NCBI RefSeq assembly: GCF_900113605.1
Contig: NZ_FOPY01000002.1
Coordinates: 62,001 to 126,000, forward strand
Source: Modicisalibacter xianhensis
Lineage (GTDB): Bacteria; Pseudomonadota; Gammaproteobacteria; Pseudomonadales; Halomonadaceae
Length of the DNA stretch: 64,000 bases
Reading direction: 5' to 3'
Made by a program: the position numbers and the translations under genes. Shown piece by piece: positions 1 through 64,000 of the stretch. The number at the start of each line of letters is the position of its first letter. Positions within the stretch are counted from its first letter, which is position 1. The notes under the pieces were generated by a model. That model was not told the origin of the DNA. It saw only the letters and a list, made by a program, of their open reading frames with translations, and ran no database searches.

Positions 1-677
1 GCATCAGCGCTGTACTGGCATTGGTCACGGTGCTCATCTGGCTATGGACCGGCACGGCAAAAATACCCGAGAAGCGCAGCAAGGAGGCGGGGCTGGGTGT
101 AACGTTGCCGCTGTATGCCTCGGGTTCGACGTCGGTGGGATGGTGGGCGATGTTCATCACCATGATCGGGGACATGAGCGCCTTTGCCAGCCTGATTTTC
201 GGGTATTTCTTTTTCTGGACCGTGCATGAGGATTTTCCGCCCGATCCGGCGTCCGGCCCGGGGCTTTTCTGGCCGCTGATAGCCGTGGGGCTACTGCTGG
301 GTGCCTGGCTGCTTACCGTACTGGCCAGGTGCTGGAATCGACACGACCGGCCCATGGCGTTCCATGTCGGGCTCGGGCTGGCGGTATTGCTTAATGTGGC
401 CGGCACAATGGCGCTGTTGGCCGGCCCCTACCTGAGTGGTCTCGACCCCACGCGCCATGTCTATCCAGCCACTGTCTGGGTGCTGGTGCTGTGGGCGGTA
501 ATTCATTTTGGTGTCGGTCTGGTGATGCAGCTTTACTGCATCGCTCGTCGCTGGGCCGGCCGCATGAGTGCCGACCATGACATCGATATCCAGAATGTCG
601 CGCTGTATTGGCACTTCATGGCCATTACGGCCGTGCTGACAGTGGCGGTTATCGCCGGTTTTCCGATGGTGGCTTGA
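1..677 (+). CDS. Cytochrome c oxidase subunit I/III fusion, C-terminal part (cut by window edge)
   Basis: The reading frame is open from base 3 to the window edge, so the start lies outside. About 224 codons are visible. They match the subunit III-like part of the long fused oxidase subunit I found in many proteobacteria: a loop (TAKIPEK), then helices carrying STSVGWWAMF and MIGDMSAFASLIFGYFFFWT, and a closing segment with the motif DIQNVALYWHFM, typical of COX3 domains. At least five membrane helices can be seen. The protein would be part of the aa3/caa3-type terminal oxidase that reduces oxygen and pumps protons in the inner membrane. The downstream genes (small membrane protein, CtaG-type factor, cytochrome c) support this. 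The heme-copper ligands of subunit I are outside the window, so the exact oxidase class is inferred. Confidence 0.85.
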   Translation, partial: ISAVLALVTVLIWLWTGTAKIPEKRSKEAGLGVTLPLYASGSTSVGWWAMFITMIGDMSAFASLIFGYFFFWTVHEDFPPDPASGPGLFWPLIAVGLLLGAWLLTVLARCWNRHDRPMAFHVGLGLAVLLNVAGTMALLAGPYLSGLDPTRHVYPATVWVLVLWAVIHFGVGLVMQLYCIARRWAGRMSADHDIDIQNVALYWHFMAITAVLTVAVIAGFPMVA

Positions 678-698
678 GCAAGAGCCCCTGGAGGTCCT

Positions 699-1112
699 AT
701 GGCACAACGCATGGAATCCGAACCCGATTCAGAGAGCGAAGCCCTTCCAGAACGACGGGAGACGCTCTGGCTATTGGCACTGAGTCCCATGCTGTGGATG
801 CTTTATTTTCTGGTGTCCTATGCCACCGCGGCTATCTGGTGCGCGAAAGTGGTGGGGCGCGATGGCTCCCTGGAGGGCGCGCGCATCGCGATCGGCGTCT
901 ACACCGTGCTCACGCTGGTGGGCATTGGCATCGTGACCTGGCGCGGCTTTCGCAAGCACAGTTTCGGCACTGCGACGGTACCACACGACTTCGATACGCC
1001 TGCCGATCGTCATCGCTTTCTCGGCTTTGCCACGGTACTGCTTGGCGGCCTTTCCGTGGTCGCTACGCTGTACGTCGCCCTGGCCATCGTCTTCATCGGC
1101 AGCTGCACATGA
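699..1112 (+). CDS. Small membrane protein of the cytochrome oxidase cluster
   Basis: This 137-residue protein has an acidic N-terminus and three hydrophobic segments (about residues 24-46, 62-82 and 110-133). It begins 21 bases after the oxidase subunit, with a GGAGG ribosome site 7 bases upstream of the ATG. Its stop codon overlaps the start of the next gene (ATGA). Small three-helix proteins of this kind commonly sit between CoxA/C fusions and CtaG in gammaproteobacteria, but their role is not established. An accessory or assembly role in the oxidase is inferred only from position. Confidence 0.75.
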   Translation: MAQRMESEPDSESEALPERRETLWLLALSPMLWMLYFLVSYATAAIWCAKVVGRDGSLEGARIAIGVYTVLTLVGIGIVTWRGFRKHSFGTATVPHDFDTPADRHRFLGFATVLLGGLSVVATLYVALAIVFIGSCT

Positions 1113-1765
1113 CGCGCCCTTGCATTGCATTCATGAGCCTATGCCTATTGGCGTTTGCTCTGCTGGGGCCGCTGCTCGACCTGGCCAGGCTGAGCTTCGG
1201 CGGGCACATGGCCCTGCACATGCTGATCGTGGCGGGAGTAGCGCCCCTGCTGGCCATGGGGCTTGCTGGCAGCCGCCTCGACCCGGCCCAAAAGGCACCG
1301 AAACTATTCTCGCCTCTTCTGGCGTCAGTGCTTGAATTCCTGGTGATCTGGGCCTGGCATGCTCCGTCGCTACATCACGCCTCAAGGCAGTCGATGATCG
1401 TGTTCGCTCTCGAACTGGCAAGCTACCTGGCGGTCGGACTCCTGCTATGGTGCGCAGCCTTCGGTGGCCCACACCAAAAGGCACATGGGCGGGCGGCCAC
1501 TGGCATCGCGGGATTGCTGCTGACCTCGATGCACATGACCTTGCTAGGGGTGCTGTTGGCGCTGACCGACCGTCCACTATACCGGCACTCGGGGTCAGCT
1601 CCCTGGGCACTCACACCGCTTCAGGACCAGCAAATCGGCGGGGTAATCATGCTCGGTGTCGGTGGTGCGGTCTATCTTCTTGGAGGCCTGTATCTTCTGG
1701 CCGGTCTATTGCGTGGCACTCCTGTGACGGGTACCAATTTACCGGAGAAGCGACATGAGGGTTGA
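1109..1765 (+). CDS. CtaG-type cytochrome c oxidase assembly protein
   Basis: The protein has 218 residues and at least five hydrophobic helices. It carries conserved histidines in segments such as GGHMALHMLIV, IWAWHAPSLHHA and LLLTSMHMTLLGVLL, which is the pattern of the Caa3_CtaG family (Bacillus-type CtaG). Members help assemble the copper centres of caa3-type oxidases in the membrane. The start at 1109 overlaps the upstream stop by four bases, and the next gene starts inside this one, so translation is probably coupled across the operon. The family call rests on the histidine-rich helices and context; it is unrelated to the Cox11-type protein that shares the CtaG name. Confidence 0.8.
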   Translation: MTRPCIAFMSLCLLAFALLGPLLDLARLSFGGHMALHMLIVAGVAPLLAMGLAGSRLDPAQKAPKLFSPLLASVLEFLVIWAWHAPSLHHASRQSMIVFALELASYLAVGLLLWCAAFGGPHQKAHGRAATGIAGLLLTSMHMTLLGVLLALTDRPLYRHSGSAPWALTPLQDQQIGGVIMLGVGGAVYLLGGLYLLAGLLRGTPVTGTNLPEKRHEG

Positions 1766-3077
1766 GCCAACCCGAGCCCTGTTGTATCGGCTTACCACTC
1801 TCCCGCATCGGGTCATTCGATACATGGTCGGTCATGGAAAGGCGTTACTGTTGAGCTTGGCAATGCTGGGCGGCGTACTGGCCGGTGGTGGTTTTCTTGT
1901 CGTGTGGCTGGGCCTGGTACCGATCAGTGCCAGCTCGGGCCACTGGCCCGTGACTCGCTGGTTCTTGCATTTTGCCATGCGCAATGCTGTCGAAACCCAG
2001 GCGATGGGAATCAAGGCGCCTGCACTGGACGACCCGGCGCTGGTACTCAAGGGGGCCGGGCATTATGCGACCGGTTGTGCGCCTTGCCATGGCGCTCCTG
2101 GGGAACGCCAGTCGCTTATCGTGCAGCAGATGACGCCAAAACCGCCGTTCCTGCCACCCAGGATTCATGAATGGACACATGAGCAGCTGTTCTGGATCGT
2201 CAAGCATGGCGTCAAGTTCACGGCGATGCCGGCTTGGGTGAGTCTACAGCGCGAAGACGAGATATGGGCAATGGTCGCGTTCCTGCGCGAACTACCGACC
2301 CTAAGCCCCGAAAACTACGAACGCTTGGCATATGGCGAGCGTGCCGATACCGGTATCGCCAAGGAAACGACACCCGACCATCTGCGAGCGTTGAGTGACC
2401 CTCTGGGGCCAACGTTAGCCAACTGCGACCGCTGTCATGGCTCGGATGGCCTGGGTCGTGGCACCGGCGCCTTCCCCAAGCTGGCCGGCCAGAGCGAAAC
2501 CTACCTACGGGCCAGCCTTCGCGCCTATGCCGATGGCGAGCGCAACAGTGGCATCATGGAGCCGATCGCTGCGGGCATTGACGAAGCGACAATGCAGGCG
2601 CTCGCAGAACATTATGCCAGCCAGTACGCCATCGCCGATCAGCCGGCCGATACACAGCGGCCCAACATCGATGGGCCAGTAGCAACGGACTTCGATCCGG
2701 CCGCAATAACACGCGGTCGCGCCATCGCCCAGCGAGGTATTCCCGAGCAGGGAGTTCCTTCCTGTACCGACTGCCACGGCCCACGGCGAGAGCCCCACAA
2801 TCCTTACTATCCCAAGCTTGCCGGCCAGTACACCGACTATCTTGTGCTCCAGCTATCACTGTTCAAGTCGGGCAAGCGCGGCGGCACAGCGTATGCGCAC
2901 ATCATGCACAGCGCAGCCAAGGGGTTGAGTGAAGAGCAAATACATGATGTGGCGCTATACTACGCCTCGCTCAAGCAAGAAAGCCGATATCCTTCGATCC
3001 GACTAAAGCGAGGCGAGGAGCCGATATCCAGTAGTATCGAGATCTCTTCGATATACCGTGACAGGCTCATACGTTAA
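1755..3077 (+). CDS. Membrane-anchored triheme cytochrome c
   Basis: This 440-residue protein has one N-terminal membrane helix (about residues 31-55) and three c-type heme sites: CAPCH (108-112), CDRCH (224-228) and CTDCH (337-341). Candidate distal methionines are Met158 (FTAMPAW), Met268 (SGIMEPIA) and Met384 (AHIMHSA). The second and third domains each have a PKLAGQ motif and resemble the two halves of cytochrome c4; the first resembles a single-heme class I cytochrome. The gene overlaps the CtaG gene by 11 bases and has its own GGAG site. It probably delivers electrons to the oxidase from the periplasmic face. No helix is seen at the C-terminus, so the anchor is N-terminal. The substrate or partner is inferred. 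Confidence 0.85.
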   Translation: MRVEPTRALLYRLTTLPHRVIRYMVGHGKALLLSLAMLGGVLAGGGFLVVWLGLVPISASSGHWPVTRWFLHFAMRNAVETQAMGIKAPALDDPALVLKGAGHYATGCAPCHGAPGERQSLIVQQMTPKPPFLPPRIHEWTHEQLFWIVKHGVKFTAMPAWVSLQREDEIWAMVAFLRELPTLSPENYERLAYGERADTGIAKETTPDHLRALSDPLGPTLANCDRCHGSDGLGRGTGAFPKLAGQSETYLRASLRAYADGERNSGIMEPIAAGIDEATMQALAEHYASQYAIADQPADTQRPNIDGPVATDFDPAAITRGRAIAQRGIPEQGVPSCTDCHGPRREPHNPYYPKLAGQYTDYLVLQLSLFKSGKRGGTAYAHIMHSAAKGLSEEQIHDVALYYASLKQESRYPSIRLKRGEEPISSSIEISSIYRDRLIR

Positions 3078-3208
3078 GCTTTACGAAAATAATGCGCTGT
3101 CTTTAAGGCTCTGCCTTACTCTATTACCGTGCGCCTTTTTAATACCATAACGACATTTTATATAAGTTACTCATCACCGGTGTTTATTGGCCTCCTATAC
3201 GCCGATAG

Positions 3209-3832
3209 TCAACCTTGAGCCAGGTAACGACGACCACGTCGCAGCAATACCCATGAAATGGCAGTTACTCCACCAACCAGCAACAGGCCAAGGAACCGCT
3301 CATAGGCACCGTTCCATTCTGTCGGCGTTACCAAATACAGTGGCGTCAGAACTGACCAGGAAAGACCGAACCATAGGGCATACCGCCCCCATAAGCCGGA
3401 TATCTCACGCAAACCGCCAATTACAAAGAAAACTGTCAGACAAACCAGCACATATAGCGTATAAACCGCATAAGTATGGACCTTCATTCCAGCATTATGG
3501 CTGCCTGCATATTGGTTGAAGAGGGCAATGACAGTGATGTCTATACTCAATAACGCAAAAAAGTTACTAGCTGCCCTCCACCTTGCTCCTGCCCAGCTCC
3601 AACGATACAGGCCAAATGCACAGGCCATCAGGCCTGCAGCAAACATGTACATACCCGAATCGACTATCCAGGCATACTGGCCCACTGCCAGTTTGCTGAT
3701 GGTTTCGCTAATGGGGTCATGCTGTTCGTAGACAAGAATGCCCACCAGGTTACCGAACACTACTGCCAAGCACCCGATCAGTCCTCCCACCCCACAGACG
3801 AAAAGAATCTTCCGTTCTACTGCTGATAACAT
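3209..3832 (-). CDS. DUF998 family membrane protein
   Basis: The 207-residue protein has six or seven hydrophobic segments, with the signature DPISETISKLAVGQYAW after the first helix pair, typical of DUF998 proteins. These inner-membrane proteins have no assigned function. The start at 3832 was chosen because AGGGAGG lies six bases upstream; an in-frame ATG seven codons earlier lacks a site. It stands alone: the upstream EF-hand gene is separated from it by a strong terminator. Confidence 0.75.
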   Translation of the reverse strand: MLSAVERKILFVCGVGGLIGCLAVVFGNLVGILVYEQHDPISETISKLAVGQYAWIVDSGMYMFAAGLMACAFGLYRWSWAGARWRAASNFFALLSIDITVIALFNQYAGSHNAGMKVHTYAVYTLYVLVCLTVFFVIGGLREISGLWGRYALWFGLSWSVLTPLYLVTPTEWNGAYERFLGLLLVGGVTAISWVLLRRGRRYLAQG

Positions 3833-3874
3833 GCAGCCTCCCTGCCTTGGCAAGAGCTCCCGTCACTGCAACAT

Positions 3875-3899
3875 AAAAAAGCGGGAGGTAGCCTCCCGC
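3875..3899 (-). terminator. Intrinsic terminator after the EF-hand gene
   Basis: The stem GCGGGAGG/CCTCCCGC (3881-3888 and 3892-3899) has a three-base loop. On the minus strand it is followed by six T residues (3875-3880 as A on the plus strand). It lies 35 bases downstream of the EF-hand gene and upstream of the DUF998 gene, separating the two. Confidence 0.9.
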
Positions 3900-3933
3900 T
3901 TTATACGGCATTACTCTCTATCATCAGAATAGT

Positions 3934-4263
3934 TTAGACGTCCCAGAAACCATTGTCACCGGCATCATCATTGAAATCGCCGTATTCATCTTCGCTCAAG
4001 TCGCCATTTCCATCTTCGTCATAGGTGTTGAAAACACCTTCACCAAACTCATTTTCATCAAGCATGTTGTCGTCGTTGGCATCCCAAGAGTCAAAGACAC
4101 CTTCATCGTCAAAGCCTGCATCAAACTCTTCATAATCGACGACGCCGTCACTGTTTGAATCCCACTCATTGAATCCAGCGTCTTGAGCAAAGGCACTACC
4201 AGCGCTCAGCAGAGAAAAAGCAATGAAAGTTCCACCGAGTCCATTAATCCAATTGCGCTTCAT
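3934..4263 (-). CDS. Secreted EF-hand calcium-binding protein
   Basis: This 109-residue protein begins with a signal peptide (residues 1-26, ending SAFA-QD). Three 12-residue EF-hand loops follow, at about 35-46 (DSNSDGVVDYEE), 61-72 (DANDDNMLDENE) and 82-93 (DEDGNGDLSEDE), with aromatic residues between them. The mature protein is extremely acidic and has no other domain, so a periplasmic or extracellular calcium-binding role is likely, although no enzymatic role is indicated. The start at 4263 follows AAGGAGG by five bases. It is a single-gene unit with its own terminator. Confidence 0.85.
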   Translation of the reverse strand: MKRNWINGLGGTFIAFSLLSAGSAFAQDAGFNEWDSNSDGVVDYEEFDAGFDDEGVFDSWDANDDNMLDENEFGEGVFNTYDEDGNGDLSEDEYGDFNDDAGDNGFWDV

Positions 4264-4798
4264 GCTTACCTCCTTGCTTGCGAAAGCGATGAGAAACCTT
4301 AACGGCAACTCCTTGTCCGCTTAGAATCTTCCAATAACAATGTCGTCGCAAAACCTTAACCATAACAACCAGCCTAGAAGAAGGCTTTCAGAAACGACAA
4401 GCCAAAAAGGATACTATTTGTCATGAATCGTAACTTTACTTCGGAGATGACTCGCTACCACGATAATTTATGCACTAATTTCCTCATGTCGTCGCAAATT
4501 TCCGCAATAATTAAGATGCTAATATTTTGTATTACTGAAGAAAAAAATGGGCGACATAGAGTCATAAACCTTCTATTTAATAAAGAATCATGGGCTAGGC
4601 TGGACCTAATCTAGCTTCGTTCACTGAGCGCAGGCGTACGGGCGTAACCCCCGTCAGCTCAGCGTCGACCGGAGCAGTTCCAGTTGCCATTCCATCGCCT
4701 GCCCAGATGTTGAGGCCCGGCCGAGGCGTCAGGCTACACCGAAGCTTTTAGGCCAGTGGTAGGTAGCAAGCAAGTGGCCGCTAATCGCTAGCCTGCTA
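4264..4798. other. Gene-free region, AT-rich in its first half
   Basis: No convincing gene is present. Bases 4310-4620 are clearly more AT-rich than the surroundings. A 63-codon frame at 4423-4614 has no ribosome site and no recognisable domain, so it is probably chance. Bases 4620-4795 return to normal composition without an open frame that looks real. The promoter of the EF-hand gene should lie just upstream of 4263. Confidence 0.5.
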
Positions 4799-4816
4799 CG
4801 TAAGCTTATTCTTACA
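4799..4816 (+). promoter_or_regulatory. GacA-type upstream activating box
   Basis: The sequence CGTAAG-CTTATT-CTTACA matches the GacA upstream activating sequence TGTAAG-N6-CTTACA at 11 of 12 defined bases, with the correct 6-base spacer. It lies about 77-94 bases upstream of the inferred transcription start of the GGA-rich RNA. Its position supports control of that RNA by a GacS/GacA system; neither protein is encoded in this window. Confidence 0.75.
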
Positions 4817-4892
4817 TATGAATAGCAGATTTCTTACACGGAATCCCAACCTGCGTTAGTTCCAAAAAAATTGATCTGGATAAAATTCTTTC

Positions 4893-5030
4893 ACGTGGAC
4901 AGGGATGAACTCCACAGGGAACCCGGGCAAGGATGGCCCGAAGCACCAAGGATGCGCGAGCGGGATTGCTCGCGGTTGAGCAGCATGGAGCACTACGCTA
5001 CGCAGCCCGGCCTTTCAGGCCGGGCTTTTT
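4893..5030 (+). ncRNA. RsmZ/CsrB-like small RNA (CsrA/RsmA sponge)
   Basis: No open frame is present, but eight GGA motifs occur within about 95 bases, most of them in hairpin loops. Examples are GTGGA-loop-TCCAC (4895-4915, loop containing AGGGA), CGGGC-AAGGATG-GCCCG (4924-4940) and CGCGAGC-GGGATT-GCTCGCG (4955-4974). Further copies are at 4918-4920, 4950-4952 and 4987-4989. A TAAAAT -10 element (4881-4886) precedes the RNA and an intrinsic terminator ends it. This is the architecture of RsmX/Y/Z and CsrB RNAs, which bind several CsrA/RsmA dimers and free target mRNAs. The 5' end is inferred from the -10 position. The name cannot be settled because these RNAs are classified by structure, not sequence. 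Confidence 0.8.
5005..5030 (+). terminator. Intrinsic terminator of the GGA-rich RNA
   Basis: A perfect nine-pair stem GCCCGGCCT/AGGCCGGGC (5005-5013 and 5017-5025) with a three-base loop is followed by five T residues. It points along the plus strand and ends the small RNA 24 bases before the convergent Crp/Fnr gene. Confidence 0.9.
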
Positions 5031-5053
5031 AATGATTTGATGGCGCCTACCCC

Positions 5054-5839
5054 CTACTTCGTCTTGGCCGAGACACTGCTCTGATCGTCACCCCCCGAGT
5101 CACCGGCCAGCAGCGGATTCATGCCGTCACCGAACTTTTCGGTATCGAAATTCGAGATCTGGTGCAGGCAGGTCAGGTCCAGGATCTCGATCTCGGTACG
5201 GGTCTTCTTGATGACGTTGTCCTCATGCAGCTCCTTGAGGATTCGGCTGACGTGCACGTGAGTCAATCCCAGCGCCAGGCTGATGTGCTTCTGCAGCAAG
5301 GGCAGCGTGAAGCCACTGCCGAGATCGCCGTGCACCCGCTTGATACGGTAATAGATTTCGAGAATGAAGTGTGCGATACGGCAACGTGCGTCGTTGCTCA
5401 GCACGTTGATCAGGCGGTCGGTAATGACGGCTTGCTGCCGCGCGGCAGAGGCATGGATACCCATCGCCAGGTTGGGATGAGCTTCAAAGATGTCCTTGAT
5501 CCGACCGGTCGGAAACGGGCAGATGATACCGTCCGTCAACATGACGGCAGTCGTGTAGTGATGAGGAAGCGTGGCGTCGCGAATCCCCATCAGATCGCCG
5601 GGGATGAAGATATCCAGAACACGAATCGTATTTTCACCCAGGCAATGGTAGGAATAGGCCCAGCCACTGCGCAGCGTGTAGAGCTGCTCCGGCCGCATCC
5701 CCACTGTCCATAGCTCGTGCCCTTTCTTGACCTCTTGCGGGTCCTGCTCCAGCTCGGAGAGTATCTGGGCCTCTCGCTCCCCGATCGTCATGTGGTGCGA
5801 CAGGTTCTGTGTGACGCAACTCTCGAAATGGTCCGCCAT
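5054..5839 (-). CDS. Crp/Fnr family transcription regulator
   Basis: This 261-residue protein has an N-terminal cyclic-nucleotide-binding-like barrel (about residues 20-140, with RSGWAYSYHCLGENTIRVLDIFIPGDLMG split across its strands). A dimer helix and a C-terminal winged helix follow, with the recognition segment ISLALGLTHVHVSRILKEL. The FNR iron-sulfur cysteine cluster is absent at the N-terminus, and the cAMP-contacting arginine/serine pair of true Crp is not evident, so the signal is unknown. The start at 5839 follows AAGGAGG closely. The gene converges with the small RNA and is otherwise alone. Confidence 0.85.
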   Translation of the reverse strand: MADHFESCVTQNLSHHMTIGEREAQILSELEQDPQEVKKGHELWTVGMRPEQLYTLRSGWAYSYHCLGENTIRVLDIFIPGDLMGIRDATLPHHYTTAVMLTDGIICPFPTGRIKDIFEAHPNLAMGIHASAARQQAVITDRLINVLSNDARCRIAHFILEIYYRIKRVHGDLGSGFTLPLLQKHISLALGLTHVHVSRILKELHEDNVIKKTRTEIEILDLTCLHQISNFDTEKFGDGMNPLLAGDSGGDDQSSVSAKTK

Positions 5840-6043
5840 TCTTCCTCCTTGAAGTCTGACCTGCATATTCTGATGAGAATAGTCTATCAGCCCCCATCAT
5901 CTTCTCCATCGGTTGTCATTGGGTTGCCAGATAGAGCCGGGACAGTTCGGTCAGCCCGTGTTTCATCCGTTATAGCGTTTGCCCACCGCTAGCGAAGGTG
6001 TCACGCTCAATGGAGTGTTTTTATCCCTGAATAAGGAGTGGTC

Positions 6044-6367
6044 ATGTTCATTGCCATGAACCGTTTTCGCGTCAACCCCGAGAGAACCGAAGAGTTCGAG
6101 CAGATCTGGCTGGAACGCGAGACACACCTGAAGGGTCTGCCCGGGTTCGTCGAGTTCCACATGCTGCGCGGACCCGAAGAAGAGGATCACGTACTCTACG
6201 CCTCGCACACCATCTGGCGCTCGCGCGAGGATTTCGAGGCCTGGACACACTCCGAGGCGTTTCGCGCCGCACACGCCAACGCCGGCCAGAGCCGCCGCGA
6301 GGGGCTGTACCTGGGCCCGCCGAAATTCGAAGGTTTCGAGGTGATCCAGACGGTCGGTAATGACTGA
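6044..6367 (+). CDS. Antibiotic-biosynthesis-monooxygenase-fold protein (HmoA/IsdG-like)
   Basis: The 107-residue protein has a single ABM ferredoxin-like fold: MFIAMNRFRV at the start, then FEQIWLERE, LKGLPGFVEFHMLRG and a SREDFEAWTHSEAFRAAHA segment. The closest known group is the HmoA/IsdG-like heme-degrading monooxygenases, and the conserved asparagine near the N-terminus (Asn6) is consistent with this. The substrate cannot be proved from sequence. The ATG at 6044 is preceded by AAGGAG at the usual distance; an in-frame GTG two codons earlier is less likely. Confidence 0.75.
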   Translation: MFIAMNRFRVNPERTEEFEQIWLERETHLKGLPGFVEFHMLRGPEEEDHVLYASHTIWRSREDFEAWTHSEAFRAAHANAGQSRREGLYLGPPKFEGFEVIQTVGND

Positions 6368-6405
6368 CCACACCAGCCCAGGGAGGCTGTCGACTGGGTA
6401 GCGAC

Positions 6406-7605
6406 TCATGCAGCCTCCTGTTCCTGCGGGTAGTCCTGCGCCGACTCATTACGGTACGCCACAGCCATGGTCAGGATCGCCACACTGGCGAAGGCAGCGA
6501 AGGTGAAACGTGCCGAGGTCGACTCCATGAGCGCGCCGGCGACAGGCGCGCCGATGACCTGACCGACCGCGATCATCAGAAACGGCAGGCCGAGGCCGAT
6601 AGCCGGCCTGTCGGAATAAACGTTGACGCCCCAGACCAGGTACGTTCCCGCCAGCATCATATAGGCGACGCCCAGCAGTGCAGCCGAACCCAGGGCCGTG
6701 GCCAGCGATCCGGGAAACAGGGCCAATCCCAACGTGGCGGCTGCCAGCATGACGAGAAAGAGCCGATGGACGGTAGTCACGCCAAGGCGGCGAATCAGGT
6801 CTCCGCCGGCCCCGCCCAGCAGCCCTGCGATGCCCATGACGACCCATAGCAGGCTGATATTCTCCCGCGACAGGCCGCCGACCTCGACCACGACCTCGCC
6901 GGCAAATACCCAATAGGCGGTGCTGGCAAAACCCATGCCGGTGGCAGCGTAGATCAAGGGCAGCGCGTCACGCCGCCACAGGCCATGCCCGGGCGCTTTC
7001 GAGCGGATAGCCGAGTGGCGATTCCCGCCTTGGGTCCGTGGCATGGAGCGCGCCAACCAGAAGGTTGTAGCCACGGCCATTACGGTGAACAGAAGATAGG
7101 CACTTCGCCATTGCTCGGCGGCAACCAGGGCAACTGCGCCCGACAGCGCGATGCCTACGCTGGTGCCGCTGCTGATCAAGGTGTTGGCCCGCGCCTGCCC
7201 CCGCAGCGGAATCGCACGGGCCACGACATCGGCCAGCGGCGGCGAGGCCAGCCCTGTGCTCATGCCGGCAAACAGTACGGCGAAAGACAGTGCCCAGGGC
7301 GAAGGGCTGACGGCGATCATGGCCATGCCCAGCGAGGCCGCGAGCCCGGCCATGAGCGCCACCCGGCGGGGGCCCAGCCGCTCGACCAGCAGCATGCTGA
7401 GGATGATTGCGACACAATAGCCCAGGTACGAGCCACTGCCGATCACGCCAGCGATGGTCGGCGTCATGCCCACAGTGTCACGCATACCGGGCAGAAACAG
7501 GCCATAGGCGAAGCGGGCCAGACCATAACAGACACCGGTCAGTATCAGACCGGGAAGCACGATGCGAAGGCTGGATGATGCAGTCATGTTCATGTCTGGC
7601 CCCAT
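6406..7605 (-). CDS. Major facilitator superfamily transporter (YbfB/YjiJ-like)
   Basis: This 399-residue protein has twelve hydrophobic helices and the MFS loop motif after helix 2 (VERLGPRRVALMAGL). The overall layout, with GLARFAYGLFLPGM in helix 1, is that of the YbfB/YjiJ subgroup. These proteins are inner-membrane transporters of unknown substrate. The start overlaps the end of the DUF1127 gene, so the two are probably one operon. An ATG four codons further in is an alternative start. The divergent LysR gene beyond the DUF1127 gene is the likely regulator. Confidence 0.8.
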   Translation of the reverse strand: MGPDMNMTASSSLRIVLPGLILTGVCYGLARFAYGLFLPGMRDTVGMTPTIAGVIGSGSYLGYCVAIILSMLLVERLGPRRVALMAGLAASLGMAMIAVSPSPWALSFAVLFAGMSTGLASPPLADVVARAIPLRGQARANTLISSGTSVGIALSGAVALVAAEQWRSAYLLFTVMAVATTFWLARSMPRTQGGNRHSAIRSKAPGHGLWRRDALPLIYAATGMGFASTAYWVFAGEVVVEVGGLSRENISLLWVVMGIAGLLGGAGGDLIRRLGVTTVHRLFLVMLAAATLGLALFPGSLATALGSAALLGVAYMMLAGTYLVWGVNVYSDRPAIGLGLPFLMIAVGQVIGAPVAGALMESTSARFTFAAFASVAILTMAVAYRNESAQDYPQEQEAA

Positions 7606-7925
7606 CCCCTGACGTGTTCAGCGTTTCGCCGGCATCGCTGCAGTTCCAGCGCAGCCAGGGCATCCTCACGCAGCGGTAGCCGCAAGGCCCATTCGATATC
7701 GCTGCGATGATGGCCCATGTCTTCGAGGATATGGTCGTCATAGGTAAGCAAGGGCAGTATATAGCGGCGGAAAATGCGTCGACGCTGCCAGGCATACCAG
7801 CGATTTTCCAGTGCCGTGATCAGCCCCAATGGCGGCATGGCCGGCATGGAAAATTCCGGTTGGGGCGAAGTGCAAGGGCGCGGCAAATTGTCGATGGCCC
7901 GGCGAACGTGTTCGAGATCGGACAT
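7590..7925 (-). CDS. DUF1127 (YjiS-like) protein
   Basis: The 111-residue protein carries a central DUF1127 domain: ALENRWYAWQRRRIFRR, then LLTYDDHILEDMGHHRSDI. Small arginine-rich DUF1127 proteins occur widely in proteobacteria and some bind RNA or affect phosphate and carbon metabolism; the role of this one is unknown. The start at 7925 follows GGGAG. The C-terminal end overlaps the MFS gene by 16 bases. The gene diverges from the LysR regulator across a 151-base promoter region. Confidence 0.75.
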   Translation of the reverse strand: MSDLEHVRRAIDNLPRPCTSPQPEFSMPAMPPLGLITALENRWYAWQRRRIFRRYILPLLTYDDHILEDMGHHRSDIEWALRLPLREDALAALELQRCRRNAEHVRGWGQT

Positions 7926-8076
7926 GACGATATCTCCCGGCGAGTGCCAGATCATGGTTTGGCAAATTTCAGGAACGTTGAGGGTCGCGACCTCATCGTC
8001 AGGATGGCGGGCGCATTGTGTTCAATCAAACAAAAAGAACTACACTTATCTTTAAGTAATACTGAAAGGTTTGATC

Positions 8077-8976
8077 ATGACTTCGACGCTTCCACCCCTC
8101 GAGCGCGGCACCCTGCCATTACTGGACGCCGACGTACTGCGCATGTTCGTGGCAATTGCCGAAAGCGGCAGTTTCACCCAGGCCGCCAAGCAGGTATTCC
8201 GTACGCCCTCGGCGCTGAGCATGCAGGTCAAGCGTCTGGAAGAAACGCTCGGGCAGGCGCTGTTCGTGCGCGAGGCCCGGCGAGTCACGCTGACGCCGGA
8301 AGGCGAGGTACTGCTGAGTTATGGCCGCCGGCTACTTCGGCTCAACGAGGAGGCGGTGACGCATTTCCTGGCGCCCTCGCTGGATGGCACGGTGTGCTTC
8401 GGCACGTCAGATGATGTGGGGTCGCGTATCCTGCCGCATGTGCTTGCGCGCTTCGCCCGGTCGCATCCGGGCGTTCAGGTCAACGTGGTGGTCGGCCGCA
8501 GCGTGGAGATGCTCGAACGCCTGGATCGGGAGGAGCTCGACCTCATCCTGACAACCACCGGCAACGAAGGGCCGGCCAAGGAGCGTGGAGAGATCGTGCA
8601 TGCGGAACCGTTGGTGTGGGCAGGTCTGGAGGGCGGTGTCGCCGCACGGCGTTCACCGTTGCCGCTGGCCCTGGCAAGCCACGGGTGCCCTTGGCGCGGG
8701 ATGGCGCTTTCCGTGCTGGACCGCATGGGCCTGGCGTACCGCATCGCCTACACCAGCGAAAGCTGCAGCGGTCAGGAAGCCGCCCTGCAGGCAGACCTCG
8801 CCGTGGCGCCCCTGCCGCAGGGTATGATACGCCCGCCCCTGCGCCGATTGGACAACGAGACCGGCCTGCCCCCGCTCGACAACTCCCAGGTCGCGATGCT
8901 CTGCCGGCCCGGCGCCGGGGCGGCAACCGATACCTTGGCCGAGCACGTCAAGGCGGCGTTTCGGGAGCTGCGCTAG
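8077..8976 (+). CDS. LysR family transcription regulator
   Basis: This 299-residue protein has an N-terminal winged helix (LRMFVAIAESGSFTQAAKQV, then SALSMQVKRLEETLGQALF) and a LysR substrate-binding domain from about residue 90. The ATG at 8077 is preceded by GAAAGG; an in-frame TTG two codons upstream is less likely. It diverges from the DUF1127-MFS pair. An inverted repeat ACTTA-tctt-TAAGT at 8044-8057 in the shared promoter region could be its operator. The effector is unknown. Confidence 0.85.
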   Translation: MTSTLPPLERGTLPLLDADVLRMFVAIAESGSFTQAAKQVFRTPSALSMQVKRLEETLGQALFVREARRVTLTPEGEVLLSYGRRLLRLNEEAVTHFLAPSLDGTVCFGTSDDVGSRILPHVLARFARSHPGVQVNVVVGRSVEMLERLDREELDLILTTTGNEGPAKERGEIVHAEPLVWAGLEGGVAARRSPLPLALASHGCPWRGMALSVLDRMGLAYRIAYTSESCSGQEAALQADLAVAPLPQGMIRPPLRRLDNETGLPPLDNSQVAMLCRPGAGAATDTLAEHVKAAFRELR

Positions 8977-9605
8977 AACGTGCCCGTCGTACGCAGACGC
9001 TCGCTCAACTTGCCGAGCTGGTAGAGGTCGTGCATGTAGATATCGAACTTGGAAATGGCGAAGTTCATCAGCAAGAGCACGCCGATGATTACCATCAGGA
9101 TGAACTCGTCGTTGGCCCACTGCAGCGCTTCCATGGGCACTTCGTAGGCGATGGTGTAAACGCTCAAGCCGCCCAGGAACAGCACCAGCAGACAGTTCAC
9201 GATGATCACGGGTAGCAGCACGCCCCGGATATCATTGCCTGGTGGGCGGGTCGTCCACGAGGCCAGGTGGCGCACCTTGAGACCACCATCGCTCACCACG
9301 TGTCGCTTGCGGCGCAGTAGCGGCTCCGCGTAGGTTTTTTGTGTGCCTTCGCGAAAGGCGACCAGTGCAATGCGGTAATCGAAGCTGCGCCCGAAGATGC
9401 GATGTGCCGCCTGGACGAAGCCTGCCGATTCGCCGGTTTCCTCGTACGCCTTCGCCTCGCGCGAAAGCGCCTCCAATTCCTCGTTCTCGGTACGGGAACG
9501 CGTGTCCTCGTCGTCAAAGTTCAGGTTGTAGTGAATATCGTAAACCTGATAGAGCGCCAGCGTGACGCCGGCGTAAATCAACACGTAGATTAAAATGCTC
9601 AGCAT
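8973..9605 (-). CDS. Hypothetical membrane protein with cytoplasmic or periplasmic loop
   Basis: The protein has 210 residues from the ATG at 9605. A first helix (about 2-20, SILIYVLIYAGVTLALYQV) is followed by a charged region of about 100 residues. Two more helices come near residues 122-145 and 155-175, then a short tail (DIYMHDLYQLGKLSERL). I do not recognise a family. The gene end overlaps the LysR gene tail to tail by four bases. No strong ribosome site is visible, so the start could be the second ATG at 9674, though this would place a non-hydrophobic leader before the first helix. Confidence 0.6.
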   Translation of the reverse strand: MLSILIYVLIYAGVTLALYQVYDIHYNLNFDDEDTRSRTENEELEALSREAKAYEETGESAGFVQAAHRIFGRSFDYRIALVAFREGTQKTYAEPLLRRKRHVVSDGGLKVRHLASWTTRPPGNDIRGVLLPVIIVNCLLVLFLGGLSVYTIAYEVPMEALQWANDEFILMVIIGVLLLMNFAISKFDIYMHDLYQLGKLSERLRTTGTF

Positions 9606-9818
9606 GGCATGCACCCGTTCGAAACCTGCCTTGGCGCGATCCACCCGAGGGTCGATGGCGAATGTCGCCAGCATCCTACCTTGGGGTGCGGTGCATTGCA
9701 CCGCTTGGCCGCCCGATGCAGGGCTAATCTCGCGACTTGACCCGCAATCCCCCCGATAGTGTGATAGCCCATGCACCAACCGCTTCGGTATTCCCCCTGC
9801 GCCAGCTCAGAGGCTTCC

Positions 9819-10697
9819 ATGCAACGCTCCATGCGAAAGATCGTGCTCATCGATAACGGCTCCCTGCGGCCCCAGGCCACGCTCAACCTGCGTCGCCTTG
9901 CCCATGCCCTGAGCCTGGCCACCGGCGAGGCCGTCGAGGCCGCCTCCCTGTTGCACTCTTTCAAGATTCCTCCCGAGCAACTCGATGGTCGCAAGGCCGT
10001 GACATTGGGGCCGCTGGCCGAGCGGTATGCGGCAGAGGGCGTGACCGAGCTGCTTGTCCTGCCCTTCTTCTTCGGCCCCAGCCAGGCGCTGACCCGCTAC
10101 CTGCCCGAGCGTCTGGCAGAGGTGCAGGCCAGCTACCCGCAACTGAGCGTCAAGGTGGCCCTGCCTCTGGTCGAGACCCAGGCACCGGTGGATCTGCGCC
10201 TGGCGCGGTTGCTGGCAGACAACGTGCGCGAGCGGATAGCCGGCCTGACGCAGCCCAAGGTGGTGCTGGTCGATCATGGTAGCCCGATCCCCGAGGTCAC
10301 GGCCGTGCGCAACTATCTCGCCGGCCAGTTGAGTGTGCTGCTTGGCGATGAGGTCGGCTGCGTCACCTTTGCCTCCATGGAACGCCGTGACGGTGAGGCC
10401 TACCGCTTCAACGAGCCACTGCTGGAACACCTGCTGGCCTCGCCGGCACTGGCCCACAGCGACGTGATCCTGTCCATGCTGTTTCTTTCCCCGGGCCGCC
10501 ACGCCGGCGAAGGCGGCGACATCGCGGAAATCTGCGACCGGGCAGTGGCACAGTCGCCCGGACTGAACGTCGTCACGACGCGCCTGGTGGGGGAAAACGA
10601 CGCCATCGTGGACATTCTCGCTACCCGCCTGCAGCAACTTCTGACCGGACAGCCGCTGCTGACGGAAATGCCAGCGGCGCAGGGGGAGCGTACCTGA
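9819..10697 (+). CDS. CbiX/SirB-like sirohydrochlorin chelatase family protein
   Basis: The 292-residue protein contains two CbiX-type halves. The first opens with VLIDNGSLRP and includes LLVLPFFFGPSQALTRYLPERL; the second opens with VVLVDHGSPIPEV and has VILSMLFLSPGRHAGEGGDI. In the second half the DHGS and GRH histidines match metal-binding positions of CbiX/SirB chelatases; in the first the usual histidine is replaced by asparagine (DNGS). Metal insertion into a tetrapyrrole is therefore plausible, but no siroheme or cobalamin gene is adjacent. CAGAGG precedes the ATG at 9819. The stop overlaps the next start (TGATG), so the thioesterase is coupled. Confidence 0.75.
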   Translation: MQRSMRKIVLIDNGSLRPQATLNLRRLAHALSLATGEAVEAASLLHSFKIPPEQLDGRKAVTLGPLAERYAAEGVTELLVLPFFFGPSQALTRYLPERLAEVQASYPQLSVKVALPLVETQAPVDLRLARLLADNVRERIAGLTQPKVVLVDHGSPIPEVTAVRNYLAGQLSVLLGDEVGCVTFASMERRDGEAYRFNEPLLEHLLASPALAHSDVILSMLFLSPGRHAGEGGDIAEICDRAVAQSPGLNVVTTRLVGENDAIVDILATRLQQLLTGQPLLTEMPAAQGERT

Positions 10698-11164
10698 TGG
10701 CCCTGCTCATTACCCGTGTCGCCCCGGAATGGGTCGATTACAACGGCCACATGAACGATGCCGAGTACGCCCGGGTCTTCTCGCTGAGCGTGGAAGCGCT
10801 GATGGCGCGTATCGGACTCGACGAGGCCGGACGCGAGAAGGAGCGGTATACGCTGTATACCCTGGAGACTCACCTGTGCTATCGGCGCGAAGTCCACGAG
10901 GACCAGACTCTCGAGGTCGAGGTGACGCTGCTGGATCGCGACGCCAAGCGCCTGCACGTCTTCTTCGAGATGCGCGATAACCAGGGCAACCTACTGGCAA
11001 CCAGCGAGCAGATGCTGATGGGGATGGCCACAGCTGCCGACGGGGCCCGACCGGCGCCCTTTCCCGAGTCGGTGGACCGAGCCATCTCTGAGCTACCGGT
11101 AGCCCCTATGGATGCCTGGCCGGAACTCGCCGGCCGGCGTATAGGGCTTCCGCCCAAGCGCTGA
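10697..11164 (+). CDS. Hotdog-fold acyl-CoA thioesterase
   Basis: This 155-residue single hotdog domain has the motif VAPEWVDYNGHMNDAEYARVF, in which the DYNGHMN segment marks 4-hydroxybenzoyl-CoA thioesterase-like enzymes and the conserved acidic residue would activate water. Sequence features resemble the thioesterases linked to carnitine degradation (betainyl-CoA thioesterase), but no carnitine gene is nearby, so the substrate is open. It is translationally coupled to the upstream CbiX-like gene. Confidence 0.8.
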   Translation: MALLITRVAPEWVDYNGHMNDAEYARVFSLSVEALMARIGLDEAGREKERYTLYTLETHLCYRREVHEDQTLEVEVTLLDRDAKRLHVFFEMRDNQGNLLATSEQMLMGMATAADGARPAPFPESVDRAISELPVAPMDAWPELAGRRIGLPPKR

Positions 11165-11194
11165 TGCTGCTGGCCATACACGGGGACGCGATAC

Positions 11195-11554
11195 CTAGCC
11201 GCCACCTTCCAGGGCGCGTCGTAGCTCGTCGCGCCAGGCATCTGCATGACGTGACGGGGCGGCGGGAAAACGCCCAAGTGCTACCGCCAGTTCGAAGAAG
11301 CCCTGCGCCGGCAGCCCCTCGCCTCGTCGACTGACAACCAGCGCGGCGATGAATGGCTCGCCCCGCTGGGCATCTTCGCGCATCAGAGTTTCCAGTGCCT
11401 GGGTCACACGCTGAATAGTGCGCGGCGGACGCAGCCCCAGCGCCTCGGCGAGCTGCCGGTAGGTCATCGGCAACGCCTCACGAGGAGTGGTCTCGAGGAT
11501 CTGACGCACCTGGTCGGGCAGCGACACAATATCGGTCATGGTTTGCTCAGGCAT
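11195..11554 (-). CDS. Hypothetical protein with winged-helix-like N-terminal half
   Basis: The 119-residue protein has an N-terminal helical region (LPDQVRQILETTPREALPMTYRQLAEALGL) that looks like a small helix-turn-helix fold. A more variable C-terminal half contains RGEGLPAQGFFELAVALGRF. I do not recognise a named family. The start at 11554 overlaps the end of the YciI gene by eight bases; a second ATG at 11539 is possible. It is probably co-transcribed with the YciI gene. Confidence 0.6.
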   Translation of the reverse strand: MPEQTMTDIVSLPDQVRQILETTPREALPMTYRQLAEALGLRPPRTIQRVTQALETLMREDAQRGEPFIAALVVSRRGEGLPAQGFFELAVALGRFPAAPSRHADAWRDELRRALEGGG

Positions 11555-11843
11555 TCGGATCGAAGAGCGCCACTTCGCGAATGTCGACCCGCTCCCATAC
11601 GCGCCCGGTCATGTAGGGTTCGGTCTCGAGCCATGCCTCCAGGTCCTGCCGGTCGGCAAAACGAAAATGGGCGTTGGAGCCGATCATCCTGCCCTTGCTG
11701 TCGAGAATCGCCCCGCCACTGAGAAATTTCCCCTGCCTGGCGAGGTCACGAACGCCGTCCAGATGCGCCTCGCGGTTGGCCAGGCGCCGATCCAGGGCCG
11801 CGTTGTCGGTGTAGTCATAAGCCATCACGGCGTATTGCTTCAT
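11547..11843 (-). CDS. YciI family protein
   Basis: This 98-residue YCII-domain protein has a dimeric ferredoxin-like fold: QYAVMAYDYTDNAALDRRL, then REAHLDGVRDLARQGKFLSGG and the C-terminal strand VWERVDIREVALF. The His-Asp pair seen in the family is present (AHLD, positions about 29-32). Biochemical function is unproven, although YciI-type proteins are often stress-related. An AAAGGAG site sits seven bases before the ATG at 11843. Confidence 0.8.
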   Translation of the reverse strand: MKQYAVMAYDYTDNAALDRRLANREAHLDGVRDLARQGKFLSGGAILDSKGRMIGSNAHFRFADRQDLEAWLETEPYMTGRVWERVDIREVALFDPNA

Positions 11844-12059
11844 GTTCCGCTCCTTTCGTTCACCGTTCGCTGTCAACGCACCGCATCATGCGCCAGGCCG
11901 CCGTGCGAGACAAACCGACATAGGCGGCACACCAAGTGGGCTGCATTGAACGTTGCAATGCCCTCATGGCGCCTCGCCAGACTTGGCCCGGATCCCTGAG
12001 CGGTACTATGTTGGGAACTGTGGTAACACTCAATAAGCAACGACCCCAAGGAGGGAGTC

Positions 12060-12635
12060 ATGACCGTTGACAATGCAAATGGCACCGGCACGGACGTCGT
12101 CGATATCCTGACCGCCGACCACCGGGAGATGACGGAACTGCTCGCCCAGGCCGAGCATACCCCGGACGCCGATCAGCGCCGGGATCTGGTCGAAACGGTA
12201 ATCGCCGAGGTGATGCGTCATTCCGTTGCCGAGGAGATGTACGTCTACCCGGTGATGGAAAAGCACCTGCCCAACGGCAAGGAAGAAGCCGATCATGACA
12301 GGCAGGAGCACGACGAGATCGTGCAGGTCATGAAGAAGCTGGAAGACGCTGATGCGACCGATCCGCAGTACATGGCGCTGGTGCAGGAACTGGACAAGCA
12401 ACTTCGCCACCACGCGGACGACGAGGAATCCGATCAGTTCCCCTCGCTGCGCAAGCATCTGACCCAGGACCAACTGATCGACATGGGCAACAAGGTGCAG
12501 AAGGCCAAGCAACTGGCACCGACCCGCCCTCACCCCAGCGCACCGCACTCCGAACTGTTCCACAAGAGCGTCGGCCCCGGTGTCGGCATGATCGACAGGC
12601 TCCGCGACAAGCTCACCGGACGCCAGACCGGTTAA
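12060..12635 (+). CDS. Hemerythrin HHE-domain protein
   Basis: The 191-residue protein has one HHE cation-binding four-helix bundle with ligand-like residues in ILTADHREM, VMRHSVAEEMYVYPVM, DRQEHDEIV and LRHHADDEESDQFP. This corresponds to two H-HxxxE pairs that would hold a di-iron centre. The C-terminal 45 residues are basic and proline-rich, without a domain. Family members bind oxygen or nitric oxide or act in stress protection; nothing more can be said here. An AAGGAGG site precedes the ATG. Confidence 0.85.
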   Translation: MTVDNANGTGTDVVDILTADHREMTELLAQAEHTPDADQRRDLVETVIAEVMRHSVAEEMYVYPVMEKHLPNGKEEADHDRQEHDEIVQVMKKLEDADATDPQYMALVQELDKQLRHHADDEESDQFPSLRKHLTQDQLIDMGNKVQKAKQLAPTRPHPSAPHSELFHKSVGPGVGMIDRLRDKLTGRQTG

Positions 12636-12660
12636 CATTACTCACTGCAAGCACTTCAAG

Positions 12661-12690
12661 CACTTCGCGGCCCACGCCGCGAAGTGTCCC
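12661..12690 (+). terminator. Hairpin terminator after the hemerythrin gene
   Basis: A perfect eleven-pair stem CACTTCGCGGC/GCCGCGAAGTG (12661-12671 and 12676-12686) has a four-base loop and is followed by a pyrimidine-rich tail (TCCCTTCC). The stem is strong but the T run is weak. Confidence 0.7.
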
Positions 12691-12727
12691 TTCCTTCGCT
12701 GTCTTCCTTTTCGTCATTCCCTTACTG

Positions 12728-12765
12728 CCTGACGCAGGCCATGCGTCAGGGTGTTGTTTGTGTTC
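12728..12765 (+). terminator. Second hairpin with T-rich tail upstream of flhD
   Basis: The stem CCTGACGCA/TGCGTCAGG (12728-12736 and 12742-12750) with a five-base loop is followed by GTGTTGTTTGTGTTC. It could be a back-up terminator for the hemerythrin gene, or part of a long flhDC leader if the flhDC promoter lies upstream of it. Confidence 0.55.
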
Positions 12766-12901
12766 ATTCTGGAGTCTTACACCCAGCCGGAACACCACGC
12801 TACCGACGAAATACTTTTTGATTAACGAATTCACCAAGTACACCAATGACATGACATCAGAGTCTGCTACTTTAAAGTTACGTCTTTAAGAGGGAACAAA
12901 T

Positions 12902-13222
12902 ATGCACAATGAAAGCCTTCTCGAAGATATCCAGGAGGTGAACCTGGCATACCTGCTCCTCGCCCAGCGCATGCTGAAGGAGGACCGGGAAACTGCCATG
13001 TTTCGCCTGAAGATCGACGAGCGCATGGCGGACCTGATGGCATCGCTTTCCATCAAGCAATTGAGCCAGATGGCACGCTCCAATCAGCTGCTGTGTCGGC
13101 TGGCGTATGTCGACCCCGACCAGCTAATGAAACTGTTCGAGAACCCACGTGAACTGGGCATGGCCCAGACCCATGCGGCCCTGCTCATGGCGGCAGACCG
13201 TTTCTCGAGTTCCGGCCACTGA
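12902..13222 (+). CDS. flhD: Flagellar master regulator FlhD
   Basis: This 106-residue protein is Flh[21 protein letters not shown] at the N-terminus, then [21 protein letters not shown] and LAKL-like C-terminal segments ([13 protein letters not shown]). FlhD forms a ring complex with FlhC that activates class 2 flagellar promoters. The ATG at 12902 follows GAGGGA. The leader from 12766 to 12901 holds the promoter; a TGACAT (12847-12852) and an AT-rich TTTAAA (12871-12876) are the nearest promoter-like elements, with imperfect spacing. flhC follows 32 bases downstream. Confidence 0.93.
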
Positions 13223-13254
13223 GTGCCGACCCGGCGCGAGGGCGAGGGCGAGCG

Positions 13255-13809
13255 ATGAAAAGTCTGGTCAGCGAGATGATGCAGGTGCAATTGGCGATCG
13301 AGCTTATCGAGCTTGGCGCCCGCCTGCAGGTACTCGAGACGGAAACCGAGCTGAGCCGTGCCCGGCTGATCAAGCTGTACAAGGAAGTCCGTGGCGTATC
13401 CCCGCCTAAGGGTATGCTGCCCTTCTCGACCGACTGGTTCGTCACCTGGCTGCCGAACATCCATGCCTCGCTGTTCTACAACATCTACCGTAGCCTGTGC
13501 GACGATATTCACTGCGAGCGCCTTGCGGCCTTCGTCAAGGCCTACCGGCTCTATGTCGAGCATGTCATGCTGGAGGCAAACGAACCGGTGCTCGGGCTGA
13601 CGCGTGCCTGGACGCTGGTGCGCTTCTTCGAGAGCGGCATGCTACAGCTATCCCAGTGCAAGGAATGCCGTGGGCCGTTCGTCGCCCATGCCCATAGCCC
13701 CGTAAAGCATTTCGTCTGTGGCATCTGCCAGCCCCCGTCACGTGCCGGAAAGACGGTCAGGAGCCGCCAGAGCAAGTTCGATGACAATCGCAGGACAGGC
13801 ACTGCCTGA
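13255..13809 (+). CDS. flhC: Flagellar master regulator FlhC
   Basis: The 184-residue protein matches Flh[20 protein letters not shown]-like DNA-binding N-terminal half, then [23 protein letters not shown]. The C-terminal zinc site has two cysteine pairs, CKEC (about 137-140) and CGIC (about 157-160). It works as a hetero-oligomer with FlhD. The gap between flhD and flhC is 32 bases, with GGGCGAGCG before the start. Unlike enteric genomes, motAB and che genes do not follow. Confidence 0.93.
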
Positions 13810-13983
13810 TTCGCGTATCGGCTCCTTTGCCCCTTGGCTTGGCCTGTCGGCTGCCGACACGTGGCGTGATGGCCAGCAGCTAAGGCGAAGAGATTTCTTC
13901 AGTAATGACCTCAGGCTGATACAAACCATCCTGCCAATATCGATGGTGGACCTACCCTGGGATGCTGGCTTTGTTGCATGATG

Positions 13984-14004
13984 TCCCGATTGCCCAATCG
14001 GGAG
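13984..14004 (+). promoter_or_regulatory. Hairpin covering the ribosome site of the SleB-type gene
   Basis: The inverted repeat CCCGATT-gccc-AATCGGG (13985-14002) includes most of the GGGAG ribosome site (14000-14004) of the next gene. It could restrict translation. Only the pairing is seen; a regulatory effect is inferred. Confidence 0.35.
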
Positions 14005-14009
14005 TCATC

Positions 14010-14627
14010 ATGATGTTTATCCCCCGTGTGCGAAGCGCCATTTGTATCGTTGCCATGGTGTTGTCAGCCCCGGCCCTCGCTATCGAACCTGCCCAGCGAG
14101 CACAGGTTGCCGAAAAGAAAGCGGAAGTGCTGGAACAGGAAGCCTCGGCCGAAGGCAGCGGCCGCCCCCCCGAGCCCGACGAGTTGATCACGCGGCCCGG
14201 TGCCCAGGCAGTAGACCCTGTCGGTGAGGCGCCACTGGATGACGCCATCACTTGCCTGGCACGCTCGATTTACTGGGAAGCGAGGGGAGAAGGCGCGACG
14301 GATATGGAAGCGGTCGCTAACGTGGTGATGAACCGGCTGGGTCACGAGGGCTTTCCCGATACTGTCTGCGGGGTAGTCAAGCAGGGCTCGGAACAGGGCA
14401 ACTGCCAGTTTTCCTGGTGGTGCGACGGGCGCCCTGACGAGGCTCAGGAGGAAGAGGCTTATACGGTGGCCAAGGAAATCGCTCGCAAGGCGCTGAACCA
14501 GCAATTGAGGGATCACACAGAGGGTGCACAGTTCTTTCACCACCGCAATGTGACGCCTCACTGGGCCTCGGAATTTACCCGAACATTCACGACCGATGAG
14601 ATGCTCTTCTATCGGCAGGCCCGCTGA
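14010..14627 (+). CDS. SleB-type cell wall hydrolase
   Basis: The 205-residue protein starts with a signal peptide (about residues 1-25). A charged linker follows, then a Hydrolase_2 (SleB) domain from about residue 80: CLARSIYWEARGEGATDMEAVANVVMNR, split over a helix pair. The catalytic-type glutamate lies in YWEARGE, and the domain ends with GAQFFHHRNVTPHW. SleB-type proteins cleave peptidoglycan, and gammaproteobacterial members are periplasmic. The start could equally be the adjacent ATG at 14013. The gene stands alone. Confidence 0.8.
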   Translation: MMFIPRVRSAICIVAMVLSAPALAIEPAQRAQVAEKKAEVLEQEASAEGSGRPPEPDELITRPGAQAVDPVGEAPLDDAITCLARSIYWEARGEGATDMEAVANVVMNRLGHEGFPDTVCGVVKQGSEQGNCQFSWWCDGRPDEAQEEEAYTVAKEIARKALNQQLRDHTEGAQFFHHRNVTPHWASEFTRTFTTDEMLFYRQAR

Positions 14628-14810
14628 CGACAGCGGGATTCATCGGGTTGAGACGTAGGCACGCGAGAAATACGAAGCCCGGATACATGCATTGTAGTGA
14701 TGCATCCGGGCCAAAAACGATTCTTGTTGGTGCAGAAATTATCTGGAAGAGGGCATGTCCCCTCGGCAAAAATACTTAAATCTTCTTAATGGCTTGTTTT
14801 TGAAGGTTTT
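14628..14810. other. Intergenic stretch upstream of a candidate small RNA
   Basis: No gene is visible. An imperfect inverted repeat (ATGCATTG/…GTGATGCAT around 14687-14703) follows the SleB-type gene. The last 40 bases are AT-rich and hold the -35 side of the promoter described for the candidate RNA. Confidence 0.5.
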
Positions 14811-14839
14811 TTGTTATTATGGCGCAATATTCGTATAGT
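14811..14839 (+). promoter_or_regulatory. Sigma-70-like promoter of the candidate small RNA
   Basis: TTGTTA (14811-14816) and TATAGT (14834-14839) are separated by 17 bases, close to the sigma-70 consensus. Transcription would start near 14846. Confidence 0.6.
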
Positions 14840-14845
14840 TATTGG

Positions 14846-14995
14846 CATGGTAGGTGCGGTAATGGCCGCTCCTGAGGTCCCATGGCAAAGATTGCGCCGG
14901 GACAAGCCACCCGTTTTCAACGTCGCCTTCAACATGGCGATAAACCGAGTGAGCTGGCGTGCTCCCCTGGTCCCCTTCGGGGGACTTTTTTATTC
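14846..14995 (+). ncRNA. Candidate small RNA, unknown family
   Basis: A good promoter and a strong intrinsic terminator bracket about 150 bases without a convincing reading frame. The terminator is the stem GTCCCC/GGGGAC with a TTCG loop and six T residues at 14971-14992. Inside, GGTCCCATGGC and GCCGGGAC segments could pair. I do not match it to a known RNA family. A short frame begins at ATG 14847 and runs through the terminator, which argues against it being a gene. Confidence 0.5.
14971..14995 (+). terminator. Intrinsic terminator of the candidate small RNA
   Basis: A perfect six-pair GC-rich stem with the very stable TTCG tetraloop is followed immediately by TTTTTT. It points along the plus strand, and no protein gene lies just upstream. 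Confidence 0.85.
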
Positions 14996-15190
14996 AAAGC
15001 CCGATGTTGTTCTTGTGACCTTTCGGTTCGGGCCGGCGAGCTGTAATGGCCCTAGTCTCCATCGCCTGCCCCCTCGAGACAACACCACCTTCGTTTAATA
15101 TCGGCTCACTCGAGCATGGCTTTCAGATGTTAGTCCTCTCTTCCTGATGCCCTGTCGTATCGTCTGCTACAGCCTACACTGACATGCGTT

Positions 15191-15263
15191 ACAACCGGGT
15201 CAGTCAAGGAAGTGGCTGTCCACGAACAGCAGTGGACTGGAACGTCGCATCGCACCCGGTTGT
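15191..15263 (+). promoter_or_regulatory. Structured region upstream of the YrhK gene
   Basis: ACAACCGGGT (15191-15200) and ACCCGGTTGT (15254-15263) are perfect inverted copies. Between them lies a second stem GTCCAC/GTGGAC with an 8-base loop. The nested arrangement is 70 bases before the YrhK gene, in a gene-free stretch (14996-15332). It may be a structured leader or a two-site operator. Confidence 0.4.
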
Positions 15264-15332
15264 CGTTTCCTCGTATGCCCTCATGCTTCATACCCATGAG
15301 CGTTAATGGAGGCAGACCAACAAGGAGGTGTC

Positions 15333-16037
15333 ATGCCGCATCAGATCACCAATCGTAGACGTAGCTACAGGAAGGCCCCGCAGCGTGAACGTTTTCTCTG
15401 GGAGGGATTGAATGCCTCGGCCTATGTCGCAGGTGCTGCGACCTTCGTTATTGGCAGTGTCTTCTTCCTGCCCTCGTTCGAATCGTACTCCAGCGCCGGC
15501 GCATGGCTGTTCATCCTGGGCTCATTGATCTATCTGGCAGTCACGGCCAATGACTTTCTCGAGACCGTCAATCATTACCGGCACTATTCATCGCACGGCA
15601 GGAAGACCGTGCTCGAATTCGTCACCTCGACGGGCTACGTCATCGGGTGCGGACTGTTTCTGGTAGGCAGTGCATTCTTTCTGCCCAGCCTGGGCCTGGA
15701 GCGCTGGGGAGCCTGGTGTTTCATTGTTGGCAGCGCCCTGTTCACCATAGGCGCGACCATCAACGTCACGCAGATCACCCAGGCCGGCTCGCTGGTTACC
15801 CTGCAACTGCTCAATGGCGTTGCCATTTCGTTCATCATCGGCTCCATCCTGTTCCTGGTGGCCTCGATCCCCTACCTCTGGTCGACCCATCATTCTTCGC
15901 TCGCCCATGCCTTGCATACCTACCTGGGCTCGCAGTTCATTTTCGCCAGCCTTCTGTTTCTCGCAGGGGGCGTGGCGAACTTCTACCGCGCCTATCGCAC
16001 CCATCGCTTCCATCAAACCCAGGTTAATGGCAAGTGA
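15333..16037 (+). CDS. YrhK-domain membrane protein
   Basis: This 234-residue protein has six hydrophobic segments arranged as repeated helix pairs, each with a G-S-xx-FFLPS-like turn (VIGSVFFLPSFES, LVGSAFFLPSLGL, IIGSILFLVASIP). This is the YrhK family pattern. The function is unknown; the protein sits in the inner membrane. The ATG at 15333 follows AAGGAGG by five bases. It converges on the DUF3618/YqjE pair. Confidence 0.75.
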   Translation: MPHQITNRRRSYRKAPQRERFLWEGLNASAYVAGAATFVIGSVFFLPSFESYSSAGAWLFILGSLIYLAVTANDFLETVNHYRHYSSHGRKTVLEFVTSTGYVIGCGLFLVGSAFFLPSLGLERWGAWCFIVGSALFTIGATINVTQITQAGSLVTLQLLNGVAISFIIGSILFLVASIPYLWSTHHSSLAHALHTYLGSQFIFASLLFLAGGVANFYRAYRTHRFHQTQVNGK

Positions 16038-16062
16038 TGATGCTTCGCTAAGCGCCAGGCAG

Positions 16063-16089
16063 AAAAAAGCCCCGGCCGAAGCCGGGGCT
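16063..16089 (-). terminator. Intrinsic terminator of the DUF3618 operon
   Basis: The nine-pair stem AGCCCCGGC/GCCGGGGCT (16068-16076 and 16081-16089) has a four-base loop. Read on the minus strand it is followed by a run of T (A residues 16063-16068 on plus). It may also act on the YrhK transcript. Confidence 0.85.
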
Positions 16090-16129
16090 GAACGCCATCA
16101 TTACTGCTACGGATGCTGATGGACACTGG

Positions 16130-16756
16130 TTACATCTTGCTGCCGGGATAACCTTCACGGTGCTGCTGAGTACCGAGATGTGTTGCCTCGCCGACGACAT
16201 CGGCAGAACTCGAGCGTGACGCACCGCCTTTATGCTGAGCCGTGCCCAGATGCGTGGCTTCCCCGACGACGCCCGAACTGGACGCCGGGCCGGCTGCAGC
16301 CGTTCCCACCCCAGACGTGGTTCCAGAACGATTGGTCCCGGTCACGGTATCGGTGTACTCCGGCGGAGCCGAAGTCGAGGCAGTCGGCGTTGCCGGCATG
16401 ACGGTACCCGGCCGGTAGTGACGCCCCGAGGCATCATCATGCCGCTTTCTACCCAAGGTCTTGGCGTAGGCCTTGTCATAGGCCTTCTGCCCTTTGCCGC
16501 TCTGCGACATCATCAACCAACCGATGCCGACACCAATCAGTAGTACAGGGAAGGGATTCTGCTTGATGGTATTGCCAAGGTTGGAAAGGAACTCGTTGGC
16601 TCCACCGTTACGCACATGGTTGTAGGCGGAATCCACGAAGTACTTCGGCGAGAGCCGGTCTTCCAGTTCGTGGAGGGTATCGTCCAATTCTTCGCGCGTC
16701 TGGCGAATTTCCTCTTCGATTTCATCCGGACTGCGTCTTTCGTGTTTATCGCTCAT
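16130..16756 (-). CDS. DUF3618 domain protein with repeated C-terminal motif
   Basis: The 208-residue protein has an N-terminal amphipathic coiled region (SPDEIEEEIRQTREELDDTL, DUF3618). One membrane helix follows at about residues 68-85 (FPVLLIGVGIGWLMM). A low-complexity Ser/Thr/Ala-rich tail then includes two copies of VVGEATHLGT-x-QH. The start overlaps the stop of the YqjE-like gene by one base. DUF3618 proteins resemble the ElaB/YqjD stress-related membrane proteins, but activity is unknown. The repeated motif is not one I recognise. Confidence 0.75.
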   Translation of the reverse strand: MSDKHERRSPDEIEEEIRQTREELDDTLHELEDRLSPKYFVDSAYNHVRNGGANEFLSNLGNTIKQNPFPVLLIGVGIGWLMMSQSGKGQKAYDKAYAKTLGRKRHDDASGRHYRPGTVMPATPTASTSAPPEYTDTVTGTNRSGTTSGVGTAAAGPASSSGVVGEATHLGTAQHKGGASRSSSADVVGEATHLGTQQHREGYPGSKM

Positions 16757-17187
16757 TATCTGCCCTCCTTGACATGTTCACCGTGATGCCTGGCCAGGTC
16801 CTTGTCGTTTCTGAAGCTGGCCATCGTTCTCTCGGGAGCGAGCTCCAGCGTCTTGAGCTTCTTGCGTCCGGCCTGCAACAGGATAGCGCCAATGATCAGC
16901 ACGACACCGCCCACGATCAGTGCCGACAGCCAAGGCGTCGAGCCATAGTCGATCACCGTGTCGAGTCCATAGACGGCAGCGGCGAGTAGCACTAGAAATC
17001 CGCTGAACAGTACAGCGCCGGCGGCAGCGATGGAGCCGGCGCCTTTCGACGCCTGGGAAGCCTTTTCGGTCATCTCGGCTTGCGCCAGACGCACTTCGCC
17101 ACGAATCAGGGTTCTGACTTCGTCGGTCAGATTGGAAACCAGCGATCCCAGCATGGAACTCTCCGTACGATTTTTCTCATCATCCAT
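16756..17187 (-). CDS. YqjE/phage-holin-family membrane protein
   Basis: The 143-residue protein has an amphipathic N-terminal helix (LTDEVRTLIRGEVRLAQAEM) and two membrane helices (about residues 50-74 and 86-105). This is the layout of the Act_hol_E/YqjE family. Despite the family name there is no phage context. It is the first gene of a pair with DUF3618, a combination seen next to yqjD-like genes in other gammaproteobacteria. An AGGAGG site lies before the ATG. Confidence 0.75.
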   Translation of the reverse strand: MDDEKNRTESSMLGSLVSNLTDEVRTLIRGEVRLAQAEMTEKASQASKGAGSIAAAGAVLFSGFLVLLAAAVYGLDTVIDYGSTPWLSALIVGGVVLIIGAILLQAGRKKLKTLELAPERTMASFRNDKDLARHHGEHVKEGR

Positions 17188-17286
17188 GAGTGCCTCCTTG
17201 CCAGACGTGAATCCGCGTTAGCAATTACCAACGTAGACGATGATGCTGCCGTGACAATGCCTGCTATCGTTACGTTACAAACATTT

Positions 17287-17562
17287 TCAACTCTTTTCCT
17301 GGGTGTGGGGCGCTGCCTGTCGTCCCGGCCAGTCCGAAAGACGATGCTTGCCCATCCCCACCGGCCGGCATCGAGGAACGGTACGCAAGGGGTGCAGGCC
17401 GTAGTGCCTGGTGCAGCGCACCGGATCGGCAGGCAGTGCCGAACGACGCCAGGTCGGGCGATGCCGCAGCGATGCCTGTCGGTAGCGCATCCCGGCAAGG
17501 TATTCATCAATGAGCCTGATGAGCATGGCGGCCAGCATGGCCAGTTTTCTGAGGTTAGCCAT
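17287..17562 (-). CDS. Possible small protein coupled to thioredoxin
   Basis: A 91-codon frame starts inside the last codons of the thioredoxin gene (ATGGCTAA overlap). Its N-terminus is helix-like (LAMLAAMLIRLIDEYLAG), but the rest is arginine-rich and of low complexity, as expected from a shadow frame in GC-rich DNA. I recognise no family. If it is not real, the 335 bases from 17220 to 17554 hold no gene that I can support. Confidence 0.25.
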   Translation of the reverse strand: MANLRKLAMLAAMLIRLIDEYLAGMRYRQASLRHRPTWRRSALPADPVRCTRHYGLHPLRTVPRCRPVGMGKHRLSDWPGRQAAPHTQEKS

Positions 17563-17881
17563 CGATCCGATCCAGTGCCTGAGAGATTGAATGGGTATTG
17601 GGCGGCCGAACAAGACGGGTGACTTCCTCGCCGTTGTCGAGAAAGACCAGGGTGGGCCACAGCTTGATTCGAAAGGAACGTCCCAGTCGGCGCCCTCGGC
17701 CATCCGCAATCTTGAGATGGTTGACACCGGGGTGGGATTCCATGGCCGCCGCCAGGATCGGTTGCGCCGACAGGCAGAAACCGCACCAGGGCGAGCCGAA
17801 TTCGAGGACAGTCGGCATTTCCATCGCGTCGATCTCCTCACGCGCTGGCTCCCGCTCCAGGTAGGTCGTGGTCATTGGCAT
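17555..17881 (-). CDS. Thioredoxin family protein
   Basis: The 108-residue protein has a thioredoxin fold with active site WCGFC (FGSPWCGFC, near residue 32) and the cis-proline loop LWPTLVFL. The dipeptide between the cysteines (GF) differs from the GP of classical thioredoxin, so the redox potential may differ. There is no signal peptide, so it is cytoplasmic. AAGGAGG lies seven bases before the ATG at 17881. It diverges from the secreted peptidase gene. Confidence 0.8.
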   Translation of the reverse strand: MPMTTTYLEREPAREEIDAMEMPTVLEFGSPWCGFCLSAQPILAAAMESHPGVNHLKIADGRGRRLGRSFRIKLWPTLVFLDNGEEVTRLVRPPNTHSISQALDRIDG

Positions 17882-17973
17882 TCCGTATCCTCCTTGACTT
17901 GATCCGTCAGCCAATGTCGCTAGCTTTGAAAGTAAGCGCTCCCCAACCCAACAACAACGACACGGAGGTCGGT

Positions 17974-19542
17974 ATGAAACGCTCGTGTTCTTTCCTGAAC
18001 CTTTCCTCTTCAACCCTAGTTGGAAGTATGGCGACTTTTCTAGTTTTCGCCGTACTCTCCTCCTCACCTGCATTGTCACAGGACACCGCCTCGCCTTCAC
18101 CACAGGCAGCAGGTGACGTGCCTGGCCTGGAAGCTTCCGCCTGTGTCACGGATGCCCTGAAGGCCATGCAGGCCGAGTGCTACACCTTCCGCGGCCAGGA
18201 AGATTGGAGCGATCCCAATGGGCAGGTGGTGGAACTTCCCGTGGCCGTGATTGCCCCGGAACAGGCAGGCAACCCGGACGCCCCGCCAGTCGTGTTCTTT
18301 CCCGGCGGGCCCGGCTATTCGGTGATCGGCAACCGTGATTACGTCGAGCAGTTGCGCAAGGACATCGGTGATCGCACCTTGATCGTCATGGATCACCGAG
18401 GCTTCATCCATGCCAAGCCGACCCTGGCTTGTCCGGACTATGCCGAGGTTTCCCCCTACCACAACATCATCCACACGCCAGCCATCACGTCGTCACTGGA
18501 CCCCATGGAGCGCATGGAGGCCATGACTGGCGAAGTGAGCGCCTGCTATCGCAAGCTCGAAAGCGAAGGCATCGATGTGGCGGAATATAACCAGTACGCG
18601 GTAGCGCGCGATGTCGACGAGATTCGTCGACTGCTGGGGTACGACACCATCGATGCCTTCGGCTCCTCGACGGGCAGCGGGACGGTCCTGTCCTATCTTC
18701 AGTACCACCCTGAACACGTCCGAGCGGCGATTCTCGGCTGGCCCTGGTTCACCAGCTTGCGCAACCGCTCGCCCCTGGACGAGTTCTACGTCGCCAAGCA
18801 GACCTTCAGCGACGTGCTTGCCCTTTGCACGGCGAGCAGCGAGCGCTGTCGGGAGCAACTGCCGGCTTGGTTCCTGGCCATCGACCGGGCCCGGCGGACA
18901 CTGGATGATCGACCCTACGTCGCCACGGTGCAGGACGAAGGTCAGGAGAAGCGCCTGTACTTTGATGGCGCCGCGTTTCTGGATACGCTCTACCTGATGT
19001 TGCCCAGCGACTATGCCCAGCTTCCGCGCCTGGTCAACGATATCCAGGCCGGGGACTACTCTTCGCTGGGGCAATTCTTCCGCATCGATCAGTACCAGCC
19101 GGACACTGAAGCGCCCAACTACGCGCTGGGCTATTTCCTCGCTCATGTCTGCAACGACATGGGCACCAACCGCCCCACCCCAGCCGACTCACGCGCGGCG
19201 ATACAACGCGAACCGGGTATCCTGGGGTTCGAGCCGCCGTGGGTATGTGCCTGGTGGGGGGTGGATGGCGACGTACCGAGCTCACATAGCGATCCGCTGC
19301 AGTCGGACAAGCCGGCGCTGTCGATTCATGGGCAGATGGACCCCTGCTGCGGCACGCGCTGGGGGGAAGTACTGTCGCGCACCATGCCCAATCTGCAGAC
19401 CCTCGAAATCCAGGCCAAGGGACACAGCCCGGTGACCGAGTGCCGTTCTCAGGTGATTTCGGCGTTTCTCGATGATCCCATGGCCGAAATCGACACAAGC
19501 TGCGCTAATGAGGTACCGCTGGAGCCGTGGGCACTGCAGTGA
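17974..19542 (+). CDS. Secreted alpha/beta hydrolase (S33 tripeptidyl aminopeptidase-like)
   Basis: The 522-residue protein has a signal peptide (about 1-35, ending ALSQD) and an alpha/beta-hydrolase fold. Visible elements are the oxyanion region VFFPGGPGYSV, the nucleophile elbow GSSTGSG (serine in GxSxG), an aspartate in IHGQMDPCCG and a histidine in KGHSPV. The layout matches S33 tripeptidyl aminopeptidase-like enzymes with a C-terminal TAP domain. It is probably periplasmic or secreted. Several cysteines could form disulfides. The ATG at 17974 follows GGAGG. The substrate is not known. Confidence 0.75.
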   Translation: MKRSCSFLNLSSSTLVGSMATFLVFAVLSSSPALSQDTASPSPQAAGDVPGLEASACVTDALKAMQAECYTFRGQEDWSDPNGQVVELPVAVIAPEQAGNPDAPPVVFFPGGPGYSVIGNRDYVEQLRKDIGDRTLIVMDHRGFIHAKPTLACPDYAEVSPYHNIIHTPAITSSLDPMERMEAMTGEVSACYRKLESEGIDVAEYNQYAVARDVDEIRRLLGYDTIDAFGSSTGSGTVLSYLQYHPEHVRAAILGWPWFTSLRNRSPLDEFYVAKQTFSDVLALCTASSERCREQLPAWFLAIDRARRTLDDRPYVATVQDEGQEKRLYFDGAAFLDTLYLMLPSDYAQLPRLVNDIQAGDYSSLGQFFRIDQYQPDTEAPNYALGYFLAHVCNDMGTNRPTPADSRAAIQREPGILGFEPPWVCAWWGVDGDVPSSHSDPLQSDKPALSIHGQMDPCCGTRWGEVLSRTMPNLQTLEIQAKGHSPVTECRSQVISAFLDDPMAEIDTSCANEVPLEPWALQ

Positions 19543-19551
19543 CAGGAGATG

Positions 19552-19595
19552 ACGGCAGGGGCCAACCGCGCCGGCCCCTGCCGTATCAGTTTTAG
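19552..19595 (+). terminator. Intrinsic terminator between convergent genes
   Basis: A perfect twelve-pair stem ACGGCAGGGGCC/GGCCCCTGCCGT (19552-19563 and 19573-19584) is followed by ATCAGTTTTAG. It lies between the peptidase gene and the convergent COG4315 gene and probably serves the peptidase gene. Confidence 0.8.
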
Positions 19596-20083
19596 CCTTG
19601 GGATTGGCCTTGGGTGTCCTGCTCGGGCTGCTGCTCGTTCTTAGAGCCGTCAGGGGCCACCAGATACCATTCCCCACCGAAACCATGGACGTCCTGGCCA
19701 TTGACCTCGCCCGGCGCCTGATCCTTGACGAAGTAGTACAGCGGCCAACCGCCGTAGGTGACCTGGGTACTCCCGTCCTCGCGCTGGAACGTATCCACCA
19801 AGTCCTCCTGCAATTGCTCGCCGACCTGGGGCTTACCGCTTTCCAGCGTCAGTGGCGGCCAGGCCTCGGCACACTTGTCCTGACAGGAACTCTTGGCCTG
19901 GGTGTCACCCTGGCCTTGCGTATCCGTCGTGAACATGTAGAGCGTCCTGCCCTGTCCATCGGCGACATAGGCACCGTAGCCGCTAGTGGTCTGTTCAGAG
20001 AGCTGGACGCTACCCTCCGACTGGGCCAGGGCCGGCCCGGCGAACGCGACGGCGGCCAACAGCGAAAGCGACATCAGTTTCAT
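19592..20083 (-). CDS. COG4315 secreted-repeat family protein
   Basis: This 163-residue protein has a signal peptide (1-20, ending ALAQS) and two copies of a conserved repeat. The first has GRTLYMFTTDTQGQGDT with CQDKCAEAWPPL; the second has GGWPLYYFVKDQAPGEVNGQ with GGEWYLV. This is the COG4315/Lipoprotein_15 pattern. The two cysteines probably form a disulfide. The last 15 residues are Gln-rich. Such proteins are periplasmic and of unknown function. The start at 20083 follows AAAGGAG. Confidence 0.8.
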   Translation of the reverse strand: MKLMSLSLLAAVAFAGPALAQSEGSVQLSEQTTSGYGAYVADGQGRTLYMFTTDTQGQGDTQAKSSCQDKCAEAWPPLTLESGKPQVGEQLQEDLVDTFQREDGSTQVTYGGWPLYYFVKDQAPGEVNGQDVHGFGGEWYLVAPDGSKNEQQPEQDTQGQSQG

Positions 20084-20183
20084 GACTGGCACTCCTTTGA
20101 CGATTGTCGCCTTCAACATAGCAGGTAGAGGCGCAGCCACGACCGGCATTTACCGTTCGTTGCACATTGAATGAAGAAACCGC

Positions 20184-20606
20184 TCAGAACTGCTGCATGG
20201 CCACCAGCACGACCAGATAGCGCGCGCCCTTGCCGATGGCGGTCAACACGAAGAAGATCGGGAAGGAAACCCGCAACAGGCCGGCAATGAAGGTTAGTGC
20301 ATCGCCACCCACCGGCAACCAGGCCAGCAACAGCGACCACACGCCGAAGCGGTTGAACCAGCGCTGGGCATGGCCCAGCTTCTTCTCCTTGAAGGGAAAC
20401 CAGCGCCGGTCCTTGTAGTGTTCCAGATAGCGCCCCAAGGCCCAGTTCACGGCCGCGCCGAGCGTATTGCCCGCCGTGGCGACCGCCAACAACAGCCAGA
20501 ATTCATAACCGGCACGAAACAGACCGGCCAGCAGCACTTCGGAATAGAAGGGAAGCAGGGTCGCCGCGAGGAAGGAAGACGTGAACAGCCCGAAGTATCC
20601 CGTCAC
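20184..20606 (-). CDS. DedA/YqaA-like membrane protein
   Basis: The 140-residue protein belongs to the YqaA-type short DedA (SNARE-associated) family. It has FYSEVLLAGLFRAGYEF early, GNTLGAAVNWALGRYL in the middle and WLPVGGDALTFIAGLLRVSF near the end, with four hydrophobic segments. DedA proteins are inner-membrane and linked to lipid carrier recycling; the specific role here is unknown. It has no close operon partner. Confidence 0.8.
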   Translation of the reverse strand: MTGYFGLFTSSFLAATLLPFYSEVLLAGLFRAGYEFWLLLAVATAGNTLGAAVNWALGRYLEHYKDRRWFPFKEKKLGHAQRWFNRFGVWSLLLAWLPVGGDALTFIAGLLRVSFPIFFVLTAIGKGARYLVVLVAMQQF

Positions 20607-20698
20607 ATCCGCTCCTGTCGTCTATGGGTGAATTGCGGGTTACAGCGTAGCCCCTGCCGGGCCGAGTGTCCGGCAACCATGTCAGCGTAGCAACCGGC

Positions 20699-21640
20699 TC
20701 AGTGTGTCGTGCCGCGCTTGCCCCCGAGGCGGCCGGCGAGCTTGACGACGCCCAGTACCACGCCACCGGCAACGATCCCGAACAGGGCATTGAGCACGGT
20801 GGTGCCCAGCGTGCCGAGCACGGCCCCGATGCCGGGGATCGCGGCTGAGGCATGCGAAACGTCCTCCATCGCGTGCTCGAGGAAAGGAATGCCATGGGTG
20901 AGAATACCACCGCCGACCATGAACATGGCGGCCGTGCCGATCACTGACAGGCTTTTCATCAGGTACGGTGCAGCACGCAGGATGGCGCCGCCGATGGCTT
21001 GCGATAGGGCGCCGGATTTCCTGTCGAGGTAGAGTCCCAGGTCGTCGAGCTTGACGATACCGGCCACCAGCCCATAGACCCCGACAGTCATGAGAATGGC
21101 GATGCTCGACATGACCGTGATCTGCTGGGTCAGGCTGGCGCCCGCAACGGTGCCCAGCGTGATGGCAATGATCTCTGCCGAGAGAATGAAGTCCGTGCGT
21201 ATGGCCCCCTTGATCTTGTCCTTTTCGAAGGCCACCAGGTCAACGTCGGGATCGTTGAGCGCCTTGACCTGCTCGTCATGGTGGGCCTTATCCTCATCCT
21301 TGCTGTGCAGGAACCGGTGCGCCAGCTTCTCGAAGCCCTCGTAGCACAGAAAGGCGCCACCCAGCATCAGCAACGGGGTCACTGCCCAGGGAATGAAGGC
21401 GCTGATCAGCAGGGCCGCCGGCACCAGGATCAGCTTGTTGAGGAACGAACCCTTGGCCACTGCCCAGACCACCGGCAGTTCGCGGTCTGCCTTGACGCCG
21501 GTGACCTGCTGGGCATTGAGCGCCAGGTCGTCGCCGAGCACGCCAGCGGTCTTCTTGGCCGCCACCTTGGTCATCACCGACACGTCGTCAAGAATGGTCG
21601 AAATGTCGTCGATCAGGGTCAGTAAGCTTGCACCGGCCAA
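20699..21640 (-). CDS. DUF808 (YedI-like) membrane protein
   Basis: This 313-residue protein begins [20 protein letters not shown] and includes [18 protein letters not shown], both signatures of DUF808. It has about seven hydrophobic segments; the region before the last ones contains [17 protein letters not shown]. The family is inner-membrane and uncharacterised. It is transcribed alone. Confidence 0.85.
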
Positions 21641-21713
21641 CAGCGGATCCTCTTCGATGGGTTACGCTGGCTCAGCATAAGCAATTGGCGGTGTCGCCGC
21701 CATCGCCGCGGTG

Positions 21714-22322
21714 TCACGATAGCGCACGCAGACGCTGCAGGTAATCGTCGGCCACCTGTTGCAGGTTCTCACGCTGGCGGGCCGCCTGCTCTCGCGAACG
21801 GCCATCAAGGGCGCTCAGATTGGCATCCACATTGAGCAGCACGGCACTGAGCCCCGAATGCAGCAACATGCCCCCGGCAATCACGTCGCTCTGCAGATAG
21901 GCCTCGGTCAACGGCCGCGCATCCAGGGACAGCGCCAGGCCATCCAGGCAGGCATCGGCGGTGACCAGTGGGATTCGATTCACCTCCCGCGTTGCCACGT
22001 CCAAGGCTTGGTCTCGCTGCTCACGCTGGGTCTCGTCATCCTTGGGCATGCGCAATGCCTCCAGATAGCCTTCAAAGGCCTGCATATCGCCGTCGGCATG
22101 ATCGGCCAGCGTTTCCAGCAATTGTTCCGCACGCTCGAGCAGACGCTGGCGATCGACGCTCGGTTGCTTGTCGTTGCTGATCTTCAACCCTTTCATGATC
22201 AGCGCCACCCCGAAATCGGCAGACGCCGCCGCAGCAGCACCGCATCCCGGGCTGGAGCGTTGCACCACGGCTTCGCGAAAGTCGAGCAGTGGCAGGGTCC
22301 ATAGACTTTTAGGTGTTGTCAT
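21714..22322 (-). CDS. Cyclodeaminase/cyclohydrolase family protein (FTCD_C)
   Basis: The 202-residue protein is all-helical, with an N-terminal segment LLDFREAVVQRSSPGCGAAA, which matches the PTPGGGSAAA region of formiminotetrahydrofolate cyclodeaminase and FchA-type methenyl-tetrahydrofolate cyclohydrolases. In this protein the GGG is altered to GCG. A folate C1 reaction is possible, but the altered motif makes the activity uncertain. Its start overlaps the end of the RNase Z gene by four bases (ATGA), so it is probably coupled to it. Confidence 0.7.
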   Translation of the reverse strand: MTTPKSLWTLPLLDFREAVVQRSSPGCGAAAAASADFGVALIMKGLKISNDKQPSVDRQRLLERAEQLLETLADHADGDMQAFEGYLEALRMPKDDETQREQRDQALDVATREVNRIPLVTADACLDGLALSLDARPLTEAYLQSDVIAGGMLLHSGLSAVLLNVDANLSALDGRSREQAARQRENLQQVADDYLQRLRALS

Positions 22323-23290
22323 GGGCGCTCCAGCCGGCTTACCTGACCATCGCGCGAGAGTCGGTAGGTCTCGAGGTCACGGGCCAGGTAGAGCGTGTTA
22401 CGATAATGGTTGCGCGCTTCGCGCTCGACGTCGCCGATGTTGGGAACGACCCCGCGTTTATCGTGGTAGCGCGGGCTGAAGTGGGTGAGGATCAGGTTGG
22501 GCAACGCCATGGCCTGGGCGAACGTCGCCACGGCAGCCGCCGTGCTGTGCTGGTTGTCGGAGCCCAGGCGTTCGACGACGTCCTCGGTGTAGGTCGCCTC
22601 GTGAACCAGCAGGCTCGCCCCGAGGCAGGCGGCCTCGAGTCGCGAGGGGGCGTCGTTATCGCCGCCGATCACGACCTTTCTCGCCGGACGGCTGGGTAGC
22701 AAGACCTCATCGCTGCGCACCTGCGTGCCGTCGTCCAGGGTCACGTCCTCGCCGCGGTGCAGCCGCCCCCACGCCGGCCCCCTCGGCACGCCGAGGGCGT
22801 CCAGACGCTCGGTGTCCAGTTGGCTTTCCACGCCACGTTCATGAAAGACGAAGCCGTAAGATGCCACGCCATGCGAGAGCTTGACGGGCTCCACGCTGAA
22901 ATCGGGCAGGCTTAAGCGCGCGTTTACCGCTTCCACCGCAACGAATTCCAGCGGAAAGGTCAGGTGCAGCCCGGTCGTGGCCTGGATGGCGTCGAGATAA
23001 TCGCGAATCGCTGCCGGCGCAATGATAGTAAGGGCATGGCGACGCCCAGACATCGAGGCACTGGCCAGCAAACCGGGCAGACCATAGCAATGGTCGCCGT
23101 GCACATGAGTGATGAGCACGGCATCCAGCCGATGCAACGACAATGGGGTCTGCATGACACGATGCTGGGTGCCCTCGCCGCAATCGACGAGATACCAGGC
23201 TTTGCCACTCTGTTTCTTGATCGCGGCAGCCGTGACGTTGCGCTTGCGTGTCGGCACTCCGGCCGAGGTACCTAGAAAAACGACGTCCAT
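22319..23290 (-). CDS. rnz: Ribonuclease Z (ElaC-type)
   Basis: The 323-residue protein is a metallo-beta-lactamase-fold nuclease that begins MDVVFLGTSAGVPT, typical of tRNase Z. It carries the metal motif HVHGDHCYG (about residues 62-70) and further ligands in VIGGDNDAPS, LVHEATYTE and ILTHFSPRY. It would process tRNA 3' ends or act as RNase BN. Length is that of the short form. It is co-transcribed with the cyclodeaminase-like gene and diverges from the ketopantoate reductase gene. Confidence 0.9.
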   Translation of the reverse strand: MDVVFLGTSAGVPTRKRNVTAAAIKKQSGKAWYLVDCGEGTQHRVMQTPLSLHRLDAVLITHVHGDHCYGLPGLLASASMSGRRHALTIIAPAAIRDYLDAIQATTGLHLTFPLEFVAVEAVNARLSLPDFSVEPVKLSHGVASYGFVFHERGVESQLDTERLDALGVPRGPAWGRLHRGEDVTLDDGTQVRSDEVLLPSRPARKVVIGGDNDAPSRLEAACLGASLLVHEATYTEDVVERLGSDNQHSTAAAVATFAQAMALPNLILTHFSPRYHDKRGVVPNIGDVEREARNHYRNTLYLARDLETYRLSRDGQVSRLERP

Positions 23291-23434
23291 GGTCCTGTTC
23301 GTTCAATCCCTTGATCCGATTCATCACAGCGTAGTGTGCAGCACGGGTCTGCACCAAGCGTCACGGCGATTATGTGTCGCCAGCAATGCTCCTTATACTG
23401 CGGGCAATTCTGGCGATTTCATGACGAGGCAAGC

Positions 23435-24373
23435 ATGCGTATAGCGATCTACGGTACGGGCGGTGTCGGCGGGTATTTCGGGGGTCGTCTCGCCGAAGCC
23501 GGCGAGGACGTGACCTTCATTGCTCGTGGCGAGCACTTGGCGGCGATCCAGCGAGACGGCCTGAGCGTGAAGAGCGTGGCCGGCAGTTTTCACGTCGCCG
23601 TACAGGCAACCGATGATCCCGCCACGGTGGGCGAGGTGGATTGCATCATTCTGGCCGTGAAGGCCTGGCAGGTCACCGACGCCGTCGAGGCCATGCGGCC
23701 AATGATTGGCCCCGGTACCTTCGTGGTACCGTTCGAGAACGGTGTGGAAGCTGCCGACCAGATCGCGGCCGCGCTGGGCGAACGACACGCCGTCGGTGGC
23801 CTGTGCGGCATTCTCGCCTATCGCGACGCACCCGGGCATATCGTGCATGCAGGCGTCGACCCGTTCGTGCGTTTCGGTGAGCGGGACAATCGTCCCAGCG
23901 AACGTCTCGAGGCGCTCAAGGCCTGCTTCGAGCGCGCCCGTGGCGTCCAGGCCGAGATCCCCGACAATATCAACGTGGCGATCTGGAGCAAGTTCCTGTT
24001 CATCTGCGCCATGAGCGGAATCGGCGCGATTACCCGGGCGCCCATCGGTGTGTGCCGTCAACTGCCACAGACCCGACACATGATCGAGCAGATGCTCGAC
24101 GAGATCTATCAGGTCGGCCGGGCACGAGGCGTCGCCCTGCCGGACAACGCCGTGCCACAAGCGATGAAGTTCATTGACGCCCTACCCGCATCAGGCACCG
24201 CTTCCATGCAACGCGACATTATGGACGGTCGCCCTTCCGAGATGGAGTCGCAGAATGGCGCGGTGGTACGGCTGGGTGAGGCGAGCGGCATCGCGACGCC
24301 GATCAATGCCCTGGTCCATGCCGCGCTGCTCCCCCAGGAACTGGCAGCGCGCGGCGAGACCCCGTCGACCTAA
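23435..24373 (+). CDS. panE: 2-dehydropantoate 2-reductase
   Basis: The 312-residue protein has an N-terminal Rossmann motif GTGGVGGYFGGRLAEAGEDV. A ketopantoate reductase body follows, with FENGVEAADQ (the conserved NG) and a C-terminal helical domain that includes NINVAIWSKFLF with the catalytic-type lysine. This enzyme reduces ketopantoate with NADPH in pantothenate synthesis. Paralogues with other 2-oxoacid substrates occur, so panE is the family name and not a proof of substrate. The true start is the ATG at 23435 (GACGAGG upstream). Confidence 0.8.
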   Translation: MRIAIYGTGGVGGYFGGRLAEAGEDVTFIARGEHLAAIQRDGLSVKSVAGSFHVAVQATDDPATVGEVDCIILAVKAWQVTDAVEAMRPMIGPGTFVVPFENGVEAADQIAAALGERHAVGGLCGILAYRDAPGHIVHAGVDPFVRFGERDNRPSERLEALKACFERARGVQAEIPDNINVAIWSKFLFICAMSGIGAITRAPIGVCRQLPQTRHMIEQMLDEIYQVGRARGVALPDNAVPQAMKFIDALPASGTASMQRDIMDGRPSEMESQNGAVVRLGEASGIATPINALVHAALLPQELAARGETPST

Positions 24374-24396
24374 GCCATCCCGGAGGAAAAGCGTCA

Positions 24397-24786
24397 ATGC
24401 CCAACCTCTACCTGGTGCGAGGCCTGCCCGGTGCGGGCAAGACCAGCTTGGCGCGCAGCATTGTCGATCCGTCGCGGGTGTTCGCAGCGGACGACTATTT
24501 CTACGATAACGAGGGCAATTACCACTTCGATGCGGACCGCCTTTGGCCAGCGCACCGCCACTGTCAGCTCGCCGTCGCCAAGGCGATGGAGAACGGTGAA
24601 GATATTGCCGTGGCCAATACCTTCACCCGTACCCGGGAAATGAAGCCCTACATGAAGCTGGCCGAGGCGCACGGCTACCGGGTGTTCTCGCTGATCGTCG
24701 AGAACCGGCATGGCAGCAGCTCGCTCCACGATGTTCCAGAAGAAGATATCGAACGCATGCGGCAGCGCTTCAATGTCCGGCTGTAA
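24397..24786 (+). CDS. Small P-loop ATP-binding protein (AAA_33-like)
   Basis: This 129-residue protein has a Walker A site GLPGAGKTS (residues 9-17), a Walker-B-like AADDYF and the conserved segment ANTFTRTREMKPY. It resembles the kinase-like domain of polynucleotide-kinase/NEDD4-binding-protein-2 types. The substrate is unknown. The GGAGG site precedes the ATG; the gene follows panE by 23 bases and is probably co-transcribed with it. Confidence 0.75.
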   Translation: MPNLYLVRGLPGAGKTSLARSIVDPSRVFAADDYFYDNEGNYHFDADRLWPAHRHCQLAVAKAMENGEDIAVANTFTRTREMKPYMKLAEAHGYRVFSLIVENRHGSSSLHDVPEEDIERMRQRFNVRL

Positions 24787-24797
24787 GTACGCCGGCA

Positions 24798-24836
24798 AAC
24801 GGCCAGGGCGGGACGAGTGCTCCCACCTTGGCCGTT
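24798..24836. terminator. Hairpin between convergent genes
   Basis: AACGGCCA and TGGCCGTT (24798-24805 and 24829-24836) pair and extend inwards with a GGG(C)GGGA/TCCC(A)CC segment. It lies between the P-loop gene and the methyltransferase gene. T runs are short, so termination strength is uncertain. Confidence 0.55.
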
Positions 24837-24854
24837 ATCGAACCAGACTCTTCC

Positions 24855-25940
24855 TCAGGGACGGCAGACAAAATAGTCGTTTTGGATATCGTGTTCGAGC
24901 TGGTGCACCGTCACATCGGTGAAGCCCGCGCGGTCGAAGTATTCCAATGCCCTCTCGCGCCCCCACATGGTACCCAGCCCCTCCCCGCCCTGGGCCAGCG
25001 ACACCGTCATGCAATGCGTGACGGATACCGCATACAGCAGCGCTCCCAGTGGGTGCTCGCGGTCCAGGTGGTGATGGCTCGAGGCATGGATGTCCTGGGC
25101 GATGTAGACCCCACCGGGCTTCAGGCTGCGATGGATGCCACGCAACAGCGACAGCGGGCGGGCCTGGTCGTGGATGCCGTCGAAGGTGGTGACCAGGTCG
25201 AAGGCTGCCGGCTCGGCCGTGGTGTCGAAATCCGACAGGTCGCGGACCGTGAAGGCGACGTTCGCCAGGCCCAAGGCGTCAGCCTGCTGGCGCGCCCAGC
25301 CGATGGCTTCTTCCGAGAGGTCGTAGCCTACGAAGCCGCTGGCCGGGAAGCGCTCGGCCAGCTTCAGCAGCGCCCTGCCCCGGCCGCAGGCACAGTCGAG
25401 CACGTCGATACCGCTCTCGAGCCGCTCGATCAGGCCCGGAGCCAGCGGCAGGATGCTGTCCAGCAATGCCGGCAACACCGTCTGGGCACTGTCGGTCGCC
25501 ATGACTTCGTGGAATCTCGGGTAGCGGGCATAGGGCACGCCCCCACCCTCGCGAAAACAGATAATCACCTCGTCTTCCACGGCGCCCAGCAGGCTCAGGA
25601 ACTGCGCATACACGGCCAGGTTGGCCCCCTCGATATCGGTCAGGCGTGCGGCATGGGCATCAGGCAGCCAGTAGCGCTGTGTCTCCGGGTCGGTCTCGAT
25701 GACGCCACCGGCCACCATGCCGCCCAGCCATTCGCGAACGTAGCGTTCTACGAGCCCGAGGCGGTCGGCGACTTCCTGACTGGTCTGTGGGGGCTGGCCG
25801 CGCAAGGCCTCGAACAGTCCGGTGCGGTAGCCGATCGAGGTCAACAGCATCAGCCCGCTCTCGTTGAGAGCATTGACCAGACGCGCTTCGAAGGTATCGG
25901 TGGTTGGCTCGATGGCCGGCGTGGGTAGAACGTTGCACAT
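24855..25940 (-). CDS. SAM-dependent methyltransferase with N-terminal winged helix
   Basis: The 361-residue protein has an N-terminal winged-helix region of the type found in some class I methyltransferases (GLFEALRGQPPQTSQEVADR). A methyltransferase core follows, with the SAM loop VLDCACGRGRALLKLAERF and the later DLVTTFDGIHDQARP. A HASSHHHLDREH segment sits near the active-site side. The target is unknown. AAGGAG precedes the ATG at 25940. It diverges from the GlxA-type regulator and may be its target. Confidence 0.75.
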   Translation of the reverse strand: MCNVLPTPAIEPTTDTFEARLVNALNESGLMLLTSIGYRTGLFEALRGQPPQTSQEVADRLGLVERYVREWLGGMVAGGVIETDPETQRYWLPDAHAARLTDIEGANLAVYAQFLSLLGAVEDEVIICFREGGGVPYARYPRFHEVMATDSAQTVLPALLDSILPLAPGLIERLESGIDVLDCACGRGRALLKLAERFPASGFVGYDLSEEAIGWARQQADALGLANVAFTVRDLSDFDTTAEPAAFDLVTTFDGIHDQARPLSLLRGIHRSLKPGGVYIAQDIHASSHHHLDREHPLGALLYAVSVTHCMTVSLAQGGEGLGTMWGRERALEYFDRAGFTDVTVHQLEHDIQNDYFVCRP

Positions 25941-26048
25941 GAGTCTTCTCCTTATTGTCTGCCATTCATGGCGAAGTGCAGGAGAAGGCTAGCGCTGGAC
26001 GTGAGCGTGCACTAACGTGAATTGGGACGTAAACGAGGCTTTTCTGCC

Positions 26049-27071
26049 ATGGCGGCCACCATCAAGCCTGTCGTTGCCCTGCTCGCCCCGCCCGAGGCAA
26101 CGGCATCGACGCTGTACGGCCTGTTCGACCTGTTCAGTTCCGCCGGTCGCGACTGGAATGCCGTGATGCATGGGCGTCCGGGAGAAAGTCGCCTGGCGCC
26201 GGTGATCGTTTCACGTGATGGCCGCGGGTTTCGCGCCGGGAATGGCGCCTGGATCGAGCCCGATGCAGCATTGAGCGAATGTCCACGCCCCCAGGCGGTG
26301 TGCATTCCCGATCTGATGGTGGCTCCTGACGAGCCACTGTCGGGGCGCTACCTGACCGAACTCGCCTGGCTGCGTCATTGCCATTCACAAGGTGCCCTGC
26401 TAGCGGCGGCCTGTACGGGGGCGTTGCTGCTGGCAGAGGCGAACCTACTGACCAACCGGGATGCCACGACCCACTGGGCCTATTGCGATGCACTGGCGAA
26501 GCGTCATCCTGAGATTCGTGTGCATGCCAATCGCGCCCTGGTCGCCACCGGGGATGGCGAGCGCATCATCATGGCAGGCGGCGGAACGTCCTGGCTCGAT
26601 CTGGCCTTGTTTCTCGTCGCTCGTTTGCTGGATACCGAGGAGGCCATGCATCTGGCCAGGCTCTACCTGATCGACTGGCATCGCGAGGGCCAGCAGCCCT
26701 TCGCGGCGTTGACCGCCTCGCGGCAGGTCGAGGACGCCGTGATCGGTAAATGCCAGATCTGGGCAGCCCAGCATTACGACACCCATGCGCCGGTCGCGGA
26801 AATGATCCAACTGAGTGGTTTGACCGAGCGCTCCTTCAAGCGGCGCTTCAAGTCCGCCACTGGCATGACACCTATCGAGTACGTACATACGCTGCGCCTG
26901 GAAGAGGCCAAGCTGCTGCTGGAAACGACCGATACGCCCATCGAGGCGATTGCTGGCGACGTCGGCTACGAAGATCCCAGTTTCTTCCGCCAGCTCTTCA
27001 TGCGCCGCGTCGCCCTGACACCGGGCCAGTACCGGCGTCGATTTCGGACCATGCGCCTGGCCATGCAATGA
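26049..27071 (+). CDS. GlxA-type AraC-family transcription regulator
   Basis: The 340-residue protein has an N-terminal DJ-1/PfpI-like domain (about 1-200, with AAACTGALLLAEANLL around the nucleophile-elbow cysteine) and a C-terminal AraC double helix-turn-helix (LTERSFKRRFKSATGMTPIEY, then AGDVGYEDPSFFRQLF). This is the GlxA architecture. It diverges from the methyltransferase gene across a 108-base gap. The inducer is not known. Confidence 0.85.
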   Translation: MAATIKPVVALLAPPEATASTLYGLFDLFSSAGRDWNAVMHGRPGESRLAPVIVSRDGRGFRAGNGAWIEPDAALSECPRPQAVCIPDLMVAPDEPLSGRYLTELAWLRHCHSQGALLAAACTGALLLAEANLLTNRDATTHWAYCDALAKRHPEIRVHANRALVATGDGERIIMAGGGTSWLDLALFLVARLLDTEEAMHLARLYLIDWHREGQQPFAALTASRQVEDAVIGKCQIWAAQHYDTHAPVAEMIQLSGLTERSFKRRFKSATGMTPIEYVHTLRLEEAKLLLETTDTPIEAIAGDVGYEDPSFFRQLFMRRVALTPGQYRRRFRTMRLAMQ

Positions 27072-27081
27072 GGCCAGTGAG

Positions 27082-27792
27082 TCAGACGCTCACGGAGTCG
27101 CGCTTGCGCCGGTTGAAGTCCTCGACGAAGGCATCCATGACGTCGGCGTCGTAAGGCTGCAACCCGCTCACGACCAGTTTCTTGGAGCCGCTGCCGACCG
27201 ACTCGCCGCCGGCCAGCATACGAAACTCCAGGTGAGCCTCGCCTCGCTTACCGTTGATCTCGAAGCTCGAGCCGGCAAATTCCACGTCGAGCGCCGAGAC
27301 ATCCAGATTGTCGAGGACGAATCCCATGCTGTCGTAGATGACCAGCGGCCGCTGCGGATTGAACATCACGCCATGGGTTTTCATTAGCGGCTGCAGGTAG
27401 TGCGGAAAGTTGCGTCCCGAGAAGGCGATGTAGCGCCGCGTGAATGCCTCGATCACGTCAGGATCGCGGGTGGTCTCGCCACTGCGTTCTACGCACAGGT
27501 ATTCCTTGCCGGCATCGTCGACGACACTGAGCAGATTACCCTCGCACTCACGGATGGTCAGCGGCACATCGGCGCCGACCATGCCGCGGAAATGAAACGT
27601 CATGCGCTGCGACAGGCCATGCTGCGCCAGCACCAACGCAAACAGCAGATCCCCCGGAACGCAGAAGCGTCGTGCATCGGGGTCGTGAATCGGGTTGTAA
27701 TCGCCGGCCATCCGCTTGGCGAACTGACTGGCCTGTTCCGCGGCAATGCACAGCCGCCCGCCGGCCAAGGCGTAGAAATCATCGAGAAACAT
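27082..27792 (-). CDS. DUF3581 family protein
   Basis: The 236-residue protein contains the signature QASQFAKRMAGDYNPIHDPDA followed by RRFCVPGDLLFALVLAQHG, typical of DUF3581. The NPIHD motif and the strand-helix pattern recall the hydratase/dehydratase hotdog fold (MaoC-like), but no catalytic assignment is known. It is widespread in gammaproteobacteria, and the gene stands alone here. Confidence 0.8.
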   Translation of the reverse strand: MFLDDFYALAGGRLCIAAEQASQFAKRMAGDYNPIHDPDARRFCVPGDLLFALVLAQHGLSQRMTFHFRGMVGADVPLTIRECEGNLLSVVDDAGKEYLCVERSGETTRDPDVIEAFTRRYIAFSGRNFPHYLQPLMKTHGVMFNPQRPLVIYDSMGFVLDNLDVSALDVEFAGSSFEINGKRGEAHLEFRMLAGGESVGSGSKKLVVSGLQPYDADVMDAFVEDFNRRKRDSVSV

Positions 27793-27954
27793 ACGATCCT
27801 GTCACCGGCAATGCCGCAGGGGCTCCGGTATTGTTGCTGTTTGCATGAGACTGCCCGGGAGACTGTTTCTATCATCCCGCGCTGGCCAAGGCCAGAAGTT
27901 ATCCTGCACGATGCGGGAAAATACGCATCCTCCCCCCGCCGAGGCAGAAAAGTC

Positions 27955-28779
27955 TCACAAGCGCTTGAGCAGTTCCGCTTTCTTGGCCGCAAACTCTTCG
28001 TCGGTCAGCAACCCCTTGTCCTTGAGATCGCCAAGACGCTCGATGGCGCTGAAGATATCGGCTTGCGCCGGGTCGGCTGCCTGCGTCGTCGCGGAGCTTG
28101 TCGCAGCGGCCGGCTTCCCGGCAGTGCTGGATGATGGAAATGAGTGACCATCCTGCGAGACCACGGGCAGGCTGGCCAGGTCGACAGTACCGTGCTGGCT
28201 GGTGAAAGTGATCGTTCCCCCACTGCCTTGCTGCTGAGAGAAGCCGCCGATCCGATGATCGCCCGTGTCGTAGACCCGGACATTTCCGCCGACACGCACG
28301 GCAAGGCGGCGTGCGTCGGCGAAATAGGCATAGCGGGCATCATTCTGTACACCGGTGGCATTCGGTACACCCAACTCGCTGGGCCACCAGCGATCGCCCG
28401 GTTCGGACACGAACAGGCTCGAGCTGCCTCGAGACATGCCGCTGTCCTGATGTTGTTGCCCCCCACCGCTCTGGCTCTGCGACTGAAAATTGCCACTCGT
28501 CTGCAGCAGCCCCGGCTGGTTGGCAAGGATCTCGGCGATCTCATGGCACAGCGCGTCGACACGCCCCTTGAGGGTGTGATTGAACATGTCGCTGAGCATC
28601 AGCATGCCCCCGCGCATCCACTGGCCGGAACCGCCGAACTCGGGGTGGGAGAACTGCGCCATGCCGCCATTGCCATTGAGCACTGCAAACAGCATGTGGG
28701 CTACTGCATCGCGACTGAAACCATGTCGCTGAGCGAGGTCGTCGACCACCGCCTGTCCTTGCGAAGTGAGTCGTTGCAT
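27955..28779 (-). CDS. SHOCT-domain protein of unknown function
   Basis: The 274-residue protein has an N-terminal helical region (LTSQGQAVVDDLAQRHGFS) with GGSGQWMRGGMLMLSDMFN. A glutamine/serine-rich segment (GGGQQHQDSG) follows. Next comes a region with conserved tryptophans (EPGDRWWPSELGVPN) and a C-terminal SHOCT helix pair (LGDLKDKGLLTDEEFAAKK). SHOCT motifs mediate contacts at protein ends. No signal peptide or membrane helix is seen. The start at 28779 was chosen over an earlier in-frame ATG because a GCGAG site precedes it. Confidence 0.65.
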   Translation of the reverse strand: MQRLTSQGQAVVDDLAQRHGFSRDAVAHMLFAVLNGNGGMAQFSHPEFGGSGQWMRGGMLMLSDMFNHTLKGRVDALCHEIAEILANQPGLLQTSGNFQSQSQSGGGQQHQDSGMSRGSSSLFVSEPGDRWWPSELGVPNATGVQNDARYAYFADARRLAVRVGGNVRVYDTGDHRIGGFSQQQGSGGTITFTSQHGTVDLASLPVVSQDGHSFPSSSTAGKPAAATSSATTQAADPAQADIFSAIERLGDLKDKGLLTDEEFAAKKAELLKRL

Positions 28780-28870
28780 GGCTACTCGCCCTGTCTGAAT
28801 TCGACTTCCACAGTCTAGTCGAGAAACACGACCGGATGACCCAACGAACCATTGATGCACATCAACGGCG

Positions 28871-29902
28871 TCAAGCTGAGACATGCAGTACCTTGGCGCC
28901 CCGCACCGCCCGGGTCTTGAGCTCGATCAGCGCCTGGTTGGCATCGCGCAAGGCGAATGAACGCACTTCGGGGCGAACGCCGATCTCCGCCGCCAAGGCA
29001 AGGAACTCGACGATGTCTCGCCGGGTCACGTTGGCTACCGATTGCAGGGTTTTCTCGAGCCACAGGTGACGGGGATAATCCAGTCCCAACAGCGCCGACT
29101 GGTCGTCGTCTTCCTTGCGAATCGCGTTCACGACAAGGCGACCACCCGGGGCGAGATTGGCCAGTGCCGCCACGACCGGCGTCCAGGCCGGAGTCGTGTC
29201 GATGATGGCGGCCAAGGGATGTGGCGACAAGGCCCGGGTATCACCTGCCCATTGCGCACCCAAGTCCAAGGCGAAGCGCTGCTCGTCGGGACTGCGCGCG
29301 AATACATGGACCGGCGAGGCCGGATAGATATAACGGGCCAACTGCAGGACCAGATGCGCCGAACCACCGAAGCCGGTCAGGCCGAGTGGCTCGCCATCCT
29401 CGAGCCTGGCCAGGTTGAGGGACCGATAGCCGATGGCGCCGGCGCACAGCATGGGCGCTGCCTGCGCATCGTCCAGTGACGCGGGTAGCGGGCAGGCATA
29501 GCGGGCATCGACCACCATGCGTTCGGCATAGCCGCCATTGATGTCGCGCCCGGTAGCGATGAAGTCGGGACACAGGTTTTCGCGATCGCTGTGGCAAAAC
29601 CCGCATTCGCCGCAGGCCGAAGCGATCCAGCCGATTCCAACCCGTTCACCGAGACGCGATGTCGGTACGCCCTCCCCCACTGCGCTGATCCTGCCAACCA
29701 CTTGGTGGCCAGGAATCATCGGCAGCGTGGGCGGTGGGGTGCGCCCCTCGATTTCATCCAGTTCGGTATGACAGACACCGCACACGCTGACATCGATCAG
29801 TACCTGGCCAACATCCGGCATCGGCGGTTCACGCTCCCGCCAGGCCAAGGGCGATGCACCGGGCGTCACCGGCGCAATGTGTTCGAGTTGCATGGCATGC
29901 AT
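28871..29902 (-). CDS. Zinc-dependent alcohol dehydrogenase
   Basis: This 343-residue MDR-family enzyme has a GroES-like N-terminal domain with the catalytic zinc ligands in CGVCHTELDEIEG and GHQVVG. The structural zinc site is CGECGFCHSDRENLC. The Rossmann part is LGLTGFGGSAHLVLQLA, where the usual GxGGxG is GFGGSA. It oxidises alcohols with an NAD-type cofactor; the alteration of the dinucleotide motif does not clearly disable it. The substrate is unknown. Confidence 0.85.
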   Translation of the reverse strand: MHAMQLEHIAPVTPGASPLAWREREPPMPDVGQVLIDVSVCGVCHTELDEIEGRTPPPTLPMIPGHQVVGRISAVGEGVPTSRLGERVGIGWIASACGECGFCHSDRENLCPDFIATGRDINGGYAERMVVDARYACPLPASLDDAQAAPMLCAGAIGYRSLNLARLEDGEPLGLTGFGGSAHLVLQLARYIYPASPVHVFARSPDEQRFALDLGAQWAGDTRALSPHPLAAIIDTTPAWTPVVAALANLAPGGRLVVNAIRKEDDDQSALLGLDYPRHLWLEKTLQSVANVTRRDIVEFLALAAEIGVRPEVRSFALRDANQALIELKTRAVRGAKVLHVSA

Positions 29903-29950
29903 GAAGGCAGTTCTCCGTTCGGGCCTGGTGCGTCCCGAATGCTGGTCTCG

Positions 29951-31105
29951 TCAGTTTGAGCCTAGTGCAGCTACCTTCTGCCGATGTTGATCTTGGTCAT
30001 GCCCCGTGACCTGGGGTGTCGGCCAGGGACGAAACAGGGCGTGCCCGGAGAGATCCGGTCCCGAATACAGACGATCCGGCCACTGAAACAGCATGATGGC
30101 CAGTACGTTACGATGCTCGCCGAACTCGAGCTCGGTGCCACCGTCTTCGGCAGGGATCATCCGCGCTTGCGGATCGTAGCGCTCACGCAGCGCCTGCTTG
30201 ATCCTGGCAACGGCAGGATCATCACCGCGCCCGGCCAACTCGAAGCTGATGCCGACTTCGGTGAAAATGTCGGCCTTGGTCCGGGCGATGATGGGGTCGA
30301 TATTGGCCGAGAAATAGTCCAGTACCCACTCCACCTCCTCTGCATTCACCGGATGCTGGTAGTAACCACTGGCGGCGATGACCAGATGAGTCAGGCCATA
30401 GATCTTGTTGCGAAAACCGGCGTTAGAGAGCGCATCGTCCTGCTGGGCTGGATAGCGCGTGCGCATCGCCGTGGCGAATGCGTCACGCAGATCCGTGATG
30501 CCCAGATCATGCAGGTAATAGACGGCATTGGCGACCTGGGCGGCATAGATGTCGAGCACGTCGGGGGCGAGCAGGAACCGGCGAAAATCGACGCCAGCCA
30601 GGTAATCCAGCGCCCGCTCATGCCCCGCGAAGGGCGGCGTGCCGAGCAGACGGTAGTCGTTGGCCTGCGCCAGCCGGAACAATAGCTGGCGGGCAAAGGG
30701 GATCTCGCCCCAACGGGCCAGCAACGCCTTGCGCCGACGCTGCTTTTCGGTCCGGGTGGGATAGGCTTCCATGATCGCCCGGCTGCGCGCCATGGGATAG
30801 CCTTCCAAGGCCAGTCCGGCAATGTCCCGTTGCAACTCGAGCGCCAGGCGTGCCGCATAGTCGACATTTGCCGGTACGTATTTAACGTTGCCAGTGATCC
30901 GATACAGACGCTGGGCATAGTGACGTTGCTTGCCCGGGCTCAGTGTCGAAAGTCGCTCTTCATAGCGAGCCTGAATCTCGCCACCGATATCGCGAAGTTC
31001 GGTCAACGGTGAAGCCGCACAGGCGGCAAGCAGCCAGGCAAGAACCCACCATGCCAGGCAGTGGCGTACCCTGCCGGCAGATAATATCGGTACGTATCGT
31101 TGCAT
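29951..31105 (-). CDS. DUF3541-family lipoprotein
   Basis: The 384-residue protein starts with a lipoprotein signal whose lipobox is LLAAC (cysteine near residue 28). A large helical domain follows, with SPGKQRHYAQRLYRITG, VNAEEVEWVLDYF and EFGEHRNVLAIMLFQWP. This matches DUF3541, a family of unknown function. The start at 31105 follows GGGGGAG; several in-frame ATGs further upstream lack sites. Confidence 0.7.
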   Translation of the reverse strand: MQRYVPILSAGRVRHCLAWWVLAWLLAACAASPLTELRDIGGEIQARYEERLSTLSPGKQRHYAQRLYRITGNVKYVPANVDYAARLALELQRDIAGLALEGYPMARSRAIMEAYPTRTEKQRRRKALLARWGEIPFARQLLFRLAQANDYRLLGTPPFAGHERALDYLAGVDFRRFLLAPDVLDIYAAQVANAVYYLHDLGITDLRDAFATAMRTRYPAQQDDALSNAGFRNKIYGLTHLVIAASGYYQHPVNAEEVEWVLDYFSANIDPIIARTKADIFTEVGISFELAGRGDDPAVARIKQALRERYDPQARMIPAEDGGTELEFGEHRNVLAIMLFQWPDRLYSGPDLSGHALFRPWPTPQVTGHDQDQHRQKVAALGSN

Positions 31106-31466
31106 GGCTCCCCCTGACTGTATACCTCGCTCTTTGCCCTGAGGTGCTGCACCGCCTGCCTCGACCCGAAAGGGCAACATGACGAGATACTGCCGGAGTG
31201 CATCGCCTAAAAACATCCTGGAATAGGCCGCTATTCAACGATAGGCCTGGTTAACGTCGTGGCATGCTGAGCATATCCTCGACCAAAGGTGGGTCAGTCC
31301 TTTTTTGCAATTCGAGGTCTCGAGTACGTAATATCCGGTAAGCAAAAATGCGGTGCATTTTCATCACAACTGCACCAGACTATTTATAACGAAATGCTCA
31401 AGAGAGTGATTTCTCTCGGTTTCTCAATGATGGCAGAGACTGTGCTTCCATATTCGGAATCGACAT
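31106..31466. promoter_or_regulatory. Promoter region upstream of the four-gene operon
   Basis: No gene is visible. An inverted repeat GGTGCA-N13-TGCACC lies at 31352-31376, directly before a TATTTATAAC -10-like element (31381-31390). A GAGAG/CTCTC stem follows at about 31402-31417. The position suits control of the 31467-36883 operon. The inverted repeat could be an operator; this is inference. Confidence 0.4.
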
Positions 31467-31949
31467 ATGCCAGCTAGGCGGGACTGGACACGATGGCGAG
31501 ACAGCTTACCTCGGTGCATGGTCGCGCGCTGGCTCGTCTTCATGGCGCTGAGCCTGTCCTGTCTCGTGAGTTGGGCGGATGAACCGAACGATGTGGTCCT
31601 GATCGCGCATCCCAATGTCCGGGTCGAGACGCTTTCCCGGGATACTGCGCGTGCCATCTTTGCCATGCGACAACGAACATGGCCAAACGGACAGTCAGCC
31701 AGCGTCTTCGTCCTGCCGGAAGACCACCCTGTCCATGCGCGTTTCTCGAAATCCCTGCTGAATGTATATCCCCATCAGTTGAGGCTCGCTTGGGACCGTG
31801 TCGTGTTTTCCGGCACTGGCCAGGCCCCGAATGTCGTGATGTCACAGCCAGACATGATCAAGCACGTTGCCTCGACCCCTGGCGGACTGGGCTACATCGA
31901 AAGAGGTTATCTGGATGACAGTGTCAATGTCATACCGATTGTCAATTAG
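31467..31949 (+). CDS. Phosphate-binding-protein-like periplasmic protein
   Basis: The 160-residue protein has a signal sequence (hydrophobic core VARWLVFMALSLSCLVSW, ending WADEP). A short PBP-like domain follows, containing RAIFAMRQRTWPNGQ and SQPDMIKHVASTPGGLGYI. These are features of the PstS-like family members encoded beside GGDEF proteins and barrels. It is far shorter than a full PstS (about 320 residues) and has only one lobe. The start could be the ATG at 31518. It is the first gene of the operon, and the next gene starts inside it. Confidence 0.7.
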   Translation: MPARRDWTRWRDSLPRCMVARWLVFMALSLSCLVSWADEPNDVVLIAHPNVRVETLSRDTARAIFAMRQRTWPNGQSASVFVLPEDHPVHARFSKSLLNVYPHQLRLAWDRVVFSGTGQAPNVVMSQPDMIKHVASTPGGLGYIERGYLDDSVNVIPIVN

Positions 31950-33135
31950 CCGTCTGCTATCGGGCTCGGGGTTCATAGCCACGGTGTTATGTGCCAGTCC
32001 AACTGCCATGGCCAGCGAAAACATCATGGGCACTCTGCAAGTGCACGGTTTCCTCAGCCAGGCATGGATCGTCTCCGAAGACAACGATTTTTTCGGCCCC
32101 AGCAGCGAACATGGCGGAAGCTTTCAATATACTGAAATCGGTGCCAATGCCTCGCTGCGTCCACACCGCGATGTCCTGCTGGCCGCTCAGGTGCTGGGCC
32201 GCCAGGCCGGCGACACCAGCGAGGAAGGCCCTGTACTGGATTATGGCGTCATCGACTACCAGATGGTCTCCAACCGCCATCGCACGATAGGTTTTCAAGC
32301 CGGGCGCTTCAAGAACCCCTTTGGCTTCTATAACCAGACCCGAGACGTCGCTTTCACACGCCCCAGCATATTGTTGCCACAGTCCATCTACTTCGACCGT
32401 ACCCGCTCGCTTGGCCTCGCCGGCGATGGTGTGTCGGTGTATCACGAGGAACGCTTTCCCGGCGGCACGTTACGCACCCAGATCGGCTATGGCGCAGCGC
32501 AGGCCGATGACGACCTGAGGCAGACCTTGCGTCTCGATGCTGTAGCGGGGTCTCTGGACCCAGCCGACTCGGCTATTGGACAGGTACGTTACGATCACGC
32601 CAGCGGGAATTTCGTTGCCGCCTTGAGCGTAGGCCATGCCAAGGCGGAATTCGATTCCAGCGAAAACACGATTTCCGATGGCACGTTCCGCTTCAATCCA
32701 TGGGTTCTGTCGTTCCAGTACAATCAGGAGTTGTGGAGCCTGACCATGGAGTATGCGTTACGCAATTCCAGCCTGTCGGGATTCGACAACCCTCGCTTCA
32801 ATTACGATGTCACCGGCGAAAGCTGGTATCTACAGTATGCCCGGCGCTTTCATGAAGATTGGCAATGGCTGGTGCGTTACGACAGCCTGGTAAGCAATCG
32901 CTCCGACCCTGACGGTACCGATTACCAAGCCAGCGGTGCCGGTCCCGCCCATACGCAATTTGCCAAAGACGTGACCCTGGGCCTGCAATGGACGCCTCAC
33001 CCTCAACTGATGCTGGCTGCCGAATACCACAATGTCGATGGTACCGGCTGGTTGCCCATCCAGGACAACCCAGACCCGCAAGACACTGAGCGCTACTGGC
33101 AGATGCTGCTGTTTCAGTTGTCATTACGTTTTTGA
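31915..33135 (+). CDS. Porin-like outer-membrane beta-barrel
   Basis: This 406-residue protein has a signal peptide (about 1-40, ending PTAMAS) and alternating amphipathic strands with aromatic girdle residues. It ends with LFQLSLRF, whose C-terminal phenylalanine is the usual Bam signal. Internal markers are ATYGxxD-like strands such as GFQAGRFKNPFGFYNQT and FNPWVLSFQYNQEL. The protein is a barrel in the outer membrane; substrate unknown. The start at 31915 overlaps the previous gene by 35 bases, which supports coupling. Confidence 0.75.
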   Translation: MTVSMSYRLSISRLLSGSGFIATVLCASPTAMASENIMGTLQVHGFLSQAWIVSEDNDFFGPSSEHGGSFQYTEIGANASLRPHRDVLLAAQVLGRQAGDTSEEGPVLDYGVIDYQMVSNRHRTIGFQAGRFKNPFGFYNQTRDVAFTRPSILLPQSIYFDRTRSLGLAGDGVSVYHEERFPGGTLRTQIGYGAAQADDDLRQTLRLDAVAGSLDPADSAIGQVRYDHASGNFVAALSVGHAKAEFDSSENTISDGTFRFNPWVLSFQYNQELWSLTMEYALRNSSLSGFDNPRFNYDVTGESWYLQYARRFHEDWQWLVRYDSLVSNRSDPDGTDYQASGAGPAHTQFAKDVTLGLQWTPHPQLMLAAEYHNVDGTGWLPIQDNPDPQDTERYWQMLLFQLSLRF

Positions 33136-33178
33136 TTCGTTTTTTCTAACGCAAGCGTAGAGTGGCTGGACAGCAACG

Positions 33179-36016
33179 ATGAGTAACTTGCCGATTCCTT
33201 ACAAGCCTAGGCACCTGAGCCTGACATGGCGGGTCATTGCCCTGAGCAGCTTGCTGCTGCTGGGCCTGGCTTCGCTCTTCACCTATATCAGTCACTTCAA
33301 CTTGACCAGCCAGTTCAAGGAGAGTCGCACAGCTCACCTGGCACGTCAGGAGCGCGAGATCAGGCTGGCCGTGAATCGCTCTGAGGAGAACCTCAGGCAA
33401 TTGGCCAGCCTGTTGGCAGCCTCACCAGGCATGGGAACTGCGCTGGCTTCCAACACACCGGTCTTGGCTGCCGATGCGCTGAACTCACAATGGCCGACGC
33501 TTCAGCTTGAAGCCGGCATAGACGAAATTCTGGTTTTCGATGCCAATGGCGAGCGCATGGCTTCTTGGGGAGCCCCTCAGGAAGGAGTATTCAAGCCTGT
33601 CAGCGACTGGGTCAGGCAAGTCATGTATTCAGAATCGCCGGTCACCAGCCTGCGCTGCTTCCAGGATTGCCGTCAGTATGCTGCGGTCCCAGTACTGGTT
33701 AACGCAGACAGTGCTGGTATGGTTGTCGTGTCTCGGTCACTGGCCGATGTCACCCGGCAAGCCCAGCGCGTTGCCGATAGTGACGTCGCGCTTCTGGTAA
33801 CCGGTCAGCCAGCCTCTTCCGACCTGGGCGAGGAACGTATACTCAAGGCCTGGAACGGTCACCTGGAAACCCTGACACATCAGGCATCCACCCTGCCCGT
33901 GCTTCAAGCTGCAGCGCATAGAAAGTCACTGCCACAACTTGTCAGTAATCCTCTGGTCATTCAGTCGGGCGAGGTGCACCATGAGATAGCCGCCATTCCT
34001 CTTGATGGCGACAACCCACGTCAAAGCTCGGGGTATTTCCTGCTGGTCTCGGACATTACCGGGCAGATCGGCACGATCACTCAAGACACCCGCACTAGCC
34101 TGATCATTTCGCTGGCAGGCTGGATTGCTGCAGAATTATTGCTGTTGGCTATCCTGTGGCGCCCCATGGCACGCCTCAGACGGCTGGCTGATGTTCTCCC
34201 CTCGCTTGCTCGAGGTGGATATTTTCAAGCCAGGGCTGCCGTGGCCCGCCCGAAAGGCCTTTTTTTCGATGAAATCGATGTGCTGGACTCAACGACACTG
34301 GATCTGGCCACGCAACTCGAAAGTTTCGAAGGCGAACTTCGCACGCGCAGCGAGCAATTGACTCTTCGCGTCAAGGAACTGGCGCAGGAGCGCGACTTCG
34401 TCGAAGGGCTGCTGGATACGGCACGCGTCTTTATCCTGACTCAGGATGACCAGGGCCACATTACGATGGTCAACGATTATGCCCTGTCCATGCTTGCACT
34501 TTCCGAAGCGACACTGCTCGGCACGCCCTTCGATAAGGTGTTCCTGCCTCGAGAGGCAATGAGCAATGCCGCGTCCATCGGCTCCCATCAGGATGAGCGC
34601 GTGGTCCGACTACCTGGCCAGTCGGAAAGAATCATTGTGTGGGCACATGCCGCCCTGCCCACACGGCAGAACGAAAAATCCACACGCATTTCGGTTGGAC
34701 TCGACATTACCGAGCGCAAAGCCGCCGAAGCCCGCCTGACCTGGCTGGCGCAGCATGATCCCTTGACCGAGCTTTACAATCGTCGCTTTTTCCAGGAAGC
34801 GCTCGATCGTGCGCTGGAAAAGGACAGCCCAGGGGCCGTGCTATTTCTCGATCTGGATCAATTCAAGGAGGTCAATGAACTCAGCGGTCACCATGCTGGC
34901 GATAGCCTGTTACGCACGGTAGCCGATGCCTTGCATCAAGAGTTTGGCCGCGATTGTGTCATTGCCCGGCTCGGGGGGGACGAGTTTTCCATCCTATTGC
35001 AGAACGCCGATGCCGCACGTGCCATCCAACTTGCCAAAGCGATCGATCGCGTTCTGGACAACATCGGCCTCACCGTGGGATCCCGGCGCCACCGTGCCGT
35101 GGCCAGTATCGGCATCGCCCTCTACCCCATACATGGCGATACGCCTTCCGATATCATGGCCAGTGCCGATGTCGCCATGTACAAGGCCAAGGAAAGCGGC
35201 ATACAACGTTGGCACCTGCTGGAAACGATCCAGCACGCCAAGGATGAACTGCAGCAGCGTGTTTACTGGGTGGAACGTATTCGCAAGGCACTGCGCGAGG
35301 ATGACTTTACGCTCATGGTGCAACCCATCGTGCGTCTGGCCGACCGCGATGTGCGACACTATGAAGTCTTGCTTCGCATGCGTAACGACGATGGTTCACT
35401 GGTCGCCCCGGGCAGTTTCATCCCGATTGCCGAGCGCAGCGGCCAGATCATCCAACTCGACCGGTGGGTGGTGCGCGAGAGCCTCAAGGCGCTTCGCTCT
35501 GTCCAGCACCTGGGTATCAGCCTTGCCGTCAACCTATCCGGACAATCCTTCCATGACGATGGCCTGACCCGTTTCCTCGCCGATGAACTCACAGCCAGCG
35601 GTGCCGATCCACACCATCTGATACTCGAGATCACCGAGACGGCAGCCGTCACCGACTTTGCCACGGCCAGCGGCATGATGCAGGGGATTCGTGAACTAGG
35701 GTGCCGGACGGCCCTGGACGACTTCGGCGTCGGGTTCAGCAGCTTCCACTATCTGAGCCAACTCCCCGTCGATTACATCAAGATTGACGGATCGTTTATT
35801 AGGAACCTGGCAAATAATTCAGATAGTCGTATCATCGTCAAGGCTATTGCCGATATTGCCAAGGGGTTCGGCAAGCAGGCCATCGCCGAATTCGTCGATC
35901 AGGAAACACTGATTCCTTTATTACAGGATTATGGCATTACTTACGGTCAAGGATTTCATTTGGGCCGGCCAACGCCAATGAAAACCGCGTTTGCGAACAT
36001 GCCAGCCGGCACATGA
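33179..36016 (+). CDS. Membrane GGDEF-EAL c-di-GMP enzyme with PAS domain
   Basis: The 945-residue protein has, in order: a membrane helix (about 18-36), a periplasmic sensor region (40-305), a second helix (about 309-330), a HAMP-like linker and a PAS domain (about 400-520). A GGDEF domain follows with RLGGDEFS (about residue 600) and no RxxD inhibitory site. The EAL domain has YEVLLRM for the EAL site (about 728), NLSGQS, EITET and DDFGVGFSS (about 846). The EAL metal and base residues are all kept, although the signature itself is EVL. It could therefore make and degrade c-di-GMP. It follows the porin gene by 43 bases. Confidence 0.85.
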   Translation: MSNLPIPYKPRHLSLTWRVIALSSLLLLGLASLFTYISHFNLTSQFKESRTAHLARQEREIRLAVNRSEENLRQLASLLAASPGMGTALASNTPVLAADALNSQWPTLQLEAGIDEILVFDANGERMASWGAPQEGVFKPVSDWVRQVMYSESPVTSLRCFQDCRQYAAVPVLVNADSAGMVVVSRSLADVTRQAQRVADSDVALLVTGQPASSDLGEERILKAWNGHLETLTHQASTLPVLQAAAHRKSLPQLVSNPLVIQSGEVHHEIAAIPLDGDNPRQSSGYFLLVSDITGQIGTITQDTRTSLIISLAGWIAAELLLLAILWRPMARLRRLADVLPSLARGGYFQARAAVARPKGLFFDEIDVLDSTTLDLATQLESFEGELRTRSEQLTLRVKELAQERDFVEGLLDTARVFILTQDDQGHITMVNDYALSMLALSEATLLGTPFDKVFLPREAMSNAASIGSHQDERVVRLPGQSERIIVWAHAALPTRQNEKSTRISVGLDITERKAAEARLTWLAQHDPLTELYNRRFFQEALDRALEKDSPGAVLFLDLDQFKEVNELSGHHAGDSLLRTVADALHQEFGRDCVIARLGGDEFSILLQNADAARAIQLAKAIDRVLDNIGLTVGSRRHRAVASIGIALYPIHGDTPSDIMASADVAMYKAKESGIQRWHLLETIQHAKDELQQRVYWVERIRKALREDDFTLMVQPIVRLADRDVRHYEVLLRMRNDDGSLVAPGSFIPIAERSGQIIQLDRWVVRESLKALRSVQHLGISLAVNLSGQSFHDDGLTRFLADELTASGADPHHLILEITETAAVTDFATASGMMQGIRELGCRTALDDFGVGFSSFHYLSQLPVDYIKIDGSFIRNLANNSDSRIIVKAIADIAKGFGKQAIAEFVDQETLIPLLQDYGITYGQGFHLGRPTPMKTAFANMPAGT

Positions 36017-36067
36017 AGTGACTTGATAACGCTCGCGTAGATGAGCAAAGGGAACAAGGGACTAACG

Positions 36068-36883
36068 ATGAGAATTGACTCTTCCTCCTGCCCGCAAGGC
36101 AGCGAGTCATCACTGACCGTTTATGAACAATTCATCAGGGACTTTCGTTTCCGGCTAGCCGATGACGACGAAACCAAGCGCCGCGTCTACGCGCTAAGGT
36201 ACGAGATCTATTGCGAGGAACTTTGCTACGAAGAGCCTGCAGAGCGTTTCGACAAGGTCGAAAAGGACGACTATGACACACGCTCCCTGCATTGCCTGAT
36301 CGAGCACCGCCAGAGCGGAAAGGCAGCCGGCTGTATGAGATTGGTACTGCCGGATCAACGGACTTCGCAAGTGTCAGGCAGGTTGCCTATTCAGTCTCAT
36401 GGTAGCCAAAGCCTTAACCATGCCACACTGCATCCTGAACGCCTGCCTGATGAAAATATTTGCGAGGTTTCGCGGCTCGCCATCTCTCGTGACTTTCGTA
36501 AAGCCCGCCATACCGAAACCTTGGCACAGAATGCCTTGAGATTTAGCGAACAGGAAATTCGCTGCTTTCCACTGATCCTTATCGGGCTGTTTCTTGCCAC
36601 TTATGCCTTGGTTGGGCTGACTCACCGCCCTCACGTCTTTGCCATGATGGAGCCGCGGCTTGCCAAGCTGCTTTCGCGTTCGGGGTTCAACTTCACCAAG
36701 GTGGGGGAAACTATCGAGTTTCATGGCAAGCGCAGCGCCTATTACATCAACCAGCGTAACGCCGAAGAAGAAATGAACGCCGAACTGGTTCCGCTCTACT
36801 TGTATGTGCAGCAGCAACTCGGTCCACAATTGAAGGCTGCACAGGCGAGGGGATACCCCGCCCTCGAACTAGGTACTGTCTGA
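36068..36883 (+). CDS. Autoinducer-synthase-like N-acyltransferase (PEP-CTERM-associated type)
   Basis: This 271-residue protein carries the N-acyl transferase fold of the AHL synthase superfamily: KRRVYALRYEIYCEELCYEE, DDYDTRSLHCLIEHRQSGKAAGC and the conserved CEVSRLAISRDFRK, where the ARGxxE-like arginines lie. It belongs with the PEP-CTERM/exosortase-associated acyltransferases and FeeM-type enzymes, not with classical LuxI. Its product is unknown, but N-acyl amino acids are made by relatives. The ATG at 36068 follows AAGGGAC. The last codons (GGT ACT GTC) and the stop (TGA at 36881) are contributed by the miniature element that starts at 36872, so the natural C-terminus may have been longer or different. 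Confidence 0.75.
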   Translation: MRIDSSSCPQGSESSLTVYEQFIRDFRFRLADDDETKRRVYALRYEIYCEELCYEEPAERFDKVEKDDYDTRSLHCLIEHRQSGKAAGCMRLVLPDQRTSQVSGRLPIQSHGSQSLNHATLHPERLPDENICEVSRLAISRDFRKARHTETLAQNALRFSEQEIRCFPLILIGLFLATYALVGLTHRPHVFAMMEPRLAKLLSRSGFNFTKVGETIEFHGKRSAYYINQRNAEEEMNAELVPLYLYVQQQLGPQLKAAQARGYPALELGTV

Positions 36884-37013
36884 AAAGTCGATGAGCGAAG
36901 GTTAGACAAGGCAAAAATCAGCGAAAAAAGCGGAGTTTACGGGTTGGTAATGAGTATTTTTAGCTGATTTTTAACGCAGTATGGCCGAACGCAGTCAGCT
37001 TTCAGACAGAGCC
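36872..37013. repeat. Miniature inverted-repeat element, copy 1
   Basis: A 142-base element has ends GGTACTGTCTGAAAA and CTTTCAGACAGAGCC. It sits between CTAG at the left and CTAA at the right, so a TA is duplicated within YTAR-type sites. Inside are inverted AAAAATCAGC and GCTGATTTTT segments. It is about 90% identical by eye to copy 2. No coding frame is present, so mobilisation would depend on a transposase elsewhere. It overlaps the end of the acyltransferase gene. Confidence 0.85.
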
Positions 37014-37023
37014 TAAGCTGAAC

Positions 37024-37731
37024 TCACGTCAACACAGATAACCTTCCTGCCCGATCGAGATGCGCTCGCATCTCGTCGGTTGCCGCATCACCGTCATGGT
37101 GTCGGATAGCCTCGAGAATGCGCGCATGCTCTTCCAGCGTGACGTGCTCGTTGCCTTTCCAGTGCAGCACCGAGGCATGAAAATTGGCCAACCAGTCGAG
37201 CATGGCGTTGCTCACGGCAATAAATATGGCATTGCCAGTAATCTTGGCAATGGCGACATGGAAGGACATGTCCGCCTTGATGAACGCGCCGGCATCGCCA
37301 TTCAGATGGGCGCGCTGCGCCTCGAGCAACGTTTCCAGGCGCTCGATATCCCCCTCACTGGCTTTTTCGGCGGCCCGGGCGACCATCCCAAGTTCGAAGA
37401 AGGCCCTTGCCTCCTTGAGCTGTTCCAGTGACTGCGGCGAACTCGACAGCATGTGCATGGCCGTCAGTTCGATCTGAGAGAGCACGCCCGATGCCGTGGG
37501 CATGGTCACCGTGGGTCGCTGGCCATGATGGATGCTGACCAGGCCGGCCCGCTCGAGCGACTGCATCGCCTCGCGCACCGCCGGGCGCCCCACCCCGAAC
37601 ATCTCCATCAACTGGCGCTCCGACGGCAGGCTATCCCCCGGCTGATAGTCGCCGTTGAGCAGCATGGTGTACAACCGATCGAACACGTCATCGGATAGCT
37701 TGCGGCGGGAAATCTTCAGGGCATCGCTCAT
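37024..37731 (-). CDS. GntR/FadR family regulator
   Basis: The 235-residue protein has a GntR winged helix (FDRLYTMLLNGDYQPGDSLPS, then LMEMFGVGRPAVREAMQSLE) and an FCD-type ligand domain with the metal-binding histidine-rich pattern (DMSFHVAIAKIT, HARILEAIRHHD). It diverges from the apionate-type operon across 193 bases, so it is the likely local regulator, with a sugar acid as probable ligand. The AT-rich divergent region contains CATGTCATCATACC near 37863-37876, a possible binding site. Confidence 0.85.
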   Translation of the reverse strand: MSDALKISRRKLSDDVFDRLYTMLLNGDYQPGDSLPSERQLMEMFGVGRPAVREAMQSLERAGLVSIHHGQRPTVTMPTASGVLSQIELTAMHMLSSSPQSLEQLKEARAFFELGMVARAAEKASEGDIERLETLLEAQRAHLNGDAGAFIKADMSFHVAIAKITGNAIFIAVSNAMLDWLANFHASVLHWKGNEHVTLEEHARILEAIRHHDGDAATDEMRAHLDRAGRLSVLT

Positions 37732-37924
37732 GGCGTGTCTCTTGCAATGGCTAGGTGCGGTTGTCGGAAGGCAGCTTACCCAATCGCCTCGCTCACTTCA
37801 GCCCTACCCATCACGGCACAGGGCGCGACCAAAGTCGCGTTTGACAGCGCGCGCTACTTATCATGTCATCATACCAGTTGTAATTCGGTTTTTCTCTCCA
37901 ATCGGTAAAGGCAGGACAACGACA

Positions 37925-38752
37925 ATGACACGCATCGCACTGATCGGCGCTGGCGGCAAGATGGGTTTTCGGCTGTCGCGCAACCTGAAGGGCTCGGAAT
38001 TCTCGGTCGACCACGTCGAAGTTAGCGAGGCAGGACGCAGCCGGCTCGCCCAGGAACTGAGTATCGAGTGCACCGACGCCGAGCGTGCGGTGCCGGATGC
38101 CGACGTAGTGATTCTGGCCGTACCGGACACGCTGGTCGGCAAGATATCCCATCAACTCTCGCCAATGATGAAAAGCGGCACCATGGTCATCACGCTCGAT
38201 GCCGCCGCGCCCTTCGCCGGGCATCTACCTGCGCGTGATGATCTGACTTACTTCGTCACCCACCCCTGCCATCCGCCGATCTTCAACGACGAGACGGACC
38301 TGGAAGCCAAAAAGGATTACTTCGGCGGCCTCAAGGCCACCCAACATATCGTCAGCGCCCTGATGCAAGGGCCAGAAGACAGCTTCGAACTCGGCGAGCG
38401 CATCGCCCGGACCATCTACGCCCCGGTTGGCCGTTCGCACCGGGTCAGCGTCGAGCAGATGGCGCTGCTCGAGCCGGGGCTCTCCGAGACGGTCTGCGCT
38501 ACGCTACTGGCAGTGATGCGTGAAGCCATGGACGAGGTCGTGGCCCGTGGCGTCTCCCAGCAATGCGCTCGCGACTTCCTGCTCGGCCACATGAACATCC
38601 TCTCTGCGGTCATCTTCGACGAGCAGCCCGGCGCCTTCTCGGATGCCTGCAACAAGGCCATCGAAAACGGCAAGCCAATGCTGATGCGCGACGATTGGAA
38701 GAAGGTCTTCGAACCCGAGGAGATCGCCGAAAGCATTCGCCGCATTACCTGA
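37925..38752 (+). CDS. apnO: D-apionate oxidoisomerase-like dehydrogenase
   Basis: This 275-residue protein has an N-terminal Rossmann fold IGAGGKMGFRLSRNL and a C-terminal phosphogluconate-dehydrogenase-like helical domain (HPCHPPIFNDETDLEAK, GRSHRVSVEQMALLEPG). This is the family of ApnO, which converts D-apionate to 3-oxo-isoapionate. The neighbours, a RuBisCO-like protein and a DUF1537 kinase, complete the known D-apionate pathway. The assignment is from context and family; the enzyme could act on a related branched or C4-C5 acid. The start at 37925 follows AGGA. Confidence 0.7.
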   Translation: MTRIALIGAGGKMGFRLSRNLKGSEFSVDHVEVSEAGRSRLAQELSIECTDAERAVPDADVVILAVPDTLVGKISHQLSPMMKSGTMVITLDAAAPFAGHLPARDDLTYFVTHPCHPPIFNDETDLEAKKDYFGGLKATQHIVSALMQGPEDSFELGERIARTIYAPVGRSHRVSVEQMALLEPGLSETVCATLLAVMREAMDEVVARGVSQQCARDFLLGHMNILSAVIFDEQPGAFSDACNKAIENGKPMLMRDDWKKVFEPEEIAESIRRIT

Positions 38753-38791
38753 GCGCGGGCATTGCCTGAAGAACCTGACAAGAGGCGCACC

Positions 38792-40054
38792 ATGAGCGAA
38801 CGGATCCACGCCACCTATCTCATCGAGACGCCCTACCCGGTCGAACGGGCCGCCGAGGTGATGGCCGGCGAACAGTCGTCGGGCACGTTTACCCGGCTGG
38901 CCAACGAGACCGACGAGTTGCGCGCCAACCATGGTGCCACCGTCGAACGCATCGAACGGCTCGACTGCGTCGAGACGCCCTCGCTGCCGGTGCGCCCAAT
39001 CAAGGGCAGCGACATGCCGCGTTATCAGCGGGCGCATGTCACGCTGTCCTGGCCAATTGCCAACCTGGGGCCATCGTTGCCCAACTTGCTCTCGACCGTT
39101 GCCGGCAACCTGTTCGAACTCAAGGAATTCTCGGCGCTCAAGCTGCTCGACCTGACGCTGCCGGCGAGTTTCGCCGCGGCCTACCCGGGGCCGCAGTACG
39201 GCATCACCGGTACGCGCGAGCTCACCGGCCTCGAGCGGCGCCCGCTGATCGGCACCATCATCAAGCCCAGCGTGGGCCTGTCCCCGGCGCAGACTGCCGA
39301 GGTCGTGGAACAGCTCGTCGAGGGCGGCATCGACTTCATCAAGGATGACGAGCTGCAGGCCAACGGGCCGCACAACCCGCTCGAGGCGCGTGTCGATGCG
39401 GTCATGCCGATCATCAATGCCCATGCCGAACGTACCGGACGCAAGGTGATGTACGCCTTCAACATCACCGACGACCTGGATGCCATGTTGCGCCATCATG
39501 ACTACGTGGCAGCCGCCGGCGGCACCTGTGCCATGGTTGCACTCAACAGCGTGGGCCTGACCGGGGTAACACATCTGCGCCGGCATTGCCGGCTGGCCCT
39601 GCACGGCCACCGCGCCGGCTGGGGCATTTACAGCCGCTCGCCGCACATCGGCATGAGCTTCATTGCCTATCAGAAGCTGTGGCGCCTGGCCGGAGTCGAT
39701 CACATCCACGTCAACGGCCTGGCCAACAAGTTCAGCGAGGCCGATGACAGCGTGATCGCCAGCGCCCGGACCTGCTTGATGCCAATGTTCGCCCCGCCGA
39801 CGCCGGGCTGCGAGGTGATGCCGGTGTTCTCGTCCGGCCAGACCGCACGCCAAGCCGTGGATACCTACCAGGCACTGGGCAGCACCGACCTGATCTTCTG
39901 TGCCGGCGGGGGCATCATGGCCCACCCCGGCGGCATTGCCAGCGGTGTGAAGAGCCTGCGCCAGGCCTGGGATGCTGCCGTGCAGGGCGTGACGCTTGAA
40001 GCCTATGCCGCCGAGCACCGCGAACTCGCCCAGGCCCTGGAGACTTTCCAATGA
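38792..40054 (+). CDS. RuBisCO-like protein of the 3-oxo-isoapionate phosphate type
   Basis: The 420-residue protein is a RuBisCO large-subunit homologue. Catalytic-type residues visible are Lys158 (GTIIKPSVGLSP), Lys184, Asp186 and Glu187 (FIKDDELQ, the carbamate and magnesium site), the histidines of ALHGHRAGWG and VDHIHVNGLANKF, and the phosphate site CAGGGIMAHPGG. Known relatives act on 3-oxo-isoapionate 4-phosphate, as a decarboxylase (OiaX) or a transcarboxylase/hydrolase (OiaT). I cannot tell which from sequence alone. True CO2 fixation is unlikely: no small subunit or phosphoribulokinase is seen. It overlaps the kinase gene (ATGA). Confidence 0.75.
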   Translation: MSERIHATYLIETPYPVERAAEVMAGEQSSGTFTRLANETDELRANHGATVERIERLDCVETPSLPVRPIKGSDMPRYQRAHVTLSWPIANLGPSLPNLLSTVAGNLFELKEFSALKLLDLTLPASFAAAYPGPQYGITGTRELTGLERRPLIGTIIKPSVGLSPAQTAEVVEQLVEGGIDFIKDDELQANGPHNPLEARVDAVMPIINAHAERTGRKVMYAFNITDDLDAMLRHHDYVAAAGGTCAMVALNSVGLTGVTHLRRHCRLALHGHRAGWGIYSRSPHIGMSFIAYQKLWRLAGVDHIHVNGLANKFSEADDSVIASARTCLMPMFAPPTPGCEVMPVFSSGQTARQAVDTYQALGSTDLIFCAGGGIMAHPGGIASGVKSLRQAWDAAVQGVTLEAYAAEHRELAQALETFQ

Positions 40055-41391
40055 GCGCCCCCGAGACACTCATCACCTATTACGGCGATGACCTCACCGG
40101 CTCGACCGATGCCCTGGAGGCCCTGAGCAGCCGGGGCGTACCGACGGTCCTGTTCACGGCCATTCCCGACCATGAACAACTGGCCCGCTTCGCGGCGTGC
40201 CGCGCCATCGGCCTGGCCGGCACCAGCCGCAGCGAGTCGCCGGCCTGGATGCGCGAGCACCTGACCCCGGCGCTGAGCTGGCTACGTGAACGCCATGCCG
40301 GGCTGTGTCACTACAAGACCTGCTCGACGTTCGACAGCGCCCCCGAAACCGGCAGCATCGGATGTGCGCTGGAGATCGGACGTGAGGTGTTCGGTCAGGC
40401 CTGCGTACCGATCGTGGTCGGCGTACCGCAGATGAAGCGTTATACCGCCTTCGGTCATCTGTTCGCGGCCTATCGCGGCGACGTGTATCGTATCGACCGG
40501 CATCCGGTGATGTCGCGTCACCCGGTGACACCGATGCGCGAAGCCGACCTGCGTCGCCATCTCGCCGATCAGACCACGCTCGATATCGGCCTGGCGGACC
40601 TGGCCTCGCTGGCCGCCGAGGATATCGACCAGCGCGTCGACGACTGGCAACGCCGTCATCAGGCACTGCTCTACGACGTCATCGATGAAGCCACCCAGGC
40701 CAGCGTCGGGCACCAGTTGTGGCGCACGCGCCAGGCCGGTGGCAGCTATGTGGTGGGCTCCTCCGGTGTCGAGTACGCGCTGATTCCCGAATGGCGCAGC
40801 CAAGGGTTGATCGGCCCGCCTCCGAGCTTTGCCGACCCCGGCAGCGTGGAGCGAATCGCCGTGGTCTCGGGCAGTTGCTCGGAAACCACCGCCCGCCAAA
40901 TCCACTGGGCGAAAGACCACGGCTTCCAGACCATTGCCGTGGACGCCGCCCGCCTGGCCGACCCGGCAACCGGCAAGGCGGCACGCGACGAGGCGCTGCA
41001 GCGCGGTCTGGCCGCCCTGAAGGCCGGCGAGAGCGTGATTTTGCATACCGCGCTGGGCCCCGACGCTGCCGATCCGGCCCTGAATACCGAGCAGGCCCGC
41101 CACAGCATCGGCCGGCGCCTGGGTGAGATCCTGCGTGAACTGGTCATTGCCGAAGGCCTGACACGCGTGGTGGTTGCCGGCGGTGATACCTCGAGCCATG
41201 CCATCGAGCAACTGGGTATCCATGCCCTGACCACACGATTGCCATTGCCGGAGACGCCAGGTTCACCGCTGTGCACGGCCTACAGCGATGACGCACGCTT
41301 CGATGGCCTGGAAATCGCCTTCAAGGGCGGCCAGATCGGCAGCGACAGCTACTTCGCCACCATCCGCGACGGTGGCGCCCAGCGGCCCTGA
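40051..41391 (+). CDS. oiaK: DUF1537 four-carbon acid sugar kinase, 3-oxo-isoapionate type
   Basis: This 446-residue DUF1537 kinase has the N-terminal substrate domain (TYYGDDLTGSTDALEALSS, HYKTCSTFDSAPETGSIG) and the C-terminal nucleotide domain (VVSGSCSETTARQIHWA, VVAGGDTSSHAIEQLGI, IAFKGGQIGSDSYF). DUF1537 enzymes phosphorylate oxidised sugar acids. Being in one operon with a RuBisCO-like protein and an ApnO-like enzyme points to OiaK. It is clearly different in sequence from the second DUF1537 kinase at 50475. A hairpin follows at 41403-41427. Confidence 0.75.
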   Translation: MSAPETLITYYGDDLTGSTDALEALSSRGVPTVLFTAIPDHEQLARFAACRAIGLAGTSRSESPAWMREHLTPALSWLRERHAGLCHYKTCSTFDSAPETGSIGCALEIGREVFGQACVPIVVGVPQMKRYTAFGHLFAAYRGDVYRIDRHPVMSRHPVTPMREADLRRHLADQTTLDIGLADLASLAAEDIDQRVDDWQRRHQALLYDVIDEATQASVGHQLWRTRQAGGSYVVGSSGVEYALIPEWRSQGLIGPPPSFADPGSVERIAVVSGSCSETTARQIHWAKDHGFQTIAVDAARLADPATGKAARDEALQRGLAALKAGESVILHTALGPDAADPALNTEQARHSIGRRLGEILRELVIAEGLTRVVVAGGDTSSHAIEQLGIHALTTRLPLPETPGSPLCTAYSDDARFDGLEIAFKGGQIGSDSYFATIRDGGAQRP

Positions 41392-41402
41392 ACGGTTTAA
41401 CG

Positions 41403-41427
41403 CCGAGACGCCGTGGAGGCGTCTCGG
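41403..41427. terminator. Hairpin between the two convergent catabolic operons
   Basis: A perfect ten-pair stem CCGAGACGCC/GGCGTCTCGG (41403-41412 and 41418-41427) with a five-base loop lies in the 46-base gap between the convergent operons. Short T-rich tracts lie on both sides, so a bidirectional terminator is likely. Confidence 0.65.
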
Positions 41428-41437
41428 TAATCCTGCG

Positions 41438-42319
41438 TCAGTATTTTTCCAGGATACGGATCAACTCTGGTGCCAGGCGATCGCCATGGCCCTGGTCGTT
41501 GACCTCGCGGTACAGTGCCTCGATGGCCTCGGCGACGCGATGCGGCGCCTTCACGTCCTTGGCCATGGCGTTGTAGTAGCCGACGTCCTTGAGCGTATTG
41601 GCGAGACTGAAGCGGAACCCCGACGGATCGTCGGCGGCAATGAACGGGCGCAGGCGCTCGAGCACCACGCCGGCGCCCCCGCCATTGCCGAGCACCTCGA
41701 GGAACACGTCGTCGGCGATCCCGGCATGGCGTGCCGCCGAGGCAGCCTCGGCGAGCACTGCGGTGAAGCCCAGCGACACGTAATTATGCAGTAGCTTGAG
41801 CTTGTGCCCGGAGCCCACCGGGCCGCCATGGGTGATGTTCTCGGCGAAGTCCTGCAGCAGCGGCAGCACGTCGCGGAACAGCTCGTCCGGTGCGCCGACG
41901 ATCAGGTTCAGCCGGCCCTCGGCGGCCTCCTTGGGCGTGCGTGTCATGGCGGCATCCAGGAACTGACCGCCAGCCTCGGCGACGCGCTCGGCGATCTTCA
42001 CCGTGGAGCTGGGGATCGCCGTGGAGCAGTCGATGACGATGCTGCTGCTGCCCAGCCCCTCGACCACGCCACCCGGCTCGAACAGCACGCTCTCCACCTG
42101 GGGCGTACCGGTGACGCACAGGATGATCACGTCGGAGGCCTCGGCAACCTCGCGGGCGCTACGTTTGAGCACAGCGCCTTTTCCGAGCAGGTCGTCGACC
42201 GGCTGGTTGCCGGGATGATCGAGAAAACACAGCTCATGCTGGTGTCGCAGCAGGCTGGTGGCAATACCATGGCCCATCAGGCCGATGCCCACCATACCGA
42301 CACGATAGGGTTTGTTCAT
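41438..42319 (-). CDS. Beta-hydroxyacid dehydrogenase, last gene of the long operon
   Basis: The 293-residue protein has the Rossmann motif GMVGIGLMGHGIATSLL, the substrate motif DAAMTRTPKEAAEG and the catalytic-type lysine in GSGHKLKLLHNY. It belongs to the 3-hydroxyisobutyrate/tartronate semialdehyde reductase family. It overlaps the upstream gene (ATGA). The known tetronate pathways already use another member of this family (the LtnD-like gene at 51767), so this second enzyme probably handles a different acid or the reverse reaction; its substrate is not known. Confidence 0.75.
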   Translation of the reverse strand: MNKPYRVGMVGIGLMGHGIATSLLRHQHELCFLDHPGNQPVDDLLGKGAVLKRSAREVAEASDVIILCVTGTPQVESVLFEPGGVVEGLGSSSIVIDCSTAIPSSTVKIAERVAEAGGQFLDAAMTRTPKEAAEGRLNLIVGAPDELFRDVLPLLQDFAENITHGGPVGSGHKLKLLHNYVSLGFTAVLAEAASAARHAGIADDVFLEVLGNGGGAGVVLERLRPFIAADDPSGFRFSLANTLKDVGYYNAMAKDVKAPHRVAEAIEALYREVNDQGHGDRLAPELIRILEKY

Positions 42320-43437
42320 GCCCGTTGCTCCTCGATGGCTGGTTGGGTCTGCGAGCCGCCTGCGGCCAGCGCCTCGGCGATGGCACGCCCCAGTGTTTCG
42401 GTCGTGCCGCTGCCCTTCAGGTCCGGCGTGATCACGCTCGGGTCGCTGCGTTCCATGACCGCTTCGATGGCGCTGACAATGGCCTTGCCGGCCTCGATCT
42501 CGCCCAGATGCTCGAGCATCATCGCCCCGCACCAGATCTGGCCGATGGGGTTGGCGATGCCCTTGCCGGCAATATCCGGCGCACTGCCGTGGACCGGCTC
42601 GAACAGGCTGGGGTACTCGCGCGTGGGATTGATGTTGCCGGAGGGCGCAATGCCGATGGTGCCGGTGCAGGCCGGGCCCAGGTCGGAAAGAATGTCGCCG
42701 AACAGGTTGCTGGCCACCACCACGTCGAACCAGTCGGGGTGCAGCACGAAATTGGCGGTGAGAATATCGATATGGAACTGGTCGACGCTGACATCCGGGT
42801 AGTTCGCCTTCATCGCCTTGACCCGCTCGTTCCAGTACGGCATCGAGATCGACAGGCCGTTGGACTTGGTCGCCGAGGTCAGCTTTTTACGGGGTCGGGT
42901 GGCTGCCAGCTCGAAGGCATACTTGAGCACCCGGTCGACCCCGGTGCGGGTCATGATGGTCTCCTGCAGCACCACCTCGCGGTCGGTGCCCTCAAACACG
43001 CGACCGCCCAGGCGCGAGTATTCGCCCTCGGTGTTCTCGCGCACCACCATGAAGTCGATGTCGCCCGGACCGCGTCCCTTGAGTGGGCTTTCGATGCCCG
43101 GCATCAATCGGCACGGGCGCAGGTTGACGTACTGATCGAAGGCGCGCCGGAACTTGAGCAGCGAGCCCCACGCCGAGACGTGATCGGGCACGGTGTCCGG
43201 CCAGCCCACCGCGCCGAAGAAGATGGCATCGAAGCGGGTCAGCGTTTCGTACCAGTCGTCCGGCAGCATGTCGCCATGCGCCATGTAGTAGGCGCAACTG
43301 GCGAAGTCGAACTGCTCGAACTCCAGCGACAGATTGAAGCGCTTCGCCGCCGCTTCCAGCACGCGTAGCCCTTCCGGCACGACCTCGAGGCCGATCCCAT
43401 CACCCGGTAATACCGCAATCTTGTAGGTCATCGTCAT
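42316..43437 (-). CDS. Tartrate/D-malate dehydrogenase-type enzyme
   Basis: The 373-residue protein belongs to the isocitrate/isopropylmalate dehydrogenase family. It starts with IAVLPGDGIGLEVVPEG and has the substrate arginines in YVNLRPCRLMPG and the VVRENTEGEYS loop. The metal and phosphate-site region is VASNLFGDILSDLGPACTG, and EPVHGSAPDIAGKGIANPIG follows. It resembles the tartrate dehydrogenase/D-malate decarboxylase (TtuC/DmlA) group, which oxidises and often decarboxylates 2-hydroxyacids. Its place in the operon suggests a substrate related to tetronates. It starts six bases after the aldehyde dehydrogenase gene. Confidence 0.8.
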   Translation of the reverse strand: MTMTYKIAVLPGDGIGLEVVPEGLRVLEAAAKRFNLSLEFEQFDFASCAYYMAHGDMLPDDWYETLTRFDAIFFGAVGWPDTVPDHVSAWGSLLKFRRAFDQYVNLRPCRLMPGIESPLKGRGPGDIDFMVVRENTEGEYSRLGGRVFEGTDREVVLQETIMTRTGVDRVLKYAFELAATRPRKKLTSATKSNGLSISMPYWNERVKAMKANYPDVSVDQFHIDILTANFVLHPDWFDVVVASNLFGDILSDLGPACTGTIGIAPSGNINPTREYPSLFEPVHGSAPDIAGKGIANPIGQIWCGAMMLEHLGEIEAGKAIVSAIEAVMERSDPSVITPDLKGSGTTETLGRAIAEALAAGGSQTQPAIEEQRA

Positions 43438-43443
43438 TCACCC

Positions 43444-44904
43444 TTAGCCGTGCTTGATGGCGATAGTCTTGATCTGCGTATAACTCTTCAGCCCTTCGAA
43501 GCCCTTTTCACGGCCATGACCGGAGCGCCCCACCCCGCCGAACGGCAGCTCGATGCCCCCGGCAGCGCCGTAGTTGTTGATGAATACCTGGCCGCTGCGG
43601 ATAAGCTTGGCCAGGCGCAGCTGTCGCCCGCCGTCGCGGGTCCAGATACCGGCGCATAACCCGAAGTCGGTGGCATTGGCCAGGCGCACGGCGTCGTCCT
43701 CATCCTCGAAACGCTGCACTGCCAATACCGGGCCGAACAGTTCCTCGCGCACCACGTCATGATTCTCGGGAATATCGACGAGCATCTGCGGCACCACGAA
43801 ATGGCCGCCAGCGGGTGCGCCGTCGGTCAGTTGGCCGGCAGCCGCAACGCGAATACCGTCGTCCTTCGCCTCGGCAAGCCGCGTCTCGAGCTTTTCGCGC
43901 TGGCGGGCGTTGATCAGCGGGCCGCAATCCGGGTCCTTCTCGCCGGCGTCGCAACGCAGCGCCGAGAAGCGCTCGGCCAGGCGCGACACCACATCGTCGT
44001 AGCAGCTCGACTCGACCAGCAGGCGGCTACCCGCCGAGCAGGTCTGGCCGGCGTTCTGGATGATGCCGCGCACCACCGCCGCCAATGCAGCGTCAAGATC
44101 CGCATCGGCGAATACCACCTGCGGGGACTTGCCGCCCAGTTCCATGGTCACGGGCACGTGATTGGCTGCGGCCGCCTGGGTGACCAGCGTGCCGGTGACC
44201 GGCGAGCCGGTGAACGACAGGTGATCGATCAGCGAGTGCGCCGACAGCGCCGCGCCCGCCTCGCTGCCCAGGCCGGGAATCACGTTGAGTGCACCAGGCG
44301 GCAGGCCGCAGCGCGTGGCGATCTGGGCCAGGCGCAGCACGCTCAGGCAGGCATCCTCGGCGGGCTTGAGCACCACCGTGTTGCCGGCCGCCAGCGCGGC
44401 AGCCACGCAGCGCCCGAAGATCTGTGACGGATAGTTCCAGGGGATGATCTGGGCGCAGACCCCGAACGGCTCGCGCAGGGTCATCACCGCAAAGTCGTTC
44501 TCGAACGGGATCGTCTCGCCATGCAACTTGTCGGCGGCCCCGGCATAAAAGCGGAAGTAGCGCGCACAGACAGCAATATCGCCCTTGGCCTGGCTCATCG
44601 GCTTGCCGGTATCGGCGCACTCCAGCGCGGCGAGTGCCTCGGCGTCGTCATCGATGGCCGCCGCGAAAGCATATAGCCACTCGCCGCGCTGACGGGCCGA
44701 CCAGCGATGCCATTCGCCCAGCTTGCCATCGAAGGCGCGCCGCGCGGCCCTGACCGCCTCTTCGACGTGCTCCGCCTCGCTGCGGGCGATCTCGGTGAGG
44801 GTCTCGCCGGTGGCCGGCGCTTCCACGCGCAGCGTGTGGGGTGTCGTCACCCACTCGCCGGCAATCAGTGCCGCACGAGGTGGCATTTCGGGTAGCTCAT
44901 GCAT
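43444..44904 (-). CDS. NAD(P)-dependent aldehyde dehydrogenase
   Basis: This 486-residue protein has the ALDH catalytic cysteine in NAGQTCSAGSR, the glutamate in TMELGGKSPQ and the cofactor region IPWNYPSQIF. The C-terminal EEPFG-like segment is EELFGPVLAV. The group resembles betaine- and gamma-guanidinobutyraldehyde-type enzymes in general, so the substrate cannot be assigned. Its place beside the tartrate-type dehydrogenase suggests oxidation of a hydroxyaldehyde to an acid. It follows dctM by 15 bases. Confidence 0.85.
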   Translation of the reverse strand: MHELPEMPPRAALIAGEWVTTPHTLRVEAPATGETLTEIARSEAEHVEEAVRAARRAFDGKLGEWHRWSARQRGEWLYAFAAAIDDDAEALAALECADTGKPMSQAKGDIAVCARYFRFYAGAADKLHGETIPFENDFAVMTLREPFGVCAQIIPWNYPSQIFGRCVAAALAAGNTVVLKPAEDACLSVLRLAQIATRCGLPPGALNVIPGLGSEAGAALSAHSLIDHLSFTGSPVTGTLVTQAAAANHVPVTMELGGKSPQVVFADADLDAALAAVVRGIIQNAGQTCSAGSRLLVESSCYDDVVSRLAERFSALRCDAGEKDPDCGPLINARQREKLETRLAEAKDDGIRVAAAGQLTDGAPAGGHFVVPQMLVDIPENHDVVREELFGPVLAVQRFEDEDDAVRLANATDFGLCAGIWTRDGGRQLRLAKLIRSGQVFINNYGAAGGIELPFGGVGRSGHGREKGFEGLKSYTQIKTIAIKHG

Positions 44905-44919
44905 TGTTGTTTTCCTCGC

Positions 44920-46194
44920 TCAGTAGAGAAGATCGACCAGGCCCAGCGATATCCAGGGCAGATAGGTAATTGCCATCAGGCAGGCCAGCACCACCAGCAC
45001 GAAGCGCAGCAGCCAGGGAATGAGCTGATCGATGGACAGCTTGGCTACCGCGCAGGCGGCGAACAGGTTGACGCCCAGCGGCGGCGTGAACATGCCCAGC
45101 GCCAGGTTGACGACGACGATCAGGCCGAAGTGCACCGGGTCGATACCGTACTGCACGGCGATGGGGGTGAAGATCGGGGCCAGCACCAGGATGGCGGCAG
45201 ACGTCTCGACGAACATGCCCACCACCAGCAACATCACGTTGACCGCCAGCAGGAACGTGATCGGGCTGTCGAAGACCTGGGTTACCCAGGCCGCCACATC
45301 CGAGGGCAGCCCGGAGCGGCTGATCAGGAAGCTGAACAGCGTTGCCGCGGCGATGATCAACATGATCGTGGTGGTCGAGATGACGCTCTGCTTGAAGATC
45401 GGCCACAGGTCGTCGAAACCCAGCTCACGGTAGACTAGCCCGCCGACGATCAGCGCATAGACTACCGCCACCGCCGAGGCCTCGGTGGGCGTGAAAACGC
45501 CACCGTAGATACCGCCAATGACCACCACCGGCATCAGCATGGCGGCCCAGGCTCGCCGGAATGCCGTGGGAAAGGCTTGGCGTTCCTCGCGGTCGCGCAG
45601 GCCGTAGCCGCGCACCTTGCAGAATAGGTAAAGGAACAGCAGCAGCGAACCGCCGATCAATAGCCCTGGCCCGATACCGGCGATGAACAATCGACCGATC
45701 GAGGTGTCGGTGCTGACGCCATACAGGATCAGCGGAATCGACGGCGGAATCAGCACGCCCAGTTCGGCGGACGAGGCCTGAATCGAGGCCGCCAGTGGAC
45801 GCGGATAATCGTGACGCACCATGGCCGGGATCAGGATCGAGCCGATGGCAAACGTCGTCGCCACACTCGACCCGGACACGGCAGCGAACATCATGCAGGT
45901 CAGCACGCAGGTCATCGCCAGACCGCCCTGCAGGCCGCCGACGATCGACTTGGCGAGATCCACCAGGCGCTGAGAGATGCCCCCGGCAGCCATCAAGTTG
46001 CCAGCCAGAATGAAGAACGGGATCGCCATCAGCGGAAAGTTGTCGATCCCGACAAACATCTGCTGCGGCACCATCAATAGCGGCAACCGCGAGAAGAACT
46101 CGATGCCGATGATCGACGCCAGCAGGATGGAAATGGCGATAGGCACGCCCAGGCCGAACAGGATGATCAGCGAGAGTCCGATGGCCAGGTTCAT
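44920..46194 (-). CDS. dctM: TRAP transporter large permease (DctM-type)
   Basis: The 424-residue protein has about twelve hydrophobic segments and the DctM signatures VPIAISILLASIIG, QRLVDLAKSIVGGLQGGLAM and ASSAELGVLIPPSIPLILYG. It forms the sodium-driven transport channel with DctQ, fed by the DctP binding protein. Its start overlaps the DctQ gene by four bases. Operon context suggests C4-type sugar acids as substrates. Confidence 0.9.
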   Translation of the reverse strand: MNLAIGLSLIILFGLGVPIAISILLASIIGIEFFSRLPLLMVPQQMFVGIDNFPLMAIPFFILAGNLMAAGGISQRLVDLAKSIVGGLQGGLAMTCVLTCMMFAAVSGSSVATTFAIGSILIPAMVRHDYPRPLAASIQASSAELGVLIPPSIPLILYGVSTDTSIGRLFIAGIGPGLLIGGSLLLFLYLFCKVRGYGLRDREERQAFPTAFRRAWAAMLMPVVVIGGIYGGVFTPTEASAVAVVYALIVGGLVYRELGFDDLWPIFKQSVISTTTIMLIIAAATLFSFLISRSGLPSDVAAWVTQVFDSPITFLLAVNVMLLVVGMFVETSAAILVLAPIFTPIAVQYGIDPVHFGLIVVVNLALGMFTPPLGVNLFAACAVAKLSIDQLIPWLLRFVLVVLACLMAITYLPWISLGLVDLLY

Positions 46195-46835
46195 GAGCGG
46201 GTCCTCCCGGTGAGTCCGGTCGGGGTCGGCGCAGCCGACGACTTGGTTGGGCCGGACGAGACGTCATGGCGCGGAGCCTGGCGTGACGGTACAGCGGACG
46301 AATCCTGAGGCCGTTCGGCCGGTGCTTCGGCCTCGGCGGGGCCGATCGGCTCACGCCGGGTTACCTGGGCGGCAATGCGCGCCAGCACGGCCAGCACCGA
46401 GAAAGCGGCGCCGACGGGAATGGCCGCGTAGACCCAGGCAATCGAAATCTGCACGCCCGACAGCATCTGCGCGCTGACCCGCATCGTCATCTGCGTGCCG
46501 AAGTAGACTAGGATGGCCAGCACGATGAGGCAGCACAGCGCAACCATCAGTTCGAGCCACACCAGGGCTCGGGCTGGTACCAGCTTGTAGATGACCTCGA
46601 CGGCCATCATGTAGCCGCCGCGAAAGCAGGCGGCCGCCCCCAGAAAGACACACCAGATCATCGACGAGCGCGACATGACCTCGGACCAGGTCGAGGGTGC
46701 ATCGAACACGAAGCGGGTCAGCACCTGATAGAAACCCAGCGATACCGAGACAACCAGCATCGCGACGGCAGCGATCAGCGCAATACGTGACGTGAAGCGC
46801 TCTAGGCGCAGGAAAAGTTCCAGCATGGCAGTCAC
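46191..46835 (-). CDS. dctQ: TRAP transporter small permease (DctQ-type)
   Basis: The 214-residue protein has four membrane helices and the DctQ pattern (TSRIALIAAVAMLVVSVSLG, WSEVMSRSSMIWCVFLGAA). The C-terminal 55 residues are a proline- and alanine-rich tail, longer than usual for this family (about 160-180 residues). It sits between the dctP and dctM genes. Confidence 0.85.
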   Translation of the reverse strand: MTAMLELFLRLERFTSRIALIAAVAMLVVSVSLGFYQVLTRFVFDAPSTWSEVMSRSSMIWCVFLGAAACFRGGYMMAVEVIYKLVPARALVWLELMVALCCLIVLAILVYFGTQMTMRVSAQMLSGVQISIAWVYAAIPVGAAFSVLAVLARIAAQVTRREPIGPAEAEAPAERPQDSSAVPSRQAPRHDVSSGPTKSSAAPTPTGLTGRTRS

Positions 46836-46888
46836 CTTGCATCGGCCACCCCCGACGCGGGGGTGGCGAGGTTCCTAGAGTGCTGTGC

Positions 46889-47893
46889 TCAGCTGCCGGC
46901 GAGACATTCGCTGTTGCGAATCTTGTCGAGCATCTCGCTGCCGTACTGGTCGGTATACACCGAGTAGGACGGTTCGACGGCATCCTGGAACTGCGACTTG
47001 TCGACGTTCTCCACCACCGTCATGCCCTTGTCCTTGAGTTCCTTCACCCCTTCGGTCTCGAGACGAGATACCTCGGCACGGGTCGCTTCGGCCCCGGCCT
47101 TGGCGGCCTGCGTGAACCAGCCCTGCTGCTCCTCGCTGAGACTGTTCCACAGGACCGGCGAGGCGAGCATGACGGCCGGCGAGTAGACGTGGCCGGTCAG
47201 TGTCATATGGTCCTGAACCTCCCACAGGTTACTGGTCAGGATCACCGACACGGGGTTTTCCTGGCCATCGACCGTGCCTTGCTGGAGTGCCGTGAACAGT
47301 TCCGGGAAGGCCATCGGCGTGGGGTGCACGTCCATTTCCTCGAAGGCCGCCATGTGCATCTGGTTTTCCATGGTGCGTATCTTCAGGCCGGACGCGTCTT
47401 CGGGGGTCTTCACGTCACGCAGGCTGTTGGTCAGGTGACGGAAGCCATTCTCGGTCCAGGCCAGGCCGACCAGGTTGTTCTGGCCGACCTTGTCGAGTAG
47501 CTCCTGGCCGATCTCGCCATCCAGCACGCAGCGCGCCTGGTCGTAATCGGCGAACAGGAACGGCAGGTCGAGCACGTAGGTCTCGGGCACGAAGTTGCCG
47601 AGCGGCCCGGTGGACGTGATGACGGTGTCGATGGTGCCGATCTGCAGCCCCTCGATCATGGCGCGCTCGCCCCCCAGGGCCCCGGACGGATGCTCCTCGA
47701 CGGTGAACTCGCCACCGCTGAGCTCTTCCAGGGTTTTCTTGAAGGCATCGACGCCCACCGAATAGTGGGAATTGTCGGAGGTGGTATGGCCAACCGTGAT
47801 GGTCTGGGCCGCCAAGGCAGTGAGGCTGGTGGATGCCAGGGCGACGCCAGCGATGGCGGTGGTCAGAGCGGTGCGTGCAAAGCGTGCTGTCAT
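46889..47893 (-). CDS. dctP: TRAP transporter substrate-binding protein (DctP-type)
   Basis: The 334-residue protein has a signal peptide (about 1-28, ending TALAA-QT) and the DctP domain. Features include GHTTSDNSHYSVGVDAFK, GSLGxxx-like GALGGERAMIEGLQIG, and the substrate arginine region KIRTMENQMHMAAF. It captures an organic acid in the periplasm for DctQM. The substrate is inferred to be a sugar acid such as threonate, erythronate or apionate from the flanking enzymes. Confidence 0.9.
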   Translation of the reverse strand: MTARFARTALTTAIAGVALASTSLTALAAQTITVGHTTSDNSHYSVGVDAFKKTLEELSGGEFTVEEHPSGALGGERAMIEGLQIGTIDTVITSTGPLGNFVPETYVLDLPFLFADYDQARCVLDGEIGQELLDKVGQNNLVGLAWTENGFRHLTNSLRDVKTPEDASGLKIRTMENQMHMAAFEEMDVHPTPMAFPELFTALQQGTVDGQENPVSVILTSNLWEVQDHMTLTGHVYSPAVMLASPVLWNSLSEEQQGWFTQAAKAGAEATRAEVSRLETEGVKELKDKGMTVVENVDKSQFQDAVEPSYSVYTDQYGSEMLDKIRNSECLAGS

Positions 47894-47976
47894 TGTTATT
47901 TCCTCTTTCGCGTTACGCTTCTGGGTTGTGGCGGCAGTGCCGCCGGATGAGTCGTTGTGTTGTTGTCTATCACACC

Positions 47977-48945
47977 TCAGGACGCGGTCTGCTCGGCGAT
48001 GAAGGTGCGTACGATCTCGTGAAAATCCCGGTCACCGGCAAAGCCGAGCCGTTCGGCACGGCGCGTCTCGAAGCGTGCCGGCCAGCTGGCGACGATGGCT
48101 TCGATGCGCGGGTCGGGCTCATGGCTCACCCGGGCCAGCGCCTCCTCTCCCCCCACCTCACGCAACACCTCGAGCATCGCGGCGACACTGACGGTCAATC
48201 CGGGCAACATCACACTGCGATACGGGGCCAGTGCCTCGCCGGGGAGTGTGGCGGCATGCAGCAGCGCGTCGATGACGCGCCCCGGCGACATCACGAACAG
48301 GTCGAGATCGGTGGGTACCGGGCAGACCGCCGCCTCGCCATTGAGCGGTTCACGCAGGATGCTCGACGCGAAGCTGGACGCGGCGGCGTTGGGCTTGCCG
48401 GGACGTACCACGATGGTCGGCAGACGCAGTACGCAACCGTCGACCAGGCCACGCCGGCTGTAATCGTTGATCAGCAGCTCGCACATGGCTTTCTGGGTGC
48501 CGTAGGAGCTTTGTGGCGTCAGCGCCGTCATGTCGTCGAGCGTGTCCGGCAGCTCACCGCCGTAGACGGCGACCGAACTGGCCATGATCAGGCGTGTCTC
48601 GGCCAGCCCGGCCGCACGGCAGCCTTCCAGCAGGCTACGGGTAGCATCGAAATTGACGGTCATGCCCAAATCGAGATCGGCCTCGGCCGCCGCACTGACC
48701 ACAGCGGCAAGGTGATAGATAGCCTCGGGACGCTCGCCGAGCAGACTGTCCAGTGCACCGGGACGGGTGATGTCCATGGCCCGGCAATCGAGCCGGACCG
48801 TGTCATCGGAAGGCGGTACCGGTGCGACCTGGTCAATCAGCGTCAGGCGTGTCAGTACCTTGCCGTTGACCTCGCCGCGCTCGAGTAGCGTCCTGGTCAG
48901 GCGTTGGCCGAGGAAACCGGCCGCGCCGGTGATCAATACGTGCAT
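47977..48945 (-). CDS. denD: D-erythronate dehydrogenase-like SDR epimerase-family enzyme
   Basis: This 322-residue protein has the extended-SDR motif TGAAGFLGQRLTRTLL and the catalytic pair YGTQKAM (YxxxK), with the serine in MASSVAVYGG. The group includes DenD, which oxidises D-erythronate to 3-dehydro-D-erythronate. The partners OtnK and OtnC encoded upstream complete that pathway. The start at 48945 follows AAGGAAAG. Confidence 0.8.
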   Translation of the reverse strand: MHVLITGAAGFLGQRLTRTLLERGEVNGKVLTRLTLIDQVAPVPPSDDTVRLDCRAMDITRPGALDSLLGERPEAIYHLAAVVSAAAEADLDLGMTVNFDATRSLLEGCRAAGLAETRLIMASSVAVYGGELPDTLDDMTALTPQSSYGTQKAMCELLINDYSRRGLVDGCVLRLPTIVVRPGKPNAAASSFASSILREPLNGEAAVCPVPTDLDLFVMSPGRVIDALLHAATLPGEALAPYRSVMLPGLTVSVAAMLEVLREVGGEEALARVSHEPDPRIEAIVASWPARFETRRAERLGFAGDRDFHEIVRTFIAEQTAS

Positions 48946-48998
48946 CGTCTTTCCTTGTCGTTGTTTGTCACGCAAACTGGCTTATCAGTCTTGGCGTA

Positions 48999-49793
48999 TC
49001 AGGCTTGCAGCCCGTAGGCGATCCCCCACCCCAGCCCGGCGGCGGTTTCCGCCGCCGGCTTGTACTCGCAGCCCACCCAGCCGTCGTAACCTAGCGCCGC
49101 CAGGCGCTCGAGCACTGCCGGATAGTTCACCTCACCGACATCCGGCTCATGACGCCCCGGGACGCCAGCAATCTGCACGTGCCCGAGATAGGGCAACTGT
49201 GCCTCGAGATTGGCGAACAGGTTTCCTTCGCTCATCTGGCAGTGATAGAGATCGAACTGGACGCGCAGGTTGTCGGCGCCGACCCGTGCCAGCACCTCGC
49301 GGGCCTGGGCCTGGCGATTGAGGAAGAAACCGGGCATGTCGTGGGTATTGATCGGCTCGATGAGCAGGGTCCGCCCTGCCTTGGCCAGTTCCCCCGCGGC
49401 AAAGCGCAGGTTGTCGACGTAAGTCGTCATGTGCGCTTCGCGGGTCGCCTCGTCGGCCTCCGCCGGCAGCAGCCCGGCCATGGCATGCAACCGGGGGCAG
49501 TCGAGGGCCTCGGCATAGCGCAGCGCTTCCTGGACGCTGTCGCGAAACTCGGCCTCGCGCCCCGGCAGGCTGGCCAGGCCGCGTTCGCCCGCCTCCCAAT
49601 CGCCCGGCGGCAGGTTGAACAGCACCTGCTGCAGGCCGTTGTCGTCCAGGGCGGAACGCAGTTCGTGCGGCGCATAGGCATAGGGGAACAGGTACTCGAC
49701 GCCACGGAACCCGGCCTTCGCCGCCACCGCGAAGCGCTCGAGGAAGTCGTGCTCGGTGAACAGCATGCTGAGATTGGCAGCCAGCTTGATCAT
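48999..49793 (-). CDS. otnI: 2-oxo-tetronate isomerase (hydroxypyruvate isomerase family)
   Basis: The 264-residue protein is a TIM-barrel isomerase of the Hyi/OtnI family. It opens with [19 protein letters not shown] and has metal ligands in [36 protein letters not shown] and GWVGCEYKP. OtnI isomerises 2-dehydro- to 3-dehydro-tetronate in L-threonate degradation. A GAGGCAAG site lies before the ATG at 49793. Confidence 0.8.
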
Positions 49794-49830
49794 GGAATCG
49801 TCTTGCCTCGTGTCGTTGTGGATTGCCGCT

Positions 49831-50478
49831 TCAGTCACGCGGAAACTTCGCTTCGAGTTCGGCCACCTGTTCCGGCGTCAGGCAGCGCGGGTTCTGGCCG
49901 CGCAGCAGCAGGAACAGCTTGGCGGTTTCCTCGAGTTCTTCGGTGGCGTAGACCGCCGCCTCCAGCGACTTGCCTGCCACCACCGGGCCGTGATTGGCCA
50001 GCAGCACCGCGCTGTGCCGGCCTGCCAGTCCCTTCACCGCGTCGCCCAGCGCGGTATCGCCCGGCACGTGGTATGGCACCAGCGGTAGCCGGCCGACACG
50101 CATCACGTAGTAGGCAGTGAGCGGCGGAATGCAGTCGTGGGTGTCGATGTCCGGCAGGCACGACACCGCCACCGAATGGGTCGAATGCAGATGCACGATG
50201 GCCTGCGACTGCGGCCGCTCGGCATACATCGCCATGTGCAGAAAGCTTTCCTTGGTTGGCTTGTCGCCGTCGATCAGCCCACCGTCGCGATCGAGGTGCG
50301 AGATGCGCGCCGGATCGAGTCGCCCCAGGCAGGCATTTGTCGGTGTCATCAGCCAGCCGCCATCGTCGAGGCGCATGCTGATATTGCCGCTCGAGCCCAT
50401 GGTCAGGCCGCGATCGAACAGCGACTGGCCGTAGGTGACGATCTGCTCGCGCAGGCGGTTGTCGTCGTGGCGGCTCAT
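49831..50478 (-). CDS. otnC: 3-oxo-tetronate 4-phosphate decarboxylase (class II aldolase family)
   Basis: This 215-residue class II aldolase/adducin-type protein has the pattern [12 protein letters not shown], the metal histidines in [13 protein letters not shown] and [10 protein letters not shown], and the acidic residue of TKESFLH. OtnC releases CO2 from 3-oxo-tetronate 4-phosphate to give dihydroxyacetone phosphate. The start at 50478 overlaps the OtnK stop (ATGA). Confidence 0.85.
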
Positions 50479-51770
50479 GACGTCCCTCCCTGGCCAAGGG
50501 CCGCGAAGGCCCGAGTGAAGAAATCGACCCCGCCGAAGTTGCCGGACTTGAGCGCCAGCGACAGCGGCGCCTCGCGCCCGGCCACTTGGGTCTGCGTCCA
50601 CGGTACGCCGGGGTCGATCTGCTCGCCGATGCGCAACTCGGTTACGCCCAGCGCCGAGACCACGGCACCGGACGTCTCGCCACCGGCCACTACCAGCCGC
50701 CCGACACCCGCATCCAACAGTTCACGGGCCAGGCGTGCCATGGCCCGTTCGACCAACTCGCCAGCCTGCGCCGCGCCCAAGCGTTGCTGGGCCTGCTCGA
50801 CCCGTTCGGGCGATGCCGAGGCATAGATCAGTACCGGCGTCGCCTCGTCCAGGCGCTCACGGGCAAAGGCCAGCGCTTCCTCGATCTGCGTATCGCTGTC
50901 GGCCAGTGCCAGCGGGTCCAGCGCAAACCCCTCATGGGAAGCCAGGAAATGCTCGACCTGACCCAGCGTGGCGCGCGAACAGCTTCCGGACAGCACCAGG
51001 GCCGCACCGTTCGGCGCGTCTAATTGACCGGCATTGGCGACCGGCGCCAGCCAGCCACGCCGGCGGTAGGCTTCGGGCAGGGTCTGGCCCAGCCCCGACC
51101 CGCCGGTCACCAGCGCCAGGTCGGCCACCGTCTCGGCGAGCACCGCCAGATCGTTTTCATCGAGAGTGTCGCAGATCACGTGACGCACCCCCTCACGTTG
51201 CAGCGCGCCCAGGCGCGCCTGGGCGGCCTCAGCCCCCTGGGCCAGCGTGGCATGTGGCAGCAATCCGACCGGATGCGGCGTCTGTTGGGCCAGTACGCGC
51301 ACCAGGTCGGCATCCTGCATGGGATTCAGGGGGTGATGCTGCATGCCGCTGTCGTTGAGCAGCCGGTCACCGACGAACAGATGCCCCTGGTAGACGGTGC
51401 GCCCGTTGACCGGAAAGGCCGGTACCATCACCGTCTGCTCTCCACCCACGCGCTCCAGTAGCGCATCGGCGACCGGGCCGATATTGCCGCGCGGCGTGGA
51501 GTCGAACGTCGAGCAGTACTTGAAGAAGATCTGACGCGCGCCCTGTGCTTGCAGCCAGGCGAGCGCGGCCAGCGAATCGTTCACGGCCTGCTCCGCCGGG
51601 CAGGAGCGCGACTTGAGCGCCACCACCACCGCATCGACATCGTCGACGTCCAGTGCATGCTCGGGCACGCCGATGGTCTGGATGCAGCGCATGCCGGCAC
51701 GCACCAGGTTGTTGGCCAGGTCGGTCGCGCCGGTGAAATCGTCGGCAATGGCACCGAGAACAAGGCTCAT
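50475..51770 (-). CDS. otnK: 3-oxo-tetronate kinase (DUF1537)
   Basis: The 431-residue DUF1537 kinase has GAIADDFTGATDLANNLV at the start and FFKYCSTFDSTPRGNIG in the substrate lobe. The nucleotide lobe carries VLSGSCSRATLGQVEHF, LVVAGGETSGAVVSALG and LKSGNFGGVDFF. OtnK phosphorylates 3-oxo-tetronates at C4. It overlaps the LtnD-like gene (ATGA) and the OtnC gene. Confidence 0.88.
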   Translation of the reverse strand: MSLVLGAIADDFTGATDLANNLVRAGMRCIQTIGVPEHALDVDDVDAVVVALKSRSCPAEQAVNDSLAALAWLQAQGARQIFFKYCSTFDSTPRGNIGPVADALLERVGGEQTVMVPAFPVNGRTVYQGHLFVGDRLLNDSGMQHHPLNPMQDADLVRVLAQQTPHPVGLLPHATLAQGAEAAQARLGALQREGVRHVICDTLDENDLAVLAETVADLALVTGGSGLGQTLPEAYRRRGWLAPVANAGQLDAPNGAALVLSGSCSRATLGQVEHFLASHEGFALDPLALADSDTQIEEALAFARERLDEATPVLIYASASPERVEQAQQRLGAAQAGELVERAMARLARELLDAGVGRLVVAGGETSGAVVSALGVTELRIGEQIDPGVPWTQTQVAGREAPLSLALKSGNFGGVDFFTRAFAALGQGGTS

Positions 51771-52702
51771 GCTCCGCCCTCCTCGTCGTTAGCGGCCGGC
51801 AATGTAATTCCCGACAGGCGCTGATACACCTTGACGACGGCCGCGTCGTCCTCGCGCCCGAACCCGGCGCCACTGGCAGCAGTGAACTGCTGCAATGCAC
51901 TGGCCGACACCGGCATGGAAAAGGCCAGCTCGCGCCCGGTCTGGTGCACGATATTGAGATCCTTGACGAAAATGTCCACGGCGGAGAGCGGCGTGTAATC
52001 GCCCTTGAGGATGTGTGGCACGCGATTCTCGAACATCCAGGAATTACCGGCCGACTGCGTGATCACTTGATAGAGCGTATCCGGGTCGATGCCCATGCGA
52101 ATGCCCAGCGCCATGGCCTCGGCGGCGGCGGCGATATGCACGCCGGCCAGCAACTGGTTGACCAGCTTGACGCTGGAGCCTGCGCCGGGGACATCGCCCA
52201 GGCGATGAACGGTTTCGGCCATGGCCTCAAGGACCGGCCCGGCCTTGCCATAGGCCGCCTCGCTGCCCGATGACATCACCGACAGCCGGCCCTGGCGCGC
52301 CTTGGCCGCCCCGCCGCTGATCGGGGCATCGAGCATCAGCAGGCCGGCGGCCTCGAGCCGTTCGCCGAGCGACTTGGCGTAGCTAGGCGCCACCGTGGCA
52401 CACTGCATCACCAGGCTGCCCGGTGCCAGCCGATCCACTAGCCCCGCTTCACCGAACAGCACCGATTCGACCTGCTCGGCGTTGACCACCACCACCAGCA
52501 CGATGCTGCAACGCTCGGCCAACTCGACCGGCGTGGCCACGCTGGTGCCGCCCCGCGACTCGAAGGCCTGCCGGGCGCCGTCGTTGATATCGCAGCCCAT
52601 CACCTCCAGCCCGGCTTCCAGCAATGCCGTGGCCGTGCCCAACCCCATGGCACCCAGCCCGATGACTCCTATCGTTGCGGCGTTCGTGGCGCGCTCGGCC
52701 AT
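51767..52702 (-). CDS. ltnD: L-threonate dehydrogenase-like enzyme
   Basis: The 311-residue protein is a beta-hydroxyacid dehydrogenase with GVIGLGAMGLGTATALL, the substrate motif DAPISGGAAKARQGRL and the catalytic-type lysine in GAGSSVKLVNQLL. LtnD oxidises L-threonate to the 2-oxo acid; related members oxidise D-threonate. It is the first gene of the long operon and starts 51 bases from the palindromic operator. GGGAG lies seven bases upstream of the start. Confidence 0.8.
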   Translation of the reverse strand: MAERATNAATIGVIGLGAMGLGTATALLEAGLEVMGCDINDGARQAFESRGGTSVATPVELAERCSIVLVVVVNAEQVESVLFGEAGLVDRLAPGSLVMQCATVAPSYAKSLGERLEAAGLLMLDAPISGGAAKARQGRLSVMSSGSEAAYGKAGPVLEAMAETVHRLGDVPGAGSSVKLVNQLLAGVHIAAAAEAMALGIRMGIDPDTLYQVITQSAGNSWMFENRVPHILKGDYTPLSAVDIFVKDLNIVHQTGRELAFSMPVSASALQQFTAASGAGFGREDDAAVVKVYQRLSGITLPAANDEEGGA

Positions 52703-52752
52703 TGGCGTCTCCCGTGTTCCACCTTGTCGTTGTTGTCGCTGTATCGGCTTGG

Positions 52753-52768
52753 ATGTTAGCGCTAACAT
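52753..52768. promoter_or_regulatory. Perfect palindromic operator between ltnD and the LacI gene
   Basis: ATGTTAGC-GCTAACAT is a 16-base perfect palindrome, the form expected for LacI/GalR-family operators with a central CG. It lies 51 bases from the ltnD start and 56 bases from the regulator start, in the 121-base divergent promoter region. It probably controls both transcripts. Confidence 0.85.
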
Positions 52769-52823
52769 CTGGTTTAGATTACCCTCTCAGAACACGCAAG
52801 CGATGGGAACGGGAGCGCGACCA

Positions 52824-53858
52824 ATGTCTAATCCAGAATTGCCGGAGCGTCGCAAGCGACGTGGTGCCGACAACCCGACCCTGGCCGACGTCGCCCGCGA
52901 ATCGGGAGTCTCCACGATCACTGTCTCGCGTGTGCTCAACTCGCCCGACAGCGTGCGCCCGGCGACCCGCGAGCGCGTCGAGGCCGCCATCGCGCGGGTC
53001 GGCTACGTACGCAACATGCTTGCCGGCAGCCTGGCCTCGGCCAATTCACGCTTCATCGCCGTGATCGTCCCGTCGCTCTCCAACGTGGTATTCATCGAGG
53101 TCATACACGGCCTGCAGACCACCTTCGAGAAGCACGGCTACCAGATTCTGCTCGGCAATACCGAATACGACATGCGTCGGGAGTACGAGCTGGTCCAGAC
53201 CTTCCTCGGCTGGTCCTCCTCCGCACTGGTGATTACCGGGCTACGTCACGACGCCGCCTGCACCGCCATGCTCAAGCGCTGGCAGAAACCGATCATGGAA
53301 ATCATGGAGCTCGGCCAAGGCATCGATCTCAATGTGGGCCTGTCGCACTACGATGCCGGACGCTGCATGGCGCAGCATCTGCTCGACCGAGGCTATCGGC
53401 GCATCGTCTATGCCGGCTCGCAAATGGACGGCAACTACCGTGCCCGGCTGCGCTACGAGGGGCACCGCGACCTGTTGCAGGAAAACGGGCTGGAAGCGCC
53501 ATTGGAGGAATGGCCCGAAGCCAGCGCGCTGGAGATCGGTGCCAGGGCATTTCGCCAGATAATGGTGCAGCGATCAGGCACCGAGGCCATTCACTTCGCC
53601 GACGACACCCTGGCGGCTGGCGCCATCCTGCATGCCAACCGAGCCGGTATCCGCGTGCCCGACGATGTCGCCATCGCCGGCTTTACCGGGTTGCCGTTCG
53701 GCCAGCACATCACCCCCCGGCTGACGACGATCGTGTCACCACGCGAGGCGATCGGGCGAATTGCCGCCAAACAAGTCATCGCACGTATCGAGGGCAAGCC
53801 AATTGAAAATACAAGTCACGATGTAAGTTTCGAACTTTGCATTGGTGAAAGCACTTGA
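52824..53858 (+). CDS. LacI family regulator of the tetronate operon
   Basis: This 344-residue protein has the N-terminal LacI helix-turn-helix (PTLADVARESGVSTITVSRVL) and hinge, then a sugar-binding-protein-like domain (FIAVIVPSLSNVVFIEVIHG, LLDRGYRRIVYAG, DDVAIAGFTGLPFGQHI). It resembles gluconate-type GntR regulators in general form. The ATG at 52824 follows GGGAG. It diverges from ltnD across the palindromic operator and is probably released by a tetronate or a pathway intermediate. Confidence 0.88.
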   Translation: MSNPELPERRKRRGADNPTLADVARESGVSTITVSRVLNSPDSVRPATRERVEAAIARVGYVRNMLAGSLASANSRFIAVIVPSLSNVVFIEVIHGLQTTFEKHGYQILLGNTEYDMRREYELVQTFLGWSSSALVITGLRHDAACTAMLKRWQKPIMEIMELGQGIDLNVGLSHYDAGRCMAQHLLDRGYRRIVYAGSQMDGNYRARLRYEGHRDLLQENGLEAPLEEWPEASALEIGARAFRQIMVQRSGTEAIHFADDTLAAGAILHANRAGIRVPDDVAIAGFTGLPFGQHITPRLTTIVSPREAIGRIAAKQVIARIEGKPIENTSHDVSFELCIGEST

Positions 53859-54006
53859 TAAAAACTAAGCAAACTTAACCAATGGAGTATTCACACCTTG
53901 AATACTTTGAATTGATAAACGCAAGTTTGAACGTGAACAAACGTGACAAGTCATGACACATAGTCGACTAACAATAAACTCGGGATTTACTGTTCCGTAA
54001 CAGTTA

Positions 54007-54147
54007 GGCACTGTCTGAAAAGTCGACGAGCGAAGGTTAGGCAAGGCAAAAATCAGCGAAAAAGCGGAGTTTACGGGTTGTAAATGAGTATTTTGAGCTG
54101 ATTTTTAACGCAGTATGGCCGAGCGCAGGCAGTTTTCAGACAGTGAC
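54007..54147. repeat. Miniature inverted-repeat element, copy 2
   Basis: A 141-base element has ends GGCACTGTCTGAAAA and TTTTCAGACAGTGAC. It is flanked by TTAG on the left and CTAG on the right, again giving a TA duplication inside YTAR sites. It is in the same orientation as copy 1. It lies in the gene-free stretch 53859-54177, between the LacI-type gene and the chemoreceptor gene. The other part of that stretch (53859-54006) is AT-rich with no gene. Confidence 0.85.
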
Positions 54148-54177
54148 TAGTCAACTCTTCCTAGAGAGAGACATGTC

Positions 54178-55866
54178 ATGACCAGGCACTTCAAGAAAAT
54201 CAGCGTAAAATATGCCGTCGCCTTCATTGGCGTGGCACTGGCCCTGCTGGCGGTCGTCATCGCCGACTTCATGCTGACCCGCAGCGTCAAGGAGCGCATG
54301 CTCGAGTTCAGTTCTTCATTCAACCCCGCCATTTCGGCAGCGCTCAACGCCGACCGGGACCTCTACCAGGCCAGGACAGCCGAGCTCGAATATTTACGCG
54401 CCGAGCCAGGTACCGCCCATGCCGAGGAAGTGCGCAAGGCGTATCGGGAAAATGCCCAACAGGCATACGATGGTTTGATGGCCTACAAGGAAAAATTGGC
54501 GAGTCACCCCGAACTCATCGGTCAGTTGAATGCGTTCGAGAATACTTATCGGCAATGGCGGGAAGCGTCCGAAATGACATTTACGTTATATTCGGAAGGC
54601 AACGTGTCTGAAGCGATAGCCCATCTTGAAGGCGACTCCTTGAGCCACTTCGAGACACTGCGCGGCATTTACGACATGGCAGGCGAAACGGCCGGTCAGA
54701 AAGTCGTCGCTCTGGAAGCCGCGACCGTCAAGCGTATCAATACCCAGCAGACCATCATCGTGATTTTCTCGATCCTGGTCTTTCTCGGTGCCGTGACACT
54801 GGCGCTGGTCGGTCCGCTGTTCATGTCGCGTGCCATTCGCCAGATCACTGGCCGTATCCGCGAAATCACTGACGGCGATGGCGATCTCACTGCCCGCATC
54901 GACAGCAAGCGCAACGACGAGATCGGCGACCTGGCCGTTCAGTTCAACGCCTTCATCGCGCGTATCGACCAGACGTTGCAGCAGGTGCGCGCCAGCACGG
55001 AAAGCGTGCATACCGCCGCTGACGAGATCGCCCAGAGCAGCCAGGACCTGGCCTCACGCACCGAGCAGGCCGCCTCCAACCTGCAGGAAACGTCGGCCTC
55101 GATGGAGGAGATATCCTCGACCGTCAGCAATACCTCTGACGCCGCCCAGCAGGCCAATCAACTCGCCCACTCGACCGTGGATATCGCCCGCCAAGGGCAG
55201 AAGGCCATGCAGCAGGTCGAGACCACCATGGACGACATCAACGCCTCTGCCGGCCAGATCAGCGAAATCATCGGCCTGATCGACAGCATCGCCTTCCAGA
55301 CCAACATCCTCGCCCTCAACGCGTCGGTGGAAGCGGCGCGCGCCGGCGAACATGGCCGTGGCTTCGCGGTGGTCGCCCAGGAAGTCCGTACTTTGGCCAG
55401 CCGTTCCAGCGAGGCCTCACGCAATATCCGTGAGCTGATCGATACATCGGTAGCCCGCACGCAGTCCGGTACGCAACTGGTCAAGCGCGCCGGCAAGACC
55501 ATGCTGGAGATCGTCGAGAGCATCGAGCGCGTCACCGACGTGATCGGCGAGATCAGTGCCGGCGCCAAGGAGCAGAGCGTCGGCATCGGTCAGGTCAACA
55601 CCGCCGTGACCGAACTCGACAACATGACCCAGCACAACGCCTCCATGGTCGAGCAATCAAGTGCTGCCGCCAACGAGATGCGCGAACAGGCCGAGCGACT
55701 CAATGCCCTGGTGGCCTCGTTCCGCCTGAGCAACACCCTGCAAGGCAACCCGGCAACCGCTCGTCAGGCTGCCAAGCCGGCCGCGGGCAAGGCCTTGGCG
55801 TCACCGGGCAAGTCAGTCAAGACGACCCGCAAGGCGACCGAGCATGACGATTGGGAGGCCTTCTGA
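54178..55866 (+). CDS. Methyl-accepting chemotaxis protein
   Basis: The 562-residue protein has a membrane helix (about 10-32), a periplasmic four-helix-bundle-like sensor (35-190), a second helix (about 191-214), a HAMP domain and a cytoplasmic signalling domain. The hairpin tip is [21 protein letters not shown], and a long coiled coil flanks it. The C-terminus ends DDWEAF, which fits the WxxF docking motif for CheR/CheB. The ligand is unknown. It is followed by a strong terminator. Confidence 0.9.
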
Positions 55867-55914
55867 TCGCACCGAGATGAGCCGCTAAGCACTGGACACG
55901 GTTTCCCTGGTCTT

Positions 55915-55946
55915 CCCGGCGTGCAGTCAAACACGCCGGGCTTTTT
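55915..55946 (+). terminator. Intrinsic terminator of the chemoreceptor gene
   Basis: A nine-pair stem CCCGGCGTG/CACGCCGGG (55915-55923 and 55932-55940) with an eight-base loop is followed by CTTTTTC. Confidence 0.9.
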
Positions 55947-56018
55947 CTACCGAACTGCAATCCGCTTCCCTACCCGGCACACGACCAACCCCGCTCTCCC
56001 TTGTCAGGAGTTCCTTGC

Positions 56019-57185
56019 ATGACACAGCGCGCCTTGATCGTCGATGACGATATCGAAATCCAGTTACTGGGCCAGCATCTGTTGCGACGTCGTGGCTTCG
56101 AGGTCATTGCCGTGGCCGGCCTCGAGGAACTGGCTCGCCAGCCGGGCCTGCTCGACGTGGACCTCATCCTGCTCGACTTCAGCCTCGGTGAATTTACCGG
56201 GTTCGACATTCTCCAGTACCTGCACGACTTGCGCCTCAACGCCGCCGTGGTACTGCTCAGTGGCTGCGATGAAGATACAGCTCAAGCCTTGCTTCACTCT
56301 GGCAGGTCCAAGGGCTTGCACATGCTCGGCTTTCTTTCCAAGGGGCAACTGCTGAAGCGACTCGATACGGTGATCCAGCCCTTGGCAGACCGCGAAACGT
56401 CACCGACCCTCGAGGCGCTGGACAATGCCATGCGCCAGGGTCATTTTTTCCTGGCCTATCAACCCAAGTTCGACCTTCAGACCGGCCAGGTGGTCGGCGT
56501 GGAGGCCCTACTACGCTGGCAGGATCCACGGTGTGGCCTGATCACGCCCGACCGCTTCATCCCGTTGGCCGAACGCCATCATCGTATCGTCGACCTGAGC
56601 TGGCACGTGCTCGACCTGGCCCTGGCACAGCAGGCCCGCTGGCAGGCCAATGGCTGGACGCTGAACATGGCCATCAACGTTCCTGCACAGTGGTTGAAAG
56701 CGCCCAACATGCTGGCGACCTTCGACCGCATCGTGGCCCGCCATACCTCACGTCTCGAGGGGCTGACCCTGGAACTGACCGAGTCGGCAGGCATCGAATG
56801 CCTGAGCTATGCACGGCATGTCCTGTCGGCGCTGCGCGAACGCGGATGCCGGCTGGCACTGGACGACTTCGGTACCGGCTATTCATCGCTGATTCAGCTC
56901 TACCGGCTGCCCTTCGACGAGCTGAAGCTGGATCGCAGCTTCGTTTCGCTGTGTGACGAGGACCGTGAGGCTCGCGCCATCACGCTGGCCATCATTGACC
57001 TGGGACGACGACTCGACATGACGGTAGTGGCAGAAGGCATCGAGACCCGGGAACAGCATGACCTGCTGCGTCACGCCCATTGCGATATCGGCCAAGGGTT
57101 TCTATTGGCTCGCCCCATGCCCAGCGCACAATTCGATGCCTGGTATGCCGCACAGGCCACGCAGAAGGCCAAGGCCCTCGCGTGA
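56019..57185 (+). CDS. REC-EAL response regulator (c-di-GMP phosphodiesterase)
   Basis: The 388-residue protein has an N-terminal receiver domain with the acidic pocket DDD (9-11) and phospho-acceptor Asp53 (LLDFSLGEF). A C-terminal EAL domain follows with EALLRW (162-167), NMAINVPAQWL, LELTESAG and LALDDFGTGYSS. All the metal-binding residues are present, so it should degrade c-di-GMP. The architecture is that of RocR. It converges with the hybrid histidine kinase gene, which could phosphorylate it. The start at 56019 follows AGGAG. Confidence 0.88.
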   Translation: MTQRALIVDDDIEIQLLGQHLLRRRGFEVIAVAGLEELARQPGLLDVDLILLDFSLGEFTGFDILQYLHDLRLNAAVVLLSGCDEDTAQALLHSGRSKGLHMLGFLSKGQLLKRLDTVIQPLADRETSPTLEALDNAMRQGHFFLAYQPKFDLQTGQVVGVEALLRWQDPRCGLITPDRFIPLAERHHRIVDLSWHVLDLALAQQARWQANGWTLNMAINVPAQWLKAPNMLATFDRIVARHTSRLEGLTLELTESAGIECLSYARHVLSALRERGCRLALDDFGTGYSSLIQLYRLPFDELKLDRSFVSLCDEDREARAITLAIIDLGRRLDMTVVAEGIETREQHDLLRHAHCDIGQGFLLARPMPSAQFDAWYAAQATQKAKALA

Positions 57186-57220
57186 GGGCCTTGGGTATGG
57201 CTATCAAGGCAACGGGAACA

Positions 57221-59446
57221 TCAACCCAGCAGTGGCAGGTCTTGCAGCGAAACACGCGTGGCTCGGGCCAGTTCGGCAAGGCGCTGCAGGTCGCGGCGAA
57301 GATGGGCCGCTTCGGACAACACGCTTCCCTGTTCCAGGATACGTGCCTGCTCGGCGATGGCCAGGCATCCCAAGGACCCCGCCGCGCCCTTGAGTGAATG
57401 CGCTTCCCGTTGAAACGCCTGCCGATCCTCGTTGTCCAGATGGCGCCCCAACGCAACCAGACGCTGATCGAGGCGTGCCAAGAACGTCTCGAACAATCCT
57501 TGCAGGGCATCAGGATCGAGGGTATCGCGCAATTCTCGCTGGGTTGCGATATCCACCAGCACACTATCGGCCACCGCTCCACTGGCAGGCGATGGCAACG
57601 ACAGCGCATCACGCGGGGCCTGCCGGCCTTCCAGCGACTCGACTGCCTCCCGGCAGCAGGGGCCCAGGTAATGGCAGAGCCGGTCGTAGAGCGCTTCACG
57701 CGTGAAGGGTTTGCAGATCACCTCGTCCATGCCGCTCTGCAAGCAGATATCGCGATGTTCAGGCATGACATTGGCTGTCATGGCGAGAATCGGCAGGCGC
57801 TCTCCCGCCGCCTCCCGCGCCCGCCAGCGGCGTGCCGTCTCCGGTCCATCCAGCACCGGCATCTGCATGTCGAGCAATACCAGGTCGATGGCGCCATTCG
57901 AGGCCAGGCAGGCCAGCGCTTCCTCGCCATTGTCGACGACGATGGCCTGCTGTCCCATCCATTCGAGCATCGCGGTGGTCACGGTCTGGTTGACCGGGTT
58001 GTCCTCCACCACAAGGATCGTATGGCGGTCGAGGCCCTTGCCATCCGTCACGATCCGGGACAGCGGTTCGACAGGGCTCGTCTCGGGCAAGCTGACGGTA
58101 AACCAGAACAGGCTACCCAACCCTGGCTGGCTACTGACACCGATGTCGCCGCCCATAGCTCGGGTCAGGCGCTGGCAAATGGCCAGCCCCAGCCCGCTAC
58201 CTTCATGCCGCCGGGCAATCGAGGCATCGACCTGAGTGAACGGGGCGAATAGTCGCTGCTGATCGTCTGCAGCAATACCACAACCGGTATCGCGTACCTC
58301 GAAGCGAATGTGCTGTCCGTTTTCACGCGTGACACTGAGCCTGACAAAGCCCTGTTCGGTAAATTTGAAGGCATTGGTCAACAGGTTCATCAATACCTGG
58401 CGCAGACGATTGATATCGCCGCTGACGAATGACGGCAGATCGGCATCAAGCTGGTACGTCAGGGGAACGTCCCGCTTATCCTGGCGCAACTGATAACCGG
58501 CACAGACCTGCTCGATGAACGTCGGCAGGTTGAACGGACGATCGTCGAGATCCAAGGCCCCCGACTCGAGCTTGGTGTAGTCCAGGATATCGTTGATCAC
58601 CGCGTGCAGCCCAGCCGCGCTCTGCTTGAGTGCCATGAGATACTCATGCCCGCGTGCCGTCAGCCGCTCGTCGCCGAGCAGGTCGGCCATGCCGATCACG
58701 CCGTTCAGCGGTGTGCGGACCTCATGACTCATGACCGCCATGAATTCCGACTTGGCCCGACTCGCCGACTCGGCACGACGGGCGACCTCGTCGAGCTCGA
58801 CGGCCTGCCTCTCGAGCAGTTGCGCCTTTTCGAAACGAGCCCGACCTTCCTGGACCAACGCCCTGACCAGCACGCCCCCGGAAAGCATCACCAGCACAAC
58901 CAGTATCAGCACCACCCAATACAGCTTGAGCAGTTCCTGGCGCTCGAAGGTACGCCTTTCCGCGACATGGGCATTGATGTCGACCAGGATATCGCCGGTC
59001 AGCAACTGTAGCGCCTGGTTCTTGTCGAGAAGTTCCCGGGTCAGCCCCGCCGACAGTTGCGTCACATCCTCGGGCAAGGCCAGCAGTTGTCCATCGATGT
59101 CGTCGATCAGGCGTTTGGCACGTTGAAGGGGATCGTTCAGCCCCGGCACCGCGCCGATAGAGCGAGCGATATCGCCGTGGAGAAAAAGGTTCATGCGACT
59201 GTAGAGGATTTCATGGCGCAGCAAGGCCTCATCAAGCGAGTGATCGCTTTCATCGAGCAGGGCAAAGCGGAACTCCCTGACCTCGCGGTCGAACTGATAC
59301 GCCGCCCAGACCAGGTTTTCGAGCAAGCGACCTTCGAGGGCCTGCTGGCGCTGGAAGATCAGGCCGCCTGTGGCCAAGGCCGCAAGAAAAAAGAGGATCG
59401 CCGCGAACGTGGCGATCCTGAAACGTCGCGATAACAGCGACTGCAT
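57221..59446 (-). CDS. Hybrid sensor histidine kinase with REC and HPt domains
   Basis: This 741-residue protein has two membrane helices (about 11-31 and 176-195) around a helical periplasmic sensor, then a coiled linker. HisKA carries His241 (MAVMSHEVRTPLNG). The HATPase region has NLLTNAFKFT, DTGCGI and GSGLGLAI. A receiver domain has DLVLLDMQMPVLDG and CKPFTRE. A C-terminal HPt domain has AHSLKGAAGSLG. All phosphorelay residues are intact. It could pass phosphate to the REC-EAL protein encoded convergently, or to the OmpR-type regulator. The periplasmic protein gene immediately upstream (28 bases) is probably co-transcribed. Confidence 0.9.
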   Translation of the reverse strand: MQSLLSRRFRIATFAAILFFLAALATGGLIFQRQQALEGRLLENLVWAAYQFDREVREFRFALLDESDHSLDEALLRHEILYSRMNLFLHGDIARSIGAVPGLNDPLQRAKRLIDDIDGQLLALPEDVTQLSAGLTRELLDKNQALQLLTGDILVDINAHVAERRTFERQELLKLYWVVLILVVLVMLSGGVLVRALVQEGRARFEKAQLLERQAVELDEVARRAESASRAKSEFMAVMSHEVRTPLNGVIGMADLLGDERLTARGHEYLMALKQSAAGLHAVINDILDYTKLESGALDLDDRPFNLPTFIEQVCAGYQLRQDKRDVPLTYQLDADLPSFVSGDINRLRQVLMNLLTNAFKFTEQGFVRLSVTRENGQHIRFEVRDTGCGIAADDQQRLFAPFTQVDASIARRHEGSGLGLAICQRLTRAMGGDIGVSSQPGLGSLFWFTVSLPETSPVEPLSRIVTDGKGLDRHTILVVEDNPVNQTVTTAMLEWMGQQAIVVDNGEEALACLASNGAIDLVLLDMQMPVLDGPETARRWRAREAAGERLPILAMTANVMPEHRDICLQSGMDEVICKPFTREALYDRLCHYLGPCCREAVESLEGRQAPRDALSLPSPASGAVADSVLVDIATQRELRDTLDPDALQGLFETFLARLDQRLVALGRHLDNEDRQAFQREAHSLKGAAGSLGCLAIAEQARILEQGSVLSEAAHLRRDLQRLAELARATRVSLQDLPLLG

Positions 59447-59474
59447 CGACAGGGCCCCCGATGCCCTAGCGGTA

Positions 59475-59990
59475 TCAGTGGATTTCAATGGCCTTGACCT
59501 GCCAGACCGAGCGGGTAATGACCTCTTCGTTGAGCAGCGCCGGGGTCTCGTCGAAGGGATAGATGACGAACAGTGGCCCTTGGTCGCGGACCCGCAACCG
59601 GCGTCCATCGGCGGACATGGCCAGGATCACGTCATGCTGCGCGAAATCCGCGACGGGGATCTCGGAAGAATAGTCGTTTAGCGCGACGACCTTCATGGTG
59701 TCGCCCTGTGCCCCCACCGTCTCCAGCAATGCCCGTCCCAGCGGGCCGTTGAACGTTACCCGGCCTTCGTGCCACGGCGTCCCGGTCACGGTCTCGCGCT
59801 GCTCGAGAACCTGGAGCATGTCGCTGTCGAAATGTGCCTCGTCGCCGACATTGGTTTCGGTGATGTCGCCACTTACCACCAGGATTACCGGTCCCGTCGG
59901 CGCCTCAAGTGCCAGGGCCTGGCTGCCGATAGAAGAGAGTAAAAAGGCCAGGAGGCCGCCCAACAGGGCGCGTGAGCGATAAAGCGACAT
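59475..59990 (-). CDS. Periplasmic molybdopterin-oxidoreductase-like domain protein
   Basis: The 171-residue protein has a signal peptide (about 1-27, ending ALA-LE) and a fold resembling the oxidoreductase molybdopterin-binding domain, with LALNDYSSEIPVADF-like and GPLFVIYPFDE segments. It lacks an evident cysteine for molybdenum, so catalysis is doubtful. It lies 28 bases upstream of the hybrid kinase gene on the same strand, so a sensory or partner role for that kinase is likely. This is inference from position. Confidence 0.65.
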   Translation of the reverse strand: MSLYRSRALLGGLLAFLLSSIGSQALALEAPTGPVILVVSGDITETNVGDEAHFDSDMLQVLEQRETVTGTPWHEGRVTFNGPLGRALLETVGAQGDTMKVVALNDYSSEIPVADFAQHDVILAMSADGRRLRVRDQGPLFVIYPFDETPALLNEEVITRSVWQVKAIEIH

Positions 59991-60123
59991 GACAGTTCCT
60001 CAAATGGCTGACAAACCGATTGTATTTCGAAGACTCGCTATCGAACTGTGAACCATTGTCACAAACATGGCGTGAGCACCCCTATTCAAGCAACGACCGG
60101 TGGTTATCGGTAAGAAGAAAAAC

Positions 60124-60831
60124 ATGCCAAACCCAATGCATATCGGCGTGCTGGAAGACGATGCCGATCAGCAGGATTTCATCGAGCAATGCCTGATCGC
60201 CGTCGGGCACCGCGTCACGCAGTTCATGCGCGCCAGCGAACTGCGCCGGGCCATACAGACCCAGGCGTTCGACCTGTTCATCATCGATTGGCGGCTGCCG
60301 GATGCCAGCGGCATGGACGTTACCGCCCACCTGCGACAGCATGATGGCTGGAAGGGGCCGATCCTGTTCGTTACCGCCAGTCAGGAGGAGGAGGACATCG
60401 TCCTGGCACTCGACAGTGGCGCCGATGATTTCCTGGCCAAGCCGCTGCGTCCTCGCGAACTCTCCGCGCGTGTCAATGCCCTTGCGCGGCGGGCCGGGCT
60501 CCAGGCACAAGCCACTGACAAGGAGCAGTTTGGGGCCTACTCGCTGGATGGCGGTCAGCGCGAGGTGCAGCTTGCCGGCGAGCGTGTGACGTTGACGGAG
60601 CGTGAATTCCGCTTGGTCTCGCTGTTCTTCAGCCATCCTGGCGAACTGCTCTCGCGCGCTCACCTGCTGGAAGTCGTCTGGGGCATCAAGGGCGACGTCT
60701 CGACACGCACCGTGGATACCCACATCAGCCGGCTACGCCGCAAGCTGGTACTGGACGGCAGTCATGGCGTACGCCTGCGTAGTATCTACCAGCATGGCTA
60801 CCGGCTGGAGGCGCAGGCCATGAGTCACTGA
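60124..60831 (+). CDS. OmpR/PhoB-type response regulator
   Basis: This 235-residue protein has a receiver domain with acidic pocket EDD (11-13), phospho-acceptor Asp55 (LFIIDWRLPD) and the conserved lysine in LAKPLRPREL. A C-terminal winged helix contains VTLTEREFRLVSLFFSH and VDTHISRLRRKL. It diverges from the periplasmic protein-kinase pair across a 133-base gap, so it may be a partner of the hybrid kinase. The ATG at 60124 follows AAGAAG; the second ATG at 60136 is possible. Confidence 0.85.
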   Translation: MPNPMHIGVLEDDADQQDFIEQCLIAVGHRVTQFMRASELRRAIQTQAFDLFIIDWRLPDASGMDVTAHLRQHDGWKGPILFVTASQEEEDIVLALDSGADDFLAKPLRPRELSARVNALARRAGLQAQATDKEQFGAYSLDGGQREVQLAGERVTLTEREFRLVSLFFSHPGELLSRAHLLEVVWGIKGDVSTRTVDTHISRLRRKLVLDGSHGVRLRSIYQHGYRLEAQAMSH

Positions 60832-60842
60832 AGATCAGTTCG

Positions 60843-62192
60843 TCACGCGGGATGACCGACCTGGTCGGCCTGTTGCAACCCATGGTCGGTATCACGCGAG
60901 TCAACGAAGCATCGGTAGTCCTGACTGACACAATCGGCATAAGTCATGGCCAGCGTGGCTACCATGTCGATGAAATTATTGAGGCGCCCCTCGAGCCGCT
61001 CGCATACGCAGCGGGCAAAGCGCGCCGGATCGTCCTGATTCAGAGCACGCGCACCGCGCAGGTGTTCGCGAGCCAGGATGCGTCCCCATTGCTTGGTCAG
61101 CTTGCGATAGGACTTGGCTCCCTCGATGCGCTGGGTGGGAAAGTCCACCTTGTAGGGCGAGCGCTCGCGCACCGAGAACACCTTGTCGTCCAGATGCAGC
61201 CAGCCCAGATAGATGTCGGGATGCTCGGCGATGGCGCAGAACGCTGCGGCATGGCGAATGCCTTCGTGGGGAAAGGCCCGACGCCAGGCGCGCTTCTCGT
61301 CGCGGCTCATCAGCCGCCAGCCCTCCGGTGGTGTCTGTTCCTTGATGTCGAGAATGACATCGTCGTGTTCATGTTCGGCCCCGCCCTCGATGAGTACGTA
61401 ATAGCGCTCCAGCCCCAGCGACCCGGTCCCCGCATCGAGCCGACGCGCCATGTCCTTGACACGAAAGTGGCTGGCCTCGCTGGCAGCCGCCGGCCCCTGC
61501 AATGTCTTGGGATACTCCTGCTCGATGGCCTGACGAAGCTGGTTCGCCTGGGCCTGGGAAAGGGGCGCCAGCTTTTTCGGGCGTTTAGCGAAACAGCGCT
61601 CGTCATCGCCAAGACGCGTCCATTTCTCCAGCATCCTGGCCCGACTGCACGTGTCCGCAACGGATTGCATGAACGGCGCCAGAATGCCCTTGGCATTGTC
61701 CAACGTCACCGCCAGGGGCGTCTCGCCACGGACATGACCGGCCAATTCGTCGTGATAGCTCTCGAGCAGCGCACTCAGGGCCTTGTGGATGCCCTTGCGC
61801 GTCAAGCCAACGTTTTCGCGGGCATCGAGTACCACGCTGATCGCCAATCGCCAGAGATCGTATTGATAGTCGCCTATCAGGGCATCGTCAAAATCGTCCA
61901 TACCGTAGCGCACGCTGTCGTCATGATGGCCATAGGCCCCGAAGTTGTAGGCATGGGCATCGCCCTGCAGCCAGGTCTGGGTCCCGGGCAGCCCGCCATA
62001 CAAGGCAAAACGCCAGTCGTGCCAGACGTCGGCCCAGTAGAGTTGGTTGGTGCCTCGGAAGAACCGGTAGGGCGACTCGGCCAGTTTGGTGTACTTGGCC
62101 TTGCGATGCGCATCGGAAAGACCGGCGTTGGCAGCGTTAATGGCCTCCAGTACCTGGCGGGGCCGGTTATGACGCGTCAGTGGCTGCGACAT
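60843..62192 (-). CDS. DUF2252 family protein
   Basis: The 449-residue protein begins with RKAKYTKLAESPYRFFRGTN and includes WLQGDAHAYNFGAYG and YGMDDFDDALIGDYQYDLWR, the hallmarks of DUF2252. These resemble kinase-like nucleotide-handling folds (aminoglycoside-phosphotransferase-like), though the activity is not known. The start at 62192 follows GGGAG. It is alone. Confidence 0.85.
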   Translation of the reverse strand: MSQPLTRHNRPRQVLEAINAANAGLSDAHRKAKYTKLAESPYRFFRGTNQLYWADVWHDWRFALYGGLPGTQTWLQGDAHAYNFGAYGHHDDSVRYGMDDFDDALIGDYQYDLWRLAISVVLDARENVGLTRKGIHKALSALLESYHDELAGHVRGETPLAVTLDNAKGILAPFMQSVADTCSRARMLEKWTRLGDDERCFAKRPKKLAPLSQAQANQLRQAIEQEYPKTLQGPAAASEASHFRVKDMARRLDAGTGSLGLERYYVLIEGGAEHEHDDVILDIKEQTPPEGWRLMSRDEKRAWRRAFPHEGIRHAAAFCAIAEHPDIYLGWLHLDDKVFSVRERSPYKVDFPTQRIEGAKSYRKLTKQWGRILAREHLRGARALNQDDPARFARCVCERLEGRLNNFIDMVATLAMTYADCVSQDYRCFVDSRDTDHGLQQADQVGHPA

Positions 62193-62384
62193 GCGCAGGC
62201 TCCCTCGACGAGAGTGGCGTAGTGTCTCTAGCGTGACGGATAAGTTCAGTGACGCCAAGCGCTCTCGTCTCGACGTCTACGCTTTGCAATCCTGATTTGG
62301 GTTCTATGCTTACCGGGCAGTCAGCAGGGAAATGAGACCCCTATATGCACTGGAACGCCTGTGACCACGGGCAAGGAGAGCAAT

Positions 62385-63419
62385 ATGGCACTGCGTTTGA
62401 AACCGCTCGATGAACAGGTGATCGTGATCACCGGCGCGACGACGGGCATCGGCCTGGCCACGGCACGTATGGCCGCCGACCACGGCGCCAGGCTGGTGCT
62501 CGCGGCCCGCGACGAGACCGCCCTGTCGCTGCTTGTCGGGGAGTGTCGCGAGGCTGGCGCCGAGGCCACCTACGTGGTAGCGGATGTCGGTGACGAAGCC
62601 CAGGTCCGCGAGGTTGCCGCCAAGGCCATCGGCAGTTTCGGCGGCTTCGATACCTGGATCAATAACGCCGGTGTGTCGATCTACGGGCGCATGCTCGACA
62701 TCAAGATGGAAGACAACCGCCGTCTGATGGATACCAATTTCTGGGGCGTCGTAAATGGTTCATTGGAGGCGGCGCGCTACTTTACCCAGAAGCCACGTGA
62801 CCATGGCGGGGTCATCATCAACCTCGGTTCCGCCGTGTCGGATCGTGCCCTGCCCATCCAGGGCATGTATTCCGCCTCGAAGCATGCGGTCAAGGGCTTT
62901 ACCGATGCCTTGCGCATGGAACTGGAAGAGGAAGGCGCCCCCGTCGCCGTCACCCTGATCAAGCCGGGCAGCATCGCCACGCCCTATCCCGAGCATGCGC
63001 AGAATTACATGGACGAGGAGCCCACCCTGCCGCCGCCCTTGTATGACCCGCGTGTAGTGGCCGAGGCTATCCTGCACTGCGCTGAGCATCCCCATCGCGA
63101 CATGGTAGTCGGCGGCGGTGGCAAGCTTATCGCCGCGCTGGGCCAGATCGCCCCCCGCCTGGCCGACAAGGCCATGGAGGCGTCGGTGATCCGTCAGCAG
63201 AAGTCGGGGTACGCCGAGCATCGCCAGCGCTTTGCCCTGAACTCGCCCACGCAGGACATGCGCGAGACTACGCGTTATCCAAGCCACATCTCGAAGTCGA
63301 GCATCTATACCCAGTCCTCGTTTCACCCCTTGTTGACCACGGCGGTGGTTGCCGGCGCCGTCATTGGCCTCGCTGCGTTGACCGGCAAGGGCACGCCGAA
63401 GAAATTCCGCCGTCACTGA
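62385..63419 (+). CDS. Short-chain dehydrogenase with C-terminal extension
   Basis: The 344-residue protein has the SDR cofactor motif ITGATTGIGLATARMAA, the NNAG motif INNAGVSIYG and the catalytic YSASKHA. A C-terminal extension of about 90 residues follows, with a membrane-helix-like stretch near the end (LLTTAVVAGAVIGLAAL). Such SDRs are NAD(P)-dependent and of unknown substrate; the tail may anchor it to the membrane. AAGGAG precedes the ATG at 62385. Confidence 0.85.
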   Translation: MALRLKPLDEQVIVITGATTGIGLATARMAADHGARLVLAARDETALSLLVGECREAGAEATYVVADVGDEAQVREVAAKAIGSFGGFDTWINNAGVSIYGRMLDIKMEDNRRLMDTNFWGVVNGSLEAARYFTQKPRDHGGVIINLGSAVSDRALPIQGMYSASKHAVKGFTDALRMELEEEGAPVAVTLIKPGSIATPYPEHAQNYMDEEPTLPPPLYDPRVVAEAILHCAEHPHRDMVVGGGGKLIAALGQIAPRLADKAMEASVIRQQKSGYAEHRQRFALNSPTQDMRETTRYPSHISKSSIYTQSSFHPLLTTAVVAGAVIGLAALTGKGTPKKFRRH

Positions 63420-63451
63420 GGGGGCAAACCGAGGTGCAGAAATAGGCTACG

Positions 63452-63961
63452 TCACGCCCCGGCTCGGACAGCCGGGGCGTCTTCGTTCAGGCACCTTGTC
63501 ATGATGGTGACGGCTTCGCCGCGATAGTCCACGGCTTCGACGTCCTGCCAGCCCAGTCGCCGGTATAGTGGCTGCTGGTCCGGCGTGTAGAGATAGAAGC
63601 GTTCGATTCCCGCCTGGCGCGCCTCGTCCTCGACGCGCCTTACCAGTCGCGAGGCAATGCCCTGCCCGCGCCACTCGGGATGCACGAAGACGGAGGCCAG
63701 CCAGGGCGTAAGCTGCGGCCGGCTGCTCATGTCGCTTTCGATCAGGCTGGCGGTGCCGACCGGTTTACCGGCGTGCATGGCCATGAAGACCCGCGGCACC
63801 CCCCTTTCACCGCATTCACTGCGCACCTCGGCACAACGATCCGCAAACGACATTGCGGGATTCAGGTGGCCCCAGGACTCATGCTGCCAGGTCACGATGG
63901 TTTCCAGATGGGGTGAATCCGGGGTCAATGCCTCGATCGTCGGCGGATTAAGTGGGGTCAT
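63452..63961 (-). CDS. GNAT family acetyltransferase
   Basis: The 169-residue protein has the GNAT acetyl-CoA motif VHPEWRGQGIASRLVRRV. The preceding strand is LASVFVH, and the C-terminal LYTPDQQPLYRRLGWQ is typical of the fold. The acceptor substrate is unknown. Its 3' end overlaps a hairpin (63454-63480). Confidence 0.85.
   Translation of the reverse strand: MTPLNPPTIEALTPDSPHLETIVTWQHESWGHLNPAMSFADRCAEVRSECGERGVPRVFMAMHAGKPVGTASLIESDMSSRPQLTPWLASVFVHPEWRGQGIASRLVRRVEDEARQAGIERFYLYTPDQQPLYRRLGWQDVEAVDYRGEAVTIMTRCLNEDAPAVRAGA
63454..63480. terminator. Hairpin between convergent SDR and GNAT genes
   Basis: An eleven-pair stem ACGCCCCGGCT/AGCCGGGGCGT (63454-63464 and 63470-63480) has a five-base loop. 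It overlaps the last codons of the GNAT gene. There is no clear T run, so it may act as a weak bidirectional terminator for the SDR transcript. Confidence 0.5.
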
Positions 63962-64000
63962 GCCGTCCTCCTGCGGTGGGTGACAGGCCAGTATACGGCA

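Follow-up and report, generated by a model that had tools for sequence, protein, structure and literature searches.

The window analysed here is a 64-kb stretch of Modicisalibacter xianhensis DNA, in which a predicted CsrA-sponge RNA of about 140 nt occupies positions 4893–5031 (+). Its start was deduced from a -10-like element, TAAAAT (4881–4886, +), and its end lies at about 5031, after an intrinsic terminator composed of a 10-pair stem (5004–5026, +) and a T-run; R1, our covariance model of the family (see below), matches 4888–5033 with 135.9 bits, the third best score in the genome. Upstream, a pattern match identified a GacA box, CGTAAGCTTATTCTTACA (4799–4816, +), with 11 of 12 defined bases, followed by a degenerate GacA site (4821–4838, +), of which one half, CTTACA, is intact, at the place where most copies of the family have their proximal box. 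Between this site and the -10 lies CAACCTGCGTTA (4847–4858, +), a copy (8/12 consensus) of a palindrome, nTAWC-N4-GTTAA, centred at about -40.5 and regarded as a putative CRP/FNR-type operator. About 20 bp beyond the RNA and convergent with it, a gene for a CRP/FNR-type regulator (5054–5866, -; Pfam HTH_Crp_2 and cNMP_binding) encodes a candidate co-activator. The RNA is also adjoined by a gene for a small, secreted-looking protein of EF-hand type (3934–4308, -), for which NCBIfam returned only weak, sub-cut-off matches, including lanmodulin (E 8e-4).

An earlier note on this DNA had described the locus as a GacA upstream box matching 11 of 12 defined bases, a -10 element, eight GGA motifs and a strong terminator, with no open frame. 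The box, the -10 and the terminator are present as described, and no ORF of at least 60 aa overlaps 4615–5053 on either strand, but the GGA count was off by one (nine in 4799–5030, with seven, at 4897–4987, within the predicted transcript), and the conserved palindrome near -41, the dozen or so paralogues of the RNA in the genome and the connection with CRP/FNR-type genes were overlooked. The note had also pointed to flhDC and several c-di-GMP genes: FlhD and FlhC are indeed encoded at 12902–13809, and one ORF with a GGDEF motif was noted (33161–36014).

Within the 64 kb, the GacA box is the better of two matches with at most two mismatches (0.54 expected), and the 143-nt windows richest in ANGGA on both strands begin here (5 motifs vs. 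at most 4 elsewhere). Two GGA of the window RNA lie in hairpin loops according to a local hairpin test. A promoter scan of 4300–6000 found no sigma-70 hexamer pair (-35/-10). Genome-wide, GacA boxes with up to two mismatches do not outnumber matches to a reversed control pattern (48 vs. 62), so that the box alone proves little. The region 4888–5032 folds at -58.4 kcal/mol (z -2.18; 4 of 200 dinucleotide shuffles as good), while the longer 4799–5060 is unexceptional (z -0.96; 33 of 200 shuffles as good). Because the single-sequence fold only moderately beats shuffles, comparative evidence is needed, and it is this evidence (relatives, hairpin and promoter conservation) that takes the window feature beyond chance.

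A family of related RNAs in Halomonadaceae

The genome of the window (4.36 Mb, 45 contigs) contains a single perfect GacA box (C30:8123), downstream of which lies an RNA of the same layout as in the window; two boxes with one mismatch (C16:120609 and C30:64283) were dropped for want of a convincing RNA downstream, as judged by eye. When 275 genomes of the family were searched at the DNA level, 16 matched, some by terminator or coding sequence alone, and a further paralogue came to light in the genome of the window. Several of the matched loci (e.g., L023, L027, L028, L030, L031) were judged by eye to be terminator or coding matches and not RNAs.

The R1 model was built from 14 sequences, window copy included, and its E-values are rough; matches over the model end only are terminators and were left out of copy counts. 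Across the 275 Halomonadaceae genomes, R1 matches 173 at E ≤ 0.01 and 137 at E ≤ 1e-5 (hand count). At the latter threshold, the genome of the window has 13 matches, which correspond to 12 places: four within 3.1 kb (C30:5243, 6455, 7027, 8189), then C25:54410, C28:66888 (the window copy), C28:327891, C31:84198, C19:334576, C16:219775, C27:19494–19760 (covered by two matches that overlap) and, weakest of all, C21:4052 (33 bits and few GGA). In 15 hand-picked relatives, the matches at E ≤ 1e-5 number 19, 14, 11, 11, 10, 10, 10, 8, 7, 6, 4, 2, 1, 1 and 1; the two highest counts are those of sister genomes, G145 (18 places once an overlap is merged) and G150 (14), and one of the ten matches of G134 is an antisense terminator match. 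Tandem arrays occur as well, with four copies in a row in each of the 3-kb loci L049, L053, L055 and L060.

Some of the neighbourhoods are worth describing. The four sponge RNAs found in 3.1 kb of the genome of the window (L038, C30:1–14000) stand among CRP/FNR and SRAP-domain genes (identified by Pfam) and UmuC/UmuD-like genes (by eye). Two copies have ORFs close by that, by eye, resemble a recombinase (C27, L102) and an integrase (C21, L106), a hint that some copies travel with mobile elements. In a relative, a Guanidine-II riboswitch match just above threshold (L049, 531–580, +) precedes the tandem array.

Beyond the family, R1 was run on 293 genomes of the order, 32 of which match at E ≤ 0.001: nine from the same family (about 12 included) and 23 from the approximately 281 others, the latter never exceeding 33.9 bits. 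Among the 11 out-of-family hits that we read, three (L158, L165, L169) look by eye like GGA RNAs and eight do not; L165 adjoins a PrrB_RsmZ match of 38.5 bits (threshold 44). The exact pattern of the central hairpin matched 12 stretches of named genomes. Eleven of these belong to records of Halomonas, Billgrantia, Litchfieldella or Modicisalibacter and all score at least 66 bits with R1, while the twelfth, from a Chitinophagaceae record, is without any R1 match. As far as tested, the family appears confined to Halomonadaceae.

Anatomy and class of the RNAs

For the comparative analyses, we retained 65 distinct copies, i.e., 64 of 74 R1 matches plus the C27 copy taken from its start, after discarding eight repeated places, the second half of the C27 copy and one antisense terminator match. 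These copies hold 477 GGA, of which 220 (46%) fall in the loops of local hairpins, compared to 20% in dinucleotide shuffles, and the number of GGA per RNA (7.3) is higher than in single-base shuffles (4.3). In 50 of the 65 copies, a GGA loop is closed by a central stem at least 6 bp long, with 31 different stems in all (single-base shuffles: 0.5%). The hairpin presenting the GGA covaries, in that the stem varies while the loop is kept. All these statistics overstate independence, since both the copies and the genomes are kin to each other.

Such an arrangement of GGA in loops is the one expected of a CsrA sponge. The layout of the RNA, its covariation and its copy number are read from sequence, and from them we infer that the locus is transcribed and that its product binds CsrA; the window RNA is very probably a CsrA sponge. 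The earlier note had assigned it to RsmX/Y/Z-type RNAs, and as a functional class this assignment is supported by the GacA box, the GGA hairpins, the terminator and the presence of gacA and csrA in the genome. As membership of a listed family, the label "RsmZ/CsrB-like" is not supported: an Rfam covariance search returned 0 matches in the window at gathering score, RsmY scoring 14.7 bits vs. a threshold of 57. The Rfam matches obtained in the window at E ≤ 10 are all sub-threshold, mostly on the terminator, and were rejected. Likewise, the Csr/Rsm models (RsmY, PrrB_RsmZ, CsrB, CsrC; clan CL00106) gave no match at threshold in 20 loci holding relatives. We would therefore describe the family as unlisted in the Rfam families tested, expanded and, in its predicted sponge function, Rsm-like in working.

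Two conserved elements in the promoters

GacA boxes with at most two mismatches precede 36 of the 65 copies (vs. 0.7% of single-base shuffles), and they favour two places about 22 bp apart: counted from model position 1, the centres of 24 boxes fall between -57 and -61, and those of 11 between -77 and -83. The window copy has its box at the distal place, with half a box at the proximal place. A box with at most two mismatches is absent from the other 29 copies, which counts against the joint control proposed below.

In the genome of the window, gacA adjoins uvrC and its product scores above the cut-off of the GacA equivalog, and two csrA genes exceed the Pfam cut-off; moreover, a GacA orthologue is present in 20 of the 20 genomes searched, including those of genera g23, g7, g20, g5 and g12. 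GacS was sought through the BarA/GacS domain PF09984, which was not found in the genome of the window, a result that counts against the joint control proposed below; the Gac sensor of the lineage may have another input domain. A GacA input to the sponge promoter is likely. The second csrA gene (L072/L100, C28:327578–328040) is divergent from a sponge RNA, and the gap of about 160 bp between them holds two GacA-like boxes, with two mismatches each, and a palindrome, an arrangement that may possibly form a joint csrA-sponge control unit.

The other element is the palindrome, with the profile nTA[AT]C-CYRG-GTTAA. A score of at least 9/12 is reached in 45 of the 65 copies, compared to 2.2% when the stretch in question is shuffled, and the centre stands 33–38 bases above model position 1. 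Of the 14 founding copies, 10 have it 29 bases above the -10, i.e., near -41. Among 13 further copies, nine reach 9/12 or more, one of these being off position. Fourteen of the 65 copies, among which several have a good GacA box, fall below 8/12, and these count against the joint control proposed below.

Some genera have the palindrome and no GacA box. This is the case of all six full-length copies read in g23 (L064, L132, L147, L151, L153, L154), of the one read in g7 (L134) and of both read in g20 (L135, L157): the palindrome matches 8 to 11 of 12 positions and no GacA box is found within three mismatches. In g5, it is off position in one of two copies, and the sole copy of g12 is without it. 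Since it is kept in genera whose copies are devoid of the box, the palindrome has a wider spread than the GacA box, even though it is not universal.

Two half sites separated by 4 bp and centred near -41 correspond to the geometry of CRP/FNR sites, which fits best among the sites of the regulators that we compared. The palindrome is likely to be a real activator site; that this activator is of CRP/FNR type is about as probable as not.

CRP/FNR-type genes near the RNAs

The closest PDB match of the regulator encoded beside the window RNA is FNR, followed by FixK2 and CprK, while it scores below every NCBIfam cut-off. In the 11 genomes with both an RNA list and a CRP list, 12 of 64 CRP/FNR-type genes (the window copy among them) have an RNA less than 1 kb away, where random placement predicts 0.37. 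The remaining 52 are away from any RNA, and a CRP gene is nearby in 5 of 55 loci of other genomes and in 1 of 11 named-genome loci, which counts against CRP/FNR control. The linkage recurs without being general.

All 20 RNA-bearing genomes examined have a homologue of the window regulator (E ≤ 3.2e-45), vs. one of ten RNA-less genomes, the latter belonging to genus g8 and having no R1 match. The exception, G036 (1.4e-42), counts against the association; of the other RNA-less g8 genomes, G040 has a fragment (3.2e-20) and the rest range from 1e-11 to 1e-14 or yield nothing. Within g8 only, the homologue is present in 10 of 10 RNA-bearing genomes vs. 1 of 10 RNA-less ones. These counts come from hand-picked, related genomes that are not independent, the RNA-bearing ones of g8 being copy-rich.

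The readable recognition helices of the RNA-adjacent regulators are VHVSR, VHVNR, VHTNR, IHVNR, VHMNR or IHTNR. In FNR, the Glu of the recognition helix reads the G of TTGAT, and the loss of this Glu in the RNA-adjacent regulators would fit a TAWC half site. Two other regulators of the genome of the window (L108, L112) share the VHVSR helix yet adjoin no RNA, which counts against the pairing, while another one has an FNR-like helix, LETVSR.

At face value, these observations might be accommodated by an ordinary GacA-driven Rsm family that has undergone copy expansion, the palindrome being the site of a regulator from another family or a feature of the core promoter, and the CRP neighbours owing their place to shared history. 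The 36 boxes at two fixed distances agree with this explanation, as do the CRP genes that mostly lie remote from the RNAs and the few loci elsewhere that have one. We consider it rather unlikely, given the excess of CRP genes within 1 kb, including copies in five genomes that were checked individually, the way in which the homologue tracks the RNAs within g8 and the CRP/FNR geometry of the half sites described above.

The window copy itself could be a decaying paralogue of little or no activity within a real family, as its half proximal GacA site and its 8/12 palindrome might indicate; this is improbable, for its distal box has a single mismatch and stands where other copies too have a box, its R1 score is among the highest of the genome, and its hairpins, -10 and terminator are kept. 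Finally, many dispersed and sometimes tandem copies, two of them near recombinase- or integrase-like ORFs, would also be expected of a GGA-hairpin repeat spread by a mobile carrier, or the RNA might be a base-pairing sRNA, but stems that covary around a kept GGA loop, promoter elements and a terminator belonging to each copy, and the presence of csrA and gacA render both ideas very improbable.

A proposed model of dual activation

The reading that we prefer is one in which GacA and a CRP/FNR-type activator jointly drive the CsrA-sponge family, and we hold it with measured confidence. Both promoter elements, the CRP linkage and the co-occurrence are again matters of sequence, from which we infer control by GacA as well as the identity and the signal of the second activator. 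In this model, the window locus would produce an Rsm-type RNA that titrates CsrA, holding it through A(N)GGA motifs, some in the loops of hairpins and others in the intervening stretches. Its promoter, in which no -35 hexamer is recognised, would depend on activators: GacA would act at a box centred at about -65 or about -87, while the palindrome near -41, i.e., in class II position, would be bound by a second activator. The latter would most likely be a CRP/FNR-type protein from the subgroup whose recognition helix resembles VHx[SN]R, to which the regulator encoded beside the window RNA belongs. Production of the sponge would then free the CsrA targets. With both a GacA box and a palindrome, the sponge would join the Gac system to a second, perhaps respiratory or redox, signal.

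A bolder version, which we put forward tentatively and with less than even confidence, would make a CRP/FNR-type sensor at the palindrome the primary input of the sponges in Halomonadaceae, GacA having been added or kept in some lineages only, while the RNAs multiplied, some paired with their own regulator gene, into a set exceeding any in the accessible part of a 2020 review. If so, a respiratory, redox or similar signal would reach CsrA without Gac in the genera devoid of the box.

Should the palindrome prove to be a CRP/FNR site, cell physiology would have a second, direct way of reaching CsrA, and the activation of copies that lack a GacA box would be accounted for. With a dozen or more paralogues in a single cell, the question of why bacteria maintain many similar sponges becomes open to experiment. 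Halomonas serves in industry as a host for stored polymers, a setting in which CsrA control may matter.

Comparison with known systems

In searches of the literature on Halomonas CsrA, Gac, Rsm and sRNAs, covering titles and abstracts of mostly non-subscription sources, no paper describing this family was found. For Halomonas anticariensis, the accessible part of the 2020 review reports GacS-GacA and a predicted CsrA and gives the sRNA as "Unknown", for which the present family is a concrete candidate in Halomonas. A 2026 preprint modelling the CsrA of H. hydrothermalis calls the regulated pathways uncharacterized and does not mention CsrB in its main text.

In kind, the RNA belongs to what is already known, as it probably works like RsmX/Y/Z. 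It resembles RsmX, RsmY and RsmZ (PrrB) of Pseudomonas (RF00195, RF00166) in its length, in GGA located in and between hairpins and in its intrinsic terminator. The novelty lies in the copy number and in the make-up of the promoter: in contrast to the Pseudomonas RNAs, the family reaches no Rfam threshold, occupies 12 places in one genome and has a conserved palindrome near -41. We know of no such palindrome in Pseudomonas rsm promoters. The GacA box consensus is shared, as shown by the upstream activating sequence of Pseudomonas rsmY, TGTAAGCATTCTCTTACA, given in a legend of PMC4353343; this legend further lists a "dnr" regulator within the rsmY regions, reminiscent of the CRP/FNR neighbour seen here.

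Paralogous sets are known as well. According to the accessible part of PMC7366521, Azotobacter vinelandii has nine such RNAs (RsmZ1-7 and RsmY1-2) and P. syringae seven (RsmX1-5, RsmY and RsmZ), all CsrA mimics under GacA, as proposed here; nine is also the largest sponge set named in the accessible part of the 2020 review, compared to the 12 counted here and the 18 and 14 found in sister genomes by sequence model.

As for the second activator, the window regulator matches FNR, FixK2 and CprK in PDB, and the geometry of the palindrome fits that class. Where the FNR helix (VETISR) has Glu, the window regulator (HVHVSR) has V, and the half site is TAWC as against TTGAT. The proposed targets set the regulators of this family apart from FNR, FixK2 and CprK, for they would be sponge RNAs.
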